Notes under the pieces: generated by a model | What the model was told of the DNA's origin: nothing | Seen by the model: only the letters and a program-made list of their open reading frames with translations | The model's database searches: none | In this document: in pieces, positions 1-58,484 of the stretch | Layout: each line of letters opens with the position of its first letter | Position numbering within the stretch: position 1 is the stretch's first letter | Made by a program: the position numbers and the translations under genes | Source: a virus | Reading direction: 5' to 3' (one strand) | Virus record (IMG/VR): IMGVR_UViG_3300047380_001405 | Span: 1 to 58,484 of that record | Length of the DNA: 58,484 nt

Positions 1-837
1 CTCTTCTTTATCATCGCTAACTAGACCTAATCTATTAGCTAAATCTATATACTGAGTATCTGTATATCCTTCAAATGCGGCATCTAGAAGTCTACCTGTT
101 CTTTCTTTATTAGAACCAGACATTTTGCCAGTAGCATAATCCGTATATCTATATTTTCCAGAAACAGAATCGTACTTTATGAATCCAGATTCTGTAACCA
201 ACTTGTTTACAATAGTGTCTGGTTCTAACCCATTTTCAGCTGTGCTTAAATCTTTTAATGTTGAAGAAAACATGTTTATGCGCTGTCCTCTTGTGTTAAT
301 AGTTGACAATTCAGTTCTGCCATCAGTATTATTTTTAAAAGCAGCATGTTTCATAAGGTCTCCTATAACCTCAGCCTTAAGATCATTAATATAGCTGTCG
401 TTTCCACTAGCGACAAGATCATTTTTTTCTTTAATAAAAGTGTTTGCTTGTGAATATAAAGATTGTATTTCCTTTACAGAAGCTTTCCTTTTTGTATTGT
501 TTCTAGTGTAATCTGTTTGACTTAAAGCTCCAACAGAATATAGATATGTATCTCTTTCATATCCATTTTTAATCTGTTGCTGTAATTTAGCGGCAGCTTG
601 ATCAGCTTGCTCCATCCCGACATCATCTATTTTATCTTCATAAATCCATTCAGCATTTTCTTTTCTTTGCTCTTCAATAATTTTATTAATGTTCTTTTGC
701 TTATCAGCTTCTGCTTTTTTTTCAGCCGCTAATTTTGACGCATTAAGCTGAGTATAAAACATTAACTCTTTATCCATGCTAGGGATGTTGATTGCCCCTA
801 TTTCTTTTCCTATTTGAAAACCTCCTTCGTATGCCAT
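1..837 (-). CDS. N-terminal part of giant polyvalent virion-type protein (cut by window edge)
   Basis: An ATG at 837 opens a frame that stays open to base 1 (279 codons), so the C-terminal side is missing here. The last codon, at 1-3, is in register with the frame that enters at 58484 and runs to the stop at 52371. On a circular molecule the two pieces are one 2316-residue protein. This part is hydrophilic and Lys/Glu/Gln-rich, with a helical coiled-coil-like stretch around residues 30-90 and no recognisable enzyme motif. It follows the 244-residue protein at 848-1582 by 10 bases, in the place where T7-like phages encode their large internal virion proteins. That it is one gene is strongly supported; its function is inferred from size and position. 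Confidence 0.85.
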   Translation of the reverse strand, partial: MAYEGGFQIGKEIGAINIPSMDKELMFYTQLNASKLAAEKKAEADKQKNINKIIEEQRKENAEWIYEDKIDDVGMEQADQAAAKLQQQIKNGYERDTYLYSVGALSQTDYTRNNTKRKASVKEIQSLYSQANTFIKEKNDLVASGNDSYINDLKAEVIGDLMKHAAFKNNTDGRTELSTINTRGQRINMFSSTLKDLSTAENGLEPDTIVNKLVTESGFIKYDSVSGKYRYTDYATGKMSGSNKERTGRLLDAAFEGYTDTQYIDLANRLGLVSDDKEE

Positions 838-847
838 TTTTTAAATT

Positions 848-1582
848 TTAGTAGTTCCCGAAGAATAAACCATCTTGTTCACTCGTTTGATTACTTGGTT
901 GACTTTGTTGAACCATCTGATTCCCTGCTTGAACATACTGATCAAATGGGTTTGAAGGTGGTGGAGCTACAGCAGGACCATAAAATCTAGCGCCTGTTCC
1001 TCCTCCGAAAAAATTTGTTGAGCCCATAGGGGGAGGGGGCATCATAGGTCGTGTGGCATTTTTTTTGAAATCAATTCCTCCACCTTGATAATTCATTCCG
1101 AAAAAGGCGCCAGCAGAGGCAAGATCACCTACAGCTGACATTGTAGCTTGTCTCCCAGCAGCTTTTTGACCTAAAAGAACTTGTTGATCAAAAGAATCTC
1201 TTTGTTCTTGCATACCCCTAATATTCGCTTCATCTTGAGCCCTCATTCTGTCAATCGTTACTTGCTGTCTATCAAGTTCGGCAGAAATAGCTGCTTGTTG
1301 ATTTTGCATAAGTTGTTCTTGAGCTCCTAGTCCACCGACAACTCCACGAACACCTCCAGAACGAAGAGCGTCTACAGATGTAGCAAATCGTCTTTGAGCC
1401 TCACGTGTATTTAACTGAGCGCCCAAAGTAGAAACTCTCATTCCTTCTGTTACATTTCTTAATTCTTGTCTTTTGAATTTGTCTAAAGCCTTGTTTGCTT
1501 TTGCCGTTTGGGTAATACCCATTATTCCTTTTGTTATCGCTGCCGCTCCAGCTAAAGACGCTGCTAATATAACTCCTGCCAT
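848..1582 (-). CDS. Putative internal virion protein (T7 gp14-like position)
   Basis: 244 residues. The N-terminus (about residues 1-25) is Ala/Gly/Ile-rich and could insert in a membrane. A Gln/Arg-rich helical region likely to form a coiled coil follows (about 30-140). The C-terminal third is Pro/Gly-rich with runs of prolines and ends in a Gln/Ser-rich tail. Small proteins with a hydrophobic N-terminus and helical body sit just before the giant internal proteins in podoviruses, and the order here is the same: this gene, then the 2316-residue protein. I recognise the architecture and position, not a specific family. Confidence 0.55.
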   Translation of the reverse strand: MAGVILAASLAGAAAITKGIMGITQTAKANKALDKFKRQELRNVTEGMRVSTLGAQLNTREAQRRFATSVDALRSGGVRGVVGGLGAQEQLMQNQQAAISAELDRQQVTIDRMRAQDEANIRGMQEQRDSFDQQVLLGQKAAGRQATMSAVGDLASAGAFFGMNYQGGGIDFKKNATRPMMPPPPMGSTNFFGGGTGARFYGPAVAPPPSNPFDQYVQAGNQMVQQSQPSNQTSEQDGLFFGNY

Positions 1583-1586
1583 AGGT

Positions 1587-2075
1587 TTATTTTTTTATAT
1601 CCATTATGTAATTAAAATCTTCTAATTCATCTAAATCACTAAATCCTAGTGGATTTTGAAATACATTTTGAAACACAGAGTAATCATTTGCATAAATAGC
1701 TCTTTGTGTTCCAGCTTTAGAAAATCCTATATACGGTGCTTGATAGTTTTTAATTCCATTCTCTGAAGACACTGTTATGTTTCCTATTAATAAAAACCAA
1801 ACATGATCTCTTCTGTGTATGCCACTTACAATTGTGGTGTTTTTCTTTAATATCAATCTTCTTAAATAAAGACCATCTGTAAAATCATGCTCTATTTTAA
1901 ATAAATCTTTACCTTCTCTTATTATTTTTCCTTTATTGTGTATTAAATTATCGCTGCTCTCTTTAGAATATGCGGTTTTTAATACATCTGATATCTTTTT
2001 ATTAAATGATTTTTTTGGTAAAAATCTTTCTTTTACTGTTAATATAAATCTTTTTATTTTTTTTACTAAAATCAT
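1587..2075 (-). CDS. Cupin-like (RmlC-fold) small protein
   Basis: 162 residues. After a basic N-terminus (about 1-35) the rest looks like a single double-stranded beta-helix: alternating beta strands, an IHRRDH segment in the place of the first cupin motif, a G-N-I turn, and a Pro-Gly-Phe C-terminal part. Two His residues in IHRRDH could bind metal, but the full cupin metal set is not evident. It lies within the adhesin and tail genes, so a structural or sugar-binding role is possible. A TATATTTG box sits only 5 bases upstream of the ATG, which would give an almost leaderless transcript. Fold assignment is by eye. Confidence 0.45.
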   Translation of the reverse strand: MILVKKIKRFILTVKERFLPKKSFNKKISDVLKTAYSKESSDNLIHNKGKIIREGKDLFKIEHDFTDGLYLRRLILKKNTTIVSGIHRRDHVWFLLIGNITVSSENGIKNYQAPYIGFSKAGTQRAIYANDYSVFQNVFQNPLGFSDLDELEDFNYIMDIKK

Positions 2076-2080
2076 TTATG

Positions 2081-2088
2081 CAAATATA
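2081..2088 (-). promoter_or_regulatory. Bacteroidetes-type -7 box (TATATTTG)
   Basis: On the minus strand this reads TATATTTG, a match to TAnnTTTG. It ends 5 bases before the ATG of the cupin-like gene, so a transcript from it would have little or no leader. No clear TTG/TTTG -33 box is visible at the usual spacing. Confidence 0.4.
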
Positions 2089-2094
2089 CGAATA

Positions 2095-2871
2095 TTAAGA
2101 GAAGCTTTTACTTACCTCACTATTTACAGCATAAAGCTCAACAGCATTTGTGCTGCTACTCACAAGCCTTATGCTGGCGTAATATCCTTTGAGCCCATAT
2201 GACTCAGCAATTGGGCTTTTTGCTGCGAATATGAAATCACCTGCGCTTGGCGTTATATCCGCTGTTCCTACTGTAACTACAGTTCCATCGTTGTTTGTTA
2301 TTGCGCCTATTCTGTTGTAAGCACCACCCACTGCTCTATATATCACATCTCCTATTGCTACTGCTCCTGGAACCGTTGTAAAGGTGTATGTTAATCCCGA
2401 TAAACTTGTTATATTTCCTATCCCTTGTACCGATAGTAATTCTGTGTTCACTATATCGGAAGCATTTCTTCTAATGTGTGCTGAATATATCCCTTCATCA
2501 TAGGTGTTTGGTACGACTGATGAGCCAGCAATATGATCCTCTGTTTTTGCAAAAGACGTGTTATCAATATGACCTTGATCTAAATTAGTGGCTATTGTAA
2601 CATCCCACCCAGAACTATTGCCTTCAATCTCTATTGTTTTAAATATCTTAACATCAGAAGGAGCTGCATTTGACATCACTTCTACCTCTGTATTGTAAGC
2701 TGTACCGTAAAAAGTGTTACGATTACCAGTACTTTTGTTGTGTTTATATAGCTGACCGTTCTTAAATGTATAGAATTCGTTATTTAAGTTTATCATGTAG
2801 TCAGGTATGTAAGAATGGAACGAAGTCCACCCTCTCACTTTTTCATCGTATGTTAATGTATTACTTGGCAT
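2095..2871 (-). CDS. Putative virion surface / tail protein
   Basis: 258 residues, mostly beta-type, rich in Thr, Ser, Asn, Gly and Tyr and poor in Lys. Residues 1-60 have many Tyr and Asn. The C-terminal third has hydrophobic strands broken by G-D-V and G-T-V turns, typical of tail accessory proteins. It sits between the poly-Thr/Cys-rich adhesin (2897-3676) and the cupin-like gene. I do not recognise a family; the structural role is inferred from composition and neighbourhood. Confidence 0.5.
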   Translation of the reverse strand: MPSNTLTYDEKVRGWTSFHSYIPDYMINLNNEFYTFKNGQLYKHNKSTGNRNTFYGTAYNTEVEVMSNAAPSDVKIFKTIEIEGNSSGWDVTIATNLDQGHIDNTSFAKTEDHIAGSSVVPNTYDEGIYSAHIRRNASDIVNTELLSVQGIGNITSLSGLTYTFTTVPGAVAIGDVIYRAVGGAYNRIGAITNNDGTVVTVGTADITPSAGDFIFAAKSPIAESYGLKGYYASIRLVSSSTNAVELYAVNSEVSKSFS

Positions 2872-2896
2872 CTTTTGTTTTTTATACGGTATTTAT

Positions 2897-3676
2897 TTAT
2901 GGGTTAACTGAACAGACTGTACAAGAGTTAAATGATTGTCCATTCCAATATCTAACATTATTGCCCACATCTTTATAATACCCATTAGGTGCGTAATTAG
3001 TTGATCCACAATTTGCGCTGCTTGTATATATTTTTGTCGCTGAACAAAAAGTAGAATTATCTGTGAAGTACTCCGATTGATTAGAAAATGGGCAAGTAGT
3101 AGAGGCATCATAATATAACATATGAGCATAACAATTACTAGGAGCTGCTGTTGTTGTTGTAGTTGTAGTTGTAGTTGTGCATACAAATGGAGTGCTAATA
3201 ACCCCAGAGTTACTTAATAAAAATGATTTTCCTGTGTTCGGGGTTTGCTCAGTTCTAAAATACGTGTTACCTCCTTGATAAGGGGCATTATTTCCTGAAT
3301 CTTCGTACACCACTAAATTGTTGTTTATAGCATCATCCCAACCAGTTACATTTTGGTTAAAATAAACAGTAGTTGCATTTGCTGCGCTACTACAAGCTAA
3401 TGATGATGTTGCCCATCCAGTTGGTGGGTTATTGCCTCCTCCAGTTGTGCTTCTCCATATCGTCAAAGAGCTTGTAGGCGCTGCCGTAGTTGTAGTGGTG
3501 GTTGTACTGGTTGTGGTAGTGGTTGTATAAGCCTCTATAGGACATGCTGATGTGTCCTCAAAAGGTGGAATATAATCTGGATCGCTTGATGAGTTAGCTT
3601 TTGTGTCATCCGTAGGCTGTCCATCAATATACTTTCTCAAGGTCAAAACAGTCTTTGTTCCAGTGTAGTACGGCAT
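2897..3676 (-). CDS. Poly-threonine-linked, Cys-rich tail adhesin
   Basis: 259 residues in blocks. A short N-terminal head (1-45, with a DYIPPFEDTSACP segment) is followed by a first Thr-rich linker ending in TAAP, a beta-rich middle domain (about 68-165), a second poly-Thr linker ending in AAPSNC, and a C-terminal domain of about 80 residues with six Cys and a final CxxC. That C-terminal domain matches the last 80 residues of the 1103-residue protein at 4632-7943, with the same C-x12-C-x15-C spacing and the shared RYW-G-SF motif. The poly-Thr linkers suggest an extended, possibly O-glycosylated stalk, and a glycosyltransferase gene is immediately upstream. A receptor-binding role is inferred. 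Confidence 0.7.
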   Translation of the reverse strand: MPYYTGTKTVLTLRKYIDGQPTDDTKANSSSDPDYIPPFEDTSACPIEAYTTTTTTSTTTTTTTAAPTSSLTIWRSTTGGGNNPPTGWATSSLACSSAANATTVYFNQNVTGWDDAINNNLVVYEDSGNNAPYQGGNTYFRTEQTPNTGKSFLLSNSGVISTPFVCTTTTTTTTTTAAPSNCYAHMLYYDASTTCPFSNQSEYFTDNSTFCSATKIYTSSANCGSTNYAPNGYYKDVGNNVRYWNGQSFNSCTVCSVNP

Positions 3677-3691
3677 TATAAAATCTTTTTA

Positions 3692-3699
3692 CAAAGATA
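3692..3699 (-). promoter_or_regulatory. Bacteroidetes-type -7 box (TATCTTTG)
   Basis: The minus strand reads TATCTTTG, matching TAnnTTTG, 15 bases upstream of the ATG at 3676. It lies in the 29-base gap after the glycosyltransferase stop codon and could drive the adhesin, cupin and internal-protein genes separately. Confidence 0.4.
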
Positions 3700-3705
3700 C
3701 TTAAT

Positions 3706-4611
3706 TTAAAGCAAAGCTTGCTGAAGCACCTTGTAGTACATGTAGGAGCATTTTTCTTTTGATACATTTAAATCCATTGCAGGGAGTTCCTTGATATAAA
3801 GACCTTTGAAAAACATGTCTTGCATTTGATCGGTTACACCAGCGTTATGAAATATGCTGTTTTTATTCCAAAAACCAACGGGGTCTGTAGCCCAACTAAA
3901 ATTTAAATTTTCTGATACAGCAGTCATTTGACCTTTTTTCCAAGCCACCCAAAGTAAAGCCCACATTTCGCAGGTCCATATTTGAAGGGGAAAGTAATCT
4001 GGATCACGTTGTTTTTTTTCATCACTGATCACTTGCATCTTTATAAATAAATCGTGTGATAAATCTACAACCTCTTCCCAATAAGATGTCTTTACGTTTT
4101 TAAATAAATATTGAGCTCCACCTGAGGCTCCTTGCATTGATTTAACTAAATCTTTTGATATACCTGCTATATTTAGCATTGGATTTAATATATCATCTCC
4201 TTTAGATTTTAAATAATCATACCCTATGTAGCTTATAGTATCGCTTAAATACCAAATATTATCATCAAGCAATCCGCTAAAATCAATTGGTTTTGTAAGA
4301 CATATGTCCGAGTCAGTCAAGAAAATAGTTTCATTTTCAAACTCTGGAAATGCTTGGTAGTGCTTATGAAGCAAGTGTTGTTTTATTGAGGGTATATAGC
4401 CCCTGTAATCTCTAGTATCTTCATAGAAAGAAAAAGAAACGCCAGGATATTTTTTCATGAGCCTATCGAAGTAAGGGTCTATCTCACCCTCTATATTGCA
4501 TACCACATTAACATCTTCTAGTTTAACTCCTACAGTTAAAAAACTGTGAAGCATCACATCAAGCTGCCATCCATAATATTGAGTGGCTGGTTGAGCACAT
4601 ATGTATTTCAT
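3706..4611 (-). CDS. GT-A-fold-like glycosyltransferase
   Basis: 301 residues. The start (KYICAQPATQYYGWQLDVML) looks like the N-terminal strand and helix of a nucleotide-sugar transferase. A TDSDI segment near residue 97 fits the DxD motif that binds metal and sugar nucleotide, followed by a PIDFSG loop. Later W- and H-rich segments (WATDPVG, FHNAG) resemble acceptor and C-terminal motifs of such enzymes. It is embedded between two tail proteins that share poly-Thr linkers and a Cys-rich domain. I infer that it may modify those virion Thr residues or host surface sugars. The fold call is reasonable; the substrate is unknown. Confidence 0.6.
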   Translation of the reverse strand: MKYICAQPATQYYGWQLDVMLHSFLTVGVKLEDVNVVCNIEGEIDPYFDRLMKKYPGVSFSFYEDTRDYRGYIPSIKQHLLHKHYQAFPEFENETIFLTDSDICLTKPIDFSGLLDDNIWYLSDTISYIGYDYLKSKGDDILNPMLNIAGISKDLVKSMQGASGGAQYLFKNVKTSYWEEVVDLSHDLFIKMQVISDEKKQRDPDYFPLQIWTCEMWALLWVAWKKGQMTAVSENLNFSWATDPVGFWNKNSIFHNAGVTDQMQDMFFKGLYIKELPAMDLNVSKEKCSYMYYKVLQQALL

Positions 4612-4631
4612 TTAATTTCATTTTAAATTAT

Positions 4632-7600
4632 TTAAGGGTTGCATGTCTGACAAGGACCTTGAGAGAAGCTAGATCCGCTCCAGTATCTTGATTTAGTGCC
4701 GCTAGAGTATGTGTAGTATCCGCTTGGAGCATTTGTCGTACAGAACGTATCTGTTGATATTGAGGTTGCTAAACATAAATCAGGATCATCTAGATAATAA
4801 ACCCCACTTGTGTCTTGTTGGCATATTGTGGAAGATGAATATCCCAATGAAACTCCGTGACAATTACTAGGCGCAGCTGTTGTGGTGGTTGTCGTTGTGG
4901 TGGTTGTACTAGTAGTCGTGCTAGTGGTCGTGCTAGTTGTACTTGTAGTTGTTGTTAAACTCCAATTTACGGTGTGTGAGTCCGTGTAAGTGCCGTCTAT
5001 TGTAACCCCATAAGTTTTACTTCCGCTTGTTGACTCTGAAATATTTATAACTTTTGATGTAAGACCTGCCGCTGCATTTCCTGTCCAAGCCCAAGTAGAT
5101 CCTGTAAAGTTTAAATCCTCCCCAGTTAAGCTTATTGTCGCTCCAACTGCTGCTGAGGTTGCACCATCTATTCTGGCAAACGGTGTCGCTAGAGTTGTTG
5201 TTGTAGTCGTTCCTGGCGCAGCTGTTGTAGTGGTAGTAGTAGGCGCTGCCGTAGTTGTGGTGGTTGTCGTTGTAGTAGTGCTAGTTGTTGTAGTAGTTCC
5301 GCTTTCACACTCAAATGTATCAACCCTCCATTCTACTGGTTTATCTTGAACAGAAACAACATATTGGTCGTGTATAGGATCATAACCGCCTATTCCTCTT
5401 ACGTTTAAGTTTGTGTTTAAATTATCATTAAACCAACTTCTCATTCCGTAGTCTGATATCTCTGTAATTCCGTCTTGAGCTAATCTTAATATAGCAGACC
5501 TTCTTTCATCTGAAAAATACATTCTGCTTCCCCAAGACTGAAATGATTCGGGCGAATTACTTATTCCATACTCGCCAATGTAAGGCACTTCTTGTCCTAG
5601 TATATTTAAAGATTGAGACACATCACCTGTACCTGATGCTGTAAACAAAACATTTTTATTGAATAATATTCGGTGTATTTTATTCTCTTGAAAAACAATT
5701 AAGTCGTTGTCTCTAGAGTGAATTTTTTTAATTTCACCGTACTTTTCATCTATGTCTTTATAGTTTATTTGAGCAAGATTAAAAACATTCAGCCCGTTAT
5801 AGCTGGTGCTTTCTTCATATACATCACTGTATGTTAATGAAGCTATTCTTTTGTTGCTTTTATAAAGATCAATAACTTCATTCAGCCTAACGCCTAAATT
5901 AAATGTATTTAGAGTGATGTTATCTTTTATTCTGTTTGATTCTACTCCACCTCCAAAAGCAAATGCATTAAACGCTTGTGACTCTACTATAGCTGGTATG
6001 CTTATATCTTGATTTTGAAGTGTGCCGTTGTGAAATCCATTGACTACATTGTAAGTTCCAGGAACTTCGTAAAAACTTGAGTCTTGTTCTGTTTCTGATA
6101 TAACCTCAAAAACAGTGTATCCAGTTTGACCATAAGCAAAATAAGTTAAAGCTTGAAGAAATCCTTTTCCTTTTAATTTCATATACACGCCTGCAACTGA
6201 ATCTCCTGGTTGAGAAGGTGGACTTAATGATAAATTAATATAAGGAATCTCTCCCACTGCATACGATGCAACGCTTTCGACTTCATAGGTTTCTGAGTTG
6301 TTAATTGTAGTTAAACTACCAGCAGCGTAAGTTGATTTTACGATAATGTTGGCGCCATCGGGGACTTTACTTGTTTCGTTTTGATTTATTCTAACATAAG
6401 TAGAACCACCTGCACTATACTTTTCTAATGTTGTTTTTAAAACAACATAAGTTCTTTTAACTTCTTTTACGACTATCTTGTATCTATCAGCCCATATTGG
6501 AGCTGGGTTGTTTATTGTGACTTTTAAAGAATTTGTCTGATCGCTTGATTCAAAAGGCACATTAACAAATTTGTTTTCATCGGCAATAACAGAAGACTTT
6601 CTTCCGTTAGAATCAAAATAAACAAGCCCAACTATATAATTTCTATTGCTTTTAAGAGTTTTTTTAGGAGAAAAATCTCCACCACATGTGTTGCCTGAGC
6701 TTATTGTTAAACCTGTTTGACTTTGCACTGATGCAGCGCAAATTCTGTTTTCTCCTGGCTTTGCTATTGCTTGCCTAGAATTACTTTCACTACAAAGCAA
6801 ATAGCTAAATGTTATGTTTGAAGATGTTGTATTAGTTACGGTATACAATAAATTAGAACTACACTCTGACGTTAAATCCGAAGACTGTATGTTAAGTGTT
6901 ATATCTAAAGGATCTACAATATCATAATTTTCTTCGTAGTTTGCGTAAACAATCCTATTTCCTAAAAAATCTTGAGCCGCTGCTTTTAATGGAACATTAT
7001 CATATACTCTATTATACTGAGTATCGCTAAGTAAAGTGTATATTTTATTATTGTTGAATGATAATTGATAGTTTGTGTTATCAGAAAGAGTGTCATTTGC
7101 TTTATTGAATTTTCCTATTAGAAAATTGTTAGCCGTGTTTTCTTCTTTTGCGTAGACTTCTATTTCTAATGCTTGACTTGGTCCAGAGTTATAAGTTACT
7201 TGAACGCTATTAAATCTATTTGTCATTGCGTAAGCGCCATAAGGCTCCGCTTTGAAGGTGTCGTCATTAGGAAAAAAAGCTACTTCAGAAAAAGGAGACA
7301 GCGCACTAAACTTATTGTGCTTGTATTTATATCTGTAGGCAAACGTAAAAAACTTGTCTTCTATATAGTTGTCATCTAAAGTTCCGTCTATTTGGAGTAC
7401 AATTGAAGGCTCTGCTCTTGGGGGTGCTTTAATTACAGCAATATCTTCTTCTGAGAAGCTGTTTGCTCCGTAAGCCTTTGCTTCAGCAACCTCTAAATAT
7501 CTTGGTGGGTTTTCATTATCTGTCCAATAAATAAAAACTTTATTTTCGTTGTCATTAATTAAGACGTTAACGCCAGTAATTATTTTATTCTTCTTAAAAT

Positions 7601-7943
7601 TAAGAACATTACTTCCAGCAGCTCTTGTGTCTTGTAAAACAAATGCAGAGGTATTAGAAAACTCGTAGTATTCTGCTATGTATGATCCAGTATCTGACTT
7701 GACAAACCAATATATCTTTCTGTTCTTATCGTCAGCAACTGCGCCAATACAAACGGGGTTTGTTCCAAAGTCTAAAGAGGTGAGAACTTCGTTTGAAAGC
7801 GAATTCTCTATCGCCCCTACATCAGAGCCAACAGAATTAGCAACCTTTACATTAAGAGCATCTCTATACTCTCCTTGAGGAAGAAGCCTCTCATCGAGGT
7901 CTTTGTTCATCTTTCCAGATGTAAATAGGTTTTGTATCTTCAT
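4632..7943 (-). CDS. Tail nozzle / tubular-tail-B-like protein with Thr linkers and Cys-rich C-terminus
   Basis: 1103 residues. The N-terminus (GKMNKDLDERLLPQGEYRD) is characteristic of a large family of marine phage structural proteins; the pattern of G, R, N and a V-x-x-S-x-G-x-x-E core resembles T7 gp12 / P22 gp10 type nozzle proteins. The body to about residue 880 is beta-rich. It is followed by poly-Thr linkers with AAP separators, a small Ig-like/PKD-like domain (about 925-985), a second poly-Thr run, and a C-terminal six-Cys domain of about 80 residues shared with the protein at 2897-3676. Its ATG overlaps the upstream stop codon (TAATG). The nozzle role is inferred from family resemblance and from following the connector genes. 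Confidence 0.75.
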   Translation of the reverse strand: MKIQNLFTSGKMNKDLDERLLPQGEYRDALNVKVANSVGSDVGAIENSLSNEVLTSLDFGTNPVCIGAVADDKNRKIYWFVKSDTGSYIAEYYEFSNTSAFVLQDTRAAGSNVLNFKKNKIITGVNVLINDNENKVFIYWTDNENPPRYLEVAEAKAYGANSFSEEDIAVIKAPPRAEPSIVLQIDGTLDDNYIEDKFFTFAYRYKYKHNKFSALSPFSEVAFFPNDDTFKAEPYGAYAMTNRFNSVQVTYNSGPSQALEIEVYAKEENTANNFLIGKFNKANDTLSDNTNYQLSFNNNKIYTLLSDTQYNRVYDNVPLKAAAQDFLGNRIVYANYEENYDIVDPLDITLNIQSSDLTSECSSNLLYTVTNTTSSNITFSYLLCSESNSRQAIAKPGENRICAASVQSQTGLTISSGNTCGGDFSPKKTLKSNRNYIVGLVYFDSNGRKSSVIADENKFVNVPFESSDQTNSLKVTINNPAPIWADRYKIVVKEVKRTYVVLKTTLEKYSAGGSTYVRINQNETSKVPDGANIIVKSTYAAGSLTTINNSETYEVESVASYAVGEIPYINLSLSPPSQPGDSVAGVYMKLKGKGFLQALTYFAYGQTGYTVFEVISETEQDSSFYEVPGTYNVVNGFHNGTLQNQDISIPAIVESQAFNAFAFGGGVESNRIKDNITLNTFNLGVRLNEVIDLYKSNKRIASLTYSDVYEESTSYNGLNVFNLAQINYKDIDEKYGEIKKIHSRDNDLIVFQENKIHRILFNKNVLFTASGTGDVSQSLNILGQEVPYIGEYGISNSPESFQSWGSRMYFSDERRSAILRLAQDGITEISDYGMRSWFNDNLNTNLNVRGIGGYDPIHDQYVVSVQDKPVEWRVDTFECESGTTTTTSTTTTTTTTTTAAPTTTTTTAAPGTTTTTTLATPFARIDGATSAAVGATISLTGEDLNFTGSTWAWTGNAAAGLTSKVINISESTSGSKTYGVTIDGTYTDSHTVNWSLTTTTSTTSTTTSTTTSTTTTTTTTTTAAPSNCHGVSLGYSSSTICQQDTSGVYYLDDPDLCLATSISTDTFCTTNAPSGYYTYSSGTKSRYWSGSSFSQGPCQTCNP

Positions 7944-8800
7944 TATTTAATCCACTTGTTGCGTCCCTTGAAGGCTTGAGCTAAGTCAAATGGATGTATA
8001 TCCATCATTCTTATTTTCATGTTTTTCATAGCCGCAAACTGTTCATTTTTCATTCGTCTAACTATGTACTCTTGGACGCCAAACTTATATTGAATTACTT
8101 GGTACGCAATGTATTTTAATAAAAAGTCTTCAGCAAGTTTATTTACTTGCAATTCTGCTTCTGTTAGATAAGACAAACCATCAGTAATATATTCGATTAC
8201 TATTGCCTTGTTTTTTACCTCAGAACTAAACCTCAAATAGCCAGCATTCTTGTCTATACTGTACATTCCATTTACGTTTGTTCTGTCTGTAAACATTCCA
8301 AATCTTCCCCCAAAAAACTCATAGTCTAGATTTGAGAATGTATCGTTATCAACGGTAGCATTACTAGCTTGCTTCATGTCTATGACAGAAGTACCTTCAG
8401 CCGCAGCATCATTGCTATCAAATATTATATCATAATCATCATCTTGTAAATAAGCTTTTGCTATTGTTGTATCCACGTCCATCATCATAGGATGAAGCCT
8501 TCCTAGCTCATCAACCCAAGACAGTCTTACAAGCTTCACAAAGTCTTTTGGCAGTTCTAATTGCAAATCATCGGGTAATTCTAATTCAAGAGCTCTAACG
8601 TCTTTTAATGCGTCGTAATGCAGCTCTTGCAATCCTCTTTTTGCGTGATACACAACATCAAATCTTTCGATATGATCAATTATTTTACCATCACCTACAT
8701 AGAATGCCATAAAGTTATTTATAACATTCTTTAAAAGCACAAACTGATTATCACCCCAATTGGTGCTGTTTTCGTAATATTGCTTGTCTGTAAGTGCCAT
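7943..8800 (-). CDS. Putative tail adaptor (tubular-tail-A-like)
   Basis: 285 residues, mixed alpha/beta. The middle has repeated LELELP/LQLELP strands and a DFVKLVRLSWVDELGRLHPM segment; the C-terminal part is helical and basic. Proteins of this size and pattern sit between the capsid block and the nozzle protein in podoviruses (T7 gp11 position) and form the adaptor ring. It is the gene directly before the nozzle-like gene, with which it overlaps by 1 base. Role by position and general appearance. Confidence 0.55.
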   Translation of the reverse strand: MALTDKQYYENSTNWGDNQFVLLKNVINNFMAFYVGDGKIIDHIERFDVVYHAKRGLQELHYDALKDVRALELELPDDLQLELPKDFVKLVRLSWVDELGRLHPMMMDVDTTIAKAYLQDDDYDIIFDSNDAAAEGTSVIDMKQASNATVDNDTFSNLDYEFFGGRFGMFTDRTNVNGMYSIDKNAGYLRFSSEVKNKAIVIEYITDGLSYLTEAELQVNKLAEDFLLKYIAYQVIQYKFGVQEYIVRRMKNEQFAAMKNMKIRMMDIHPFDLAQAFKGRNKWIK

Positions 8801-8803
8801 TTA

Positions 8804-9493
8804 TTATACGTTTTCTTTCTGTGTTTCTACGGCATCGATTTGAGCAGCCGCTTGCGCAACCTCTGCCTCTCTGATAGTAACACCTGATAATTTTAATATT
8901 TCTACAATTAAACTTGCTTCGTCGTCTGGGTTTAATTCAAAGTCTTGATAATCTCCTGCGCTAGGATTAAATATAGGGTTTTCTCCAACAACAGTATAAG
9001 TCCACTTTGGGTCAACCACATTTCTTATGTAATTTACATTAACCTCTCCAGTTAATGTACTTGGTTTTACATACCACTTATCGTTTTCATCACAGTATCC
9101 AGGATAAAGTTCTGAAGGTCCAGAAATGTTTGATGACTCCAAGTATGTTTCTTTATATTTTGGAACATACTCCATTAATTTTCCGCTATACACTAAGGTT
9201 ATAGGAGTGTATAAGTCAGATGGCTTGATTAGGTATGTGCTTGAAATTGATACTGAGCTAGTCTTCATAAACTTATCTATATTAGACCGAAGTATCGATA
9301 GCTTATCTCCTTGATCTTTTGATAGTCTCCTAGCATTTTTCATTGTGGATAGGCGAGAGTACTCTGAAAAGTACTGATCAAACAATAGCTGTTGAGCATA
9401 CTTAGCATATGAGTTAAATTGAGAAACAGTTAACGTTCCTCTATTCTCCTTATTTAAAACACTTAAAACAGTATTCCTTACGTGATTTATCAT
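8804..9493 (-). CDS. Putative head-tail connector / structural protein
   Basis: 229 residues from the ATG at 9493. I prefer this start to the in-frame ATG at 9508, which lies in the terminator T-tract. The N-terminal half is helical (VLNKEN..., SQFNSYAKYAQQLLFDQY); the C-terminal half has a region rich in Tyr, Pro and Asp ending in an acidic helix with EVAQAAAQIDAVE. It stands first after an intrinsic terminator and next to a TAnnTTTG box. I do not recognise the family with certainty; the connector role is inferred from position between capsid and tail genes. Confidence 0.55.
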   Translation of the reverse strand: MINHVRNTVLSVLNKENRGTLTVSQFNSYAKYAQQLLFDQYFSEYSRLSTMKNARRLSKDQGDKLSILRSNIDKFMKTSSVSISSTYLIKPSDLYTPITLVYSGKLMEYVPKYKETYLESSNISGPSELYPGYCDENDKWYVKPSTLTGEVNVNYIRNVVDPKWTYTVVGENPIFNPSAGDYQDFELNPDDEASLIVEILKLSGVTIREAEVAQAAAQIDAVETQKENV

Positions 9494-9497
9494 GATA

Positions 9498-9505
9498 CAA
9501 AAATA
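9498..9505 (-). promoter_or_regulatory. Possible -7 box (TATTTTTG) after terminator
   Basis: The minus strand reads TATTTTTG four bases before the ATG at 9493, immediately after the T-tract of the terminator at 9507-9538. This arrangement could restart transcription as a near-leaderless message. AT-richness makes chance matches common. Confidence 0.3.
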
Positions 9506-9506
9506 C

Positions 9507-9538
9507 AAAAAAAAGAGGAGCCGTTAAGACGACCCCTC
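9507..9538 (-). terminator. Intrinsic terminator after the 254-residue structural gene
   Basis: On the minus strand GAGGGGTCGT and ACGGCTCCTC form a 10-bp stem with two G-U pairs and the loop CTTA, followed at once by eight T. It lies 28 bases past the stop at 9567. A separate 9-bp inverted repeat (AGCTGTAGT / ACTACAGCT) lies next to it at 9543-9574. Confidence 0.85.
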
Positions 9539-9566
9539 CTTGAGCTGTAGTGGTAGGTGGGAAGAA

Positions 9567-10331
9567 CTACAGCTTATTTGTAATCCCTTGTAAAACATCA
9601 AGTCCATCGTCCGTTTTGAAGAAGGAAGCTAAAGCTGAATAAACATTTTCACCGTAAGGAGCTGTTATTATTTTGTCCTTTGTGTTGTTGTTCCAGCATA
9701 CAGTTCTATTGTCGTCTTTGATAAATATAATGCCCATTTCAACTGCACGAACCGCAACATTTCTAAGCTTTACATTTTCATCTTCTGACAATTCTACAAC
9801 CTCTCTTGGATTTCTAGACGCATACAAAAGCATATCTCTCTTGATTTCCTTCGAAGTCATTTCAGAAACATTTCCTTGATCACGAAGACAGATTCTAGCT
9901 ATTGCCTCTAAGTCCTCTATGTCCATTTCTAGGACAAGGTTTTGTGCCTCTAAAGTTTCTTTTAAAGTATCAATGTCTTTTTCTGCTTCTCTACTTGGAT
10001 CAAACTCTATATACTCACCATCTTTGTCTGGGTGGTATAGAGATAAGAATTTTTGCAATATCACCTGTTCTTTTGGCACAACAAGCTTTCCATCTCTAAA
10101 AATAATAGCAGGAAGAGTTACGTCTCCATGTTGCTCGTCTTCAAAAACAGAAGTTTGATTAGAAGCATATCTAAGCGATCTAGATATATTTCCGTCAAAA
10201 TATTGTAAAGGCTTGTTTAAGTGATGTCTTGATCTAAGAATATAGTTTACTGGCGTTTTGCCTTCTGTTAAAACATATACTCTATCTTTTATTTCCCATT
10301 TTGGCTGGGACACCATAGCATCTTTAGTCAT
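9567..10331 (-). CDS. Conserved-looking capsid-module protein, function unknown
   Basis: 254 residues, start ATG at 10331. The first 100 residues are beta-rich and contain RDGKLVVPKEQ and a YHPDKDGEYIEFDP segment. The rest is helical (EAEKDIDTLKETLEAQN...) and ends with a small acidic and hydrophobic domain. It follows the major capsid gene and is enclosed by two intrinsic terminators, so its dosage can be set separately from both neighbours. A head decoration or completion role is possible, but nothing in the sequence proves it. Confidence 0.55.
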   Translation of the reverse strand: MTKDAMVSQPKWEIKDRVYVLTEGKTPVNYILRSRHHLNKPLQYFDGNISRSLRYASNQTSVFEDEQHGDVTLPAIIFRDGKLVVPKEQVILQKFLSLYHPDKDGEYIEFDPSREAEKDIDTLKETLEAQNLVLEMDIEDLEAIARICLRDQGNVSEMTSKEIKRDMLLYASRNPREVVELSEDENVKLRNVAVRAVEMGIIFIKDDNRTVCWNNNTKDKIITAPYGENVYSALASFFKTDDGLDVLQGITNKL

Positions 10332-10353
10332 TTTATTAAGATTTAATTAGATT

Positions 10354-10385
10354 AAAAAAAAAGGGGGACAGGAGTCCTATCCCCC
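10354..10385 (-). terminator. Intrinsic terminator directly after the major capsid gene
   Basis: On the minus strand GGGGGATA pairs with TGTCCCCC (GGGGGA/TCCCCC core) around a 7-base loop, followed by nine T. It starts 9 bases past the capsid stop codon, as expected where a very abundant message must be ended. Confidence 0.85.
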
Positions 10386-10393
10386 AATTAATA

Positions 10394-11731
10394 TTACTTC
10401 ATGATAACGAAGTTGTTTGCACCGTGTACGCAAAGCGCTCTTTCACTTAAGAAATGAACTTGCATTGCATCTAGGTCACTACTCATTCCAGCTGTACCAG
10501 CAGAACCAGTTACCCAAGACTTGTACTTACGATCTTCAGCTTCTGACTTTCTATATTTTACATGTAAGAAAGGTCTAACTGCGTTTTTACCTAAAACTTG
10601 ATCGTAGATAGTAGTAGTACCAGCGGGCACTAATACACCATCAACAGCAGAAGTTAATGCTCCTGTAGTTGGATCGTTTAAGTATTTCCAGTCAGTTTTG
10701 TAGAAGTCATATCCTAAGTTAAATCCTTGAAAACCTAAGCTAATAGCCATGCTCTCGTCGTTATCAAATAAACCATAAGAACTTGTAGAAGCACCGCTGT
10801 TGTTTTGTGCAGCTAGTACTGTATCAATTTCAAATGATTTAGTTCTGTTAACGAAAAGAACGTTTTCTTGAATAGCTCCTTCTTTATCTAGAACTTTGAT
10901 GATTTCTTCAATGTCTGTACGAGCAGCGATAGATCCTGTTGAGATGTTACCTCTGTTGTCTAGTTCATAGAATAAACCTTTTGTTCCTTTGTATCCAGCA
11001 GACTCTGCGCCAGATGAACCAGCAGCAGGACGACCTTCAATTAAAGAAAGCTCCATATAGTCTTCGAAACGTAAACGAGTTTCATGCTCTGATTTTAAAT
11101 ACCAAAGGTATCCAGTAGCACCATTCTCAGTAGTCACTTCAATCCATCCGATCTGAGCTAAGTCAGAACCATTAACCTCGTACTTATCTTTAATGATAAT
11201 TGGGTTGTTAGTTTGGATGTCTTTTGGTGCCTCTAGAGAACCACTCATTCCGTTAGTTCCTTTTTTGAATTCAGAACCAAACGCAAATACTTTTAACCCA
11301 GTAGTTGCGATGGCACTTGCAAGGTTAGCATTTTCATAAGATGCTACAGTAAACGTATTAGTTGTAGTAGCAGTAATGATTGCTTTCTCTTGGTCAGTTC
11401 CATCAGAAACAATAACTGTTTGGTTTACACGGAAAGGGTGTCCGTTTGATGTAATAACATCAGCAGAACGAGTCGCTCCAGACACGGCTAAGTGTAGTCT
11501 TCCTTGCTCTGACCATTGGATTACGTCAGATTGGAAAGGCATCTCAGCTCCTACCATTCTTAAAAAAGAAGATACAGAACGATTTCCATACTTTTCAAAT
11601 TCAGCTTCATAAACATCAGGTAAATATTGAGAAGTAAACTCAATAGATGACCCTAAATAATTGCTCGACAATGTCGATTTACTTGGCGCTGGGGTTAATG
11701 CTCCACCAACACCACTCATAGTTACACTCAT
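10394..11731 (-). CDS. Major capsid protein
   Basis: 445 residues. The N-terminal region is flexible, followed by the helix-rich SSIEFTSQYLPDVYEAEFEKYG segment (about 27-48), an inserted beta domain with repeated VTSNGHPF/ITATTTNTFTV strands (about 90-130), and a C-terminal HK97-like body with a K-Y-R-K-SE-AEDRKYKSW segment. It follows a scaffold-like gene and the portal gene and is followed at once by a strong terminator, the usual position and expression pattern of the capsid gene. Its evenly mixed composition contrasts with the Lys/Asn-rich neighbours. Confidence 0.85.
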   Translation of the reverse strand: MSVTMSGVGGALTPAPSKSTLSSNYLGSSIEFTSQYLPDVYEAEFEKYGNRSVSSFLRMVGAEMPFQSDVIQWSEQGRLHLAVSGATRSADVITSNGHPFRVNQTVIVSDGTDQEKAIITATTTNTFTVASYENANLASAIATTGLKVFAFGSEFKKGTNGMSGSLEAPKDIQTNNPIIIKDKYEVNGSDLAQIGWIEVTTENGATGYLWYLKSEHETRLRFEDYMELSLIEGRPAAGSSGAESAGYKGTKGLFYELDNRGNISTGSIAARTDIEEIIKVLDKEGAIQENVLFVNRTKSFEIDTVLAAQNNSGASTSSYGLFDNDESMAISLGFQGFNLGYDFYKTDWKYLNDPTTGALTSAVDGVLVPAGTTTIYDQVLGKNAVRPFLHVKYRKSEAEDRKYKSWVTGSAGTAGMSSDLDAMQVHFLSERALCVHGANNFVIMK

Positions 11732-11754
11732 GGTAAATAGTTTTTAATGATTAA

Positions 11755-12927
11755 TTATCTTTTTTTAATTTTAAAAGAGAACGTGTCATCATTTTCGAGG
11801 GCTCTAAATTTAATACCACTACTTTCTGTCTGCATATTTTGCCTAACATCCATGTCAATATTTTTTGTTTCCTTGACAATCCCGTTAGTTGCATCAGCCT
11901 TACCTTGTTCGTATGCGAACTTAAATATTGCATCCGCATTTTGCGCAGCATACAAAGCCTTGTGATACTTGTTTATATCTTTAACAGAACCGTTTTCATC
12001 TAGGTGCTGATTAAAAAAGTTGTTTATATCTGATTGAACCTCTTTAACCTTCACTACATCATTCGGCTTGTAGACTTGTTTCTTTTCCCCAGCTGTGAAT
12101 TCAAAACCTTTGAAATCATTAGAAAAAAGATCGTTTGTCTTTTCTGCAAAAATACGTGAGCGTTCCTCTTGAGCCTTTTGACCCTTTTCCGACTGTTCTC
12201 TGTATTCATTATAAAAACTAAAAGCTTCTTTGTATTCATCTGGAAGATTAGCATCTCTTGACTCAAGCGGTGCCTTATACTTTTCCTTCAGTCCTTCAAA
12301 GTGACTTGTAGCCTTATATAATTCCTCTTTATAAGCAATCTTTTTCTTTTTGATATCTTTTTCATCATCAATATCAGCATCATAGCTGTATTCTTCTGTT
12401 ATTAGATAATCAATCTCGTCTATATCTAAATGAGGTTTTGTTTGCTTGTAGTATTCTCGCAAGCGTGTTGTCTCATCTACTTTTGACCAATCCTGTTGCA
12501 GTTTTGCGTAGTCTTCAAAGGAACGTCCAGTTTCCTTTTGATACTTCATAAACTCTGCAATTTCTTCAGGCAAAGATTGCTCTTGTTTTTTTTCAGTATT
12601 TTTAAGAACTTCTATTGACTCAACCTCAAGGTTGTGTCTATCTTTTAGATAACTTAAAATGCTGTTATCATCAAGCTCGTAGGGCTTTTCTACTTTTTGC
12701 TCTACTTCTTGCTTTTCTTCTTGTACGTCTTGGGCTTGCTCTTCGACTTGCTCGCTGACGACTTCTTCTTGCTGTGATACATCATCTTCTTTGTTGTTAT
12801 CTGTTATTTCTTCTTTTACTTCTTGATTGTCAACTTCTTTTGGCTCTTCTTGAACCTCTGGTTGCTCTTTTTGTTTTGGCTCAATAGGATTCCCATCGTC
12901 ATCCAACGCCCTTACTTTCCATTCCAT
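11755..12927 (-). CDS. Capsid scaffolding protein
   Basis: 390 residues, extremely rich in Glu, Gln, Lys and Asp and predicted largely helical. Residues about 10-85 are an acidic low-complexity run (QEE, EQVEEQ, KQEVEQK). The middle is coiled-coil-like and the last 60 residues are a compact basic/hydrophobic segment, the usual capsid-binding end of scaffold proteins. It lies between the portal and the major capsid genes. A TAATTTTG box lies 22 bases upstream of its ATG, so scaffold and capsid may share a promoter. Confidence 0.8.
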   Translation of the reverse strand: MEWKVRALDDDGNPIEPKQKEQPEVQEEPKEVDNQEVKEEITDNNKEDDVSQQEEVVSEQVEEQAQDVQEEKQEVEQKVEKPYELDDNSILSYLKDRHNLEVESIEVLKNTEKKQEQSLPEEIAEFMKYQKETGRSFEDYAKLQQDWSKVDETTRLREYYKQTKPHLDIDEIDYLITEEYSYDADIDDEKDIKKKKIAYKEELYKATSHFEGLKEKYKAPLESRDANLPDEYKEAFSFYNEYREQSEKGQKAQEERSRIFAEKTNDLFSNDFKGFEFTAGEKKQVYKPNDVVKVKEVQSDINNFFNQHLDENGSVKDINKYHKALYAAQNADAIFKFAYEQGKADATNGIVKETKNIDMDVRQNMQTESSGIKFRALENDDTFSFKIKKR

Positions 12928-12949
12928 ATTATTAAATTAAATTGTATTG

Positions 12950-12957
12950 CAAAATTA
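12950..12957 (-). promoter_or_regulatory. Bacteroidetes-type -7 box (TAATTTTG) for scaffold-capsid
   Basis: The minus strand reads TAATTTTG, matching TAnnTTTG, between the portal stop (12963) and the scaffold ATG (12927). The distance to the ATG would give a leader of about 15 bases. The capsid gene downstream has no similar box of its own. Confidence 0.45.
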
Positions 12958-12962
12958 TAAAA

Positions 12963-15386
12963 TTAATCAACACCCACGATCCCACTCATACCTGAGCCTA
13001 ATGAATCTTGACCATCAAAGTCTATAGGATCTAAGTCTTGTTTTCTTTGCTGTATTAGCTTTGACTGTTGAGATGCTTGCTTAGCTGTTCTCTTGTCTTT
13101 CCTGTCTTCTTTGTATCTGTCTTTTTCCTGCTGCATTTGTAGCTCGGAAGACTTTATTTGACTTTCTATGCCCTTTTGCATTTTAATAAGCTCTGACTTA
13201 AGAAGAAACTCTTGCTGCATTCTCTTCATTTCTAACTCAGACTCTAGCTGCTTTATTTTAGCTTCTGCTTCCATTTTAGCTAAAGCGGTCTGTTGTTTTC
13301 CTTGTTCAGCTGTGAGTGAAGCTTGCTGATTGGCTTCTGCTTGAAGCGCAATGTTTTCTTGCTGACGTTTGTTGTCAAGCTTTTCTTTTCGTCTTTTTCT
13401 AACCTTCAATAACTGAGATGCTATTTTTACGTTCTTTACGCTTCTTATATCAATAGCATCATCAATGTCTATTTTACCAGCAGACAAGGAGGTTTGTATG
13501 TTTTGCTCTAACATTTGTCTTTCTTCCTCATCAGGATGAAGCTCTATGTATATTCCAAAATCATGTAAATGAAGCTCCTTTATTTCATTTAGTATATCGA
13601 CGCTGTGTCTTCCAATACTTTTTACGAAATCTTCTTTCATGGTAGAATATTCAAGTATATCTGAAATTCTGTATCCCACGCACTCAGCAATTCGTTGTGT
13701 TGTAAAAATACCTGACTTTAATATATGTCTTGTCGCAGTGTTTGAATTTAAGGCTGCTAATTTTTGAACGCCAACTAGTGCGTTTGGATCAGGCGTTGAG
13801 CCATCTCTTGCTTCGTTAAGTCCAGTTACGCCCCTTAATAGGTTTAGGTTGTAATTGTACATGTTTATTAAAGAAGATATTTTTGAGTTTGCTCCCGAAG
13901 AAGTTAGCTCTTGAATAGGGACTTTTCCATTATTAAACTCCCCTTCTTCTGTGTAGCTTCTTCCAATTACTGATCCTGTTTGAAAATAAAGGTTCAGAGC
14001 CTCTTGGGGAGAATAGGTATTTCCATTACCTAAATTCACAGATGATAGACCATCGATGTCAATAAAAACCCCATCTGGTATCATCTTAGATGCAACTTGT
14101 TGCAGTTTTAAATGCAATAGCTGTATCTGATCAGCGAATGGAATCATTCTTTTGACAAGAGAATCAATCTGACCCCTGTACATTTTTGGTGCACTGACAA
14201 TAAACGGGGCGTACACCTTCTCTATCGAGCTCTTTGGTCTCACCATGTTTTTCATCACCTCCCACTTCAATATCTTGTTTGTTCCTAATACAAGTACACC
14301 TTCGTACCATACGTCAATTCTTTTAGATAATTTTTCAAAACGTGCTTGTTCTGTTTTTGGTGGGTTGAATTGATCGTCCTTTTTAAGTACTTTTTCGCCT
14401 CCATAGGCGTTTTTCTTTTTCTTGTATACGATATTCTTGTCAGTCTTATAACAGAAATACAACAATGTTGCTGTATTGTAGTCAAATGTGTCAGTCTTAT
14501 AACCTCCACGCATGCCTTGATAGGCATCGAACTTAGAAGATGATTTAGCTATTTCATCTATCTCAGATTGCGTTAAATTAGGATTTATTTTTTTTATTTC
14601 AGTTATGTTTACATTTTTCACTTCTCCAAAGTAATAACAGTCCTCGAAATAAGGATCTTCAGTAGGGCTGTATACTAGGTCAGAAGGATCAACGTATTCA
14701 ACACGAATGCCTTCATGAGTATTAAAGGAATGTTTTACAGCAGATATACCTAGCACCGTTGCATCCTCATCAATTCTTTTTTTAGTCAATTCGTAGTTGT
14801 TATATTTTAAGGTTGTCTCAATTGCTTTTTCTTCGGCAATCTCTATGTCATCCTTGTAATCTATCTGCATATGAAGCTCAAGCTCGTCGTCTGTTTCTGG
14901 TAGCGTGTCTGGATTAGAGCTAAACATGCTTTTTCCTAGCATAGCTCCAATTTCCTCAAAATCCTCTTTGTTTCGCATTTCTGTTTGAATGCGATTTTTG
15001 TACATTGCTTTCTTGTTAGAGGATACAGGGTCAACCGAATCAGCCTTTACATCAAACAAACGATTTGAAATCCCATTAACAACAATATCTACAAACTTTG
15101 GTATTATTGGAACTGGAGTCCAATCTAAATTTAGATAAGATATATCTCCATTAACAGCTAGTTCGTTTTTATATTTTCTAACTGACTGCTCCCCCATTGC
15201 GTAAGTTCGCAGTTTATGGTAAGTGTCTCTGTTGTTATAAAACCTTGATTGTCCACCTTCTTTTCTGAACCATTCAGATTCGATGGCTCTTCCAACCATT
15301 AGCCCATATTCTTCTGACGCTTTCTCGGCATCGGACGCTAATTGGTTTGGAAATCCTATAATGTAATTCGTAGAAGAATTCTGCAT
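12963..15386 (-). CDS. Portal protein
   Basis: 807 residues, long for a portal because of a C-terminal Gln/Lys-rich coiled coil (about 665-780). The N-terminal half has portal-type features: a Tyr/Arg-rich wing start, an LDWTPVPIIPKFVDIVVNGI helix near residue 92, a KRIDEDA...GISAVKHSF core and the VEYVDPSDLVYSP strand. A crown-like helical region (SLINMYNYNLNLLRGVTGLNEARDGS) leads to the barrel. It lies between the terminase large subunit (5-base gap) and the scaffold gene, the canonical order. Confidence 0.85.
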   Translation of the reverse strand: MQNSSTNYIIGFPNQLASDAEKASEEYGLMVGRAIESEWFRKEGGQSRFYNNRDTYHKLRTYAMGEQSVRKYKNELAVNGDISYLNLDWTPVPIIPKFVDIVVNGISNRLFDVKADSVDPVSSNKKAMYKNRIQTEMRNKEDFEEIGAMLGKSMFSSNPDTLPETDDELELHMQIDYKDDIEIAEEKAIETTLKYNNYELTKKRIDEDATVLGISAVKHSFNTHEGIRVEYVDPSDLVYSPTEDPYFEDCYYFGEVKNVNITEIKKINPNLTQSEIDEIAKSSSKFDAYQGMRGGYKTDTFDYNTATLLYFCYKTDKNIVYKKKKNAYGGEKVLKKDDQFNPPKTEQARFEKLSKRIDVWYEGVLVLGTNKILKWEVMKNMVRPKSSIEKVYAPFIVSAPKMYRGQIDSLVKRMIPFADQIQLLHLKLQQVASKMIPDGVFIDIDGLSSVNLGNGNTYSPQEALNLYFQTGSVIGRSYTEEGEFNNGKVPIQELTSSGANSKISSLINMYNYNLNLLRGVTGLNEARDGSTPDPNALVGVQKLAALNSNTATRHILKSGIFTTQRIAECVGYRISDILEYSTMKEDFVKSIGRHSVDILNEIKELHLHDFGIYIELHPDEEERQMLEQNIQTSLSAGKIDIDDAIDIRSVKNVKIASQLLKVRKRRKEKLDNKRQQENIALQAEANQQASLTAEQGKQQTALAKMEAEAKIKQLESELEMKRMQQEFLLKSELIKMQKGIESQIKSSELQMQQEKDRYKEDRKDKRTAKQASQQSKLIQQRKQDLDPIDFDGQDSLGSGMSGIVGVD

Positions 15387-15390
15387 GCGT

Positions 15391-17670
15391 TTACTTTATA
15401 ATAGTGCTAACTGATCCGCTATTATTATATCTTGCAAAGTTAACATTTATTTCCGTATTATTTTTCTGAGGCTTAACTACATACTTTTGAGTTGCCATGA
15501 TCGCTAAACCAGAGCTAACCGTTGCATCAAACTTCGTTCTTTTATTTATATCATAGTTTGCCCAATCTAGTAAAGTTCTTGAAAAATACATGTTTCCAGT
15601 GCCTTCATCGTTGAAGCCAACTCGCTCCTCTATATAGGTTTCAATTGCTTCAGCGTGTATAGATATAACCGAAGGCGAAGAGGGTATTCCTCCAAGTTCT
15701 TTTTCTGCCTTTGATAGATCATTTTTATTCTTATCTGGTCTGTTTATACTCCACTTTCTATACCCTCTGTTTTTTATATGATAAAGAAGTCTTGGTTTGT
15801 TGTTCTCTGCTAATATTGGCATGCCGTAAAAAACCATAGCCATCAATACGTCTTCGTAAAATAACTCAGCAGTTTGAGGTCTATATATATATTCTAAAAA
15901 GAAAGTATTTGAAGGTCCATCTAGGTTTGGTCTACAGTATCCATGAAGAGCTCCATTAGAACCTCCACCTCCAACAGTTCCAGATATATCATATGAGTCA
16001 CAACCAAAAGCCCCTATATGCTCATTACCAGGATATTTAAATCCATTTTTATTTATAACCCTGTTTCTTAACTCAAAAGGAGGTATCCAAGAAACATAAA
16101 ACCTTCCGTTTTTTTCTGGTGTCCACACAACCTCTGAATCTTTTATCCCGTTTTTCCAATGAAAACCTCCTCTTTGAACAACTCTTTGCCTTTGAAGCCC
16201 GTCATTAAAATCTATTTGCTCATATATTTTTGTTAGATTAAATAGACTATTTTTTGCCTCATCCCTAAAAGCGTGACCTTCTGTTCTAGGAAACTGCCTA
16301 TAAAACTCATTAAGAGCATCAGAATCACTTCTTAGGCTCTCTACTTCATTTTCCCAGTAGTCTATTACCCCTCCATCTATTGTGTCTCCATAAGCGTCTA
16401 AAATAGGCTTATTTGGCTTTCTAAAAACTGGGTGACCGTGATGATTTAAAAAACCCTCGAAGTTCCATTCCATTGGTATAAATAAACTATACATGCCACT
16501 TTTAGTTTGACCATTAGCATTTCTCTGAGTCACATCAGAGTCCATATATAATCTCTTAAAATTACTTCCACCTTTGTCAAGTGAATTAGAGGTGGATCCC
16601 ATCATACACTTACCGATCACTCTTCTCCCTAGTCTGAGACAAGTTTTAGTGACACGCCAACTGTTGAGGATGTTATCTGGACGTTCCCATTTTCCAGACT
16701 CATCATGAACAAGCAGTCGGAGTTTCTCACCGTCATAGGAATTGTCGCCTGTATTTTTCCAATCAATTGTTGTGTCAAGACCTGCGAGTTCTTCTTGTTG
16801 TTCTGTTTCTTGAATCGATTTTCTAGTAAGCTTTGATGCTGGGACCCTGTAGGCGAGCTCTGTCTTGGGTTTGTCCATTCCGTCTTGTATTGGTTTAAAG
16901 AAGAAGGGATAGTTGACGGATATCGGTACGACCTTGTCTGTAAACATTTTTTTAGCATCAGCTCCTGATTTGGACAGTATCCCAAACCGTGCGTCTGAAG
17001 TAATTGTCGCTTGAGCAACGGATTCTGCTGAAGACATAAAGGAGAAACCAGACCTTCTGTTTTTAAGATAGCACATTCCGTAACACCTAGTGTCGGCTTT
17101 ACACGCTTCCCAGAAAATATAGAATACTCTATTAGACTCTCTGAACTCAGGGAGCCCAACATCAATCTTGGTCCACTGCAAGTACATGTAATGAGAGCCA
17201 GTAATATAAGTAGGATTGCCGTTGTTTTTAAACCAAAAACCATTTTCTCTTCTTTCAAACTCATCTTCAATGTAATCAACCCAACTCTCTTTGAATGCAG
17301 ACGGGTAGTCGTTCCACTGGAATATGGTCTTAATTTTTTTAAGTTCTTTTGGGATTTCGAAAGGTTCCCAGTATTGTTCTGCATCCGTCTTGTCTCTAGA
17401 GAAAATGTTTTTCGGCTGCAAAGGTAGTGCTATTTTTAAATTTTGTATCTCAACAACATCACCTATTTGCCCAGACTTAGATATGACAATAACATCATGT
17501 TCGCTGTTGTATCCATAGTCCCAAGCTTTCTTTTTGTTTAGTTTGTCTCTAGTTTTACTATCAATATGAGAGACAACCTTGCATAGCTCAAGACTTTCGT
17601 CCCCTAGACTCTGCGAAGCTTTGGAATCCTTTATCTTTTCCTTTGCCGTCTTTAGTCTGATCTTCGCCAT
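15391..17670 (-). CDS. terL: Terminase large subunit
   Basis: 759 residues. The ATPase part has NRRSGFSFMSSAE near 205-215 in the place of the P-loop (the usual GK[ST] is absent) and a Walker-B-like LLVHDE near 319-323. The nuclease part starts with GAFGCDSYD near 552-560, where the Asp residues fit the first metal-binding strand of the RNase-H-like fold, and continues with WSINRPDKNKND and FDATVSSGLA segments. It precedes the portal gene, and its start overlaps the putative small subunit by 83 bases. The degenerate P-loop is also seen in marine phage terminases as far as I recall. Confidence 0.85.
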   Translation of the reverse strand: MAKIRLKTAKEKIKDSKASQSLGDESLELCKVVSHIDSKTRDKLNKKKAWDYGYNSEHDVIVISKSGQIGDVVEIQNLKIALPLQPKNIFSRDKTDAEQYWEPFEIPKELKKIKTIFQWNDYPSAFKESWVDYIEDEFERRENGFWFKNNGNPTYITGSHYMYLQWTKIDVGLPEFRESNRVFYIFWEACKADTRCYGMCYLKNRRSGFSFMSSAESVAQATITSDARFGILSKSGADAKKMFTDKVVPISVNYPFFFKPIQDGMDKPKTELAYRVPASKLTRKSIQETEQQEELAGLDTTIDWKNTGDNSYDGEKLRLLVHDESGKWERPDNILNSWRVTKTCLRLGRRVIGKCMMGSTSNSLDKGGSNFKRLYMDSDVTQRNANGQTKSGMYSLFIPMEWNFEGFLNHHGHPVFRKPNKPILDAYGDTIDGGVIDYWENEVESLRSDSDALNEFYRQFPRTEGHAFRDEAKNSLFNLTKIYEQIDFNDGLQRQRVVQRGGFHWKNGIKDSEVVWTPEKNGRFYVSWIPPFELRNRVINKNGFKYPGNEHIGAFGCDSYDISGTVGGGGSNGALHGYCRPNLDGPSNTFFLEYIYRPQTAELFYEDVLMAMVFYGMPILAENNKPRLLYHIKNRGYRKWSINRPDKNKNDLSKAEKELGGIPSSPSVISIHAEAIETYIEERVGFNDEGTGNMYFSRTLLDWANYDINKRTKFDATVSSGLAIMATQKYVVKPQKNNTEINVNFARYNNSGSVSTIIK

Positions 17671-17887
17671 TTAATTTTTCTCTTTCATTTTCAATACGCT
17701 GTAATATTTCAAAGGCATCAAATATAGCAAGCTTCTTCGTTGCTGCTGCGTTTTTTAATCTATCGGCAGCTAAATCATCATCTGGTTTACCTGTAATTAT
17801 TTCTTCTTGAGCAACCTTTATTAATTCTTCAACAGCCCTTTCTCCAGCTAATATTACCCTTAATATTGTTTCTTGAGTGTCACTCAT
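17588..17887 (-). CDS. Putative terminase small subunit
   Basis: 99 residues, mostly helical: an N-terminal helix (ETILRVILAGERAVEELIKVAQ), an acidic turn with GKPDDDLAADRLKNAAATKKLAIFDAF as the second helical pair, and a basic disordered tail. Its 3' end overlaps the terminase large subunit start by 83 bases in another frame, a coupling typical of terS-terL. No clear HTH can be named, so the call relies on size, helical content and position. Confidence 0.5.
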   Translation of the reverse strand: MSDTQETILRVILAGERAVEELIKVAQEEIITGKPDDDLAADRLKNAAATKKLAIFDAFEILQRIENEREKLNGEDQTKDGKGKDKGFQSFAESRGRKS

Positions 17888-17950
17888 TTAAATAAGTATA
17901 AGTAAAGTAGTAGCCCTCCCAAGTTCCTGTTGTAACCCAATATTCTTCTT

Positions 17951-18184
17951 TCATTCTTTCTTAGCTTCTAAAAGTCCTCTTTCGTATTCAGACTTTTTTT
18001 CCAACTCCAATATACGACTTTCCATATTGCTAATGACTAAAATCTTTTCATCTAATCTTTCATGAACTAGATGAATTTCATCTTTCAAAGCAGTAAACTC
18101 AGCGAATATACCTCCTGCGGCAAATACAGCAACCACAAAAGAAACAACTATTGATAAATTATTTTTTATAAAAGCGTCAGGCAT
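17951..18184 (-). CDS. Small membrane protein with coiled-coil tail
   Basis: 77 residues. One transmembrane helix (about 9-28, IVVSFVVAVFAAGGIFAEF) is followed by a charged heptad-type helix to the end. Several proteins in this arm share this layout (26285-26644, 29587-29868, 30095-30391). Such proteins can be holin- or spanin-like or membrane anchors; no family is recognised. It lies just upstream of the terminase pair. Confidence 0.55.
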   Translation of the reverse strand: MPDAFIKNNLSIVVSFVVAVFAAGGIFAEFTALKDEIHLVHERLDEKILVISNMESRILELEKKSEYERGLLEAKKE

Positions 18185-18185
18185 A

Positions 18186-18731
18186 TTAACATAATTTAAT
18201 ACAAATATCCGAATTTTTCATTCTATATATTTTTTCGTCATCTATAACAAACTCATATTCAGAATTTCTAGTAAAACCAATTTTTGTTCCTTCAGTATAT
18301 ACTGAGCTATGTTTTATAAGTCCCACGTGCTCTTCCTTTTTTTTGTCAGATCTATATATCTCACCATCTTGAATATAGTCAAGAGGAGATACAAAGCAAT
18401 ATTCTTTAGTCGTTTTCCATCCATCTCCGTTATCGTACATATATATTTTATCAGGATGAACTAAATATTGACCATCCCTAAAGTATTCGTTACTTTTTCT
18501 TTTTTTGCCCTTCATATCAAGATAGGTTCTAAAAACATTATGATGAACAACTACTATACTACCAACTGGTATCTCTCCACCAATCGGAATCGCATTTACA
18601 ATACCCATTCGGTTTACAAAACTCGCATCCTCTATTGATGTGTTTATCGTGAACTCCTGGTTGGCTATTTTTTTTGTGTTTTTGTACTCTCTTCCTAAAG
18701 GAGTCACCAAGTAATCCCATCTTGGATTCAT
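18186..18731 (-). CDS. Putative divergent GroES-fold (co-chaperonin-like) protein
   Basis: 181 residues. The middle carries IPVGSIVVVHHNVFR, a strand pattern like the GroES segment 'G D x V', and the C-terminus has KIGFTRNSEYEFVIDDEKIYRMKNSDI, which lines up with the GroES ending of a G-x-x-V/I-x-F strand, a short turn, an I-D-x-E strand and an M-x-x-x-D-I end. Similar proteins occur in other marine phages. The genome also encodes a clear GroES (33100-33357), so this would be a second, highly divergent member. It overlaps the upstream gene by 4 bases. Confidence 0.4.
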   Translation of the reverse strand: MNPRWDYLVTPLGREYKNTKKIANQEFTINTSIEDASFVNRMGIVNAIPIGGEIPVGSIVVVHHNVFRTYLDMKGKKRKSNEYFRDGQYLVHPDKIYMYDNGDGWKTTKEYCFVSPLDYIQDGEIYRSDKKKEEHVGLIKHSSVYTEGTKIGFTRNSEYEFVIDDEKIYRMKNSDICIKLC

Positions 18732-18946
18732 ATTAGATTTATGTTGTATTCAACTACTACTGGAATATCCTTAAACTCTTTCCATTTTACAGACTCGTCG
18801 TTTTTTTTAACCCAAACACTAAATCCTTCTTGCTCTTGAGCTATATCGCTTATTGTATATGACCCTCCTAAAACCCCTTGATTAACTATATAGTGCATAG
18901 CATTCTTGTAGTCTGCTCCTACAGATATTTTTCTTATGTAATTCAT
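18728..18946 (-). CDS. Small hypothetical protein
   Basis: 72 residues with a likely alpha-beta-beta arrangement; the centre has VLGGSYTISDIAQEQEGFSVWVKKNDE. Its stop overlaps the next gene start (ATGA type, 4 bases), so it is translated in the same unit as the GroES-like protein. No family recognised. Confidence 0.55.
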   Translation of the reverse strand: MNYIRKISVGADYKNAMHYIVNQGVLGGSYTISDIAQEQEGFSVWVKKNDESVKWKEFKDIPVVVEYNINLI

Positions 18947-19246
18947 TTATATTTTATTTTCTTCGGTAAAGTTTGTGACCTTAACTATCTTGCCCATTTT
19001 ATAATGAACTGTTTGGCGTATAAATCCATTTTCCTTGTACATCACAAACAAACCGTCATTAATTAAAACTCCATCAACAACAACAACTTGACCCGAAATT
19101 ACAGGTTTTTCATTAGAATAAAAAACAACTTTCATTCTTTTCGTAGGTGAAGTTGCGATATGAGATTCATTTTTTTGTGAAAAAACACCTACTGTTGTAA
19201 GCAAAAACAGTAAAAATGTTAATCCGCATGTCTTTAGATCTTCCAT
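18947..19246 (-). CDS. Small secreted protein (signal peptide)
   Basis: 99 residues from the ATG at 19246, which lies 1 base past the preceding stop; an alternative in-frame ATG at 19258 adds 4 residues. Residues about 1-23 form a signal peptide with a hydrophobic core (GLTFLLFLLTTVGVFS) ending near Q-K. The mature part (about 75 residues) is beta-rich. There is no lipobox. It is likely exported to the periplasm, where it could act in lysis or superinfection control. Function unknown. Confidence 0.6.
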   Translation of the reverse strand: MEDLKTCGLTFLLFLLTTVGVFSQKNESHIATSPTKRMKVVFYSNEKPVISGQVVVVDGVLINDGLFVMYKENGFIRQTVHYKMGKIVKVTNFTEENKI

Positions 19247-19247
19247 T

Positions 19248-19688
19248 TTATATATCATCTACCATTTCCTCAAAACCTTGTCTTTGTTTTAGCCTTGAGT
19301 AAGCATCCACAAAAATATTGTTGTGATCTCCTTTGTAAAGTTCATTAGTAACTATGTAATTGTAGAAAGCATTGTCTCCATCTAGATAAGCTTGTTCACT
19401 TTCAAACACCCAAATTGCATACTGTATCTCGTAAAATTTCTGTGTGACTCCATCTGCATCTAAAAACAACCTTCTATTAACAGTCACTTGACTGATGTTG
19501 CAATAGACATTTTCGTGTTCTACGCTTGTAATTACAGGATCTTGTCCTTCTAGTGTCTCAGTTGTGCCTCTCTTATCATAGTCTGGATGTCCTTCGGGTA
19601 AGTCACTCGGATAAGTAACTTCAATTTCTCTAGCTGTGAACTCATTTGTGTGGTTTGCCCAATGAGTAAAAGTTCCAATTATTGCCAT
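19248..19688 (-). CDS. Tail-fibre-module protein, unknown
   Basis: 146 residues starting MAIIGTFTHWANHTNEFTAREIEVTYP. The first half is hydrophilic beta; the second has aromatic, acidic helical segments (YAIWVFESEQAYLDGD, FVDAYSRLKQRQGFEEMVDDI). It lies at the end of the run of fibre genes. The composition fits a chaperone or accessory protein for the fibres, but there is no proof. Confidence 0.5.
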   Translation of the reverse strand: MAIIGTFTHWANHTNEFTAREIEVTYPSDLPEGHPDYDKRGTTETLEGQDPVITSVEHENVYCNISQVTVNRRLFLDADGVTQKFYEIQYAIWVFESEQAYLDGDNAFYNYIVTNELYKGDHNNIFVDAYSRLKQRQGFEEMVDDI

Positions 19689-19698
19689 TTTTTTTATT

Positions 19699-20595
19699 TT
19701 ATGTTAAGTCAAATTCGTGTTGTAAAAGTCCTGCGGAAAAAGAATTAGTCCCTGCAGTTCCTGTTAAAGTGTTTCTCATCAAACTAGATGTGTTGCTATT
19801 AGTTGTGGCACTTGTATAATCACCTGTAGCACTTAAAACTCTATTTGATAATGAATATCCACTAGGAGCATAAGTGTAAAGTTGTACGTTTTGAGGAGCG
19901 TGATCAAAATAGTAGTGTGACCAAGTTCCCCCACCTTGTCTATTTGTGGTGTTTGTTGCAAGTTTTATGTCCATACAACAATTACCAGAACCGCATCCCG
20001 TGTAAGGCGAATTAGTCCAATAACTAACATTGTAAGCGGTGTTATATTCATTTCCTCTACAGCCATTCAAAATGTGAGGTGCAGTCCCATTGAATTGAGC
20101 AGGACTCGTTGATGTACCTCCATAGCCTGTCCGCATATATCCAGCATTTTGATAAGTAGAAGTGCTTGTGTCAAGATATTGGTTAGTCAAAGAAAGTTGA
20201 GATATACTTGTGTATGACAATTTAGAGCTAGTGCTTTGTGAAATTAAATTTGGTACAAAAGCAGTTGCTTGAGTCCTAGTCACACCTACGCTTTCTCCTC
20301 CATCGTTTATAGCAAAAGCAGTAATGTAGTAAGTTGTCCCTGCAGTTAATCCTGTTGCATTATAAGTGTAAGCACCTGTCGAAGCATTTGTTGAAACTGT
20401 ATATTTTGTGTTAGATAAATAACTTGCATTTGCTCCAATGTAAAATCCTACACTAACATTTCCACTTCCTCCACCAATAGAACTCAATGTTCCATTAGCA
20501 GTAAATGTAGTTCCTGCAACGCTACTAGTTGAATCTGTAACTACTACAGGCAATTCTATTGAGCCAAAACTTAAAAATCTTCTTCCTAAACTCAT
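19699..20595 (-). CDS. Fibre/adhesin with FN3-like N-terminal domain
   Basis: 298 residues, Ser/Thr/Asn/Gly/Tyr-rich. Residues about 15-105 look like one fibronectin-III/Ig-type domain, ending TGLTAGTTYYITAFAIND. The remainder is a Tyr/Asn/Ser-rich domain with a GCGSGNCCMD cysteine cluster near residue 197. It belongs to the consecutive fibre genes (19.2-29.6 kb). A receptor-binding or fibre-tip role is inferred. Confidence 0.6.
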   Translation of the reverse strand: MSLGRRFLSFGSIELPVVVTDSTSSVAGTTFTANGTLSSIGGGSGNVSVGFYIGANASYLSNTKYTVSTNASTGAYTYNATGLTAGTTYYITAFAINDGGESVGVTRTQATAFVPNLISQSTSSKLSYTSISQLSLTNQYLDTSTSTYQNAGYMRTGYGGTSTSPAQFNGTAPHILNGCRGNEYNTAYNVSYWTNSPYTGCGSGNCCMDIKLATNTTNRQGGGTWSHYYFDHAPQNVQLYTYAPSGYSLSNRVLSATGDYTSATTNSNTSSLMRNTLTGTAGTNSFSAGLLQHEFDLT

Positions 20596-20604
20596 AAATT
20601 TTAA

Positions 20605-21411
20605 TTAAGGGGTGTTATCTACAACATAAGTTGAAACTGTATAGAAAAATTTTGTGTCTGTAGCACTGTCATCTGCTACCTCAAGCTGCAGAATGTTGTA
20701 TCCTGTATTATCATAATCTACACCACCAATTTTACAAAACTCATTTGAGTTACTACCTTGAGCAGCTAGAGTTAAAGATTGCCCATATAAATTATAAATG
20801 CTTACAACTTGTCCTTTTTTATAGTTTGTCAAATTAATAGTTAATGCACCTGTTAAACTTCCACTCATTTTAAAACAACTAGCAGTTGAACAATCAAAAG
20901 CAACTGTTCCTGTAAGTGTAGAAATAGTTGCACCCGCTGTATATCTAGCCTCTAATTTATCGTGAGTTATATTATCATTCAAAACCTTTGCCGTAGTAAC
21001 TGCATCTGCTGCAATAGTTAAAGCTGCCGAACCTGTAACATCTCCTGTATGGGTTGCATTAGTAACCTTTGCTGTATTTGCTGCTATCTCTGTATTAATT
21101 GAGTTAGCTAGTTTATCTGCTGTAACCGCATCGTCGGCAAGTTTTGCTGTAGTTATATTTGCATCAGCAATCTTAGCAGTAGTTACGTTAGCATCTAAAA
21201 CTTTTGCTGTTGTAACGGCATCATCAGCGATCTTTGCTGTTGTTATTTGAGAATCTGCTATATGAGCTGTATCAATAGCACCACTCGTTATATGTTCTGA
21301 ATCTACAGCATTATTTGCTATTTTTGTTCCATTAACAGAATCAGCAGCTAAACTTGCTGTGTGAACCGCTCCGTCTGTTAATACGCTATTTGTTACTTTA
21401 GTTAGTGCCAT
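20605..21411 (-). CDS. Tail fibre with AD-V-TTAKIAD repeats
   Basis: 268 residues. The N-terminal half is a series of about ten-residue repeats of the type (D/N)-A-V-T-T-A-K-I/V-A/L-D (about residues 8-125), found in trimeric phage fibre shafts. A segment reading DDAVTADKLANSIN...EIAANTAKVTNATHTGDVTG is shared almost unchanged with the fibre at 22574-24091. The C-terminal half (about 160-268) is a beta domain with three Cys (FDCSTASCFK, EFCKIGG) and likely the tip. Confidence 0.75.
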   Translation of the reverse strand: MALTKVTNSVLTDGAVHTASLAADSVNGTKIANNAVDSEHITSGAIDTAHIADSQITTAKIADDAVTTAKVLDANVTTAKIADANITTAKLADDAVTADKLANSINTEIAANTAKVTNATHTGDVTGSAALTIAADAVTTAKVLNDNITHDKLEARYTAGATISTLTGTVAFDCSTASCFKMSGSLTGALTINLTNYKKGQVVSIYNLYGQSLTLAAQGSNSNEFCKIGGVDYDNTGYNILQLEVADDSATDTKFFYTVSTYVVDNTP

Positions 21412-21414
21412 GTT

Positions 21415-21738
21415 TTAAGGTTTTGTTGGTTTTGTATTTGGAAAGTTATCTGTATCAGTCCAGTCTCTCAATTCTTGTCTATATGTTATCCAAGCATCTC
21501 TGTTTGGGTAGTCACTCAATGGCATTATGAAGTCTGTATCTTTCAGTTCATTGTTTCTCCACTCCCTAGCTTCAGTTTCAAGTTCTTCAGTTGTTTTTAC
21601 AGGGTGACTCCATCCGTCATCTTCATTCCACAAATCACCAAAACCAAAACCTTCTTCTTCCGCAGCCCAAACTCCACTAAAACCATTAATGTCTGATTGT
21701 TTGCTTTCTGCTATTCCATTTATAATTCTATAATACAT
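21415..21738 (-). CDS. Putative tail fibre assembly chaperone
   Basis: 107 residues. The C-terminal part has the aromatic pattern of tail-fibre assembly proteins: R-E-W-R-N-N-E-L, T-D-F-I-M, and W-I-T-Y-R-Q-E-L-R-D-W-T followed by a Pro-rich end. It lies between two fibre genes, as such chaperones commonly do. Family resemblance by pattern only. Confidence 0.55.
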   Translation of the reverse strand: MYYRIINGIAESKQSDINGFSGVWAAEEEGFGFGDLWNEDDGWSHPVKTTEELETEAREWRNNELKDTDFIMPLSDYPNRDAWITYRQELRDWTDTDNFPNTKPTKP

Positions 21739-21749
21739 TTTTTTAGTTT

Positions 21750-22553
21750 TTAATAATATAATAATATTGCTCCATCTCCACCAGTTTCACCAGCAAATCC
21801 ACCACCACCCCATCCGTGACTTTGATTACCTCGAGAACCTGAGATGGAATTACCAGACCCTCCTCCAGCACCATATCCAGAAACGCCCGAATATCCTCCA
21901 AGATGATTTGTTGCATTAGCACTACCCCCTGCCATATCTGAACCATCTCCACTTGATAAAGTTAAACCACCTGTGATTGTTGAATTACCACCATTTGAAA
22001 CACCAGGCGTTACAACTAAATCAGTTGATGCGTTTGTAATAATCGCAGTTCCGAAGTTTATTTTTCCTCCTCTTCCTCCATAGCTAGAATTGTTACCACC
22101 TGCACCACACAAAAAATATCCAATACTGTCTCCATCAGACAAACCTAAATCGGTTGCAGGGTTTACTGTTAAAAAAGTAGGGTTTGTAATAGTTACATAA
22201 GAAAAAGCTGCCATCGTAGCAGTAAGTCCAGGCGTAAAAGTTAAACTAATACCTGCTCCTGTATTTACGTCATAGGCAGTATTTGTAGCTATTGTGTGTG
22301 TTTGTCCATTATGTACAAATGTACCCCCAACAATTTCATTTGCTGAACTTTGATAGCCACTTGGAGTAGTAAGCTGAAAGTTAGTAAACCCAGTCGCCCC
22401 TATTGCTAAATTAGTAAACTGCCTTCCGTAAAATGTAGCAGGAGGTACTTTATCTGTAGCGTCATTTAATGCCCTACTTGTAGAGTATTTTTTCATTTTT
22501 GTAAAACCTCCTCCACCACCTGCTGCAGGAAAAAAACTTGAAAAATTTGTCAT
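21750..22553 (-). CDS. Glycine-rich fibre-tip adhesin
   Basis: 267 residues. A GGGGG stretch (about 12-17) follows the start. The C-terminal half contains many Gly-rich runs (GAGGNNSSYGGRGGK, YGAGGGSGNS, GWGGGGFAGETGGDG) and ends with AILLYY. This resembles glycine-rich phage adhesins such as T4 gp38-like tips, which fold as stacks of polyglycine helices and bind host receptors. It neighbours the assembly-chaperone-like gene. Confidence 0.65.
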   Translation of the reverse strand: MTNFSSFFPAAGGGGGFTKMKKYSTSRALNDATDKVPPATFYGRQFTNLAIGATGFTNFQLTTPSGYQSSANEIVGGTFVHNGQTHTIATNTAYDVNTGAGISLTFTPGLTATMAAFSYVTITNPTFLTVNPATDLGLSDGDSIGYFLCGAGGNNSSYGGRGGKINFGTAIITNASTDLVVTPGVSNGGNSTITGGLTLSSGDGSDMAGGSANATNHLGGYSGVSGYGAGGGSGNSISGSRGNQSHGWGGGGFAGETGGDGAILLYY

Positions 22554-22573
22554 ATTACTTTATTTACTTATTC

Positions 22574-24091
22574 TTATGCTGCCGTACCTTCGACTCCTAT
22601 TAATATCCATCCTTGTGCTGCACCCGAGTAAATTAACTCAAACCCAGCATTTAATTTATCTAGCGTCAAGTCTGCTGTTGCTCCCATAATTTTTTCACTA
22701 TTTCTAGCAATTGTACAAGTTGCAACCCCCGATCTATTACTTACTTTTATATAATTACCAGCACTTGGCGATGCAGGCAATGTTAATGTAAGGTTTGCTG
22801 TTAACACATAAAGATTTCCGCTTACAGCGGTTGTGTTTGACGATATAACAGAAACACCTATTCCTTGTGAATCAACATAGTCTTTCACTGCCGCAGATGT
22901 TGGTAAAGTTGTATCATTATCGTTTGAACCTATACCCTCTGACTCTGTTACTATAGCGGCATCTGCTATTTTAGCTATCGTAACTGCATCGTCTGCTATA
23001 GTCAAAGCTGTTGCGCCCGTTACATCTCCTGTGTGAGTAGCATTTGTAACCTTTGCAGTGTTCGCTGCAATTTCAGAATTGATAGAGTTTGCTAGTTTGT
23101 CAGCAGTCACTGCGTCGTCAGCTATATGCGCTGTGTCTATAGAACCGTCTACATAGTGTTCCGAGTCTATACTGTCATCAGCTATCTTGGCATTTGTAAC
23201 AGCGTCTGCTGCTATCTGAGTCGTACCTACACCACCATCTGATATCTGAACATCGTTTGCGTTAACAGTTATTCCTGTCCCCGCTCCTACAGCTAAAGAT
23301 GCATCTCCTGATGTAGCGTCTCCTGTTAATCCGTTACCTGCTACTATACCTGTTATATCTCCATCAAATTTTTGCTCCCAAGTAAATCCTGCTGTAGTAG
23401 AATCATATGTAAGGACGTAACCATCCGTTGGAGTATTTGTAACGCTTAACTGCTCTTCATATACAGTGCCCGCTGCTAATTGATTTGTGTTTATAGGTTT
23501 TATGTTTACAACCTCTATAGAATCTGAATTCGATGGAGCTGTAGAAAACGTAATCGTACTTCCAGATGTGGAGTAGTTGTCTTTAGATTGATAGACTCCA
23601 TTTATGTAAACTTGAGTATTATTTTCATCAGCAACATTAGCAGTTAAGTTAAAAGCAGTAGCGCTTCCGTCTCCAGTTAAGGTATCTCTGATTATTGTTG
23701 CATTGGCTGATAATATATGTATCAACTCTATACTTACGCCATTTGGAGGTGCCGTTGAAAAAGTTACAGTTGATCCCGATGTAGCGTAATTGTCTTTACT
23801 TTGATAGACTCCATCTAAATATATTTGAACATTGTTTTCAGATACAATAGCAGTTGTCGTATCAAAAGTCACATCAGAACCGTCTCCTGTATAAATGTTT
23901 TTTTCAACTTCAACACTTCCGCCACCAGCGATAGCTCCCCATTCGTCAGTATAACCTTCAAATTGACTATCAGTGCTATTGTATCTAAACATACCAGCAA
24001 CTGGAGAACTAGGTCTTTGACCCGTAGTTCCTGCTGGGAGTTCAATAGCGTCTGTTGTATCAAAATGAACCTTTGATAAGTACCTTGCCAT
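22574..24091 (-). CDS. Long tail fibre with two TGDGS repeats and AKIAD shaft
   Basis: 505 residues. The N-terminal region (1-55) has a PAGTTGQRPSSP...GMFRYNSTD motif typical of fibre proteins. Two tandem domains of about 62 residues (about 67-129 and 138-200) share TGDGS, ENN-QVY, GVYQSKDNY and SG-T-TFSTAP. A shaft of ADDAV/AKIAD-type repeats (about 270-385) contains the segment shared with the fibre at 20605-21411. The end is a small domain with a GWILIG strand. Confidence 0.75.
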   Translation of the reverse strand: MARYLSKVHFDTTDAIELPAGTTGQRPSSPVAGMFRYNSTDSQFEGYTDEWGAIAGGGSVEVEKNIYTGDGSDVTFDTTTAIVSENNVQIYLDGVYQSKDNYATSGSTVTFSTAPPNGVSIELIHILSANATIIRDTLTGDGSATAFNLTANVADENNTQVYINGVYQSKDNYSTSGSTITFSTAPSNSDSIEVVNIKPINTNQLAAGTVYEEQLSVTNTPTDGYVLTYDSTTAGFTWEQKFDGDITGIVAGNGLTGDATSGDASLAVGAGTGITVNANDVQISDGGVGTTQIAADAVTNAKIADDSIDSEHYVDGSIDTAHIADDAVTADKLANSINSEIAANTAKVTNATHTGDVTGATALTIADDAVTIAKIADAAIVTESEGIGSNDNDTTLPTSAAVKDYVDSQGIGVSVISSNTTAVSGNLYVLTANLTLTLPASPSAGNYIKVSNRSGVATCTIARNSEKIMGATADLTLDKLNAGFELIYSGAAQGWILIGVEGTAA

Positions 24092-24100
24092 AATTTATTT

Positions 24101-25345
24101 TTAGTCTATTTTAGTAACTAATACTCTAATATCGTTTGATGCAGGAGCAGCAGTAAATGTAATAGTTGCTGTATCTACCGTAGTTCTAACTACGTCTGCA
24201 TAAACAGTATCAAATGAACTGTTATCGTATAATTGAATCACTACATCTCTAGTATTTAAACTATGCGTAACAACAATTGAGGTTGCTGATCCATCTCCAA
24301 TATTTGCTGAAAAACTCCTTGCAGCCAATCCAGCTGGTGTAACAACCTTTGATGTGTCTGTTCCTGTTAAGGCTTCTGCTGTTGTAGCTAATTCAACGAC
24401 CCCTTTGTTACTTTCTGTAGCATCTTCTGCGGCTACTGTAATTGCTCCAGCAGCGTTTGTAATATCAATTGCTTCTCCAGCTGTAAGCGTTGCAAGCTCC
24501 ATATCTCCAGCGGAAGTATTACCCACTAAAAGCTGTCCGTCTGTTGGTGCTGCCCCATCAATACTTGTAATTGAACCAGATAAATCAAGACCAGTAATGT
24601 CTAGATTGCCTTTTGTACCTGAAAATACTTCAGAAGAATTTGTTGCTGACGTAAGGAATGTGAATTTATCTGTAGAATCGTCGTATCCAAAAAATCCTAG
24701 TTTAGCACTTGATCCATCATGATATCTAAATTCAATACCTCTATCCTTATTGTCATCTGAAGCGGGCGCTGTGTCCCCTCCTAAAGTAAAAACAGGATCA
24801 TCTACAGTTACAGTATTTGAGTTTACTGTTGTAGTCGTGCCATTTACAGTTAAATCACCAGTAACTGTTACATCGTTTGTGACAGTTAAGTCATTACCAA
24901 TTGTTACATCATTTGGCAATCCAATCGTTACAGTGTCTCCGTTATTTACGGTTCCTCCATCAGTAACTTCAACCTCGTTAGTAGTCCCGTTAATAGTGAT
25001 ACTTGATGCTCCTATCTGAGCTATAACAAAATCATAAATTTGATCCCCTGTAGCTAGTGCAGTGCCTCCATTTGTAACAGCTCCAGTAACGGTAGCTATA
25101 CTTGGATTTGGTCCAGCAGAGTCTGTAATAGTTAATGTCGTTGAAGTAGATGTTGCAACGCTTTTAATATCCCCTGATGCATCAACAAAACTAGAGCCAT
25201 CAAAAAAGTACAGTTTGTTGTCTGTAGAGTTGTAATACATTTGTCCTTCTACTGGGCTTGAAGGAGCTGTCGATAAGACATGAATCTTTACGTTTTGTAA
25301 TTCATTCTTATTTAAGTCAATGTTATTAAGAAAGTTTATAGCCAT
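24101..25345 (-). CDS. Tail fibre protein (beta-rich, repeat-containing)
   Basis: 414 residues. The N-terminus has STAPSSPVEGQMYYNSTDNKLYFFDG, a motif also seen in modified form in the neighbouring fibre. The middle has repeats of V-T-(G/N)-D-(L/V)-T-V (about 140-180), typical of triple beta-helix shafts, and a DRGIEFRYHDG segment (about 205). The C-terminus is a beta sandwich with THSLNTRDVVIQLYDNS, a domain commonly found at fibre ends in marine phages. Confidence 0.75.
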   Translation of the reverse strand: MAINFLNNIDLNKNELQNVKIHVLSTAPSSPVEGQMYYNSTDNKLYFFDGSSFVDASGDIKSVATSTSTTLTITDSAGPNPSIATVTGAVTNGGTALATGDQIYDFVIAQIGASSITINGTTNEVEVTDGGTVNNGDTVTIGLPNDVTIGNDLTVTNDVTVTGDLTVNGTTTTVNSNTVTVDDPVFTLGGDTAPASDDNKDRGIEFRYHDGSSAKLGFFGYDDSTDKFTFLTSATNSSEVFSGTKGNLDITGLDLSGSITSIDGAAPTDGQLLVGNTSAGDMELATLTAGEAIDITNAAGAITVAAEDATESNKGVVELATTAEALTGTDTSKVVTPAGLAARSFSANIGDGSATSIVVTHSLNTRDVVIQLYDNSSFDTVYADVVRTTVDTATITFTAAPASNDIRVLVTKID

Positions 25346-25349
25346 TTTT

Positions 25350-25691
25350 TTAGTTTAAATATGCTTTACCTGTAAAAGCGGATGAAAAAGTTAATGTTAT
25401 TTGGTTGTCGTCAACATACTGAGTGTGACCGTATATTATGTTTCCTCCAGTGTCAACTATGCTTACAGACGGGTGCCTCTGTAAGTTGTGTGTTATAGTC
25501 CAGGTGGTTGAAGCAACACCTTGAGTGTGAGTGTAGGTTGATGCTGCAAATCTTCCTGTTCCAAATAAATAATCCGCTACACTTACAGCGGAGTATGTTT
25601 TAGTAGCAAGACCGTCTCCTACATCTGATCCAATAAACAAATCATTATCTGTTACAGTATTGTCTGCGGGATAAGAGCTAATTCTAGGCAT
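25350..25691 (-). CDS. Small fibre/adaptor protein of the MPRI-Y-AD family
   Basis: 113 residues from the ATG at 25691; a longer in-frame start at 25709 would overlap the promoter box. The N-terminus (MPRISSYPADNTVTDNDLFIG) resembles those of the proteins at 29387-29587 and 28359-29387, giving three paralogues in this arm. The C-terminus has HNLQRHPSVSIVDTGGN, a fibre-type beta domain. It probably attaches or caps fibres. Confidence 0.65.
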   Translation of the reverse strand: MPRISSYPADNTVTDNDLFIGSDVGDGLATKTYSAVSVADYLFGTGRFAASTYTHTQGVASTTWTITHNLQRHPSVSIVDTGGNIIYGHTQYVDDNQITLTFSSAFTGKAYLN

Positions 25692-25706
25692 AATTGATTG
25701 TTTATG

Positions 25707-25714
25707 CAAATTTA
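25707..25714 (-). promoter_or_regulatory. Bacteroidetes-type -7 box (TAAATTTG)
   Basis: The minus strand reads TAAATTTG 15 bases upstream of the ATG at 25691. It could drive the fibre gene run from 25.7 kb downward independently of the lysis genes. Confidence 0.4.
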
Positions 25715-25733
25715 CAAAAAAAACAAAGACGGT

Positions 25734-25868
25734 TTATCGCCCTTGCCCCCTGTAACCTTTCTTGTAATTTTTGGATGACTTCAAAGAAGAACTCTTGGTT
25801 TTTGAGTGCACTCCTGGTCTTTTAATCTTGCTTTTTTGGTAAACAGTTGTGTTTATACTTTTAGCCAT
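25734..25868 (-). CDS. 44-residue basic protein
   Basis: A very basic small protein (many Lys, Ser, Tyr; ends YRGQGR) whose start overlaps the end of the holin-like gene by 8 bases. As far as I recall, similar Lys/Ser-rich proteins of this length recur in marine phages near lysis and fibre genes. The composition fits nucleic-acid or ribosome binding; no function is known. Confidence 0.6.
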   Translation of the reverse strand: MAKSINTTVYQKSKIKRPGVHSKTKSSSLKSSKNYKKGYRGQGR

Positions 25869-26292
25869 TTTTTCCAGGTATTTTAACTCCAATCTTATCT
25901 GCCGTTCTAGCTCCGAAGTATCCGCAAAGGACCCATGTGAGGAGCGATGCCGTGTCTTCTGTGGGGAGACCCATGTACCATCCGCCTACATACGCTCCGA
26001 CTAATACAATTAAAGTCAGCGGTCTTACATTACGAGCAAGCCAACTTTGGCTTCCAGAGTCTGCAACCCAGCGCCTAGTTACACCGTCTATTTCAGCCCT
26101 TTCAAGTCTAAGTTTTTCTAAAGCTATACTTTTGTCGTTTTCGCTTAATTCTTGATTGCCGTTTATTAATTCAGATATAACATTTCCTGGAAGTATAGCG
26201 TCACCAACCATGCCTAGTATTGAAGGCGCTTTCTCGATAAGAAACCTGCCTACCCCTGTTTCCTTAAATGGTTTTTTACCCTTGCTACTCAT
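25861..26292 (-). CDS. Holin-like protein (GTA holin / 3-TM type)
   Basis: 143 residues. Residues about 60-85 contain VTRRWVADSGSQSWLARNVRPLTLI, which resembles the 'RW-aD-...-srnvRPltl' signature of 3-TM holins of the gene-transfer-agent family. Two clear hydrophobic segments follow (about 87-105 and 113-128), ending in a basic tail. It lies next to another membrane protein and the M15 endolysin, forming a lysis cassette. Confidence 0.65.
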   Translation of the reverse strand: MSSKGKKPFKETGVGRFLIEKAPSILGMVGDAILPGNVISELINGNQELSENDKSIALEKLRLERAEIDGVTRRWVADSGSQSWLARNVRPLTLIVLVGAYVGGWYMGLPTEDTASLLTWVLCGYFGARTADKIGVKIPGKNG

Positions 26293-26644
26293 CTTCTTTT
26301 TTCAACTGAAACTGCGCCCCTACTACTGAAAGCTTTTTAATAATATCTTGTTGCAGTGTAATAACCATGTTTTCTAATTGATCATTTCTTTTTTCCATGA
26401 TATCACAAGTAGCTTGAAGTGAGTCAACTTTATTTTGAAGCTTAGTAACTTCGTCTGGGTTCTTTCCTATGATGGTAAATATGACCACCGATAAAGACCC
26501 AACAATCATTCCGATAATGGATACAAAAATATCTTTGTTTTCTTGAGGGATGGTTTCGTAGGATAAAAATAAAAGCAGCCCAACAACTAAAATAAAAACT
26601 CCAGCGGCTCCTATATAATGTCTTAAATCTCTTGCGTCTTTCAT
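26285..26644 (-). CDS. Membrane protein with coiled-coil tail (lysis cassette)
   Basis: 119 residues. Two transmembrane helices (about 12-28 and 37-58) are followed by a long heptad-type coiled coil (about 65-105, NKVDSLQATCDIMEKRNDQLENM). It overlaps the endolysin gene by 4 bases and the holin-like gene by 8 bases, so all three are likely made together. A second holin/antiholin or a spanin-like role is possible. Confidence 0.6.
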   Translation of the reverse strand: MKDARDLRHYIGAAGVFILVVGLLLFLSYETIPQENKDIFVSIIGMIVGSLSVVIFTIIGKNPDEVTKLQNKVDSLQATCDIMEKRNDQLENMVITLQQDIIKKLSVVGAQFQLKKEDE

Positions 26645-27099
26645 ATTAATGTATAATTTGTTTTTCCGTTTAATTTTTGTGCTCTAAGGCATCTTTGTCT
26701 GTTTCCGTCTTCCGATATATAACTAACGTGAATCCAGTCAGGATTCTCATCGCTGCCAAACTCCCAAATAAGTTGATCAAAATTAAGATTAATTTTTATA
26801 TAGTTAAACATCTCGGCATTCGTCTTGTAACCATGAACATCATCCAAGTCAATCGCTCTTCCCTCGCAATGCTGTGATCTAGATGACCCCCCAATAGCCT
26901 TATTTAAACTATCGCATCTATAAAAGCTGTTTATTCTGATAGGACCTCCAACCCACTCTCTTAATGGCTCAAATATTTTTTCAGCCACGATTTCCATGTT
27001 TTGTTTGTCGTAGGCACTAGGAATATTATCTATTCCCATTCTAAGAGCTGTGTTTGATTTTATTCCTTCCTTATAACTTATGTGCTGTGAAATTTTCAT
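26641..27099 (-). CDS. Endolysin, peptidase M15 family
   Basis: 152 residues. INSFYRC...SQHCEGRAIDLDD (about 56-87) and DWIHVSY (about 121-127) are the zinc-site motifs of M15-type D,D/L,D-carboxypeptidases: His77 and Asp84 of S-x-H-x6-D and His124 of W-x-H. It would cut peptidoglycan cross-links during lysis. There is no signal peptide, so export is expected to need the neighbouring holin-like proteins. Confidence 0.85.
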   Translation of the reverse strand: MKISQHISYKEGIKSNTALRMGIDNIPSAYDKQNMEIVAEKIFEPLREWVGGPIRINSFYRCDSLNKAIGGSSRSQHCEGRAIDLDDVHGYKTNAEMFNYIKINLNFDQLIWEFGSDENPDWIHVSYISEDGNRQRCLRAQKLNGKTNYTLI

Positions 27100-27105
27100 T
27101 TTTCA

Positions 27106-28347
27106 TTAATTTGAATTTATATCGTAATAAACAACATTTGTTCCGCCAGTAGAACTAGTATTTAAATATCCAGAAACAAATAATCTTTTCCCTAATACTT
27201 TCATGTTATAGACGTTTGTTCTAAACTGAGCAGTTGATCCTGGATTATTTAGTTGCGTTGTTCCTATATAATTATTAGTTGGTGATGTTGCGCTAAATGG
27301 ATCCGTTGTAGTCCAAGCTGGTCTATCGTAATTTGTTCCATACTCTGCTGTATGAAGATATGTTGGACCATATTTTATAAGAGTTGACGCTTCTGATGAT
27401 GGTCCACCAGCAGGAGTGAATCCCGACTGAGTGAAATTCGCGCCTCCGTTAAGGCTATATTGATAATGATTATTATAATCATCTCTATATATAACCTTGT
27501 TGGCATTTTCAACATATATATTATCAACAGGATTTCCTGATAAATTGCTAGCAAACAAGCTTGTCCAATTCAATCCATTATCGGTTGATTTTGCTATCTC
27601 TCTTCCAGTTGAAAAATAAACTGTATTACCATAGCCTTTTAAATGATCTAATAAAAACTTTGAATTTACGCCATAAGTGTGAGTAAACACTGAAGTAAAA
27701 TTTGTGTTATTGGTAGATCTTAAAAGTTCTGTGTTTGTAGCAATATAATAAGCATTATTGTGATAAAAATACCCACAAACATAATCAGATCCTGGAAGAG
27801 CTATATCTGTAGTATGAGTTGAAAAAGTACCAAGATTATTAAGATAGTGTTTGTTTATAGTTGCATCACTAGCCGCATAATAAAAAGCACCTCCTCCTCC
27901 GTCTGCTGGATTAAACATAATGATAGTTCCATAGCTAGTTGACAGATTGGAAGTTATATCAGTCCATGACGTTCCAGAGTTGGATGATATGATGGTTTTG
28001 CTACCAGTACCAGGTCCTGAGCTAACAACAACTGTTTCTTTGCCATCCGTAGCTATATTGGTGTCTCTAGGCGCAGTTGATGTATCCAAAGACTGTATAC
28101 CTCTATATGTAAATGTAGGTGTAGTGTCTCCTAAATTAACAGAAATATCTTTATAGTTAGTGCAAGTTCCTGTAGAATAAACTCTTACAGTAGTTGTAGC
28201 ATTATCAAGAGTTAATGAATATCCAGATAATAAAGAGCTTGAAGATACATTAGTAGCTACAGCAGAAGCATAGTTATCAGAGTTTTGATGTATACTAAAC
28301 GATCCTGCGCCTGTTCCTATTAAATCAAGTGTTAATGTTGCTGTCAT
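27106..28347 (-). CDS. Beta-propeller adhesin with Asp-box repeats
   Basis: 413 residues. The segments SSNSGTSW, STDNGLNW and SLNGGANF fit the Asp-box S-x-D-x-G-x-x-W of sialidase- and Vps10-type propellers, and beta-rich repeats fill the rest. It lies among fibre genes, directly before the endolysin. A glycan-binding or glycan-degrading tail protein is likely; catalytic residues cannot be identified. Confidence 0.65.
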   Translation of the reverse strand: MTATLTLDLIGTGAGSFSIHQNSDNYASAVATNVSSSSLLSGYSLTLDNATTTVRVYSTGTCTNYKDISVNLGDTTPTFTYRGIQSLDTSTAPRDTNIATDGKETVVVSSGPGTGSKTIISSNSGTSWTDITSNLSTSYGTIIMFNPADGGGGAFYYAASDATINKHYLNNLGTFSTHTTDIALPGSDYVCGYFYHNNAYYIATNTELLRSTNNTNFTSVFTHTYGVNSKFLLDHLKGYGNTVYFSTGREIAKSTDNGLNWTSLFASNLSGNPVDNIYVENANKVIYRDDYNNHYQYSLNGGANFTQSGFTPAGGPSSEASTLIKYGPTYLHTAEYGTNYDRPAWTTTDPFSATSPTNNYIGTTQLNNPGSTAQFRTNVYNMKVLGKRLFVSGYLNTSSTGGTNVVYYDINSN

Positions 28348-28358
28348 ATTTTAATAAT

Positions 28359-29387
28359 TTATGTTTTTATACAATTTCCTTCTATTTGACAATTACTTTC
28401 AGCTTCAAGTGTTCCGCTACATTGACCCTCAATAACACATCCTGTTGGACCTATTGTTGTTGTGGTCGTAGTGGTAGGAGCTGCGGTGGTTGTCGTTGTC
28501 GTTGGTGCAGCAGTAGTAGTTGTCGTGGTACTAGTAGTGGTGCTAGTTGTAGTGGTCGTACTAGTTGTAGTGGTTGTTGTTGGCTGCGTACAACTTGCAT
28601 CATAAGATAAGTTGTTTTGACCTCCCATATAACCATGATACCAACACTCATAACTTACAGTTCCATAATCCGAACTTACTGTTATTGTTACATCTCCATA
28701 GAAATATTGATATGAGTTTCCGTCTTGTGCGGTTTTTGTTCCTTGACTTGTTGTGCCAGTGTAAGATATTTGAGATGTTTTGCTATTATTCAGTATTGCT
28801 ATTGGGTGTGACGAAGATATGCCCGTCAATGTATATGTTCCTGTAGTTGTTTTATAGCTACCATATGAACCTCCGAATACGTAACTGTTTGCTCCATTAA
28901 CAGTAGCAAATGTAACAGCGTTGGATGCTGATAGACATATATTGTTTGGAGCCGCAGTTGTTGTCGTAGTAGTAGTTGTTGGAGCTGCCGTTGTTGTCGT
29001 TGTGGTGGTAGTAGGAGCTGCTGTTGTTGTAGTAGTTGTTGGTGTAGCAGTCGTGGTAGTTGTAGTTGTTCCAGCTAAAGTTGTTGTTGTGGTTGTTGGT
29101 GCAGCGGTAGTAGTAGTGGTTGTAGTTGTTGTTTGACCTGGCAATGTAGTAGTTGTGGTGGTTGTAGAAACTGGTCCTTGAAAACTCCAAGTTCCATCGC
29201 CATTACTAGTTAATACCTGACCTGGCAATCCAACCCCTCCCCTTACATAAGCAGCTAATTTTGAAACAGGATAATTTTTTGTGTGCTTAGGATCATTACC
29301 ATCATCACCTATAATTTTGTCTGCATCTGATATTGTGGAATCCGCTGCAAAATCCTTTAAGTTTATTTGTGATTTATTTAGTTTCAT
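28359..29387 (-). CDS. Fibre protein with poly-Thr stalks and cupredoxin-like domain
   Basis: 342 residues. The head (1-72) belongs to the small-fibre family (DFAADSTISDADKIIGDD...). A poly-Thr linker with AAP/LAG/ATP spacers follows (about 75-147). A domain at about 148-262 has HPIAIL (His194) and YECWYHGYM (Cys248, His251, Met254), the His...Cys-x2-His-x2-Met order of type-1 copper sites (amicyanin spacing). A second poly-Thr stalk (about 269-312) leads to a short tail with two C-x-IEG-x-C units. It overlaps the upstream gene by 3 bases. Confidence 0.7.
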   Translation of the reverse strand: MKLNKSQINLKDFAADSTISDADKIIGDDGNDPKHTKNYPVSKLAAYVRGGVGLPGQVLTSNGDGTWSFQGPVSTTTTTTTLPGQTTTTTTTTTAAPTTTTTTLAGTTTTTTTATPTTTTTTAAPTTTTTTTTAAPTTTTTTTTAAPNNICLSASNAVTFATVNGANSYVFGGSYGSYKTTTGTYTLTGISSSHPIAILNNSKTSQISYTGTTSQGTKTAQDGNSYQYFYGDVTITVSSDYGTVSYECWYHGYMGGQNNLSYDASCTQPTTTTTTSTTTTTSTTTSTTTTTTAAPTTTTTTAAPTTTTTTTIGPTGCVIEGQCSGTLEAESNCQIEGNCIKT

Positions 29388-29587
29388 CAGATTGTTGACC
29401 AGTATACGCCACCAATACCATCAGATTTCAACACTTGTCCAGCGGTTCCGCCTGTAGGAATAATATACTGTTTTAGATCACCAATCGATATGTTTTTTGT
29501 TTGATTAGCATTATCAGCGTCTGTTGATAACAAAAGATCATTGTCAGTTATTTGAGTATCTGCATCGTATTTTTGAATTCTTGGCAT
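29387..29587 (-). CDS. Small fibre-family protein (MPRI-Y-AD type)
   Basis: 66 residues, MPRIQKYDADTQITDNDLLL at the start and GQVLKSDGIGGVYWS at the end. This corresponds to the head domain of the 342-residue fibre without its stalks. Its stop overlaps the ATG of that fibre, and its start overlaps the stop of the previous gene. It is likely an adaptor or competitor for fibre attachment. Confidence 0.65.
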   Translation of the reverse strand: MPRIQKYDADTQITDNDLLLSTDADNANQTKNISIGDLKQYIIPTGGTAGQVLKSDGIGGVYWSTI

Positions 29588-29868
29588 TATTTTCTTCTAT
29601 AGTTATCCTCTATGTGTTTTATGTCGTCCATGTTTTCTTTAGCTTGGACTGCTACTTTTTCTATCTTTAAATCCACCTCTCTTTTATAAGCCTCTAAATC
29701 TTTTTCACTAACCTCTTGTTTAGGCATCTCCATAGCCTTTTCTATTTTGTTGTTCAAGGTGTAATACGAGCCTATGATTGACGCAAATAATGAAAAAACA
29801 GCAATTAGCTGTGTTGCGTTTATTTGAAAGTCTGGTTTACCATCTCCATCGATATCAACTTTTGCCAT
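29587..29868 (-). CDS. Single-TM protein with coiled-coil tail
   Basis: 93 residues. The N-terminus reads VDIDGDGKPDFQINATQ, a D-x-D-x-D-G-type acidic stretch (looks like a calcium-type loop). A TM helix (about 18-38) and a charged heptad helix to the end follow. Its 5' end overlaps the 52-residue membrane protein by 14 bases. Possibly a holin- or spanin-like or membrane-anchored protein. Confidence 0.55.
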   Translation of the reverse strand: MAKVDIDGDGKPDFQINATQLIAVFSLFASIIGSYYTLNNKIEKAMEMPKQEVSEKDLEAYKREVDLKIEKVAVQAKENMDDIKHIEDNYRRK

Positions 29869-30013
29869 TCTTTTTTATTTTTTCTGTTATATTAATAACG
29901 GTGTATATAAGGGTTGCTGTTAAAACTAAAGTTGATAAAATTGGATTTATATCAGCAAAAAAACTACCGCCCAAAGCAGTTAAACTAATTCCGTATATCT
30001 TCAAATCTTCCAT
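29855..30013 (-). CDS. 52-residue membrane protein
   Basis: A TM-rich small protein: two hydrophobic segments (about 8-21 and 24-42) and a basic end (KIKKNGKS). The ATG at 30013 shares a base with the upstream stop (TAATG), and the 3' end overlaps the next gene. It is similar in shape to small phage holins or membrane effectors. Function unknown. Confidence 0.6.
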   Translation of the reverse strand: MEDLKIYGISLTALGGSFFADINPILSTLVLTATLIYTVINITEKIKKNGKS

Positions 30014-30090
30014 TATTTTTTATGTGAGCCGTCACAATAACCCTCTGCATTAGAGGTGTTTCCGCATTGGCATATTGGTTTTCCTTTCAT
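30013..30090 (-). CDS. Minimal CDGSH iron-sulfur protein (25 residues)
   Basis: Only 25 residues from the ATG at 30090. The sequence holds C-Q-C-G-N-T and Y-C-D-G-S-H: Cys7, Cys9, Cys19 and His23, the 3Cys-1His set that binds a [2Fe-2S] cluster in CDGSH proteins. There are six residues between Thr12 and Cys19 where many family members have five. The stop overlaps the next ATG (TAATG), so it is a real member of this operon. Protein-level expression is not provable from sequence. Confidence 0.75.
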   Translation of the reverse strand: MKGKPICQCGNTSNAEGYCDGSHKK

Positions 30091-30094
30091 GATT

Positions 30095-30391
30095 TTATTT
30101 TTTAGGTTTTCTACCTGGTCTTGTTTTTCCTGTAGCAGCTTTTGGTATATCTCCTAGTTGATTGCCAACTTCTTTGATGGCTTTACCAACGTCTTTAAGC
30201 TCTTCTCCTACACGTTCTACACGAATAGATACATCTTGCTTCAGTTCAGCCATTTTCTCCTCTAAGAGGTCAGGAATCATGTTGTTGTTGTCATCACGAG
30301 TCAGACCTTTTCTAGTCATCCAAATTGCTGCAATGTTAACTACCACTAAAAGTGCTATAACTGCGATTAAAATAAAAATAATAGTTGTCAT
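30095..30391 (-). CDS. Membrane protein with basic coiled-coil tail
   Basis: 98 residues. One N-terminal TM helix (about 4-25) is followed by an acidic segment, then an amphipathic helix with regular spacing (about 45-80, VGEELKDVGKAIKEVGNQL) and a basic KTRPGRKPKK end. The layout resembles spanin- or holin-type proteins. No family recognised. Confidence 0.6.
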   Translation of the reverse strand: MTTIIFILIAVIALLVVVNIAAIWMTRKGLTRDDNNNMIPDLLEEKMAELKQDVSIRVERVGEELKDVGKAIKEVGNQLGDIPKAATGKTRPGRKPKK

Positions 30392-30406
30392 ATATAAAAA
30401 TTAAAA

Positions 30407-30655
30407 TTAAGCTTTCTTTGAGCCTCCTCTGGCTCTGTTTTTTCTTCTGTGTTCGTACACTAATGTACCATTTTTATGAGAGCAATCCATGTTATCTCCA
30501 TTCCCATAAGTTCCTTTTTTTCTATTAAACTTATTGCATTCAACACGCTTCTTGACTTGCTCACGTTTTTTTTGAAACTTTTTATCGTAAGCGGATTTAA
30601 CAGCCCTTGCTTCAGGGTTGTCTCTGTAGTATCGTGCTGTTTTCCCTAGCGACAT
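30407..30655 (-). CDS. Small basic Cys/His protein
   Basis: 82 residues, MSLGKTARYYRDNPEARAVKSAYDKKFQKK... with N-M-D-C-S-H-K-N-G-T and E-H-R-R-K-N-R-A-R-G near the end. This layout recalls minimal HNH-like or zinc-type proteins (D-C-S-H ... N-R-x-R). I recall the N-terminal motif from many marine phages. Its ATG overlaps the upstream stop (TAATG). Confidence 0.65.
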   Translation of the reverse strand: MSLGKTARYYRDNPEARAVKSAYDKKFQKKREQVKKRVECNKFNRKKGTYGNGDNMDCSHKNGTLVYEHRRKNRARGGSKKA

Positions 30656-30783
30656 TATCCTCTTTTTTTCATTTTTTTTAAAGCTTTAAAATCGGCAGCT
30701 GTTATTTCGTCTCTTGGATCTGCAATTCTAGCTATCTTCATTTGCGCTTTAGAGTATTTCTTTTTTCCTTTTGGCTTTGGCAT
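30655..30783 (-). CDS. 42-residue basic protein
   Basis: Lys-rich small protein (MPKPKGKKKYSKAQMKIARIAD...), 42 residues, helical and basic at both ends. Its stop overlaps the next ATG (TAATG), and the upstream gene ends 2 bases before its ATG. Similar tiny proteins seem common in marine phages. Function unknown. Confidence 0.65.
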   Translation of the reverse strand: MPKPKGKKKYSKAQMKIARIADPRDEITAADFKALKKMKKRG

Positions 30784-30784
30784 A

Positions 30785-31024
30785 TTATCTAGTTTTAACT
30801 TTTGCCTTCTTTGTATTTGCTACAAACTGTTTTTTATTACCTGCTGCTTTTTTCTTTCTAGCAGTCTTGGCTCTTTCGGCTTTGGAAAGAGAACGTGCCT
30901 TTGAGAGAGGAAGGCACCTGTCTGGATTCTTCTTATTCTTGCTTGTACCGCACTCACCCTTGATGCTACCATCCGTACCAATTCTGACCCACTTTTGTTC
31001 ACGCCATTTTTTTAATTCACCCAT
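30785..31024 (-). CDS. Small basic protein with GTDG / CGTSK / RCLP motifs
   Basis: 79 residues. The pattern WVRIGTDGSIKGECGTSKNKKNPDRCLP followed by a Lys/Ala-rich helix is one I recognise from many marine phages. Two Cys (CGTSK, RCLP) could pair or bind metal. The gene shares one base with the upstream stop (TAATG). The basic tail suggests nucleic-acid contact; function unknown. Confidence 0.7.
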   Translation of the reverse strand: MGELKKWREQKWVRIGTDGSIKGECGTSKNKKNPDRCLPLSKARSLSKAERAKTARKKKAAGNKKQFVANTKKAKVKTR

Positions 31025-31197
31025 TATTTTTTCTTCTTCTTCGATCCTTTAGCGTAGTTAGGATCTTTACAATACTTAGATGCAGCCATATTAGCGTAAG
31101 CGCTGGGATAACGGTCAAATGTACGTTTAGCCCAAGAAATCCCAGCTGCACAAATTTTGTTGCCCCTGTTTGCTTTAGTTTTACTTTTTGTTGCCAT
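31024..31197 (-). CDS. 57-residue basic protein
   Basis: Lys-rich at both ends with a central helical part (ICAAGISWAKRTFDRYPSAYANMAASKYC) containing two Cys. It overlaps the upstream gene by 17 bases, and its stop overlaps the next ATG (TAATG). Longer minus-strand readings here in another frame are shadows. Function unknown. Confidence 0.7.
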   Translation of the reverse strand: MATKSKTKANRGNKICAAGISWAKRTFDRYPSAYANMAASKYCKDPNYAKGSKKKKK

Positions 31198-31354
31198 AAG
31201 GAAATAGATCGTTTAGTGTTTTTTTTCTTTGTTGACATCCACAAGGTTTTTTAAATGCTTTTGATCCAGCCTCTACAATGGATTTTATTCCCGTTGCTTG
31301 AGTAACCGCCTCTATCGTGTCCCCAAGACCTTTATGATTCTTAAGGGGATTCAT
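31181..31354 (-). CDS. 57-residue CGC-motif protein
   Basis: Contains GLGDTIEAVTQATGIKSIV in the first half and KPCGCQQRKKTLNDLFPY in the second, a combination (CGC plus R-K-x-x-L-N-x-x-F-P-Y) that I recall from phage and Bacteroidetes small proteins. The CGC pair could bind metal. The ATG overlaps the upstream stop by 1 base (TGATG); the 3' end overlaps the next gene by 17 bases. Confidence 0.7.
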   Translation of the reverse strand: MNPLKNHKGLGDTIEAVTQATGIKSIVEAGSKAFKKPCGCQQRKKTLNDLFPYGNKK

Positions 31355-31521
31355 CAAGCTGTTGTTTTAGGTTCTTTTGTTTTAAAACCAGTTCCAAAGG
31401 GTCCTTCAAAACTTTTTTCTCTTTTTTTACCTGGCTTATTCTTAGCTTCCATGTTTTTTAGAAACTTATCTACTGTTGTGTTTCTAAATACAAATGTACT
31501 GTGATCAATATTATCTGGCAT
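31354..31521 (-). CDS. 55-residue basic hypothetical protein
   Basis: Open frame from the ATG at 31521 to the TGA at 31354, which overlaps the next ATG. Basic, with a central K-N-K-P-G-K-K-R-E-K-S stretch and an F-E-G-P-F-G-T-G-F turn. It is tightly coupled to both neighbours, supporting translation. No family recognised. Confidence 0.6.
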   Translation of the reverse strand: MPDNIDHSTFVFRNTTVDKFLKNMEAKNKPGKKREKSFEGPFGTGFKTKEPKTTA

Positions 31522-31525
31522 ATCT

Positions 31526-31825
31526 TTAATATTTTCCTTGTTTTGATTTAGGAGATGATTTAGTGGACCCTCCTTTTCCAGCCCATAAGTCTTTACAAGC
31601 CCAATAGCGAGCCGTTAATTTATTTGTGGCACTTGAGCACTTATGACGTGCTTTGAATGATTTACGTGCAGCAGCGCTATAGTTGTGTCCATATCCAGAC
31701 GCACCATAATGGATTATTTTTTCTTGACCCCCTGAGCATCCTTTAACCACTTTTTTCTTTTTTGGATTCGGACTCTTTTTAGGAGAGTTGCACTTCATTT
31801 TAGATTTGTCCACTCTTGCCGCCAT
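31526..31825 (-). CDS. Basic Cys-rich protein with C-terminal ARYWACK motif
   Basis: 99 residues from the ATG at 31825, chosen over an in-frame upstream ATG that starts inside the promoter region. Basic, with Cys in MKCNSPKK, KGCSGGQEKIIHYGASGYGHNYS, RHKCSSATNKLTARYWACK. I recall the pattern KIIxYGxxGYxHN...ARKxFxARHxC...ARYWxCK from marine phages. It is the first gene of the leftward small-protein operon and faces the + strand gene at 31900. Confidence 0.7.
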   Translation of the reverse strand: MAARVDKSKMKCNSPKKSPNPKKKKVVKGCSGGQEKIIHYGASGYGHNYSAAARKSFKARHKCSSATNKLTARYWACKDLWAGKGGSTKSSPKSKQGKY

Positions 31826-31843
31826 ACAAATAAATATATACCG

Positions 31844-31851
31844 CAAAGATA
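31844..31851 (-). promoter_or_regulatory. -7 box TATCTTTG of the leftward small-gene/late operon
   Basis: The minus strand reads TATCTTTG 18 bases upstream of the ATG at 31825. With the + strand box at 31870-31877 it forms a compact divergent promoter pair in a 74-base gap. Confidence 0.5.
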
Positions 31852-31869
31852 GTTAAAAAAATAAACTTG

Positions 31870-31877
31870 TATATTTG
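31870..31877 (+). promoter_or_regulatory. -7 box TATATTTG of the rightward HTH-like gene
   Basis: Exact TAnnTTTG match 22 bases before the ATG at 31900; a transcript would have a leader of roughly 15 bases. It pairs back to back with the leftward box. Confidence 0.5.
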
Positions 31878-31899
31878 CTCATCACACACAATATAATAT

Positions 31900-32391
31900 A
31901 TGCACAAGAGTTTTTATGTAACTAAAAAACAAAAAAAAACACCAACTTATCAAGCCCGACCAAGAGAGTATAACTTCCTTAAATATTGGAGGGTTGTTAA
32001 ATACTATATAAAAACAAAATACGAGATATCTGAACCAGAAATTGAAATGCTTTTATTCCTATACGACGAAAGCGTTTTTTCAAAAAAATCTTTTAATCAA
32101 TTTTCCAAAACAATGAGTTGGGATAAAAATAGATTTAAGAAAATGATGGACGATGGTTATATAAAAATATGGAGAGAAAGAAGAGAAACGCAAAGATCAT
32201 CTCTTTATGAGCTTACAATAAAATCTAAGCGCATATGCAATCATTTATATAAGAAGCTGATGCAAGAAGAGGTAATCTCGGAAGACCCCTACAGGAATGA
32301 AATATTCAAGGGGAGATCTTATATGGATAAGATATATAAGGATGTAATTAAAAAAATGAATTCTAGTACTCAATCTCGTAACGATTTATAG
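31900..32391 (+). CDS. Putative winged-helix regulator
   Basis: 163 residues, highly charged and basic. Residues about 45-115 have a helix, a helix-turn-helix-like part (VFSKKSFNQFSKTMSWDKNRFKKMMDDGY) and a wing (IKIWRERRETQRSSLYELTIKSK), the layout of MarR/replication-type winged helices. It is the only rightward gene inside the leftward arm, has its own promoter box, and overlaps the convergent HTH gene by 29 bases. It is likely a transcription switch for one of the divergent promoters. Confidence 0.5.
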   Translation: MHKSFYVTKKQKKTPTYQARPREYNFLKYWRVVKYYIKTKYEISEPEIEMLLFLYDESVFSKKSFNQFSKTMSWDKNRFKKMMDDGYIKIWRERRETQRSSLYELTIKSKRICNHLYKKLMQEEVISEDPYRNEIFKGRSYMDKIYKDVIKKMNSSTQSRNDL

Positions 32392-33103
32392 CTTCTTTAA
32401 TTATGGAATAATCTCTAATGTTTGTTAAACTTTTAAGTTCTTGCATTTTAACTTTGTTTCCAGAGTCAGACAAGAGGTCTATCCATTCAATGGCATTAGA
32501 TATCGCCTTCTCTCTTTTTATCTTTTTATTTATCACTTCAATACTTGATTTAATTTTTTGGTTCATAATCCTACTCACCGTTCTGCGACTACACATTAAT
32601 TCAGTAGCAAGCGTTTCTTGAGTCACAACTATCTGTGCTCTAGATAGTTTCTCTACACAAATCAATAAATCTGCTGAAGTATAGCTCATGCCCCTTTTTA
32701 TCATGTGAGCGGTAACAGCCATTTTTTCTTCAAAAGAAATTATTATCTCTGGGTTAAAAACAACCCTTCTCATTCTTCTACAGTATGGATTCTCTTTATT
32801 GAAATAGACCTCTTTTGTCATCTGATCTACACGTGCTTTAGAGTAGCTTCTGATTGTTTTTCCACTTTCTCTATTACCTATCCACCGAAAATATCCTTGA
32901 AAAATACTGTATTTTATGTCGGGGTTCAGAAAAAAAAACACCTCAGCATAATACTGAAGTTGCTGAAACGAAAGTACTCTGTGATTGATAGAGTGTAAGT
33001 CAAAATGATCTACTGGTTCATTGTACCAAACAAAATCAAAACCTCTAAAATCGTGCTTCGTTTGAAGCTCTATGTTTTCGTCTTCTATTTCAAATAATCT
33101 CAC
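32363..33103 (-). CDS. Helix-turn-helix protein downstream of groES
   Basis: 246 residues. VTQETLATELMCSRRTVSRIM (about 163-183) fits a helix-turn-helix with the recognition helix SRRTVSRIM. The N-terminal half has many aromatic residues and a WIGNRESGKTIRSY segment. Its start overlaps groES by 4 bases, so it is translated with the chaperonin genes. It is likely DNA-binding; the target is unknown. Confidence 0.5.
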   Translation of the reverse strand: MRLFEIEDENIELQTKHDFRGFDFVWYNEPVDHFDLHSINHRVLSFQQLQYYAEVFFFLNPDIKYSIFQGYFRWIGNRESGKTIRSYSKARVDQMTKEVYFNKENPYCRRMRRVVFNPEIIISFEEKMAVTAHMIKRGMSYTSADLLICVEKLSRAQIVVTQETLATELMCSRRTVSRIMNQKIKSSIEVINKKIKREKAISNAIEWIDLLSDSGNKVKMQELKSLTNIRDYSIIKEAINRYEIEY

Positions 33104-33357
33104 AGAACTACAACTATCTGTCTATCAGGTATAACCGTAAGTTTTTCTCCGTTAATTCTTATGTCAGAGCCAGCAGCAGAGTCATAATAAATTTTATCGC
33201 CCTCAGACAAACCCTTAACATTTTCACCAGCTGAAACAACCTCAGCTAATTTATACCGTATAGCTTTGTCAGAAAATTCTGTTATTATAAAACCCCCCTT
33301 ACTTTTAACCTCTTCATTTTCTTTTCTAACAACCACAAATGATCCTATTGCTTTCAT
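33100..33357 (-). CDS. groES: GroES-type co-chaperonin
   Basis: 85 residues, a little shorter than the 97 of E. coli. KSKGGFIITE (about 18-27) is the mobile loop with its hydrophobic GGF-I-I tract. SEGDKIYYDSAAGSDIRINGEKLTVIPDRQIVVVL has the G-D-K, strand and D-R/I ending of the family. The start overlaps the groEL stop (ATGA), so the two are co-translated. It caps GroEL rings, here probably specialised for phage proteins. Confidence 0.85.
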   Translation of the reverse strand: MKAIGSFVVVRKENEEVKSKGGFIITEFSDKAIRYKLAEVVSAGENVKGLSEGDKIYYDSAAGSDIRINGEKLTVIPDRQIVVVL

Positions 33358-34943
33358 GCTCTTTTATTTGATATAGTACAGTTTGTAGTTAAAATTGTTA
33401 TCGAAACCGATATTGCGTTTTGCAGTGCGTTCTTAGTTACCTTGAATGGATCTATAATCCCCATAGAAAACATGTTCCCAAACTTCTTTCTTTTCACATC
33501 AAACCCGTAGTTTCTTCTTCTTACGGTATCTATTTTCTCTACAAATGAATCGTAACTCATTGAAGCGTTTTCTAGTATGTGCTTTATAGGGGAGATTAAT
33601 GCTGCTGATAAAATAGAACAAGCAGCTTTCATTTCATCGTCACTTTCTTTAAAGTATCTGTTATGCATTTCCATAGCTGCATTATACAATGCCACTCCTC
33701 CTCCTGCAACAATTCCTTCTTCAAGAGCAGCACGTGTCGCAAATATAGCATCCTCAACTCTATCCTTCTTCTCTTTCATTTCTACCTCAGTTAGCGCTCC
33801 TACATGTATAGCAGCAATCCCCCCCGAAAGCCTAGAAAGACGATCCTTATAATGCCACTCATTTGAAGAATCATCTTTTTTCTTTAAAATATTTCTAACC
33901 ATCTCAGCTCTTTCTTTAACAGCGTCAGCTGTTTTTTCAGAATTTAAAGTGAGTACAGTTTCTTTTTCTGTTGATACAGTCTTTTTTGCAGTTCCTAAGA
34001 AGCTTTCATCTACAGCAGAAAAGTCATTACCAGTCTCATCAGAAACAACAATAGCCCCCGTCATAATAGCTAGGTCTTCTAAAAGCTCAAATCTATTTAA
34101 CCCGACACCCTCTGGGTTTATGACATTAACCTTGATGACCCCTCTTGTCTTGTTCACATTAAGAAGCTGCATTACATTGTCTTCTATTTCAGAAACAATA
34201 AGTATTGGTTTTTTGTTTTGCATTGCAAACTGACAGCACGGTTCTATATCCTCCCAAGTGTTTATTTTTTTATCTGATATTAAAATAAAAGGATCTTCAA
34301 GAATAGCTTGTTTCTTCTCCACATCTGTAATCATGTATGGACTATGAAATCCTCTTTTAATTCTTGTGCCCTCTAATATTTCTGTGTGTGTATCTTTTGT
34401 CATTGACTCTTCTATAGTCACCACACCCTCTACGCCAACTTTAAGATACGCATCAGCTATAATTTCTCCAAGCTCAGAGTCGTTGTTTGCTGAAATGGTT
34501 GCTACGCTTTTTAAATTTTTTTCTGTAACCTCTCTAGACCTTTTCTTAATCTCTTCAATAACGTCATTCGATAAGGACTCTAGAGAGTTTCTAAGTTTTG
34601 TTACGTTTACGTTTTTTGACTCTATGTATTCAAATGAACGATTGACTAATTCTTGAGTTAGAACGATTGAAGTTGTTGTTCCGTCTCCTGCTTCATCAGC
34701 TGTCTTAATAGACGCTTGCTTTACTACTGTAGCTCCTAAGTGCTCTACGGGGTCTGACAAGTTTATACTCTTGGCAACTGTAACACCATCCTTAGTAACG
34801 TGGGGTCTACCTATTTCATCCTCTAAAATAACTGTATTACCTGCTGCTCCTAGTGTTTGTTTCACAGCATCTGCTAAAGTATCTATTCCTTTTTTTAGGC
34901 TGTGTCTAGCATCTTCATTGAAGTCAATGTTTTTTTCTATCAT
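33354..34943 (-). CDS. groEL: GroEL-type chaperonin
   Basis: 529 residues, close to the usual 540-550. GDGTTTS (about 86-92) is the nucleotide-binding motif. EEGIVAGGGVALYNAAMEM and the DRVEDAIFATRAA stretch, with the Asp that matches the catalytic Asp398 region, are conserved. GIIDPFKVTKNALQNAISVS closes the equatorial domain. It lacks the GGM tail. A TATATTTG box lies 27 bases upstream. It appears full length and intact, an uncommon gene in phages, and probably folds virion proteins. Confidence 0.95.
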   Translation of the reverse strand: MIEKNIDFNEDARHSLKKGIDTLADAVKQTLGAAGNTVILEDEIGRPHVTKDGVTVAKSINLSDPVEHLGATVVKQASIKTADEAGDGTTTSIVLTQELVNRSFEYIESKNVNVTKLRNSLESLSNDVIEEIKKRSREVTEKNLKSVATISANNDSELGEIIADAYLKVGVEGVVTIEESMTKDTHTEILEGTRIKRGFHSPYMITDVEKKQAILEDPFILISDKKINTWEDIEPCCQFAMQNKKPILIVSEIEDNVMQLLNVNKTRGVIKVNVINPEGVGLNRFELLEDLAIMTGAIVVSDETGNDFSAVDESFLGTAKKTVSTEKETVLTLNSEKTADAVKERAEMVRNILKKKDDSSNEWHYKDRLSRLSGGIAAIHVGALTEVEMKEKKDRVEDAIFATRAALEEGIVAGGGVALYNAAMEMHNRYFKESDDEMKAACSILSAALISPIKHILENASMSYDSFVEKIDTVRRRNYGFDVKRKKFGNMFSMGIIDPFKVTKNALQNAISVSITILTTNCTISNKRA

Positions 34944-34970
34944 TTGTAAATTAAATTTAATTTATATCTA

Positions 34971-34978
34971 CAAATATA
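34971..34978 (-). promoter_or_regulatory. -7 box TATATTTG upstream of groEL
   Basis: The minus strand reads TATATTTG in the 44-base gap between the radical SAM stop and the groEL ATG, giving the chaperonin genes a likely promoter of their own with a leader of about 20 bases. Confidence 0.5.
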
Positions 34979-34987
34979 GAACATTTT

Positions 34988-35908
34988 TTACTCATAAATG
35001 GCAGATGTGCAAGATTTACATATAGAATTCCATGCTTTTTGTAAAACTTCTTGGTGTTTTTGATTCATCCACACCTCTTTTAGTGAAAAATCTTTAAGAT
35101 TTGCAAATTTATGCTCCATGTGATAATCGTTGCAGCACAAGAAAAGCTCAGAGTTTGCGTTAATATGAAGCCACTCAGTATCTCTTTTACCCATACACCC
35201 AACTACTTTCTTGTCAGGATGAACAAACGCAGAGGAACTTATATATTCGTCAATCAATCCAACTCGATCTATAAGATGAGGTTGTTTGAATACGTTTGCA
35301 TTTGGAAACATTGACTTAGCTACCGCTACTTGTTCGTCTAGTTCTGTATCTGATATATCTGGAAACTTGGGTCCCTTGATCGCACCAGATTCTCTATCGT
35401 GTCCATTTATTTGAACTGAAAGTAGGTTTTTGTTTTTAAGGTTTGTGTAGGCATATGAAACATTTATTTTTAACTTTTGAAATAAGTTAGATTTCATGTT
35501 TGTTCTTTTAGCGAACAATTCAGCATCTGACCACACAGGGGCATTAACACAAACTCCCCAAACCACATCTTGGTATTTGTTTATTATATCTACTTTATCT
35601 GGTGTGAGAGGCGTTCCGTTGGTCAAAACCATCATGCCAAGCTTAAACTCTCTCAGAGTCTCTAGCATTTCCTCAAAATACCTATACAATAAAGCTTCGT
35701 TGTAATGAGAGCTATATATTCCATTAAACTCTGGAGAAACAATATCACCTTTGTTTTCATGGATTTGCTGAATTATATTTCTAAAGTCCTCTGGGGACAT
35801 TTGATTTATAGACTCCTTTGGATTACCCTCGTATGCTACTGGACAAAACCAACACCCAGCGTTACATAATCCATTAGGGTCTATCTGAGCATACCTAATT
35901 TTTGTCAA
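34988..35908 (-). CDS. Radical SAM protein with SPASM-like C-terminus
   Basis: 306 residues. CNAGCWFC at residues 15-22 is the C-x3-C-x2-C motif for the [4Fe-4S] cluster and S-adenosylmethionine. The C-terminal region has CMGK, FLCCNDYH and SICKSC, a Cys pattern like SPASM domains that hold extra clusters and often act on peptides. The only start upstream of the cluster is a TTG at 35908, overlapping the stop of the 55-residue gene by 4 bases. The likely substrate is a peptide or protein, possibly a neighbour; not provable. Confidence 0.8.
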   Translation of the reverse strand: MTKIRYAQIDPNGLCNAGCWFCPVAYEGNPKESINQMSPEDFRNIIQQIHENKGDIVSPEFNGIYSSHYNEALLYRYFEEMLETLREFKLGMMVLTNGTPLTPDKVDIINKYQDVVWGVCVNAPVWSDAELFAKRTNMKSNLFQKLKINVSYAYTNLKNKNLLSVQINGHDRESGAIKGPKFPDISDTELDEQVAVAKSMFPNANVFKQPHLIDRVGLIDEYISSSAFVHPDKKVVGCMGKRDTEWLHINANSELFLCCNDYHMEHKFANLKDFSLKEVWMNQKHQEVLQKAWNSICKSCTSAIYE

Positions 35909-36072
35909 ACCTCTAGATTTTTAATTTTTTCTCCGTTATTTCTCCATCTGTAAGACACAGCAAAGAATAACAAATATAAATTAAACTCATTGAATTGAAG
36001 ATCTTCTGTTTCTTCAAAATACTCAAATCCCGTCATTAAGGCGTTTGGAAATATAAATGTAAATAATAACAT
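35905..36072 (-). CDS. 55-residue hydrophobic peptide upstream of the radical SAM gene
   Basis: Open frame from the ATG at 36072 to the TGA at 35905, which overlaps the TTG start of the radical SAM gene. The N-terminus and a middle block (LYLLFFAVSYRWR) are hydrophobic; acidic residues lie between. It could be a small membrane protein or a substrate of the neighbouring enzyme; no Cys-, Ser- or Gly-rich core typical of a modified peptide is present. Confidence 0.5.
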   Translation of the reverse strand: MLLFTFIFPNALMTGFEYFEETEDLQFNEFNLYLLFFAVSYRWRNNGEKIKNLEV

Positions 36073-36208
36073 GAATCAAAGGTAAAAAAGAAAAGGGAGC
36101 CTATAACCTAAATAAGATTTATAAAACTCCCGATCTCTCCATTGAAATAAACAAAAACAAACTCTAATGAGAAAAAACAAATGTACTTAAAAAAAACTAT
36201 ATTGCATA
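36073..36208. promoter_or_regulatory. Divergent control region between the two arms
   Basis: 136 bases, AT-rich. A TACATTTG box on the minus strand (36178-36185) could start the leftward transcript. On that strand the stretch from 36127 down to about 36085 holds GGGAG ... CTCCC followed by a T-rich run, resembling a weak attenuator or terminator in the leader. The plus gene at 36209 is preceded by a TATATTGC-like sequence just before its ATG. Confidence 0.45.
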
Positions 36209-36703
36209 ATGGAATTGTCAAAAGAACGAATAGAATATTCTCAGAGATACGGAAATAATGCTGAAAGCATTTTTAGAAAGTTTATAGAGTCTAGAGGTCA
36301 CCAAGTAATTGATACGTCTGAATATGAAAACAAGATTGACAAGAAGGATTTCTACGTTGATATAAGTGGTAAACTATTTTCTTTTGATGTAAAAACAAAA
36401 CACTCTGAATCTATTTGGCTTGAGATTAAAAACATTCATAAGTATCCTGGATCACTATATGGGAAACAAACTCACTTTGCTTATTACTACCACAACTTAA
36501 ACATCCTTGCCATAGTTAAAAGAACTGACATGGTTGAATACGTTAAAGAGAACACAATAAAAGAATTCTACAAGGCATCAAAAGGAATACACGTTCCTTA
36601 CCACTACCTCTACAACAGAAAAGGACGTAAAGACATTCTCGTTAAAACCAAAAGAGAATTCCTTATGCTATCCGTTCCCTCCTACAGAGAATATACCTTA
36701 TAA
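36209..36703 (+). CDS. PD-(D/E)XK-like nuclease
   Basis: 164 residues. After a helical start, KKDFYVDIS and LFSFDVKTKHSESIWLEIKN (about 46-75) give the D...D-x-K pattern of the PD-(D/E)XK core, followed by a strand-helix part (LNILAIVKRTDMVEYV) and a basic C-terminus. It is the first gene of the rightward arm, so expressed early. It could be a nuclease for host DNA or junction processing; assigned by motif order. Confidence 0.55.
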   Translation: MELSKERIEYSQRYGNNAESIFRKFIESRGHQVIDTSEYENKIDKKDFYVDISGKLFSFDVKTKHSESIWLEIKNIHKYPGSLYGKQTHFAYYYHNLNILAIVKRTDMVEYVKENTIKEFYKASKGIHVPYHYLYNRKGRKDILVKTKREFLMLSVPSYREYTL

Positions 36704-37465
36704 AAAAACTATACCGCAAATAGCGCTAATTAAAAAAGGGGAGTTTAGGGGGAGAGAGTGTGTTAGACCTCTATAAAAAGATGGCATGAATTTGTGCCAA
36801 ATAACTGCATACATTATAATAGAACGTTAATTGTCTCAAAAGTATGCCACGTTTATATTTAGTGATCAGATATATTGAGGTTCTAGGTTATATATACAAT
36901 ACACGCACGGCAGCCCGTACAAAAACTGACTTTCTCTGACCCACCGCCCCTATTTTTTTATATTATTGTCACCAAATTTTCACCTTTTTGTCCTATATAT
37001 ATACATAAAAGCTAATTTCTACTACCTATAGATGGTTAATCAACAGGTTTTAAGATATTCTGAGATACTGAGAGACCTAGAATAACCCCTACACATTACA
37101 ATCTTTTCCTTAACGTATTGCCCATGTTATTGCATTATTCGTAATCAGCTAACTGGAGGAACTGGATAAAACTTAACACACTATATATCAATAGATTAAG
37201 AAATGCTGAACTGGAGGAAAAAATACAAAACCTATCATTTTCGGTTATATCCATTCGTGTAAATTATATTATTCTCAGTAAATCGATTAAATCGTTATGA
37301 ATATCTCATGAGAATATCGTAATGATTCTGTTAAAAAACTGAGAATCTTTCAACAAAAACAATTTAAGAAAACTTTAACATTGTACATACAAATGTCTGT
37401 TAGGTATTATAAACATTGACGTTAGAAAAATCAATGGTTAAAAATCAGAGCAATCTTAATTTAGA
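36704..37465. other. Non-coding, AT-rich region with short repeats; possible origin
   Basis: About 760 bases without a convincing gene. It holds two direct copies of AACTGGAGGAA (37151-37161 and 37209-37219), an inverted-repeat set at 37271-37346, A/T-rich runs (TATATATATACAT near 37000) and scattered CCCC/GGGG tracts. The divergence point of the two arms, AT-richness and a DnaA-domain-IV-like gene in the genome make it a candidate replication origin. No consensus DnaA box is evident. Confidence 0.4.
37271..37346. repeat. Nested inverted repeats
   Basis: ATTCTCAG (37271-37278) and CTGAGAAT (37339-37346) are exact inverted copies around a 60-base core that contains the palindrome TCTCATGAGA (37304-37313) and repeats of ATCG. 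This could be an operator or origin element; it could also fold in an RNA. Confidence 0.5.
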
Positions 37466-37473
37466 TAGCTTTG
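37466..37473 (+). promoter_or_regulatory. -7 box TAGCTTTG upstream of the structured leader
   Basis: Exact TAnnTTTG match on the + strand. If used, transcription would begin near 37480, and the first about 350 bases of the early transcript would be the structured RNA plus the hammerhead-like strand. A clear -33 box is not visible. Confidence 0.4.
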
Positions 37474-37499
37474 TTTATTCAGATTCTTTATATAAGATT

Positions 37500-37706
37500 T
37501 GTGAATCGATTTGGACGGATGCCAATCTGTAGATTACTAATCGAGGGTGCAGAGAAACACTCAGAGATATCAGACCTAGCGGAACGGGAAGCTCGAAATT
37601 CTTACAACAATTGCCAAGATAGGCATGATGGTCGAGCGCCTGCTCCCAATGTTGAATACATCCTCCTCCAGATGGAGATAGGGACTGCGGCTAAGAGCCG
37701 TCAATA
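37500..37706 (+). ncRNA. Structured non-coding leader RNA
   Basis: A run of short hairpins in about 200 bases: GAGGGTG/CACTC, TGCC-AAGAT-AGGCA, GAGC-GCCT-GCTC, CTCC-AGAT-GGAG and CGGCT-AAG-AGCCG. A 79-codon reading frame covers part of it (37471-37710) but its composition is unlike a protein and it lacks a normal leader. It runs straight into the stem I strand of the hammerhead-like element, so it may be part of the same RNA (regulatory domain or protective leader). Novel to me; no known class matched by eye. Confidence 0.5.
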
Positions 37707-37847
37707 TTAAGATTAAGTAAGTATATCTGATGATGCTGGAGAGAGACAAAACTCCTAGACTCCTTTCGTAGAGGGGAACCTGTAATGGTCGAAACGTAAA
37801 CGGTATGCGGGCTACGAAAACCCGCTTACGTCATATACTAATCTTAA
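37707..37847 (+). ncRNA. Hammerhead-like ribozyme (type I layout) with in-cis target site
   Basis: Stem I 5' strand: TTAAGATTA (37707-37715), bulge AGTAA, GTATAT (37721-37726). Core CTGATGA at 37727-37733. A 57-base segment stands in the place of stem II and folds locally as three hairpins (37736-37758, 37760-37776, 37778-37789). Core GAA is at 37791-37793. Stem III ACGTAA (37794-37799) pairs with TTACGT (37826-37831) across a hairpin GCGGG/CCCGC. C37832 is the cleavage nucleotide (GTC). Stem I 3' strand: ATATAC (37833-37838) and TAATCTTAA (37839-37847). Boxes and flanks sit in the hammerhead order. The weak point is stem II, which has no normal helix next to the core. Confidence 0.75.
37807..37847 (+). 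repeat. Processing-site repeat copy 1 (hairpin + 20-mer)
   Basis: Hairpin GCGGG/CCCGC (37807-37825), then TT and the exact 20-mer ACGTCATATACTAATCTTAA (37828-37847). Predicted cut after C37832, 26 bases before the ATG at 37859. This copy is in cis to the ribozyme strand. Confidence 0.9.
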
Positions 37848-37858
37848 AATTAATTACA

Positions 37859-38203
37859 ATGAACTTAAATAGCTTAAACAACAGAAAGCCTAATCTAAGA
37901 ACCTATACTGGTTATCTTGAAACAATTCAGAAACATATGAATCCAACGAAAGAGTACACTCACAGAAGTTTTGAAAGACACGAAATTTTTGAACAGGATG
38001 ATAGAACGTTGGTATTAAATATGATTCAATCAACCTATGGAACTGGAGATTGTGATTCTGAAATAACAAACATGCTGTTTGGACTGTTTGATGGTTACTG
38101 GTATGACAGACTTATGACTGATTTGCATGAGTCAAAAATATTCAAACCAAGTACACTAATTGAACTTTCTGAAATACTAGATAGAATAGAAGATTCCATT
38201 TAA
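37859..38203 (+). CDS. Early hypothetical protein
   Basis: 114 residues from the ATG at 37859. The open frame extends upstream to 37805 but that part overlaps the repeat and ribozyme stem, so I start after it. Charged, with helical segments (YTGYLETIQKHMN, LIELSEILDRIEDSI) and a CDSEITNMLFGLFDGYWYDRL core. First gene of the array with the shared leader. No family recognised. Confidence 0.65.
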   Translation: MNLNSLNNRKPNLRTYTGYLETIQKHMNPTKEYTHRSFERHEIFEQDDRTLVLNMIQSTYGTGDCDSEITNMLFGLFDGYWYDRLMTDLHESKIFKPSTLIELSEILDRIEDSI

Positions 38204-38211
38204 TTATGGTC

Positions 38212-38250
38212 GGAGGGAGCAATCCCTCCAACGTCATATACTAATCTTAA
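38212..38250 (+). repeat. Processing-site repeat copy 2
   Basis: GGAGGG (38212-38217), loop AGCAAT, CCCTCC (38224-38229), then A and the exact 20-mer at 38231-38250. Predicted cut after C38235, 27 bases before the ATG at 38263. Confidence 0.9.
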
Positions 38251-38262
38251 ATAATAATTAAA

Positions 38263-38457
38263 ATGGCACAATCAAGATTCACATCAATATTAAACAAAGC
38301 TAGAATTCTTCAAACAATTCATGCAAGTTGGTCACTACAGAAATGTGTTCAGCACCTAGAAAACAAAGGCGTTATAATACTTTCAGAATTTGAAAAAGGT
38401 ATGTTTTATACCCATGACGAAGAAACCTTAATTGGATTCGGTAAGTTATTTAATTAA
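38263..38457 (+). CDS. Small early hypothetical protein
   Basis: 64 residues. Helical N-terminal half (RFTSILNKARILQTIHASWSLQKCVQHLENKG), C-terminal beta turn (FYTHDEETLIGFGKLF). Its ATG follows the repeat by 12 bases. No family recognised. Confidence 0.65.
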   Translation: MAQSRFTSILNKARILQTIHASWSLQKCVQHLENKGVIILSEFEKGMFYTHDEETLIGFGKLFN

Positions 38458-38464
38458 TTAAAAT

Positions 38465-38503
38465 GGGGAGTTATCGCTCCCCTACGTCATATACTAATCT
38501 TAA
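38465..38503 (+). repeat. Processing-site repeat copy 3
   Basis: GGGGAG (38465-38470), loop TTATCG, CTCCCC (38477-38482), T, then the exact 20-mer (38484-38503). Predicted cut after C38488, 26 bases before the ATG at 38515. Confidence 0.9.
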
Positions 38504-38514
38504 AATTAATTACA

Positions 38515-38763
38515 ATGACACTCAAAAAGTTTTATTTAAAAAACTACCCAACAGATGATATGGGTACTGAAATTAATAGTAAATCTACTTTTCAAGGATT
38601 AATGAATACACTCGTTCAAAAAAATGATGTTTATGATTATATCGGTGTAGGAGATTCTATTGTTAGAGAAAGATTGTTTCAAGGATTATCAAAAGAACAA
38701 GTATCAGTTACTGCTGATAGCGATGTTTTTCTTGATATTATATACCATCTTTGGACATCCTAA
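38515..38763 (+). CDS. Small early hypothetical protein
   Basis: 82 residues, mixed alpha/beta, with FQGLMNTLVQKNDVYDYIGVGDSIVRERLFQGLSKEQ in the middle and a WTS end. Leader from repeat copy 3. No family recognised. Confidence 0.65.
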   Translation: MTLKKFYLKNYPTDDMGTEINSKSTFQGLMNTLVQKNDVYDYIGVGDSIVRERLFQGLSKEQVSVTADSDVFLDIIYHLWTS

Positions 38764-38775
38764 ATTCAAAAGTAT

Positions 38776-38813
38776 AGGGGTAGAAATGCCCCTACGTCAT
38801 ATACTAATCTTAA
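38776..38813 (+). repeat. Processing-site repeat copy 4
   Basis: AGGGG (38776-38780) and CCCCT (38789-38793) with inner TA/TG pairs and loop GAAA, then the exact 20-mer (38794-38813). Predicted cut after C38798, 31 bases before the ATG at 38830. Confidence 0.9.
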
Positions 38814-38829
38814 TTTAAATATAAATATT

Positions 38830-39732
38830 ATGAAAACTCTTGTAAACACACACATGAACCATGTAAACAATGACGAAGTAAATGCTATACTAGACCAATT
38901 CGGTTTGAACTGGAAAGTAGAGAAACGTCCATTGTTTTTTCAGGCAACAGAATCAATTGATGTCCCAACAGACTATTTTGGTGTAATCAGAACTGATAAC
39001 AATGATTGTTTTGGTGCTATGACTAATCAATATGAGCCATTTCAAAACTCTGAGTTAGCTGAATTAGTACTAAATATATCTGATGTTATCGATAAGCCTG
39101 TAACACATGGTAAAGTGTTCAAAGGAGGTCGTAGAGTTGCTATGCAAATTGAGTTAGAACCAATCAAGGTTGGTTTTGACACAATCAAACGCTATGCTAC
39201 TGCAATTAATTCTCATGATGGTTCAACGTCATTAAGATGGGGAACTACAGGATACACAGTATCGTGTGACAATCAATTCAGTGCATTACGTAAGGACTTG
39301 CAAAGCAGTGCTAAACACACAGGTAATATGAGACAATTGATTGATAACTCATTCAGGACTCTCGAAAGACTTGAAAAAGCAGACACGACCTTGTATGATA
39401 CGTTTAGAAAAATGACTGAAGTCCCAGTGACAACAGACTTTGTTAATGACGTTATCAAGAAAATCAGCAAAGTTGATTTGAAGACACCTACACGTGAAGC
39501 ACAAAAGTTGTATAGTACTAGAGCAATCAACAAAAGCCAAGACTTATTCTTGTCTACTGCAAAGGAGATGAGTTACAAAGGTCAGACGCTATGGGGATTA
39601 TTCTCAGGTATTACACACTACACTACACACAAAGGTGGTTCAGATAGAACTAGAGAGGAATCAAAGTTAATTGGTGGATTGCAAAAAATCGACCAAACAA
39701 TCTTTGACCAATTCTCTGAACTAGTTTCTTAA
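38830..39732 (+). CDS. DUF932 (phage/plasmid-like) protein
   Basis: 300 residues. FGVIRTDNNDCFGAMTNQYEPFQNSELAELV, INSHDGSTSLRWGTTGYTVSCDNQF and the long helical C-terminus match the DUF932 family found in many phages and plasmids. The function of that family is not established; an early role in DNA transactions is often suspected. It is the largest protein in this array and has the shared leader. Confidence 0.8.
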   Translation: MKTLVNTHMNHVNNDEVNAILDQFGLNWKVEKRPLFFQATESIDVPTDYFGVIRTDNNDCFGAMTNQYEPFQNSELAELVLNISDVIDKPVTHGKVFKGGRRVAMQIELEPIKVGFDTIKRYATAINSHDGSTSLRWGTTGYTVSCDNQFSALRKDLQSSAKHTGNMRQLIDNSFRTLERLEKADTTLYDTFRKMTEVPVTTDFVNDVIKKISKVDLKTPTREAQKLYSTRAINKSQDLFLSTAKEMSYKGQTLWGLFSGITHYTTHKGGSDRTREESKLIGGLQKIDQTIFDQFSELVS

Positions 39733-39739
39733 TTAATCG

Positions 39740-39778
39740 GGGGGTAGCAATACCCCCTACGTCATATACTAATCTTAA
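39740..39778 (+). repeat. Processing-site repeat copy 5
   Basis: GGGGGTA (39740-39746), loop GCAA, TACCCCC (39751-39757), T, then the exact 20-mer (39759-39778). Predicted cut after C39763, 26 bases before the ATG at 39790. Confidence 0.9.
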
Positions 39779-39789
39779 TTTAAAACAAA

Positions 39790-39957
39790 ATGAAAGCAAA
39801 TTGGAAAGACAATTTTGAGAGCCTATACAATGACATTGTAGGTGTTGTTACAGTAGATGGCGAAGAGATGACAGATGGAGAGTGTGTTGATGCCTTATTT
39901 AGTGTATTAAAAAAGTATCGAGGCAAATCAGACGAACAGACAGAAGTAAAATTTTAA
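39790..39957 (+). CDS. 55-residue acidic early protein
   Basis: ATG at 39790, stop TAA at 39957. Acidic, with an N-W-K-D-N-F-E-S-L-Y start and a helix ECVDALFSVLKKY. It sits between two shared-leader units with a short A/T-rich spacer to the next gene. No family recognised. Confidence 0.6.
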   Translation: MKANWKDNFESLYNDIVGVVTVDGEEMTDGECVDALFSVLKKYRGKSDEQTEVKF

Positions 39958-39972
39958 CTTAAATTAAATAAA

Positions 39973-40128
39973 ATGAAACGTAAAATAGTTTTTATACAAT
40001 ACAATGTTTGGAATGATAAATATCAGATCGTAGATAGTTGGTTTCCACCGAAAAAAATAATAAAGGAATTCAAATATCATGCGAGTGCTATTAAATACAA
40101 ATCCAAATACAATCAGGGGCTAATTTAA
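39973..40128 (+). CDS. 51-residue basic early protein
   Basis: ATG at 39973, stop TAA ending at 40128 inside the hairpin of repeat copy 6. Basic and aromatic (RKIVFIQYNVWNDKYQIV). The only spacer before it is a short A/T leader without the 20-mer, so it probably shares a message with the gene before it. Confidence 0.6.
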   Translation: MKRKIVFIQYNVWNDKYQIVDSWFPPKKIIKEFKYHASAIKYKSKYNQGLI

Positions 40129-40154
40129 GCCCCTACGTCATATACTAATCTTAA
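40115..40154 (+). repeat. Processing-site repeat copy 6
   Basis: AGGGGCT (40115-40121), loop AATTTA, AGCCCCT (40128-40134), then the exact 20-mer (40135-40154). The upstream stop codon is inside the loop. Predicted cut after C40139, 25 bases before the ATG at 40165. Confidence 0.9.
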
Positions 40155-40164
40155 TTAAAATCAT

Positions 40165-40599
40165 ATGAAAATTGATTACATCAAGTATGAAAAATCTCAT
40201 GGTGGTAGAGAAAACTATTTTCCTGTAGGTAGGAAAAAAGACTTAGTTGGTGATTGTGCTATTAGGGCAATCGCATTGGCACTAGAGATGGATTATATGC
40301 AAGTGCTGAGAGAACTCATGAATTTAGCAGTTGAAAAATTTGGTATACCATATGCTAACAGTCAACGAGTTTATGAGGATTACTTAAACAGTAAAGGATG
40401 GGTGAAAAAACCCCTGAAAGAAGGTAAAACGTGGAAACCTTTATACAAACACAAGCGTAGATTAGAACAGAACAAAAACTATATATTCTATGTTAGAGTT
40501 GGTTATCAAACACATCTTACTTCTGTAGTAAAAGGAATCAATAAAGATACATGGCTATGTCAAGATAGAATGGCGTATGCTATGTACGATAAACCTTAA
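40165..40599 (+). CDS. Putative papain-like cysteine peptidase family protein
   Basis: 144 residues. LVGDCAIRAIALALEMDY (about 27-44) resembles the G-D-C-x-I-R-A-I-A start of papain-like proteins, with Cys in the place of the nucleophile. YEDYLNSKGW and YQTHLTSVV (about 112-120) follow, the latter offering the His. A cysteine peptidase or an inactive relative acting on a host protein is possible. Family membership is by pattern only. Confidence 0.5.
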   Translation: MKIDYIKYEKSHGGRENYFPVGRKKDLVGDCAIRAIALALEMDYMQVLRELMNLAVEKFGIPYANSQRVYEDYLNSKGWVKKPLKEGKTWKPLYKHKRRLEQNKNYIFYVRVGYQTHLTSVVKGINKDTWLCQDRMAYAMYDKP

Positions 40600-40607
40600 T
40601 TTAAATC

Positions 40608-40649
40608 GAGGGGTGTATTAACATCCCTCACGTCATATACTAATCTTAA
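40608..40649 (+). repeat. Processing-site repeat copy 7
   Basis: GAGGGGTGT (40608-40616), loop ATTA, ACATCCCTC (40621-40629), then the exact 20-mer (40630-40649). Predicted cut after C40634, 31 bases before the ATG at 40666. Confidence 0.9.
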
Positions 40650-40665
40650 ATTAAATATAAATATT

Positions 40666-41187
40666 ATGAATGCAATAGAATTAATTAAAAAAGAGATTCG
40701 AATATTCGAATCAAAAGTGACTGCTAGGGAATTAGCTGAGGCAATCAAGATGGTTACAGTAGACCTCATAGATGAACTCGCAGAACTATATGAACACGAT
40801 GATGAAGACCAAATTGAATTAGTTAATGGCTTTGTGCTACACCAGTCATCAGAAGATGGTGGCGGGTGTGTGGATATTGTCCACGAAGAGGATTGGTTTA
40901 ATGTCATTAACTGTTCTATATCAGAAGACACTCAAAGTGTTTGTTTTGACCCTGTCGAAAAGTCAGAAGTCATCACAGAGGCTATTAAAATAGCGAACAG
41001 AAAGACTTTTATCTTAAAACAAACAGTATCATATGAAGTGAAACTAGAAGTGGAGGATGAAAGTGTGGAAGATGTTATTGCAAAAGCAGAAAATGGAGAG
41101 TTTGATGAAGATTTATGTTACCTTGAAACTGAGTTTAAAGCAATAGATTCAAGAGAGTATGAATTTTCTGCTAGTGAAAAAGAATAA
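40666..41187 (+). CDS. Acidic early protein
   Basis: 173 residues, rich in Glu, Asp, Val and Ile. N-terminal helix (NAIELIKKEIRIFESKVTAREL), a central part with GFVLHQSSEDGGGCVDIVHEEDWFNV, and an acidic C-terminus (SVEDVIAKAENGEFDEDLCYLETE). The strong negative charge is typical of DNA-mimic or inhibitor proteins of phages, but no family is recognised. Confidence 0.6.
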   Translation: MNAIELIKKEIRIFESKVTARELAEAIKMVTVDLIDELAELYEHDDEDQIELVNGFVLHQSSEDGGGCVDIVHEEDWFNVINCSISEDTQSVCFDPVEKSEVITEAIKIANRKTFILKQTVSYEVKLEVEDESVEDVIAKAENGEFDEDLCYLETEFKAIDSREYEFSASEKE

Positions 41188-41193
41188 TTTAAA

Positions 41194-41232
41194 AGGGGAC
41201 TTCGTGTCCCCTACGTCATATACTAATCTTAA
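41194..41232 (+). repeat. Processing-site repeat copy 8
   Basis: AGGGGAC (41194-41200), loop TTCGT, GTCCCCT (41206-41212), then the exact 20-mer (41213-41232). Predicted cut after C41217, 25 bases before the ATG at 41243. Confidence 0.9.
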
Positions 41233-41242
41233 ATTAAATAAA

Positions 41243-41476
41243 ATGGAAATTAATTTAACACCACAGGACGTGGTAAAAATGTCTGAGAACAAGGTTAATG
41301 AATGCTTTGATATATTCAAAGAGCCATTAAACTTAGAGGAGGCAAGTAGCCTTATTAATGCAATTCTTCCGCAATTAGAACAGGTAATATCTGACACGTT
41401 GCAGGAGCAGATTTATGATGACCTCATGGATAAGAATGGAGGTCATGATTGGATTGACGAAAAGCTGTCGAAATGA
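41243..41476 (+). CDS. Small acidic early protein
   Basis: 77 residues from the ATG at 41243. The open frame extends upstream through the repeat, but that start is excluded because it lies before the processing site. Mostly helical and acidic. Its end overlaps the next start (ATGA). Confidence 0.6.
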   Translation: MEINLTPQDVVKMSENKVNECFDIFKEPLNLEEASSLINAILPQLEQVISDTLQEQIYDDLMDKNGGHDWIDEKLSK

Positions 41477-41670
41477 CAATACTAGATATGCAACGGCTAG
41501 GAAATTCAGGGGAGGAAATTGTTTCTCTCCTGAATGATATAATTCATAGTGTTAAAAACAAAAAGTCTATAGACGGCTACAAGTTTGAAAACAATAATGA
41601 AAGGATAGAGCATATAGAAGAAACTACTTCTATGATTCTTCAACAATTATGTAATTTAAAATTAAAATAA
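41473..41670 (+). CDS. Small early protein
   Basis: 65 residues, helical; begins TILDMQRLGNSGEEIVSLLNDIIHSVKNKK. Overlaps the previous stop by 4 bases, so it is likely translated by coupling. No family recognised. Confidence 0.6.
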   Translation: MTILDMQRLGNSGEEIVSLLNDIIHSVKNKKSIDGYKFENNNERIEHIEETTSMILQQLCNLKLK

Positions 41671-41671
41671 T

Positions 41672-41902
41672 ATGAATAAACTAGAAACAATTAAAGGATA
41701 CTACGCTAAGAAAGATAACCTCTACCTGTCCTATAAAAACACATGGACGAAGGATATTAGAAAAGCAGTACTGTTTGATCATAAAGAATCAGCAGGAGAT
41801 TCAATTGCAAGACGACCCTCTGGAAGAGTCGTAGTGTCTATTGATGTAAATCATGTTGTTGATAAGAGAACAGAGTATGAAAACATCGAAACAGATGTTT
41901 AA
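41672..41902 (+). CDS. Small early protein
   Basis: 76 residues with WTKDIRKAVLFDHKESAGDSIARRPSGRVVV in the middle; the W-T-x-D-x-x-K-A-x-x-F pattern recalls small phage proteins of the antirestriction or structural-repeat kind. One base separates it from the previous stop. It is the last gene before the complete hammerhead. Confidence 0.6.
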   Translation: MNKLETIKGYYAKKDNLYLSYKNTWTKDIRKAVLFDHKESAGDSIARRPSGRVVVSIDVNHVVDKRTEYENIETDV

Positions 41903-41915
41903 ACCCAACAATTAT

Positions 41916-41933
41916 GGGAGGAGCAATCCTCCC
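41916..41933 (+). repeat. G/C-rich hairpin in front of the complete hammerhead
   Basis: GGGAGG (41916-41921), loop AGCAAT, CCTCCC (41928-41933). Same design and loop as repeat copy 2 but with the complete ribozyme in place of the 20-mer. No T-tract follows, so it is not an intrinsic terminator. Confidence 0.85.
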
Positions 41934-41984
41934 TCTGTCGATAGGTGTGTGCCTATCCTGATGAGTCCGAAAGGACGAAACAGA
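41934..41984 (+). ncRNA. Complete type III hammerhead ribozyme
   Basis: Stem III TCTGT (41934-41938) pairs with ACAGA (41980-41984). C41939 after GT is the cleavage nucleotide. Stem I hairpin GATAGG-TGTGTG-CCTATC (41940-41957). Core CTGATGA (41958-41964). Stem II GTCC-GAAA-GGAC (41965-41976). Core GAA (41977-41979), then A-C. Every core base matches the hammerhead consensus, and the open helix is stem III. The predicted cut is 6 bases after the G/C hairpin, as in the repeats, and 70 bases before the ATG at 42010; the ribozyme stays on the downstream RNA. Confidence 0.95.
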
Positions 41985-42009
41985 ATTATTAATTAAACAA
42001 TAAACAATT

Positions 42010-42267
42010 ATGAGATATCCACCTTATGAAACAAACCCATTCGTAGATGTATGGGACAATTCAGTATCAGATACTGCCCACGAAATCAGCAAAGATTTAA
42101 TGGAAATGATAGAAGAAAAAGTAAGAGAACACGTTGAGGAGTATTTCGATATTCCTCCACAGTGGAGAGATGAAGTCAAAGAACACGAAGATGACTTCAT
42201 TGAAGATGTAATAACTGAAGTAATGAGTAAAATTAAAAAAGATGATGATAAGAGAATCACAAGCTGA
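42010..42267 (+). CDS. Acidic early protein
   Basis: 85 residues, strongly acidic (many D, E, with REHVEEYF and DEVKEHEDDFIEDVITEVMSKIKKDDDKR). Likely helical. Leader includes the hammerhead; its stop lies in the next gene. No family recognised. Confidence 0.6.
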   Translation: MRYPPYETNPFVDVWDNSVSDTAHEISKDLMEMIEEKVREHVEEYFDIPPQWRDEVKEHEDDFIEDVITEVMSKIKKDDDKRITS

Positions 42268-42502
42268 AGATTTAGCTCTAATAACATGTGTTATTATTAA
42301 AGAAGAGTTAATTGGTGGCACGGTATGGCAAGACTTTACAATTGCCTATGAACTTGCTAAAGAATTTCAAAAGGTATATCCCGCTGACCATGATTGGCAA
42401 GACGAGGATGTTGATTTTGAATCCGCCATTGTAATGTTTGTTAAAATACATAGAGTCAATGCGTTACAAAATAAATTTGGAAATTATAAACAAAGTTATT
42501 AA
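42242..42502 (+). CDS. Small early protein
   Basis: 86 residues; begins MMIRESQAEDLALITCVIIKEELIGG, then YELAKEFQKVYPADHDWQDEDVDFESAIVMF. Overlaps the end of the previous gene by 26 bases. Function unknown. Confidence 0.6.
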   Translation: MMIRESQAEDLALITCVIIKEELIGGTVWQDFTIAYELAKEFQKVYPADHDWQDEDVDFESAIVMFVKIHRVNALQNKFGNYKQSY

Positions 42503-42565
42503 CTTGCAAACAAAATAGGGGAAGCCGAAAACCTTACAGAGTAGGCGTATTTAAATTTTAATATA
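42503..42565 (+). other. Short intergenic spacer with small hairpins
   Basis: 63 bases with GGGGAAGCC, GCC (42525-42527) facing GGC (42545-42547) and CCT/AGG pairs inside. It ends in an A/T leader before the ATG at 42566. There is no 20-mer and no ribozyme core. Confidence 0.4.
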
Positions 42566-42892
42566 ATGAAAACAAAACGAAAAATGAAAAGAAACGTTAA
42601 GTACTATCACACTAGACTGTCACAAGACAAGATACATTTTATTAAGAATCTTGGAACTAATGATACGGCAAAGATTTCTAGAGAATTTGAAAAGAAATAT
42701 GGAGCCCCTCTTAGAGAGTCAACGATTATTAATACGCTCAAAAGAAAAGTGGCTAAGGTTGAGAACAACAATAGCAATCAAACAAAAAGAGTGGAGATTG
42801 TTGCAAAATACGATGGTATGGAGTACAAATTGAAGCACTTTTCTAACAAATTAATCATTGATATGGTTTTACAAAACCTAAATAATGATTAA
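42566..42892 (+). CDS. Basic DNA-binding-like early protein
   Basis: 108 residues, very basic, with KYYHTRLSQDKIHFIKNLGTNDTAKISREFEKKYGAPLRESTIINTLKRKVAKV. The order helix, turn, helix around NDTAKISREFEKKYG...ESTIINTLKR looks like an HTH domain. It overlaps the next ORF by 8 bases. Confidence 0.55.
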   Translation: MKTKRKMKRNVKYYHTRLSQDKIHFIKNLGTNDTAKISREFEKKYGAPLRESTIINTLKRKVAKVENNNSNQTKRVEIVAKYDGMEYKLKHFSNKLIIDMVLQNLNND

Positions 42893-43052
42893 CGTTGTTA
42901 ATCTTGACACGGGCATATCCGTCATTTCTGTAAAAGGAAGTGACGGAAAAGTCCACATCAAAGTATTAGACAAAAACAAGACTTATAAGTTTAATGTTTG
43001 GTGGTCAAAAACCAAAGATTCACTATCATCAATAGGTATCAAAACGATTTAA
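42885..43052 (+). CDS. 55-residue protein
   Basis: ATG at 42885 overlaps the end of the previous gene; stop TAA at 43052. Beta-rich (NVVNLDTGISVISVKGSDGKVHIKV, NVWWSKTKDS). No family recognised. Confidence 0.6.
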   Translation: MINVVNLDTGISVISVKGSDGKVHIKVLDKNKTYKFNVWWSKTKDSLSSIGIKTI

Positions 43053-43053
43053 A

Positions 43054-43290
43054 ATGGAAAGAACAAAAGATTTATTGCCAGAAAACTGGTACGAACATCA
43101 AGAGCAAATGAACCTTCATTGGATGGAAGAAGAATATTTTGGTAAATTAGCCGAGCAAAACAGAAAGAAAAATCCATATGATAAATTTCAAAAGCAAAAA
43201 AAGAAAGCACATATCAAAGGTCAGAGACCACATGATATCGCTACACAACAAAGCAGTAAAACTAAACAACGGATGCCACCTATTGAATGA
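43054..43290 (+). CDS. Small basic early protein
   Basis: 78 residues with an aromatic-acidic start (DLLPENWYEHQEQMNLHWMEEEYFGKLAEQN) and a Lys/Gln-rich basic tail. The ATG follows the previous stop by 1 base. Function unknown. Confidence 0.6.
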   Translation: MERTKDLLPENWYEHQEQMNLHWMEEEYFGKLAEQNRKKNPYDKFQKQKKKAHIKGQRPHDIATQQSSKTKQRMPPIE

Positions 43291-43381
43291 GGAGGAGTTT
43301 GAGGAGCTTAGTAAAAAGCTCAAATCTATTTCATTAAGGAAATATCAACTAAGAAAGTATTTAAATCTATTATTATTTTAA
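43232..43381 (+). CDS. Possible small overlapping gene
   Basis: 49 residues in the +1 relation to the previous gene, whose end it overlaps by 59 bases. Helical and basic (LNEEEFEELSKKLKSISLRKYQLRKYL). An in-frame start further upstream (43178) would overlap even more. Reality uncertain. Confidence 0.35.
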   Translation: MISLHNKAVKLNNGCHLLNEEEFEELSKKLKSISLRKYQLRKYLNLLLF

Positions 43382-43384
43382 CTC

Positions 43385-43627
43385 ATGCAGAAAACATTTA
43401 AAGAAACACAAGGCGAGTGGGCTTTAGAGAAATACAAAGCCCTTAGAACGCAGCACAAGGGCTTGAAAAGCCTTTACGAGAAAACCAGGCTCAGATGTAA
43501 TAAACTTCAAGCGCAAAAATCTTATGACGAAAACATAATAAAAGAATATTTGGAAATCATCGAGGGCTACAAAGAGACGGTTCAAAACTTAATTAAAGAG
43601 ATAGACAAGGTAAATGAAAGAGTCTAG
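43385..43627 (+). CDS. Coiled-coil early protein
   Basis: 80 residues, heptad-rich helix with many Lys and Glu (ALEKYKALRTQHKGLKSLYEKTRLRCNKLQ...). Its stop overlaps the next gene by 14 bases. It likely oligomerises; function unknown. Confidence 0.6.
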   Translation: MQKTFKETQGEWALEKYKALRTQHKGLKSLYEKTRLRCNKLQAQKSYDENIIKEYLEIIEGYKETVQNLIKEIDKVNERV

Positions 43628-44042
43628 AGAATATATGCTACACGTTCTGTGGAGGACAATGAATCCAATTGATAAAATCGTTTTTATAGATAAAACAGAA
43701 CAATATTTTCTTCCTAGACTAAAGTTTGAAAAGTCTAAAGGTGGTGATCTAGAGATTTATTCTACAACATCAGATATTTATTACCCTATAGAAGAGTCGC
43801 TTGTGGCTTTTGCATACGAAAATACCTTGAGGGCTCTTTCAGACTCACTGTGTTATTCTAATGAGGTAGATAAGACAGAAAGCCTTTGTCTTAAGAAGGA
43901 CTTGGTTCCTGAACACGTCTTGTTGAAACATCAACAGAGGCTAGAATTATTTAAATCAAAAACAAATATACACGTAAATCAAATCAAAGAAAATTATGGC
44001 AACAAACAGAGAGAAGATAGCGAAGCTATACAAGAAGTATGA
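43614..44042 (+). CDS. Hypothetical early protein
   Basis: 142 residues, alpha/beta. Contains VLWRTMNPIDKIVFIDKTEQYFLPRLKFEK and acidic/basic helical ends. It overlaps the previous gene by 14 bases and the annealing-type gene by 47 bases, so it is in the recombination operon. No family recognised. Confidence 0.55.
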   Translation: MKESREYMLHVLWRTMNPIDKIVFIDKTEQYFLPRLKFEKSKGGDLEIYSTTSDIYYPIEESLVAFAYENTLRALSDSLCYSNEVDKTESLCLKKDLVPEHVLLKHQQRLELFKSKTNIHVNQIKENYGNKQREDSEAIQEV

Positions 44043-44385
44043 CCTCACCCCAGATGAGGTATTTAAACACCAACACTACACGATTATAACTCGTGCAGGC
44101 ATCGATAAGATACAAGGTGTAGAGAAAATCAATATACATTTCGATGTTATTGAATGTAAACCAGAGTTTGCAGTTGTGAAGGCGAATGCTGAAAAGCAAG
44201 ACACCACAATACAGACCTTTGGTTCTGCCCTCAAGGGAGACTATAAGAGTGGTAACTGTAACACATGGTATGTTATGGAGATGGCAGAGAAACGAGCAAT
44301 GTCTCGTGCTGTATTAAAGCTAACAGGATTCTATGAACTAGGAGTTTTTGGGGAAGACGAATCTGAGGACTTTAAAAGAAAATAG
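43996..44385 (+). CDS. Single-strand annealing-type recombination protein
   Basis: 129 residues. HYTIITRAGIDKIQGVEKINIHFDVIECKPEFAVVKA and WYVMEMAEKRAMSRAVLKLTGFYELGVFGEDE resemble the core and A-E-K-R-A-x-S-R-A helix of phage Rad52/ERF-type annealing proteins. It is followed (after an HNH insert) by a lambda-exonuclease-like gene and an SSB, the classic annealase-exonuclease-SSB set. The exact family is not certain. Confidence 0.55.
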   Translation: MATNREKIAKLYKKYDLTPDEVFKHQHYTIITRAGIDKIQGVEKINIHFDVIECKPEFAVVKANAEKQDTTIQTFGSALKGDYKSGNCNTWYVMEMAEKRAMSRAVLKLTGFYELGVFGEDESEDFKRK

Positions 44386-44387
44386 CC

Positions 44388-44864
44388 ATGAGATATAATC
44401 AAAACGAAAAGAAAGCTTTCGAAAAAGGCTACAGAATAACTGATGAAGGAAAAGTAACTGGGCTGAAGGGTGAGACGGTTGGTTTTACGCAAACAAACGG
44501 ATACCCTACTTTTAAAATTAGGGGTGTTGAAAATAAAAACCTTAACGTGTCTTCACACAGACTACAAGCGTATCAAAAATACGGTGAAAAAATATATGAA
44601 GACGGCATTGTTGTAAGGCACTTAGATGGTGATAAACATAACAACTCAAAGGATAATGTAAGCATAGGAACCTACAGCGACAACTACATGGATCAACCAG
44701 AACACATTAGGGTTTCTAGGGCTAAACACGCATCAAGTTTTATTAGAAAATATGATAAAGAGGAGGTGAGAAAATATCATGAGGAACATGGTTCGTATTC
44801 AAAAACTATGGAAAAATTTAGCATTTCAAGTAAAGGAACTCTACACCACATATTAAATAAATAA
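44388..44864 (+). CDS. HNH homing-type endonuclease
   Basis: 158 residues. SSHRLQAYQKYGEKIYEDGIVVRHLDGDKHNNSKDNVSIGT (about 52-92) contains the H-L-D-G-D-x-x-N-N...N pattern of HNH enzymes. The C-terminal KYDKEEVRKYHEEHGSYSKTMEKFSISSKGTLHHIL resembles a DNA-binding NUMOD/HTH tail. It sits between the annealing and exonuclease genes, 2-4 bases from each, as a free-standing mobile gene does. Confidence 0.8.
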   Translation: MRYNQNEKKAFEKGYRITDEGKVTGLKGETVGFTQTNGYPTFKIRGVENKNLNVSSHRLQAYQKYGEKIYEDGIVVRHLDGDKHNNSKDNVSIGTYSDNYMDQPEHIRVSRAKHASSFIRKYDKEEVRKYHEEHGSYSKTMEKFSISSKGTLHHILNK

Positions 44865-44868
44865 AGAT

Positions 44869-45555
44869 ATGAGCAAAATTTCATTTGATAAATACTTATT
44901 TAGGTGCTCATCTTTAGGGAAGCTGATGACGTACCCCAACAAGGATACGTTGTCGGCTGGACCAAAGACGTTCTTAGGTCAAATATTTAAAGAGGAGCTC
45001 TTCGGTAAGACTGGAGAAATAAAGTCAAAATATTTAGATAAAGGACTGTTGGTGGAGGAAGAATCAATAAATCTTTACAACACTGTCCATAAGACAAGCT
45101 ACTCAAAGAATTCTAAAAGATACGACAATAAGCACATAACAGGAGAGCCTGATATATTTTCTGATGTTCTTATAGACATTAAATCTTCATGGGACCACAA
45201 CACTTTTCCGCTTACTAGCGAAAATATTCCTAATAAAGATTATTATTGGCAACTTCAAGGTTATATGGATCTTACAAATAAAGATACGTCTAAGCTAGTA
45301 TATTGCCTTGTGGACACCCCCGATGAAATAATTCATCACGAAATTAAAGTTATAACCTCTAAGTTGGGCGTCATTGATATTCCAGAGGATCTAGAAAATG
45401 ATATATGGGATGGTCTTAAGTTTGCTAAAATAGATGCTAAGCTAAGAATAAAAGAATTTGTGGTTGAAAGAAACCAAGAAGACATAGATGCAATCTATAA
45501 ACGAGTTGAGTTGGCACGAGGCTACCTTGACGATTTAAATCAATTATTAAATTAA
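44869..45555 (+). CDS. Lambda-exonuclease/YqaJ-like nuclease
   Basis: 228 residues. The Glu in KGLLVEEES (about 58-65), G-E-P-D (92-95), I-D-I-K (102-105) and Y-Y-W-Q-L-Q-G-Y (125-132) form the PD-(D/E)XK core of the YqaJ/lambda-exo family, including the Gln motif. It degrades one DNA strand for annealing and acts with the neighbouring annealing protein and SSB. Confidence 0.85.
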   Translation: MSKISFDKYLFRCSSLGKLMTYPNKDTLSAGPKTFLGQIFKEELFGKTGEIKSKYLDKGLLVEEESINLYNTVHKTSYSKNSKRYDNKHITGEPDIFSDVLIDIKSSWDHNTFPLTSENIPNKDYYWQLQGYMDLTNKDTSKLVYCLVDTPDEIIHHEIKVITSKLGVIDIPEDLENDIWDGLKFAKIDAKLRIKEFVVERNQEDIDAIYKRVELARGYLDDLNQLLN

Positions 45556-45558
45556 AAA

Positions 45559-45912
45559 ATGGAAATTACAGGTAAAATTAAAGTTATTAATGAGACAAAA
45601 AGTTACGGAGACAAAGGATTTCGTAAGAGAGAGGTTGTAATAACAACTGAAGGAAACTACCCACAACCTATATTGGTTGAATTTGTTCAAGACAAATGTG
45701 ATATCATTAATGGATACAGCGTTGGTGATGACGTCAAAATTGGCATTAATTTAAAAGGTAGAGAGTGGGTCAGTCCGCAAAAAGAAACTAAATATTTTAA
45801 TTCTGTTGAGGGCTGGAGGATTGAAAAGTCTGATGGAGAAGGAAACCAGTCTACTCAACAAACAAAATCAGCTGAACCACAAGCTGTAACACAAGACGAC
45901 TTGCCTTTCTAG
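45559..45912 (+). CDS. DUF3127 single-strand DNA-binding protein
   Basis: 117 residues. MEITGKIKVINETKSYGDKGFRKREVVITTE...EFVQDKCDIINGYSVGDDVKIGINLKGREWVSP is the OB-fold DUF3127 signature, a family typical of Bacteroidetes. The C-terminus ends in an acidic DDLPF tail, like the protein-interaction tip of bacterial SSB. It supports a Bacteroidetes host and the recombination/replication module. Confidence 0.9.
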   Translation: MEITGKIKVINETKSYGDKGFRKREVVITTEGNYPQPILVEFVQDKCDIINGYSVGDDVKIGINLKGREWVSPQKETKYFNSVEGWRIEKSDGEGNQSTQQTKSAEPQAVTQDDLPF

Positions 45913-45930
45913 TTTGGTTTAGTATATAAC

Positions 45931-45975
45931 ACTTGGCAACTAAGGGGGGCATTGCAAGTCTGCCCCCTGTCAAGT
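45931..45975 (+). promoter_or_regulatory. Two-level stem-loop between ssb and the DnaA-like gene
   Basis: Outer 8-bp stem ACTTGGCA (45931-45938) / TGTCAAGT (45968-45975), then ACTAA bulge and an inner 7-bp stem GGGGGCA (45945-45951) / TGCCCCC (45961-45967) with a 9-base loop. No T-tract follows, so it is not a classic terminator. It ends 18 bases before the ATG at 45994. A TGTC follows the C-tract as at the hammerhead sites, but no ribozyme core is here. Confidence 0.6.
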
Positions 45976-45993
45976 AAATTAAAATAAAATTTA

Positions 45994-46461
45994 ATGATTA
46001 AATATAAAGTAGAAGAGACAAGAAAAATTGAAATTCTTATTGATTTAGTAACCAATCAAACAGGTGTAGACATATTAAGAATTCCAAAAAAAAGATACAG
46101 AAGCCTAACAGACTCAAGAGCAATCTTTATGTATCTAGCTAGGAAAAACACAAAATATTCTTTAGCAGATATTGGTCTTGTTTTTAAAACATCAGATTAT
46201 AGAGGAAAAGATCACGCTACTGTGCTACACCAGTTTAAGAAAATAAAAAACTTTTTAGATGTTAAAGACCCTCAAGTAGTTAATTTAATAGCAAAATGTG
46301 ATAAGCTTTTTGAACAAAAGTGTATTGATGAATCAATAAAAATAGAAGGCGAAAAAAAACTCGCTAGGAATTTGGTAAAAACAGAAATTAAATACAGGGC
46401 ATATTGTCTTCACTCAAGAATAACTATGAGAGGAAAGCTTAATGATAGGATTTATGCTTGA
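45994..46461 (+). CDS. DnaA domain IV-like DNA-binding protein
   Basis: 155 residues. KKRYRSLTDSRAIFMYLARKNTKYSLADIGLVF...RGKDHATVLHQFKKI (about 29-90) matches the C-terminal DnaA domain, including the signature (G/R-x-D-H-x-T-V-x-H) that reads DnaA boxes. No ATPase domain is present; a Lys-rich helical tail follows. It may bind the phage or host origin or block host DnaA. Confidence 0.7.
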   Translation: MIKYKVEETRKIEILIDLVTNQTGVDILRIPKKRYRSLTDSRAIFMYLARKNTKYSLADIGLVFKTSDYRGKDHATVLHQFKKIKNFLDVKDPQVVNLIAKCDKLFEQKCIDESIKIEGEKKLARNLVKTEIKYRAYCLHSRITMRGKLNDRIYA

Positions 46462-47131
46462 TTCTTTCATAACTCTAAATAGAAGGATTTTGGAGTGGGA
46501 GTGGTATACGGACTCAAACACCATGAGACTATTTATACACTGCCTTCTGAAGGCTAATTGGAAAGATAAAGAGTGGAAAGGAACTCTTATTAGAAGAGGG
46601 ACATTTATTACTTCACAACAAGGTCTTGCCGACCAGCTTGGTTTATCTAGAAAACAAATCCAACTATCTCTTGAAAAACTTATTGAAACTAAGGAGATTG
46701 AAAAAGAGGGGAACAACAAATATACCCTCGTAACTGTTGTTAAATATGATGATTACCAAAAAAATTCATACGAAGAGGGACAACAAAAGAACAACAAAAG
46801 CACATCAAAAGAACAACAAAAGCACACAACTAATAATAATAACAACTATAACAATGAAAACAATAATATAGTAATAAGGGGTTTTGAGGAAAATTTTGAA
46901 ATAGCAATATCAAACGATCAATATATTACGGCAATAACATCAAATTTAAAAATATCAAAAGAACGCCTTATGGAATTATATAAAGAATTTCATGAGCATT
47001 TAAAAAGAACTCAAGATACTGTAAAGACTCAGCATATGTATGTTTCTCATTTCAGAAACTGGTATTTAAAAAAATATAATATAAATCACAATACAGGAAA
47101 ACCAAAACTTAAATACAAAAACTCATTATGA
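46442..47131 (+). CDS. Winged-helix replication initiation protein (DnaD/O-like)
   Basis: 229 residues. Residues about 8-105 contain two helices and LIRRGTFITSQQGLADQLGLSRKQIQLSLEKLIETKEIEKEGNNKYTLVTV, a winged helix with a wing strand. An Asn/Lys-rich flexible linker (about 118-145) and a helical C-terminal domain follow. It overlaps the primase-helicase gene by 4 bases (ATGA) and likely loads or guides it at the origin. Confidence 0.6.
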   Translation: MIGFMLDSFITLNRRILEWEWYTDSNTMRLFIHCLLKANWKDKEWKGTLIRRGTFITSQQGLADQLGLSRKQIQLSLEKLIETKEIEKEGNNKYTLVTVVKYDDYQKNSYEEGQQKNNKSTSKEQQKHTTNNNNNYNNENNNIVIRGFEENFEIAISNDQYITAITSNLKISKERLMELYKEFHEHLKRTQDTVKTQHMYVSHFRNWYLKKYNINHNTGKPKLKYKNSL

Positions 47132-48921
47132 GAATAATAGAATGGAATCAAATAGAACTTAAAGGCAAGTCAACTGGTCAGATTAAAACAATTTGCCCCG
47201 CATGCTCACCCGATAGAAGAAATAAAAAAGACAGGTGTTTGAGCGTGAATGTCGCTAAAGGTGTTGCCAAATGTCATCACTGTGAGGCAATATCTATTAG
47301 AGATGACAGACCTTTGGTTCAAGACAAAGTCTATAAGGTTCCTGAGCAAAATTGGGTTAATTATACAAGCCTATCAGACAATATGGTTAAGTTCTGCGAA
47401 TCAAGAGGAATTTTTCAAAGCACACTTAAAGACCTTAATGTGACAGAAGAAATTTATTATCAACCACAAGCAAGAAAAAATTTAAATAATATAGTTTTTA
47501 ATTACTTTGAAGGAGATGCGCTTGTAAATAAAAAATACAGATCGGGGGGAAAGCACTTCACTCAAACAGCAGAAACGAAGCCAATATTCTACAACATTAA
47601 CTCTGCTGTTGGTCAAGACGAGGTTTTTATAGTTGAGGGTGAGTTCGATGTACTCGCTATGCATCAGTGTGGTTTTAAAAATACAATTAGCATCCCTAAT
47701 GGCGCAAATGATAATGATGACTTCTGGATTAACTGCGAAAAATATCTTCAAGATGTAAGTAAATTCTATATAGCAACCGACAACGATGATAAAGGAGAGA
47801 TTGTTGCTGAGAAGATTGCACAAAGGCTTGGAAGGTATCGATGTGTCAGAGTTTTATTTAAAGAAAAAGATGCTAATGGAGATTTACTAAAAGGAGGAGA
47901 GGATTTAGTCAAAGAATCTATAATAAACGGTAAAAGGTACCCAGCTTCTGGGACATTTACTGTGGAGGACCTTGCTGGAGGTATACATGATTTATACAAC
48001 AACGGATTGCCAGAAACACTTTATCCAAAGCATAAATGCTTCGGTGATCTCAAGAAAGTCTTCACGGTGATGAGGGGTCACTTGGTTGTGTCTACAGGTA
48101 TACCTTCTCATGGTAAATCAAATTTTACTGAATGGTATGTTATGAATCTGATCAAGGATTATAACTTGAAAGCTTCGTTTTTCTCTCCAGAACACAGCCC
48201 TATGGCACTCCATCAAACCACTTTTATTGAAAAGTTCTACGGAACAAACTTTTTCCAAGACAATCCTGGTAGACCAAGAGTCACAAAAAACCAAATAGAT
48301 AGATACGTAGAGTGGGCAAATGAAAAAATATATATAACCGCACCCGATAAAGGGGAGATGCCAAATTGGTCTTGGATTTTAGAAAAGTTTAAAGAACAAA
48401 TGTTTATATATGGAGTCGATATGTTTGTTATCGACGCCTTTAACAAGGTAGAGTTTGATAAATCTAGCGACTCAGAGTTATCAAAAATAAAGCGTGTCTT
48501 GACTAAGCTAACGATGTTTGCTCAAATGAATAACGTAATAATATTCTTAGTAGTTCATCCCACAAAAATGAGAAAGAAAGACAATGGTGATTATGAAATG
48601 CCAACCCTATATGATTGTTCGGGTTCAGCTGATTTTAGAAACCAAACTCACGATGGATTTACTGTTTATCGGCATTTTGAAGAGGACCAAAGTATCAGTA
48701 TAGACAAAAACGACGTTGATTTTGTGGTTCAGAAAGTTAAAATGAAGTTTCAAGGCGAAATGAATGGCTTAGAAAGATTTAGGTTTGATGTGGTTTCTGG
48801 AAGGTATTACTCGAAGGACCAAAGCCCTCCAACATTTGTTTTTGATAAAGAAAACGAAACCTTGCCAAATCAACAGCCCGAAGATGCTTTTGGACTGCAA
48901 CAAGAAAACTTACCTTTTTAA
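47128..48921 (+). CDS. Primase-helicase (T7 gp4-like)
   Basis: 597 residues. Zinc module: Cys23, Cys26, Cys49 and Cys52 (C-P-A-C, C-H-H-C). TOPRIM: E170-G-E172 and D-N-D-D around 218-221. RecA-like helicase: G-I-P-S-H-G-K-S (324-331) is the P-loop and MFVIDAF (432-438) the Walker B; QKVKMKFQG near 530 fits a later motif. It makes primers and unwinds the fork. The genome shows no DNA polymerase, so synthesis may use the host enzyme. Confidence 0.9.
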   Translation: MRIIEWNQIELKGKSTGQIKTICPACSPDRRNKKDRCLSVNVAKGVAKCHHCEAISIRDDRPLVQDKVYKVPEQNWVNYTSLSDNMVKFCESRGIFQSTLKDLNVTEEIYYQPQARKNLNNIVFNYFEGDALVNKKYRSGGKHFTQTAETKPIFYNINSAVGQDEVFIVEGEFDVLAMHQCGFKNTISIPNGANDNDDFWINCEKYLQDVSKFYIATDNDDKGEIVAEKIAQRLGRYRCVRVLFKEKDANGDLLKGGEDLVKESIINGKRYPASGTFTVEDLAGGIHDLYNNGLPETLYPKHKCFGDLKKVFTVMRGHLVVSTGIPSHGKSNFTEWYVMNLIKDYNLKASFFSPEHSPMALHQTTFIEKFYGTNFFQDNPGRPRVTKNQIDRYVEWANEKIYITAPDKGEMPNWSWILEKFKEQMFIYGVDMFVIDAFNKVEFDKSSDSELSKIKRVLTKLTMFAQMNNVIIFLVVHPTKMRKKDNGDYEMPTLYDCSGSADFRNQTHDGFTVYRHFEEDQSISIDKNDVDFVVQKVKMKFQGEMNGLERFRFDVVSGRYYSKDQSPPTFVFDKENETLPNQQPEDAFGLQQENLPF

Positions 48922-48923
48922 TT

Positions 48924-49199
48924 ATGATTTTTTATCCAAATCAAATACATCAAAATGCTATGGCTTTTTGTTTATCTAATGGTGTAACTATAATACCAGA
49001 ACTGTTGAAGAAAAACAAAATCAGATTAAACGTCCGAGTTGAGGCGAATGGAATGATTAAAAACATAGTTTCTCCAAAAACATATACCAACGATGAGCTG
49101 TGGCAGCCTATTTATGAGATATACTTAGCTTATTTTAAAAAAATGGCTGATGAGGAGATAATTAAAAAAGCAAGCTCTAAACACCTGAGTTTCATATAA
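48924..49199 (+). CDS. Hypothetical early protein
   Basis: 91 residues. A strand-rich half (VTIIPELLKKNKIRLNVRVEANG) is followed by helices (YTNDELWQPIYEIYLAYFKKMADEEIIKK). It follows the primase-helicase by 2 bases. No family recognised. Confidence 0.55.
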   Translation: MIFYPNQIHQNAMAFCLSNGVTIIPELLKKNKIRLNVRVEANGMIKNIVSPKTYTNDELWQPIYEIYLAYFKKMADEEIIKKASSKHLSFI

Positions 49200-49218
49200 A
49201 TTAACTAACTTTGATGTT

Positions 49219-49524
49219 ATGACAACAAAAACACTATTTCAAAGAGAATATGATAAAATAAAGCAAGAAAGTTTTAACATATGTAATTTAGACGTTTCTG
49301 CGTTTTGTGAAAAGGTAACTGGGTACGTTAGTAAAGGCGAAAAAGAAAAAATGGATGCGCTTTTAGAGCTTGATACTCTGCTTTACACTAGAATGGGCAT
49401 TGACTCAAGTTTAACAGAAAAAAGAGAAACAAAAAAGAAATCAAGAATAATATATAGAGCTATAAAATCATTCAACAAAAGAGTTGGTGATTCGTTTCTA
49501 CAGCACATGGATCCAGATGTATGA
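49219..49524 (+). CDS. Hypothetical early protein
   Basis: 101 residues, helical and basic; TLFQREYDKIKQESFNICNLDVSAFCEKVTGYVSKGEKEK at the start. Its stop overlaps the next ATG (ATGA). No family recognised. Confidence 0.55.
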   Translation: MTTKTLFQREYDKIKQESFNICNLDVSAFCEKVTGYVSKGEKEKMDALLELDTLLYTRMGIDSSLTEKRETKKKSRIIYRAIKSFNKRVGDSFLQHMDPDV

Positions 49525-49691
49525 CACAAAGGTTTAGATTTTTGGAAAAGTTAAGACTAGCCCTACATAGCAACGTAGATAAAATAATTGACTCCATAAA
49601 CCAGCCTAATAAGGATGAAACCAAAAGCTCAATAGGTTCTTTAAAAGTAAATCTTGACAAGCTTCAAAATCAAATTAAAGACGATGATTGA
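49521..49691 (+). CDS. 56-residue helical protein
   Basis: ATG at 49521 overlaps the previous stop. Helical and charged (RFRFLEKLRLALHSNVDKIIDSI, SLKVNLDKLQNQIKDDD). Overlaps the metallophosphoesterase start by 8 bases. No family recognised. Confidence 0.55.
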   Translation: MTQRFRFLEKLRLALHSNVDKIIDSINQPNKDETKSSIGSLKVNLDKLQNQIKDDD

Positions 49692-50841
49692 TAGAAATGA
49701 AGAAATAAAATCTTTAACTGAAAAATATTTTAAGGACGGGCATAGGAGTCCATCTGAGATCGCAAGGTATATACATCAAGACCTAGAGATAAACCTTGAA
49801 GAAAAGACAGTAGAATCTACTAGGCGATACATATCAAGGCATATACAAAAACTTACAAGGACTGAGGATCAGCCAGCTTTAGCAAGCGCTTGTGAGGAGA
49901 GAGGTATTGACATTAGTAGCGTAGGAATAGCGTGGTCAAAAGATAAGAAATGGTCAATACAGTTTAAACCAAATAAAGACAGCGGTCCTACTTTTGAACA
50001 GCTGCTTGAAGACCACATTGATGCTGTCAAAAATCACACGTTTAGTTATGAATACATTGAGAGAGCAAATACTACTGATGGCTGCTTACTTGTTGTTGAT
50101 CCTGCTGATGTACATATTGGGAAATTAGCGTCTTCATTTGAGACAGGAGAGGATTACAATTGTCAAATAGCAGTACAGCGAGTTAAGTCTGGGGTTGAAG
50201 GGATATTGAAAAAAGCATCTGGATTTACTATAGATAAAATTGTTTTTGTGGCAGGTAACGATATATTACACATAGACACCCCTAAGAGAACCACCACGAG
50301 CGGAACTCCACAAGACACAGATGGAATGTGGTATAATAATTTTTTAATTGCTAAAAAGCTTTATATCGACGTTTTGGATACATTAATTCAAGTCGCTGAT
50401 GTGCATTTCATGTTTAATCCGTCTAACCATGATTATCAAAGCGGATTTTTTTTAGCGGATTCAATTAGCTCTTGGTATAATAAATGTGAAAACATTACCT
50501 TTGACACCTCAATAGCTCACAGAAAATATTATCAATATCATAACAACCTTATTGGAACAACGCACGGAGACGGAGCAAAGATGCAAGACTTACCTCTGCT
50601 CATGGCTCAAGAGGCGAGGGAGGAATGGTCTTCAGCAAAAAACAGATACGTTTATATACACCACATACATCATAAGATGTCAAAAGATTTTATTGGCGTT
50701 ACTGTTGAGGCTCTTAGATCACCTTCTGGAACAGACGGCTGGCACCACAGAAACGGCTATCAACATGCGCCTAAAGCCGTTGAAGGATTTATTCATTCAA
50801 AAGAGCACGGGCAGATGGCAAGACTGACACATTTATTTTAG
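49684..50841 (+). CDS. Metallophosphoesterase with N-terminal HTH-like domain
   Basis: 385 residues from the ATG at 49684, rather than the in-frame TTG upstream. D-P-A-D-V-H-I-G (about 139-146), G-N-D-I-L-H, N-P-S-N-H-D-Y, T-H-G-D-G-A and H-I-H-H-K are the calcineurin-type metal-site motifs in order. The first 55 residues look like an HTH (RSPSEIARYIHQDLEINLEEKTVESTRRYISRHI). A nuclease or phosphatase role in DNA metabolism is likely. Confidence 0.8.
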   Translation: MIDRNEEIKSLTEKYFKDGHRSPSEIARYIHQDLEINLEEKTVESTRRYISRHIQKLTRTEDQPALASACEERGIDISSVGIAWSKDKKWSIQFKPNKDSGPTFEQLLEDHIDAVKNHTFSYEYIERANTTDGCLLVVDPADVHIGKLASSFETGEDYNCQIAVQRVKSGVEGILKKASGFTIDKIVFVAGNDILHIDTPKRTTTSGTPQDTDGMWYNNFLIAKKLYIDVLDTLIQVADVHFMFNPSNHDYQSGFFLADSISSWYNKCENITFDTSIAHRKYYQYHNNLIGTTHGDGAKMQDLPLLMAQEAREEWSSAKNRYVYIHHIHHKMSKDFIGVTVEALRSPSGTDGWHHRNGYQHAPKAVEGFIHSKEHGQMARLTHLF

Positions 50842-50851
50842 TTTAATAATT

Positions 50852-51013
50852 ATGAATTGTTGGAATTGTCAAACAAAATTAATATGGGGTGGGGATCATG
50901 ATGGAGAAGATTATGGCAACGAAGAATATGGCATAGTAACCAATTTAAGTTGCCCCTCATGCGAAGCTTTTGTATTAGTATATCATCAAAAAAATGACAA
51001 TGACGCTTCTTGA
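50852..51013 (+). CDS. 53-residue zinc-ribbon protein
   Basis: C-W-N-C near the start and C-P-S-C near residue 34 form a four-Cys zinc ribbon, with an acidic loop (GGDHDGEDYGNEEY) between. Ends with a short hydrophilic tail. It lies in a run of tiny overlapping genes. Function unknown. Confidence 0.65.
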   Translation: MNCWNCQTKLIWGGDHDGEDYGNEEYGIVTNLSCPSCEAFVLVYHQKNDNDAS

Positions 51014-51095
51014 GATGGCTAGATCTATTTCGGTTGTTGTTGCTATAGCCTTGTGGGTTTACTTTTTTTATGGCTCAAGAAATGGATTTAAGTAG
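51000..51095 (+). CDS. 31-residue membrane peptide
   Basis: ATG at 51000 (alternative 51015), stop at 51095. One hydrophobic helix (SISVVVAIALWVYFFYG). It overlaps the zinc-ribbon gene by 14 bases and the next gene by 26 bases. Reality is uncertain, but tight packing supports it. Confidence 0.4.
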   Translation: MTLLEMARSISVVVAIALWVYFFYGSRNGFK

Positions 51096-51366
51096 ACAAA
51101 CTAGAATATGTGATTGCTGGCTTGATGTAGGTCAGTGTGAATGTAAAATTACAAATAAAGAAAATGAAGGAAAGCGAGTTAATTCAAATAAAAAATCAAG
51201 TAAAAAACGTAGTGGGGATGCAACAAGCAATCCTAAGTCAACTACAGAACCTGAAAGACCTCTCGATTGGGACGCTAGAGACCTTAAAACGCATGGATGG
51301 GTACCAAAAAGCAGTAGATCAACTGAAGGAAGATATACAGGCAGATTCTGGGAAGAAGAAGAATGA
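51070..51366 (+). CDS. Small Cys-motif protein overlapping a second gene
   Basis: 98 residues. RICDCWLDVGQCECKIT (about 12-28) has C-x-C and C-x-C pairs like a small zinc knuckle; a Lys/Ser-rich tail and an acidic WEEEE end follow. About 200 bases overlap the coiled-coil gene in another frame. The Cys motif makes me think that at least its first half is real. Confidence 0.4.
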   Translation: MAQEMDLSRQTRICDCWLDVGQCECKITNKENEGKRVNSNKKSSKKRSGDATSNPKSTTEPERPLDWDARDLKTHGWVPKSSRSTEGRYTGRFWEEEE

Positions 51367-51379
51367 AATCATAAAGTAA
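51164..51379 (+). CDS. Coiled-coil protein overlapping the Cys-motif gene
   Basis: 71 residues from the ATG at 51164; an upstream in-frame ATG at 51137 would add 9. Helical, regular hydrophobic spacing: ELIQIKNQVKNVVGMQQAILSQLQNLKDLSIGTLETLKRMDGYQKA. I recall similar helical proteins in marine phages. It overlaps the 98-residue frame over most of its length, so one of the two may be spurious. Confidence 0.55.
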   Translation: MKESELIQIKNQVKNVVGMQQAILSQLQNLKDLSIGTLETLKRMDGYQKAVDQLKEDIQADSGKKKNEIIK

Positions 51380-51388
51380 ATAAAAGCC

Positions 51389-51862
51389 TTGAGGTTAAAA
51401 TCAGAAAAAATAGTTTTTAATAAACCTCTTGAGTTGTCGGATGCAGTAAAGGCATTAGCCGCCTTAAAAGAGATAGTTGGTGTATCTGAAATTAAGGATA
51501 ATTATTTATATGTTTTTGTTAAAGAAAACCATGACTTGTACATTGAAACAATACCTGATATTGAAGTTTTATGGATAGCTGATAGGCTGGGTGTTAGTGA
51601 CAGGCAAGCTGTAGTGTGTCTAATGGAATATCCTGGTTTTTGGGATTCCTTAAAAGACTTGCTTTATTTATGTAAAATAAACAACTTTAAAAGATATAGT
51701 GTGTTCACTAAAAATGATCTCATGGGAACTGGGAACAGGACATGGGAAGAGTATATAGGGGAAAGCGAAGAAGACGCTAGAGAGTTTTATGAGCACATTT
51801 TATTGGTTGACGATATTGTATCTATAATTAAAATGGACGATGAGGAAGAGGAGGAGTACTAA
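51389..51862 (+). CDS. Hypothetical early protein
   Basis: 157 residues with a TTG start at 51389, the only start before the conserved-looking part. Alpha/beta with VLWIADRLGVSDRQAVVCLMEYPGFWDSLKDLLYLC and an acidic DDEEEEEY end. Overlaps the next gene by 23 bases. No family recognised. Confidence 0.5.
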   Translation: MRLKSEKIVFNKPLELSDAVKALAALKEIVGVSEIKDNYLYVFVKENHDLYIETIPDIEVLWIADRLGVSDRQAVVCLMEYPGFWDSLKDLLYLCKINNFKRYSVFTKNDLMGTGNRTWEEYIGESEEDAREFYEHILLVDDIVSIIKMDDEEEEEY

Positions 51863-52295
51863 AAGAAGACAGATAACAAGGTCCACAAAAGTTAAAGAAG
51901 ATGGCATTGAGTTTTCCTCTAAGCTAGAGCTCTATATGTACAAGGCTCTGAAGAAGGCTAAAATAAAAAATAAATATGAAGGGAAAACGTTCACTATCAT
52001 CAATGGCTGCGACTTCCCTATGGCTTCCTACGAAAAAACAAAGTCAAAAAAAATACTACACGACAGGGGTAATAAAAAGCTGCTCGGCATTAAATATACT
52101 CCAGACTTTATAGATACTCAAGACCCACCAAGATTTATAATAGAAACTAAAGGCAATCCAAACGAAGCTTTTCCTATACGCTGGAAGCTCTTTAAAATGC
52201 ATTTAGTGAACGAGGGCATACAAACAAACCTATTTATGCCTCGCAATCAAAAAGATTGTGACGAAACCGTTGCGATTCTAAAAAAGATATTGTAG
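51840..52295 (+). CDS. T7 endonuclease I-like / PD-(D/E)XK nuclease
   Basis: 151 residues. Basic N-terminus, G-I-E-F-S-S-K-L-E-L-Y-M-Y-K-A-L (the first Glu), K-Y-T-P-D-F-I (Asp), F-I-I-E-T-K-G-N (E-x-K) and F-P-I-R-W-K-L-F-K are the ordered motifs of phage Holliday-junction-type endonucleases of the PD-(D/E)XK fold. Last gene of the rightward arm, ahead of the terminator. Confidence 0.75.
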   Translation: MRKRRSTKRRQITRSTKVKEDGIEFSSKLELYMYKALKKAKIKNKYEGKTFTIINGCDFPMASYEKTKSKKILHDRGNKKLLGIKYTPDFIDTQDPPRFIIETKGNPNEAFPIRWKLFKMHLVNEGIQTNLFMPRNQKDCDETVAILKKIL

Positions 52296-52339
52296 GTTTG
52301 ATCTTTCTTATTAGCGTACTTATTTTGGTACATGGAAGA

Positions 52340-52372
52340 GGGGGCAAAATACGTAATTGTCTCCTTTTTTTT
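52340..52372 (+). terminator. Intrinsic terminator at the convergence of the arms
   Basis: GGGGGCAA (52340-52347) and TTGTCTCC (52357-52364) form an 8-bp stem with two G-U pairs and a 9-base loop, followed by eight T. It ends the rightward arm 44 bases past the last stop; the opposite gene stops at 52371. Confidence 0.85.
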
Positions 52373-55300
52373 ATTTATAATCCCTCAAGAATACTTTTAT
52401 AGCTTTTACTGGCAGGCTTTTATCTAAAAGTTCTTTAGCGTTGTTCATGTACCTGACAAACTCCTTTGGGTCTCCCCCCGAAACATTGTCATATATATAC
52501 TTTAAATGTATAAGCTGTGACTCAATTTCTCTTTCATAAAACAAATCAATAACTTCATAAGGAACCCTTTGAGCCCCTTTTTCAGCATTCTGCTCCATAT
52601 TTATATATTTCACAAAGCGCTGTCTTTTATTTTCTTGATCGTATTTATCAGCAGGATATTTTTTTATTATTTCGCTTTCTAGTTTTGAAATGAATGATTC
52701 ATAATTAGGTTTTTCTTTTGACATTTCATCCCTAATCATCATTTTAATTTCTTGATCTTTACTGTATTCATCACCTTTAGCTTTGATTAGTTGATCAGTC
52801 ATTTCCTCTTTTGCCTTATATCTTTTTAAATTACTGTTTGTATAACGCTTAAATTTTTTCAAAGAGTTTTCTCCTAATATCTTTGGTAGGTTTTTTAACT
52901 CATCAGATTCTTTGGTGACTATTCCGTTTGCTACCGAATAAAATATAGCAAGTCCAGGATTTGTAGTTGGAGTTGTTACTATTTTCTCCATAGCAACCTT
53001 TAATTTTTTGGGAGATAAATTCATTTTTTCTCCTATTTGTTTATATATACCCTCGACTTTTTCGTCATACAATCCTTTTTTATATTCAGGTATATCTTTT
53101 GGACCTCTCCATATATCTTGATCGTAGAATACATCTTTATTGTCAAATAGAGCTCGTCCAGATGCAAGTATAGGAACTGTTGATTCTACTCTTCCACCAC
53201 CAAAAAATGGTACTGACCATCTGAGAGCCTTGAAGCTTTGCGAATAATCGAATTCTTTACCAAGCATCACCTGTTCAACTTTTTGTTCTGAAATTGAAAA
53301 GACTACATTTAAAAGAGGTAGCTTTCTTATTCTGTAATATTCAAGTTCTCCTTTTTTGTTTTTGTTACCTGTAAAGAACACAAAATAATTAGCTCTCTCA
53401 TACTCACTCAACCCCTCTAAAGCATCTTTAAGCTTTCTTTTTTTCTCTTCCTCATCTCCATCAAAAGCAAGCATTGCCATAGCGAGAGATCCTGTGTGCA
53501 AAATAGCTGATGCTGCCATCATTTCTACAACCTTGCTAGCAAATATTTTAGGGTTTTTTCTGAAGCCATCATAAAATCTTCTTAAGCCTAAAAAACTCGC
53601 ATTTGTATACGGCATAACCAAATCTAAAGATTTTGAAAATGTACCACCCTGATTATAATCCATAACTTCACGAGCTTCTCTTGTGGCTGTTTCTTTTATA
53701 TCCTGTAACTGTTCAGGGCTTGGAAGCTTACCATTCTCTTTTTTAAATTTACTTATCTCTTTGCTTTTTGTTCTTTCATAGACGGCTAATCTAAAAGCCA
53801 ACTCAGAGGCATCTCCTAAATATCCAAACGCTTTTCCATAGTAATTGACTAAAGAGTAAAAAGGTTTTGCAAACTTCTTTGCTTTGTCAATATCGTTTTG
53901 TGTGAGATTAGCTTGTTCAGCCATAAAAAGCATTTTACCTCCATTTTCAAAATACTCTCTTTTAATTCTTCTATATTCACTTGTGTTCGCAATCTTTCTT
54001 AGAAAGTTGAGAGTAAAATCTTTAGCTAAAGGTAAAGCTCCAAATAAAGCTGACCTCCCATATATATTTGAGTTTAATAATATGTTTTGATAATCCATTG
54101 GTATGTTAGACAATACAAACAATGGGTTAGCTGCGGTTGCAAAGAATCTAAGTATAGGAGAAAATGATCCTAATCTAAGAAGTGATTTCACGGTTGGACT
54201 TAAAGACTTTGTTTTTAAATTTAAAAGTTGATTTCTAGCCTCCTTCTTCATCACCATCTTATACTTGATACCGTTTTTGAAGAATGATATTTCTTTATAA
54301 CCTAGAGGTATTTTAGCATCATCGTATTTAAACTTCAAGGCACCAGTTGTTTTTTTGCCAATAACAGGATTGTCTAGTATAAATTCATTAAAATCCTCTT
54401 TATTTTCTCTACTTACATAATCATCGTATACAGCGTTTAACAATTCATTTTGAGCTACTCTGAATTTAGTCATATTCACCTGCAACATCATCATGTATCT
54501 CAAGTCTTGAACTATATTTCTTTCGTTGTTTTCTGTTAGCGTCATGATGCCGTTACTAGAAATTCCTAGTTTTTCTGAAAAAGAATCTATATCATCTTCC
54601 GACCAGTTTTCTGTTTCATTTTCAAGTACAAATTTCAATGTCTTTATTGGCATGTACTCTAGCTGTCTTATTGATTCATATGATTCAGAGGTTAGTAGCC
54701 CACCATCATACATCTCTTTAAGCATCTGTCTAGACATGTCAAAATACTTTGAAGCTCTGTCATTAAGCTTTTTAAATAATTCAGGATTGTCTTTAGATAA
54801 GCTTTTTAAATAAGCTTCAGATTCCTTTGTATTATACCCATCGGTTCCTGTGTACTCTTTGAATTTTTTACCATCTCTGGATAATCTGTTTCTATTTATT
54901 TCTATGATTCGTCTAGACAAGACAATCATTTCAAGGAGAGATATCTCGCTCTTTTTAAGACCACCAAGTATTTCTTCCTCATATTCTTGAAAAACATCAG
55001 TTGCATAGCCTTTAGCCCCAGCAATGTTTACTATTTTATTTAAAACCCTGTTTTGTTTTGACAGCGTATCGTATCCTTCATATATTCTTTTAATGCTTGC
55101 CTGACTGTCTGTAAGTTGTTCGCCAAAAACATTTTTTAAGAATTTTACCATTTGTGTTTTAAAACCTTGCTTTGTGTTTTTTAAGGCTTGATCATTCTTT
55201 TTCCGTATTGAATTACCTCTGTCTAAGCTTTCTTGTTCTTCCTTTGTAAGCTTACTTTTTCTTACTCTTGCTGGTTCTGCTTGTTCACTAACCTGCTCAG

Positions 55301-58300
55301 ATACATTTGTAGACATTTGACCTCCACCAAGCCAGTTTAAATATTTTGCTTTAGCTTGATCTCCATATTTTTCTACATAATTTTCATAACCTACATTTTT
55401 GCTACTTATGAAAGGAAATAAATCTTTAGCACTGTAAGCTTTGTCTAAAAGTAAAAGCTCCACATCTTCTGTAGACCTAATGACAAATTTGTATGATGGG
55501 TGATAGTCTGGATCACCAGGCTTTGCTTCCTCCAAAGAAAGATCTCCCTTTGTTCTAACATAAGATATAACATCTCCATAGTCGTGACCAACCGATAATG
55601 GTTCTGACAATTCGTTAGCTAATTCAGTGAAATTCGGAAGGTTTCCGAATTTATTTTTTGGCACTTTTGCATTCCCAAGTAATGTGTTTAAAAATGATTT
55701 TCTTTGCTCAAAGGTTGAGTTATCACTCCCTATAGTCTTTCTGATTGCATCAGCTATAGATTTTGCGTTTTTAGCTTCTGCTAATGAGGTAAATTCATCT
55801 TTAAAAGATTTAGTGTCCTTCACACTAAGAGCCTTGAGAACTCTTTTATAAGCGTCTTCTGTAGATATGTTCTCTTGCGAAATACTTTTTTCAACTAAAT
55901 TAATAGCCTCAGAAAGCATGTTGTTATTTGACATGTGAGACTCTGTAGACCCGAATGCAATCGTAACATACCTATATCCATCATCATTTTTTACAGCAGA
56001 ATTTATTATTCTTGATCCTGATGTTTTTTTATTAGCAGCCCAAACAGAGTTTGTTATTGCAGGGAATAGGATTCCTCCTAAATATTCTTTTCCTTGTACA
56101 AACCCACCGACTAATCTGTCTGAAAAAGTAAGATGAACGGTTTTGTTTGCTATGTCGGCTATTGTAGCATCTTTAACTTTTGATTCTACGCCTTTGTGCC
56201 TCTTTATCCCTAAGTCTACAAGAATACTTTTTCTTGGCTTGTCTTTTAGATTGTTGACTTTGTTGCCTGTAGGCTTAGCTGTTTCGTTTATTTTCTCTGA
56301 TAAGACTTCTAACTCTTTAGTATCTACTCTTTTTCCTTCTGTAACCTTTTGCTGAAACCTATTTAATACATCTATAACTTCAGCGTCAGTAGCGGCATCT
56401 GTAAATACTGTACCTAAATTTAATTTTTTAGCAACTGAATTAATCCACTGTAGTATTTGTGTTTTAACACTTGGCGTTAATTTATCATAGTTAGCCGAAA
56501 GTTTACCTAAAATGTTTGCTAAAGCCTCTTCATTTTGTACAGACTCTTCGTAATTAGTAAGCAAGTCTTGTATGTCACTGTAAATTTCTTTACCCTCTTT
56601 AGTTGTTAATACAGCATCTAGCATTCTTTTTGTTAGCGCTTGTAATTCCGTATCGCTTTTTATTGCATTTAATACAGCTGCGTGAAAAGCCTCATGCCCA
56701 ACATCATCGTTTGTAGCAACATCCAGCGCTATATGAATTGTGTTGTCTTTGTTTACATATATTGCTTTGGTGTCAGTATCTGCCTCTGGAACCGAAGATA
56801 CCATATCTTCTTGAGTTTCATAAACAAAAACCCTTGTCCCATCACCTACGTCTTTTAATGCTGCTTCTGCGTTATCTGCTCTATTTAAGATGTCACTTTT
56901 TTCATTTTCTTCATTCATCAAGTAGGGTCCTCTATCTATAAGAGAAGGACTCATGCCTTTTTTGTAAGATCTTTTCCTTCCAGGAGCTTTCTTTTTTCTT
57001 TCAGGCTGTTGCTCTTGCTGCTCTTCTGTTTTAGCAGTCTTTGATATCTCAGTAAGCCTGTTATTAATTTCTGTTATTCTTTCTTCAAAAGGAGCTGTCA
57101 TTGATTCATCAACACCTTTCTTTTGTTCATTCAATGATTCTCTTTCTCTCAAGAGATCGAAAGATTCCTTTCTACTTTCTGGTGATATGTTTTTTGGTAT
57201 TTTACTTGAGATGCTTTTAAAATAATCTAAATTCTTTTTATTTTTATCATATTCTTCTTTTGTTATAGCTCCTTTTTTAAGAGCTATTCTCTGCTGCATC
57301 TCATGATATATTATCATCTCGGGGTTTTGAACATAATCATCTATAATATCAAATAATTTTTGTTCTAGCTTGTATCCTTTTCTTTCTCTTATTCCATTTA
57401 AGGCGGCTGGTACTGTAGCCATAACAAACCCGCCTATAGCTTCTTGAGCACCAGATCTCAGCACTTGACTTGCAAAATCCGTTAATGATCCTGGCGTTTC
57501 AAACATTTTTTTGTCTTTAACGCCATTATATAATGATTTAACAGTAACATCTGATATTTCTTGTAGAGCGCCCGTCTCAAATTCAGCAAGACCACCTGTT
57601 CCTATTCTTATAGCTCCCTTTGCTAGGAGGCTTTTTATTTCACGATCAGCAAGTTCCGTAAAGGTTTTAGCTGTAATCTTTTTACTTTTAGTTTTAAGAA
57701 TATTTGATAAAACAGTCTTCGTTAAACTGCTTCCGTTTACAATATTTCTAAATCCATAATTTTCTAATACTCCATTTATGACAGCTATAGGAAGTTTTAC
57801 AGCATATTTTTCTGTTTCACTTATCCCATCAAAATCTGGATTGTTCTCCATTTCTTTTGACACTGCATCTGAAGCCTGTAACCCAAAGCCTAATATTCTT
57901 GTATACTTATTTCCTATCATTTCAGGAAGACTTTTAGCTAATCCGCTAAATGCACCACCAAAAAATGTTTGTTCCCACTTATTCATGTACTCTTGAGTAG
58001 TGCTTGAAACACCAGCGAATTCTAAAGCACCTTTTCTAATCTCTGGAAGTAATTGTTTTTTAGAGTATTTTCTAGCATAATCTAATATTTCATCTTCCGA
58101 CTTACCTTCAGATTTTAACCTATCATACGTCTTTGGGCTTAGTCCATTTCTTGGACTGAAATAAGTCATACCGTCTATCATCAAATCAACAGCTCCCGAT
58201 GCCTCTGACCCAACTCCCATCATGAAAGAATTATACATAGCTCCTAAAGGGGAGCCTTCTTTAGATTTTTCACTAAGGATGTTTGCTGTGGCTGCTTCTA

Positions 58301-58484
58301 TTGAAAATACTTTAGCTTCAAGTTGATCCTTAAACTGCTTCATTTTATTATCAGCAGCTTTGTTTTCTTCTATAATTTTGTTGTATTCTTCAATTTGTCT
58401 ATTCAATTTTTCAGGATAAGGCTGGTCTCCTAATAATTCAATCTGCTGCTCTATCCTTTTCTCCTCGTCCTGTAAGTAAGAATT
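52371..58484 (-). CDS. Giant polyvalent virion-type protein with zincin motif (N-terminus beyond window edge)
   Basis: The frame is open without interruption from 58484 to the stop at 52371 (2037 codons) and continues the frame of 1-837 across the cut, giving 2316 residues. G-H-E-A-F-H-A (about 876-880 of the joined protein, at 56682-56696) is an H-E-x-x-H zinc metalloprotease motif in a 120-residue domain. A ligand-binding-like region follows (about 1020-1340), then long helical blocks with hydrophobic stretches (ANPLFVLSNIPMDYQ near 1730). The last third resembles LPD-type domains of large polyvalent phage proteins. No transglycosylase motif is seen. Likely packaged and injected. Confidence 0.8.
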   Translation of the reverse strand, partial: NSYLQDEEKRIEQQIELLGDQPYPEKLNRQIEEYNKIIEENKAADNKMKQFKDQLEAKVFSIEAATANILSEKSKEGSPLGAMYNSFMMGVGSEASGAVDLMIDGMTYFSPRNGLSPKTYDRLKSEGKSEDEILDYARKYSKKQLLPEIRKGALEFAGVSSTTQEYMNKWEQTFFGGAFSGLAKSLPEMIGNKYTRILGFGLQASDAVSKEMENNPDFDGISETEKYAVKLPIAVINGVLENYGFRNIVNGSSLTKTVLSNILKTKSKKITAKTFTELADREIKSLLAKGAIRIGTGGLAEFETGALQEISDVTVKSLYNGVKDKKMFETPGSLTDFASQVLRSGAQEAIGGFVMATVPAALNGIRERKGYKLEQKLFDIIDDYVQNPEMIIYHEMQQRIALKKGAITKEEYDKNKKNLDYFKSISSKIPKNISPESRKESFDLLRERESLNEQKKGVDESMTAPFEERITEINNRLTEISKTAKTEEQQEQQPERKKKAPGRKRSYKKGMSPSLIDRGPYLMNEENEKSDILNRADNAEAALKDVGDGTRVFVYETQEDMVSSVPEADTDTKAIYVNKDNTIHIALDVATNDDVGHEAFHAAVLNAIKSDTELQALTKRMLDAVLTTKEGKEIYSDIQDLLTNYEESVQNEEALANILGKLSANYDKLTPSVKTQILQWINSVAKKLNLGTVFTDAATDAEVIDVLNRFQQKVTEGKRVDTKELEVLSEKINETAKPTGNKVNNLKDKPRKSILVDLGIKRHKGVESKVKDATIADIANKTVHLTFSDRLVGGFVQGKEYLGGILFPAITNSVWAANKKTSGSRIINSAVKNDDGYRYVTIAFGSTESHMSNNNMLSEAINLVEKSISQENISTEDAYKRVLKALSVKDTKSFKDEFTSLAEAKNAKSIADAIRKTIGSDNSTFEQRKSFLNTLLGNAKVPKNKFGNLPNFTELANELSEPLSVGHDYGDVISYVRTKGDLSLEEAKPGDPDYHPSYKFVIRSTEDVELLLLDKAYSAKDLFPFISSKNVGYENYVEKYGDQAKAKYLNWLGGGQMSTNVSEQVSEQAEPARVRKSKLTKEEQESLDRGNSIRKKNDQALKNTKQGFKTQMVKFLKNVFGEQLTDSQASIKRIYEGYDTLSKQNRVLNKIVNIAGAKGYATDVFQEYEEEILGGLKKSEISLLEMIVLSRRIIEINRNRLSRDGKKFKEYTGTDGYNTKESEAYLKSLSKDNPELFKKLNDRASKYFDMSRQMLKEMYDGGLLTSESYESIRQLEYMPIKTLKFVLENETENWSEDDIDSFSEKLGISSNGIMTLTENNERNIVQDLRYMMMLQVNMTKFRVAQNELLNAVYDDYVSRENKEDFNEFILDNPVIGKKTTGALKFKYDDAKIPLGYKEISFFKNGIKYKMVMKKEARNQLLNLKTKSLSPTVKSLLRLGSFSPILRFFATAANPLFVLSNIPMDYQNILLNSNIYGRSALFGALPLAKDFTLNFLRKIANTSEYRRIKREYFENGGKMLFMAEQANLTQNDIDKAKKFAKPFYSLVNYYGKAFGYLGDASELAFRLAVYERTKSKEISKFKKENGKLPSPEQLQDIKETATREAREVMDYNQGGTFSKSLDLVMPYTNASFLGLRRFYDGFRKNPKIFASKVVEMMAASAILHTGSLAMAMLAFDGDEEEKKRKLKDALEGLSEYERANYFVFFTGNKNKKGELEYYRIRKLPLLNVVFSISEQKVEQVMLGKEFDYSQSFKALRWSVPFFGGGRVESTVPILASGRALFDNKDVFYDQDIWRGPKDIPEYKKGLYDEKVEGIYKQIGEKMNLSPKKLKVAMEKIVTTPTTNPGLAIFYSVANGIVTKESDELKNLPKILGENSLKKFKRYTNSNLKRYKAKEEMTDQLIKAKGDEYSKDQEIKMMIRDEMSKEKPNYESFISKLESEIIKKYPADKYDQENKRQRFVKYINMEQNAEKGAQRVPYEVIDLFYEREIESQLIHLKYIYDNVSGGDPKEFVRYMNNAKELLDKSLPVKAIKVFLRDYK

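Follow-up and report, generated by a model that had tools for sequence, protein, structure and literature searches.

A leader-encoded hammerhead-like strand matched to many half-sites along a phage operon: a candidate system for dicing polycistronic mRNA

The leader of an early phage operon very probably carries a type I-like hammerhead strand, common to many substrate sites, which would cut the polycistronic transcript into single-gene mRNAs (Table 1). As read from the sequences of several phages, the strand and its sites pair as hammerhead stems I and III and keep pairing as both diverge, and the core and the NUH triplet at the predicted cut are kept. The layout itself points to a role, mRNA dicing. 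With noticeably less assurance, we also favour the stronger reading that the released leader RNA is a true trans-acting RNA enzyme, dicing viral polycistronic mRNA at matched half-sites, and that each phage has its own orthogonal ribozyme-site pair, the two parts of which evolve together. The window, that is, the whole stretch of DNA analysed, is the complete IMG/VR record IMGVR_UViG_3300047380_001405 (58,484 bases), from a marine virus of bacteria. Its terminase has a PHROG match, to terminase large subunits; the nearest named relatives are an uncultured podovirus from Manatee Spring (terminase identity 65%) and phages of Flavobacterium, Cellulophaga, Tenacibaculum and Maribacter, and a flavobacterial host is therefore likely. 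Nucleotide homologues of the window were not found among named phages. The whole leader folds better than shuffled sequence (z -2.7); it has no match in Rfam at E<=10, and on this ground a group I intron or lariat-capping ribozyme, which had looked possible by eye, was rejected.

Table 1. Features of the leader, the ribozyme strand and the spacers of the operon (positions in the window; cuts are predicted)
Feature	Position	Strand	Basis or remark
Conserved structured leader domain, upstream of ribozyme	37513..37703	+	Aligned with L062, L063 and L064 leaders
Stem I arm: outer TTAAGATTA, bulge AGTAA, inner GTATAT	37707..37726	+	Complementary to 8/8 sites; covaries in relatives
Hammerhead core strand CTGATGA	37727..37733	+	Position matches that of the canonical cores of L055, L062, L063, L064
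Stem II region, non-canonical: putative G-C closing pair G37735-C37790 around three hairpins	37734..37790	+	Fold
Three hairpins of stem II region	37736-37758, 37761-37777, 37778-37789	+	
Core GAA and stem III strand ACGT	37791..37797	+	Covariation with the sites in stem III
Hairpin before site 1, closes stem III in cis	37807..37825	+	
Site 1 (cis site)	37828..37847	+	Predicted cut 37832/37833
Operon served by the sites: small genes without assigned function and one DUF932 gene (38830-39732)	37862..41473	+	
Hairpin before site 2	38212..38229	+	
Site 2	38231..38250	+	Predicted cut 38235/38236
Hairpin before site 3	38465..38482	+	
Site 3	38484..38503	+	Predicted cut 38488/38489
Hairpin before site 4	38775..38794	+	
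Site 4	38794..38813	+	Predicted cut 38798/38799
Hairpin before site 5	39739..39758	+	
Site 5	39759..39778	+	Predicted cut 39763/39764
Hairpin before site 6	40115..40134	+	
Site 6	40135..40154	+	Predicted cut 40139/40140
Hairpin before site 7	40608..40629	+	
Site 7	40630..40649	+	Predicted cut 40634/40635
Hairpin before site 8	41194..41212	+	
Site 8	41213..41232	+	Predicted cut 41217/41218
Hairpin GGGAGGAGCAATCCTCCC before ninth processing point	41916..41933	+	Same design as site hairpins
Complete self-contained type III hammerhead	41932..41986	+	Rfam RF00008; predicted cut 41939/41940

The initial annotation had listed eight exact copies of a 20-mer, ACGT-C-ATATACTAATCTTAA, in the spacers; all eight are present where it placed them, with zero mismatches and a chance expectation of about 0, and the window holds no further copy even when 3 mismatches are allowed (0.01 expected in shuffles). 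Four nucleotides of the 20-mer pair with the ACGT that follows GAA in the strand (stem III), the C lies at the predicted cut, and the remaining 15 nt pair with the arm that precedes CTGATGA, forming a stem I of 6 + 9 bp round a bulge. Conservation of the block ends where this pairing ends, as the initial annotation had stated. The copies had also been described as lying shortly before an ATG, and the distance from the predicted cut to the ATG is indeed 25-31 nt at all eight sites, over a stretch that is A/T-rich and nearly unstructured. Directly 5' of each copy stands a hairpin of 5-9 bp, the eight hairpin sequences all being different.

The strand that faces these sites (37707-37797) reads TTAAGATTA-AGTAA-GTATAT-CTGATGA-57 nt-GAA-ACGT, which confirms from the sequence the layout first described for 37707-37799; an order-1 Markov model puts the chance occurrence of such a strand, core and both arms together, at about 7e-9 per window. 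The proposed complementarity of its arms to all eight 20-mers holds for every copy, at 10 of 10 positions in stem III and inner stem I, with 9 bp more in outer stem I. Its description as hammerhead-like stands for the core and the pairing arms, but its stem II departs from the standard form. Rfam does not detect the window strand (37727), and the same is true of the strands of the relatives L061 and L062 when compared with the Rfam hammerhead models. In both the window and L061, the stretch from CTGATGA to GAA folds into three hairpins in the same order, joined by linkers of one nucleotide; the first loops resemble each other (GAGACAAAA and GAGATAAAA), and in place of the 10.1-11.1 pair and the stem II helix there is one possible G-C pair only. 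As modelled, the fold could be a branched stem II variant closed by this pair. Activity of the branched form, in the window and in L061, is the least certain step of the model; if it fails, the window copy may be slow and the copies of the relatives active. A contact between the loops of stems I and II was not identified in the window strand.

Relatives were gathered by a search with a nearby exonuclease, which gave 80 loci with flanks. The same spacer design is found in five uncultured phage genomes (L055, L061, L062, L063 and L064), as well as in L020/L022, where the leader is not in the contig; the sites of L020/L022 read CUC^AUUUAAC, for which the model predicts an arm GUUAAAU before CUGANGA and, for stem III, GAAAGG. 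Where the leader is readable, the first site is closely preceded by a CUGANGA strand in 5 of 5 relatives; in L055, L062, L063 and L064 it is part of a canonical CUGANGA/stem II/GAAA arrangement directly 5' of that site, with the 10.1-11.1 pair present and stem II made of GTCC/GGAC or GACC/GGTC, and all six ribozyme strands, that of the window included, have the CUGANGA and GAAA core. The L055 match to the type I hammerhead family (RF00163) scores 40.6 bits against a threshold of 34 bits (E 6.8e-7) and spans the ribozyme and the first site. The number of matched sites per genome is 5-9, spread over 1.9-4 kb. The predicted cut had been placed after a C in the NUH position, and UC (as GUC or UUC, which the NUH rule allows) precedes the predicted cut at 46 of 46 sites; a hairpin stands before every one of the 46 (42 distinct sequences), and an ATG follows the cut by 25-31 nt at 45, the one exception having its ATG inside the site. 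L062-L064 have a long complementarity, many pairs in length, between an insert in stem I and the loop of stem II (-14 to -18 kcal/mol). Natural hammerheads are known for a loop-loop contact, of which this complementarity looks like an exaggerated form. No sites can be recognised in L051, which is 87% identical in a nearby gene; the lineage can therefore do without the system. Among 84,980 bacterial and archaeal genomes the ribozyme pattern gave 54 matches, none of which has a genuine core together with GAAA in context; when site patterns were relaxed, viral contigs yielded chance matches only, apart from L020/L022, and further searches for relatives added only L195, a near-copy of L064, and L199, a chance match.

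Across the six genomes in which both parts are readable, three of them mutually close, the arms match the sites in stems I and III throughout; relatives in which the 20-mer had changed and the arms had not, the outcome that would have told against the initial annotation, do not occur among them. Inner stem I pairs site ATATAC with arm GTATAT in the window; sites ATATAC, ATGTAC or ACAT.. with arm GTATGT in L061; site TTATAT with arm ATATAA in L055; and sites TATTAC/T with arm GTAATA in L062 and L064 and with arm GTAATG in L063. Stem III pairs ACGT with ACGT, but GCTT in the site with AAGC in L061. An alignment of 12 distinct ribozyme-site pairings was made from these genomes, each composite row being the ribozyme arm and the site joined by hand, with no other fitted structure. 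Within it, 98.3% of the cells are paired in stems I and III (76.6% in shuffles), two-sided changes number 28 (11.3 in shuffles) and fall in 6 of 10 pairs, and the covariation score is 0.63 (0.22 in shuffles); none of 500 shuffles reached any of the three values. Pairing drops to 12-55% when the register is slid. A cross-pairing matrix separates the types, with 9.6-10 of 10 positions paired for a ribozyme and its own sites and 5-9 for sites of another type. The rows are not independent, since stem I comes in three main types and stem III in two; the separate covariation events are thus few, though each of them is clean.

Stem III also differs between the first site and those further along. In L055 stem III has 5 bp at the distal sites (AACGU) and 4 bp at the first site (CACGU); in L063 several distal sites offer CCAACGU, which makes 7 bp with ACGUUGG, whereas the first site has GCGU with a G-U pair. 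That distal sites pair better than the first in both phages suggests tuning for the distal sites and points to action at a distance. In the window the order is reversed: stem III can reach 6 bp in cis at the first site but 4-5 bp in trans, which makes the cis product a competitor, and the competition from the strand's own stem III that had been foreseen in the initial annotation is real here. The duplexes of the arm with the 3' product are weak (-5.5 to -9.3 kcal/mol), which would make product release possible. Co-folding of the computed complexes found the trans stem I pairing; the trans stem III was sometimes absent from the minimum-energy fold.

In the window's operon, the spacer that comes after that of site 8 holds, behind hairpin GGGAGGAGCAATCCTCCC, a complete type III hammerhead that matches RF00008 with 45.4 bits (E 1.9e-8), with all core positions kept and with the 10.1-11.1 pair and the stem II helix present; a search at the gathering threshold missed it because this score is below 48.5 bits. 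The phage thus employs a hammerhead design that is beyond doubt for a predicted cut of the same type, in a similar place. Multi-site processing had been proposed for eight spacers; the eight sites stand, and the ninth spacer, with its own complete hammerhead, goes beyond that proposal.

Might only the first site be cut, in cis, trimming the 5' end of the operon, with the other copies being uncut leader fragments spread by recombination? The first site is correctly placed for an ordinary type I hammerhead, the Rfam match in L055 covers the ribozyme and this site, and in the window it is the first site that makes the longest stem III. However, the distal copies retain the paired block alone, behind hairpins that differ in sequence, they track the arms in every phage, and in L055 and L063 they pair better than the first site; the substrate strand is not confined to the fold of the ribozyme but recurs at each genome's 5-9 matched sites, and a spacer with a hammerhead of its own argues that cutting in the spacers is itself a selected feature. 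We regard restriction to the first site as unlikely.

Still less likely is antisense regulation without cutting, in which the leader RNA would pair with the sites to control translation or stability and the core would be a relic. Pairing by itself would account for the covariation of stem I, and the stem II of the window is unusual; simple pairing, however, does not need the core nucleotides, the NUH base at all 46 sites or the canonical stem II of four relatives, all of which are kept, nor does it need a stem III that covaries as well. We give the least credence to the 20-mers being promoters, protein-binding sites or RNase sites behind terminators. They do lie before each ATG, and the hairpins look like terminators, but these are followed by ACGUC and not by a U run, the 20-mer lacks the flavobacterial promoter hexamer TAnnTTTG, and these sites change together with the ribozyme arms, which would not be expected of a protein site and an RNA strand far away from it; the covariation led us to reject promoters behind terminators.

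In the scheme that we prefer, one leader-encoded strand serving many sites, the ribozyme would act in cis on the first site, whereas the others would be cut either by fold-back along the same RNA or by the released leader RNA in trans. The polycistronic transcript would be converted into single-gene mRNAs, each beginning with a 5'-OH and an unstructured, A/T-rich leader of 25-31 nt and closed at its 3' end by a hairpin that bears a 2',3'-cyclic phosphate; at the ninth spacer the complete hammerhead would do the same job. The likely benefit would be free leaders for translation in the flavobacterial host, together with protective 3' hairpins.

RNase III cuts the polycistronic early mRNA of phage T7 at intercistronic hairpins to give smaller mRNAs. 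There the enzyme is a host protein that cuts within the hairpin; here the hairpin stands beside the predicted cut and the cutter would be RNA. The type I hammerhead (RF00163), whose family threshold is passed by L055, shares its core, stems and cleavage triplet with the window system, but known natural examples have one site in their own fold, where here one strand faces 5-9 sites over 1.9-4 kb. Natural hammerheads have been described as cis-acting and the trans forms as engineered (PMC12192606; PMC6155905). Tandem hammerheads, each complete, occur in bacterial polycistronic RNAs of C. scindens, A. caulinodans and A. tumefaciens (PMC3088659); several cuts per operon (predicted ones here) and phage-like genes nearby are common to both systems, but in those bacteria each cut has a complete ribozyme, and here one ribozyme would serve many half-sites; the ninth spacer of the window resembles the tandem arrangement. 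In haloviruses HF1/HF2, the hammerhead HHphage lies where a polycistronic early transcript begins, with a mapped 5' end near the cut (PMC3088659); it resembles the window in this placement, but belongs to an archaeal virus and has a single site, in cis only. In the discontinuous Clec2 hammerhead, the ribozyme and substrate strands are set apart by a long insert in the mRNA (PMC6155905), so that separated strands are found in both systems; Clec2, however, is of type III, lies in a mammalian 3' UTR and has one substrate strand. RNase P RNA occurs naturally as an RNA catalyst that acts in trans on many substrates (PMC5839562), but it is an unrelated large ribozyme, with a protein partner and tRNA substrates, unlike the window ribozyme. 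A search of published papers, few of them from subscription journals, turned up no earlier description of a single ribozyme strand with many sites; the core chemistry is that of the hammerhead, and for the system of one strand and many half-sites we found no counterpart.

If the proposal is true, a natural small ribozyme acts on many separate substrates, an arrangement so far engineered rather than found, and if the released leader acts in trans it would be the first natural multi-substrate small nucleolytic ribozyme. The phages would also supply ready-made orthogonal ribozyme-site pairs for building self-processing operons. Moreover, dicing of this kind suggests a route by which phages of hosts with little Shine-Dalgarno use may give each gene a clean leader.

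A conserved, structured leader domain lies 5' of the predicted ribozyme, with the conserved sequence CAACAATTGCCAA.ATAGGCATG.TGGT..GAGC...GGACT.CGGCTAA..GCCGTC; no match to this domain was found in Rfam. Some of the hairpins that precede the sites are composed only of A and T (TTATATA..TATATAA) rather than being G/C-rich, and they still fold; thus, it is their shape, and not their sequence, that is kept. In three phages (the window and the related loci L061 and L055) the same operon also carries, downstream of the sites, the DUF805b RNA (RF02914), which Rfam lists as a cis-regulatory motif. A GroEL-like chaperonin, identified by eye, is encoded in the window, and the annotation of the Manatee Spring relative, an uncultured podovirus, lists groEL and a 10 kd chaperonin.

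Coordinates of features in the window and related phage loci
Feature	Locus	Position
GroEL-like chaperonin gene	window	33354-34943
Leader domain	window	37513-37703
Leader domain	L062	1935-2140
DUF805b RNA	window	42515-42547
DUF805b RNA	L061	5831-5865
DUF805b RNA	L055	6652-6687
A/T-only hairpins	L062	5973
A/T-only hairpins	L063	4191, 5233
A/T-only hairpins	L064	2953, 3642
Fourth-type sites (spacers)	L022	about 978, 1855, 2164, 2599

Two relatives with the same spacer design, L020 and L022, have a fourth type of site, CTC^ATTTAAC..CTAATCTTA (^, predicted cut), placed after hairpins; the ribozyme predicted for them lies outside the contig. The related podovirus L193 (MW202828) has another kind of spacer repeat, the palindrome GTGTCGTTAACGACAC, which stands in its leader and ahead of many of its early genes (about 13740-19907); no hammerhead core was found. 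Neither sites nor a ribozyme could be recognised in the early operon of L051, a close relative whose exonuclease gene is 87% identical, and the system has therefore been gained or lost between close relatives.
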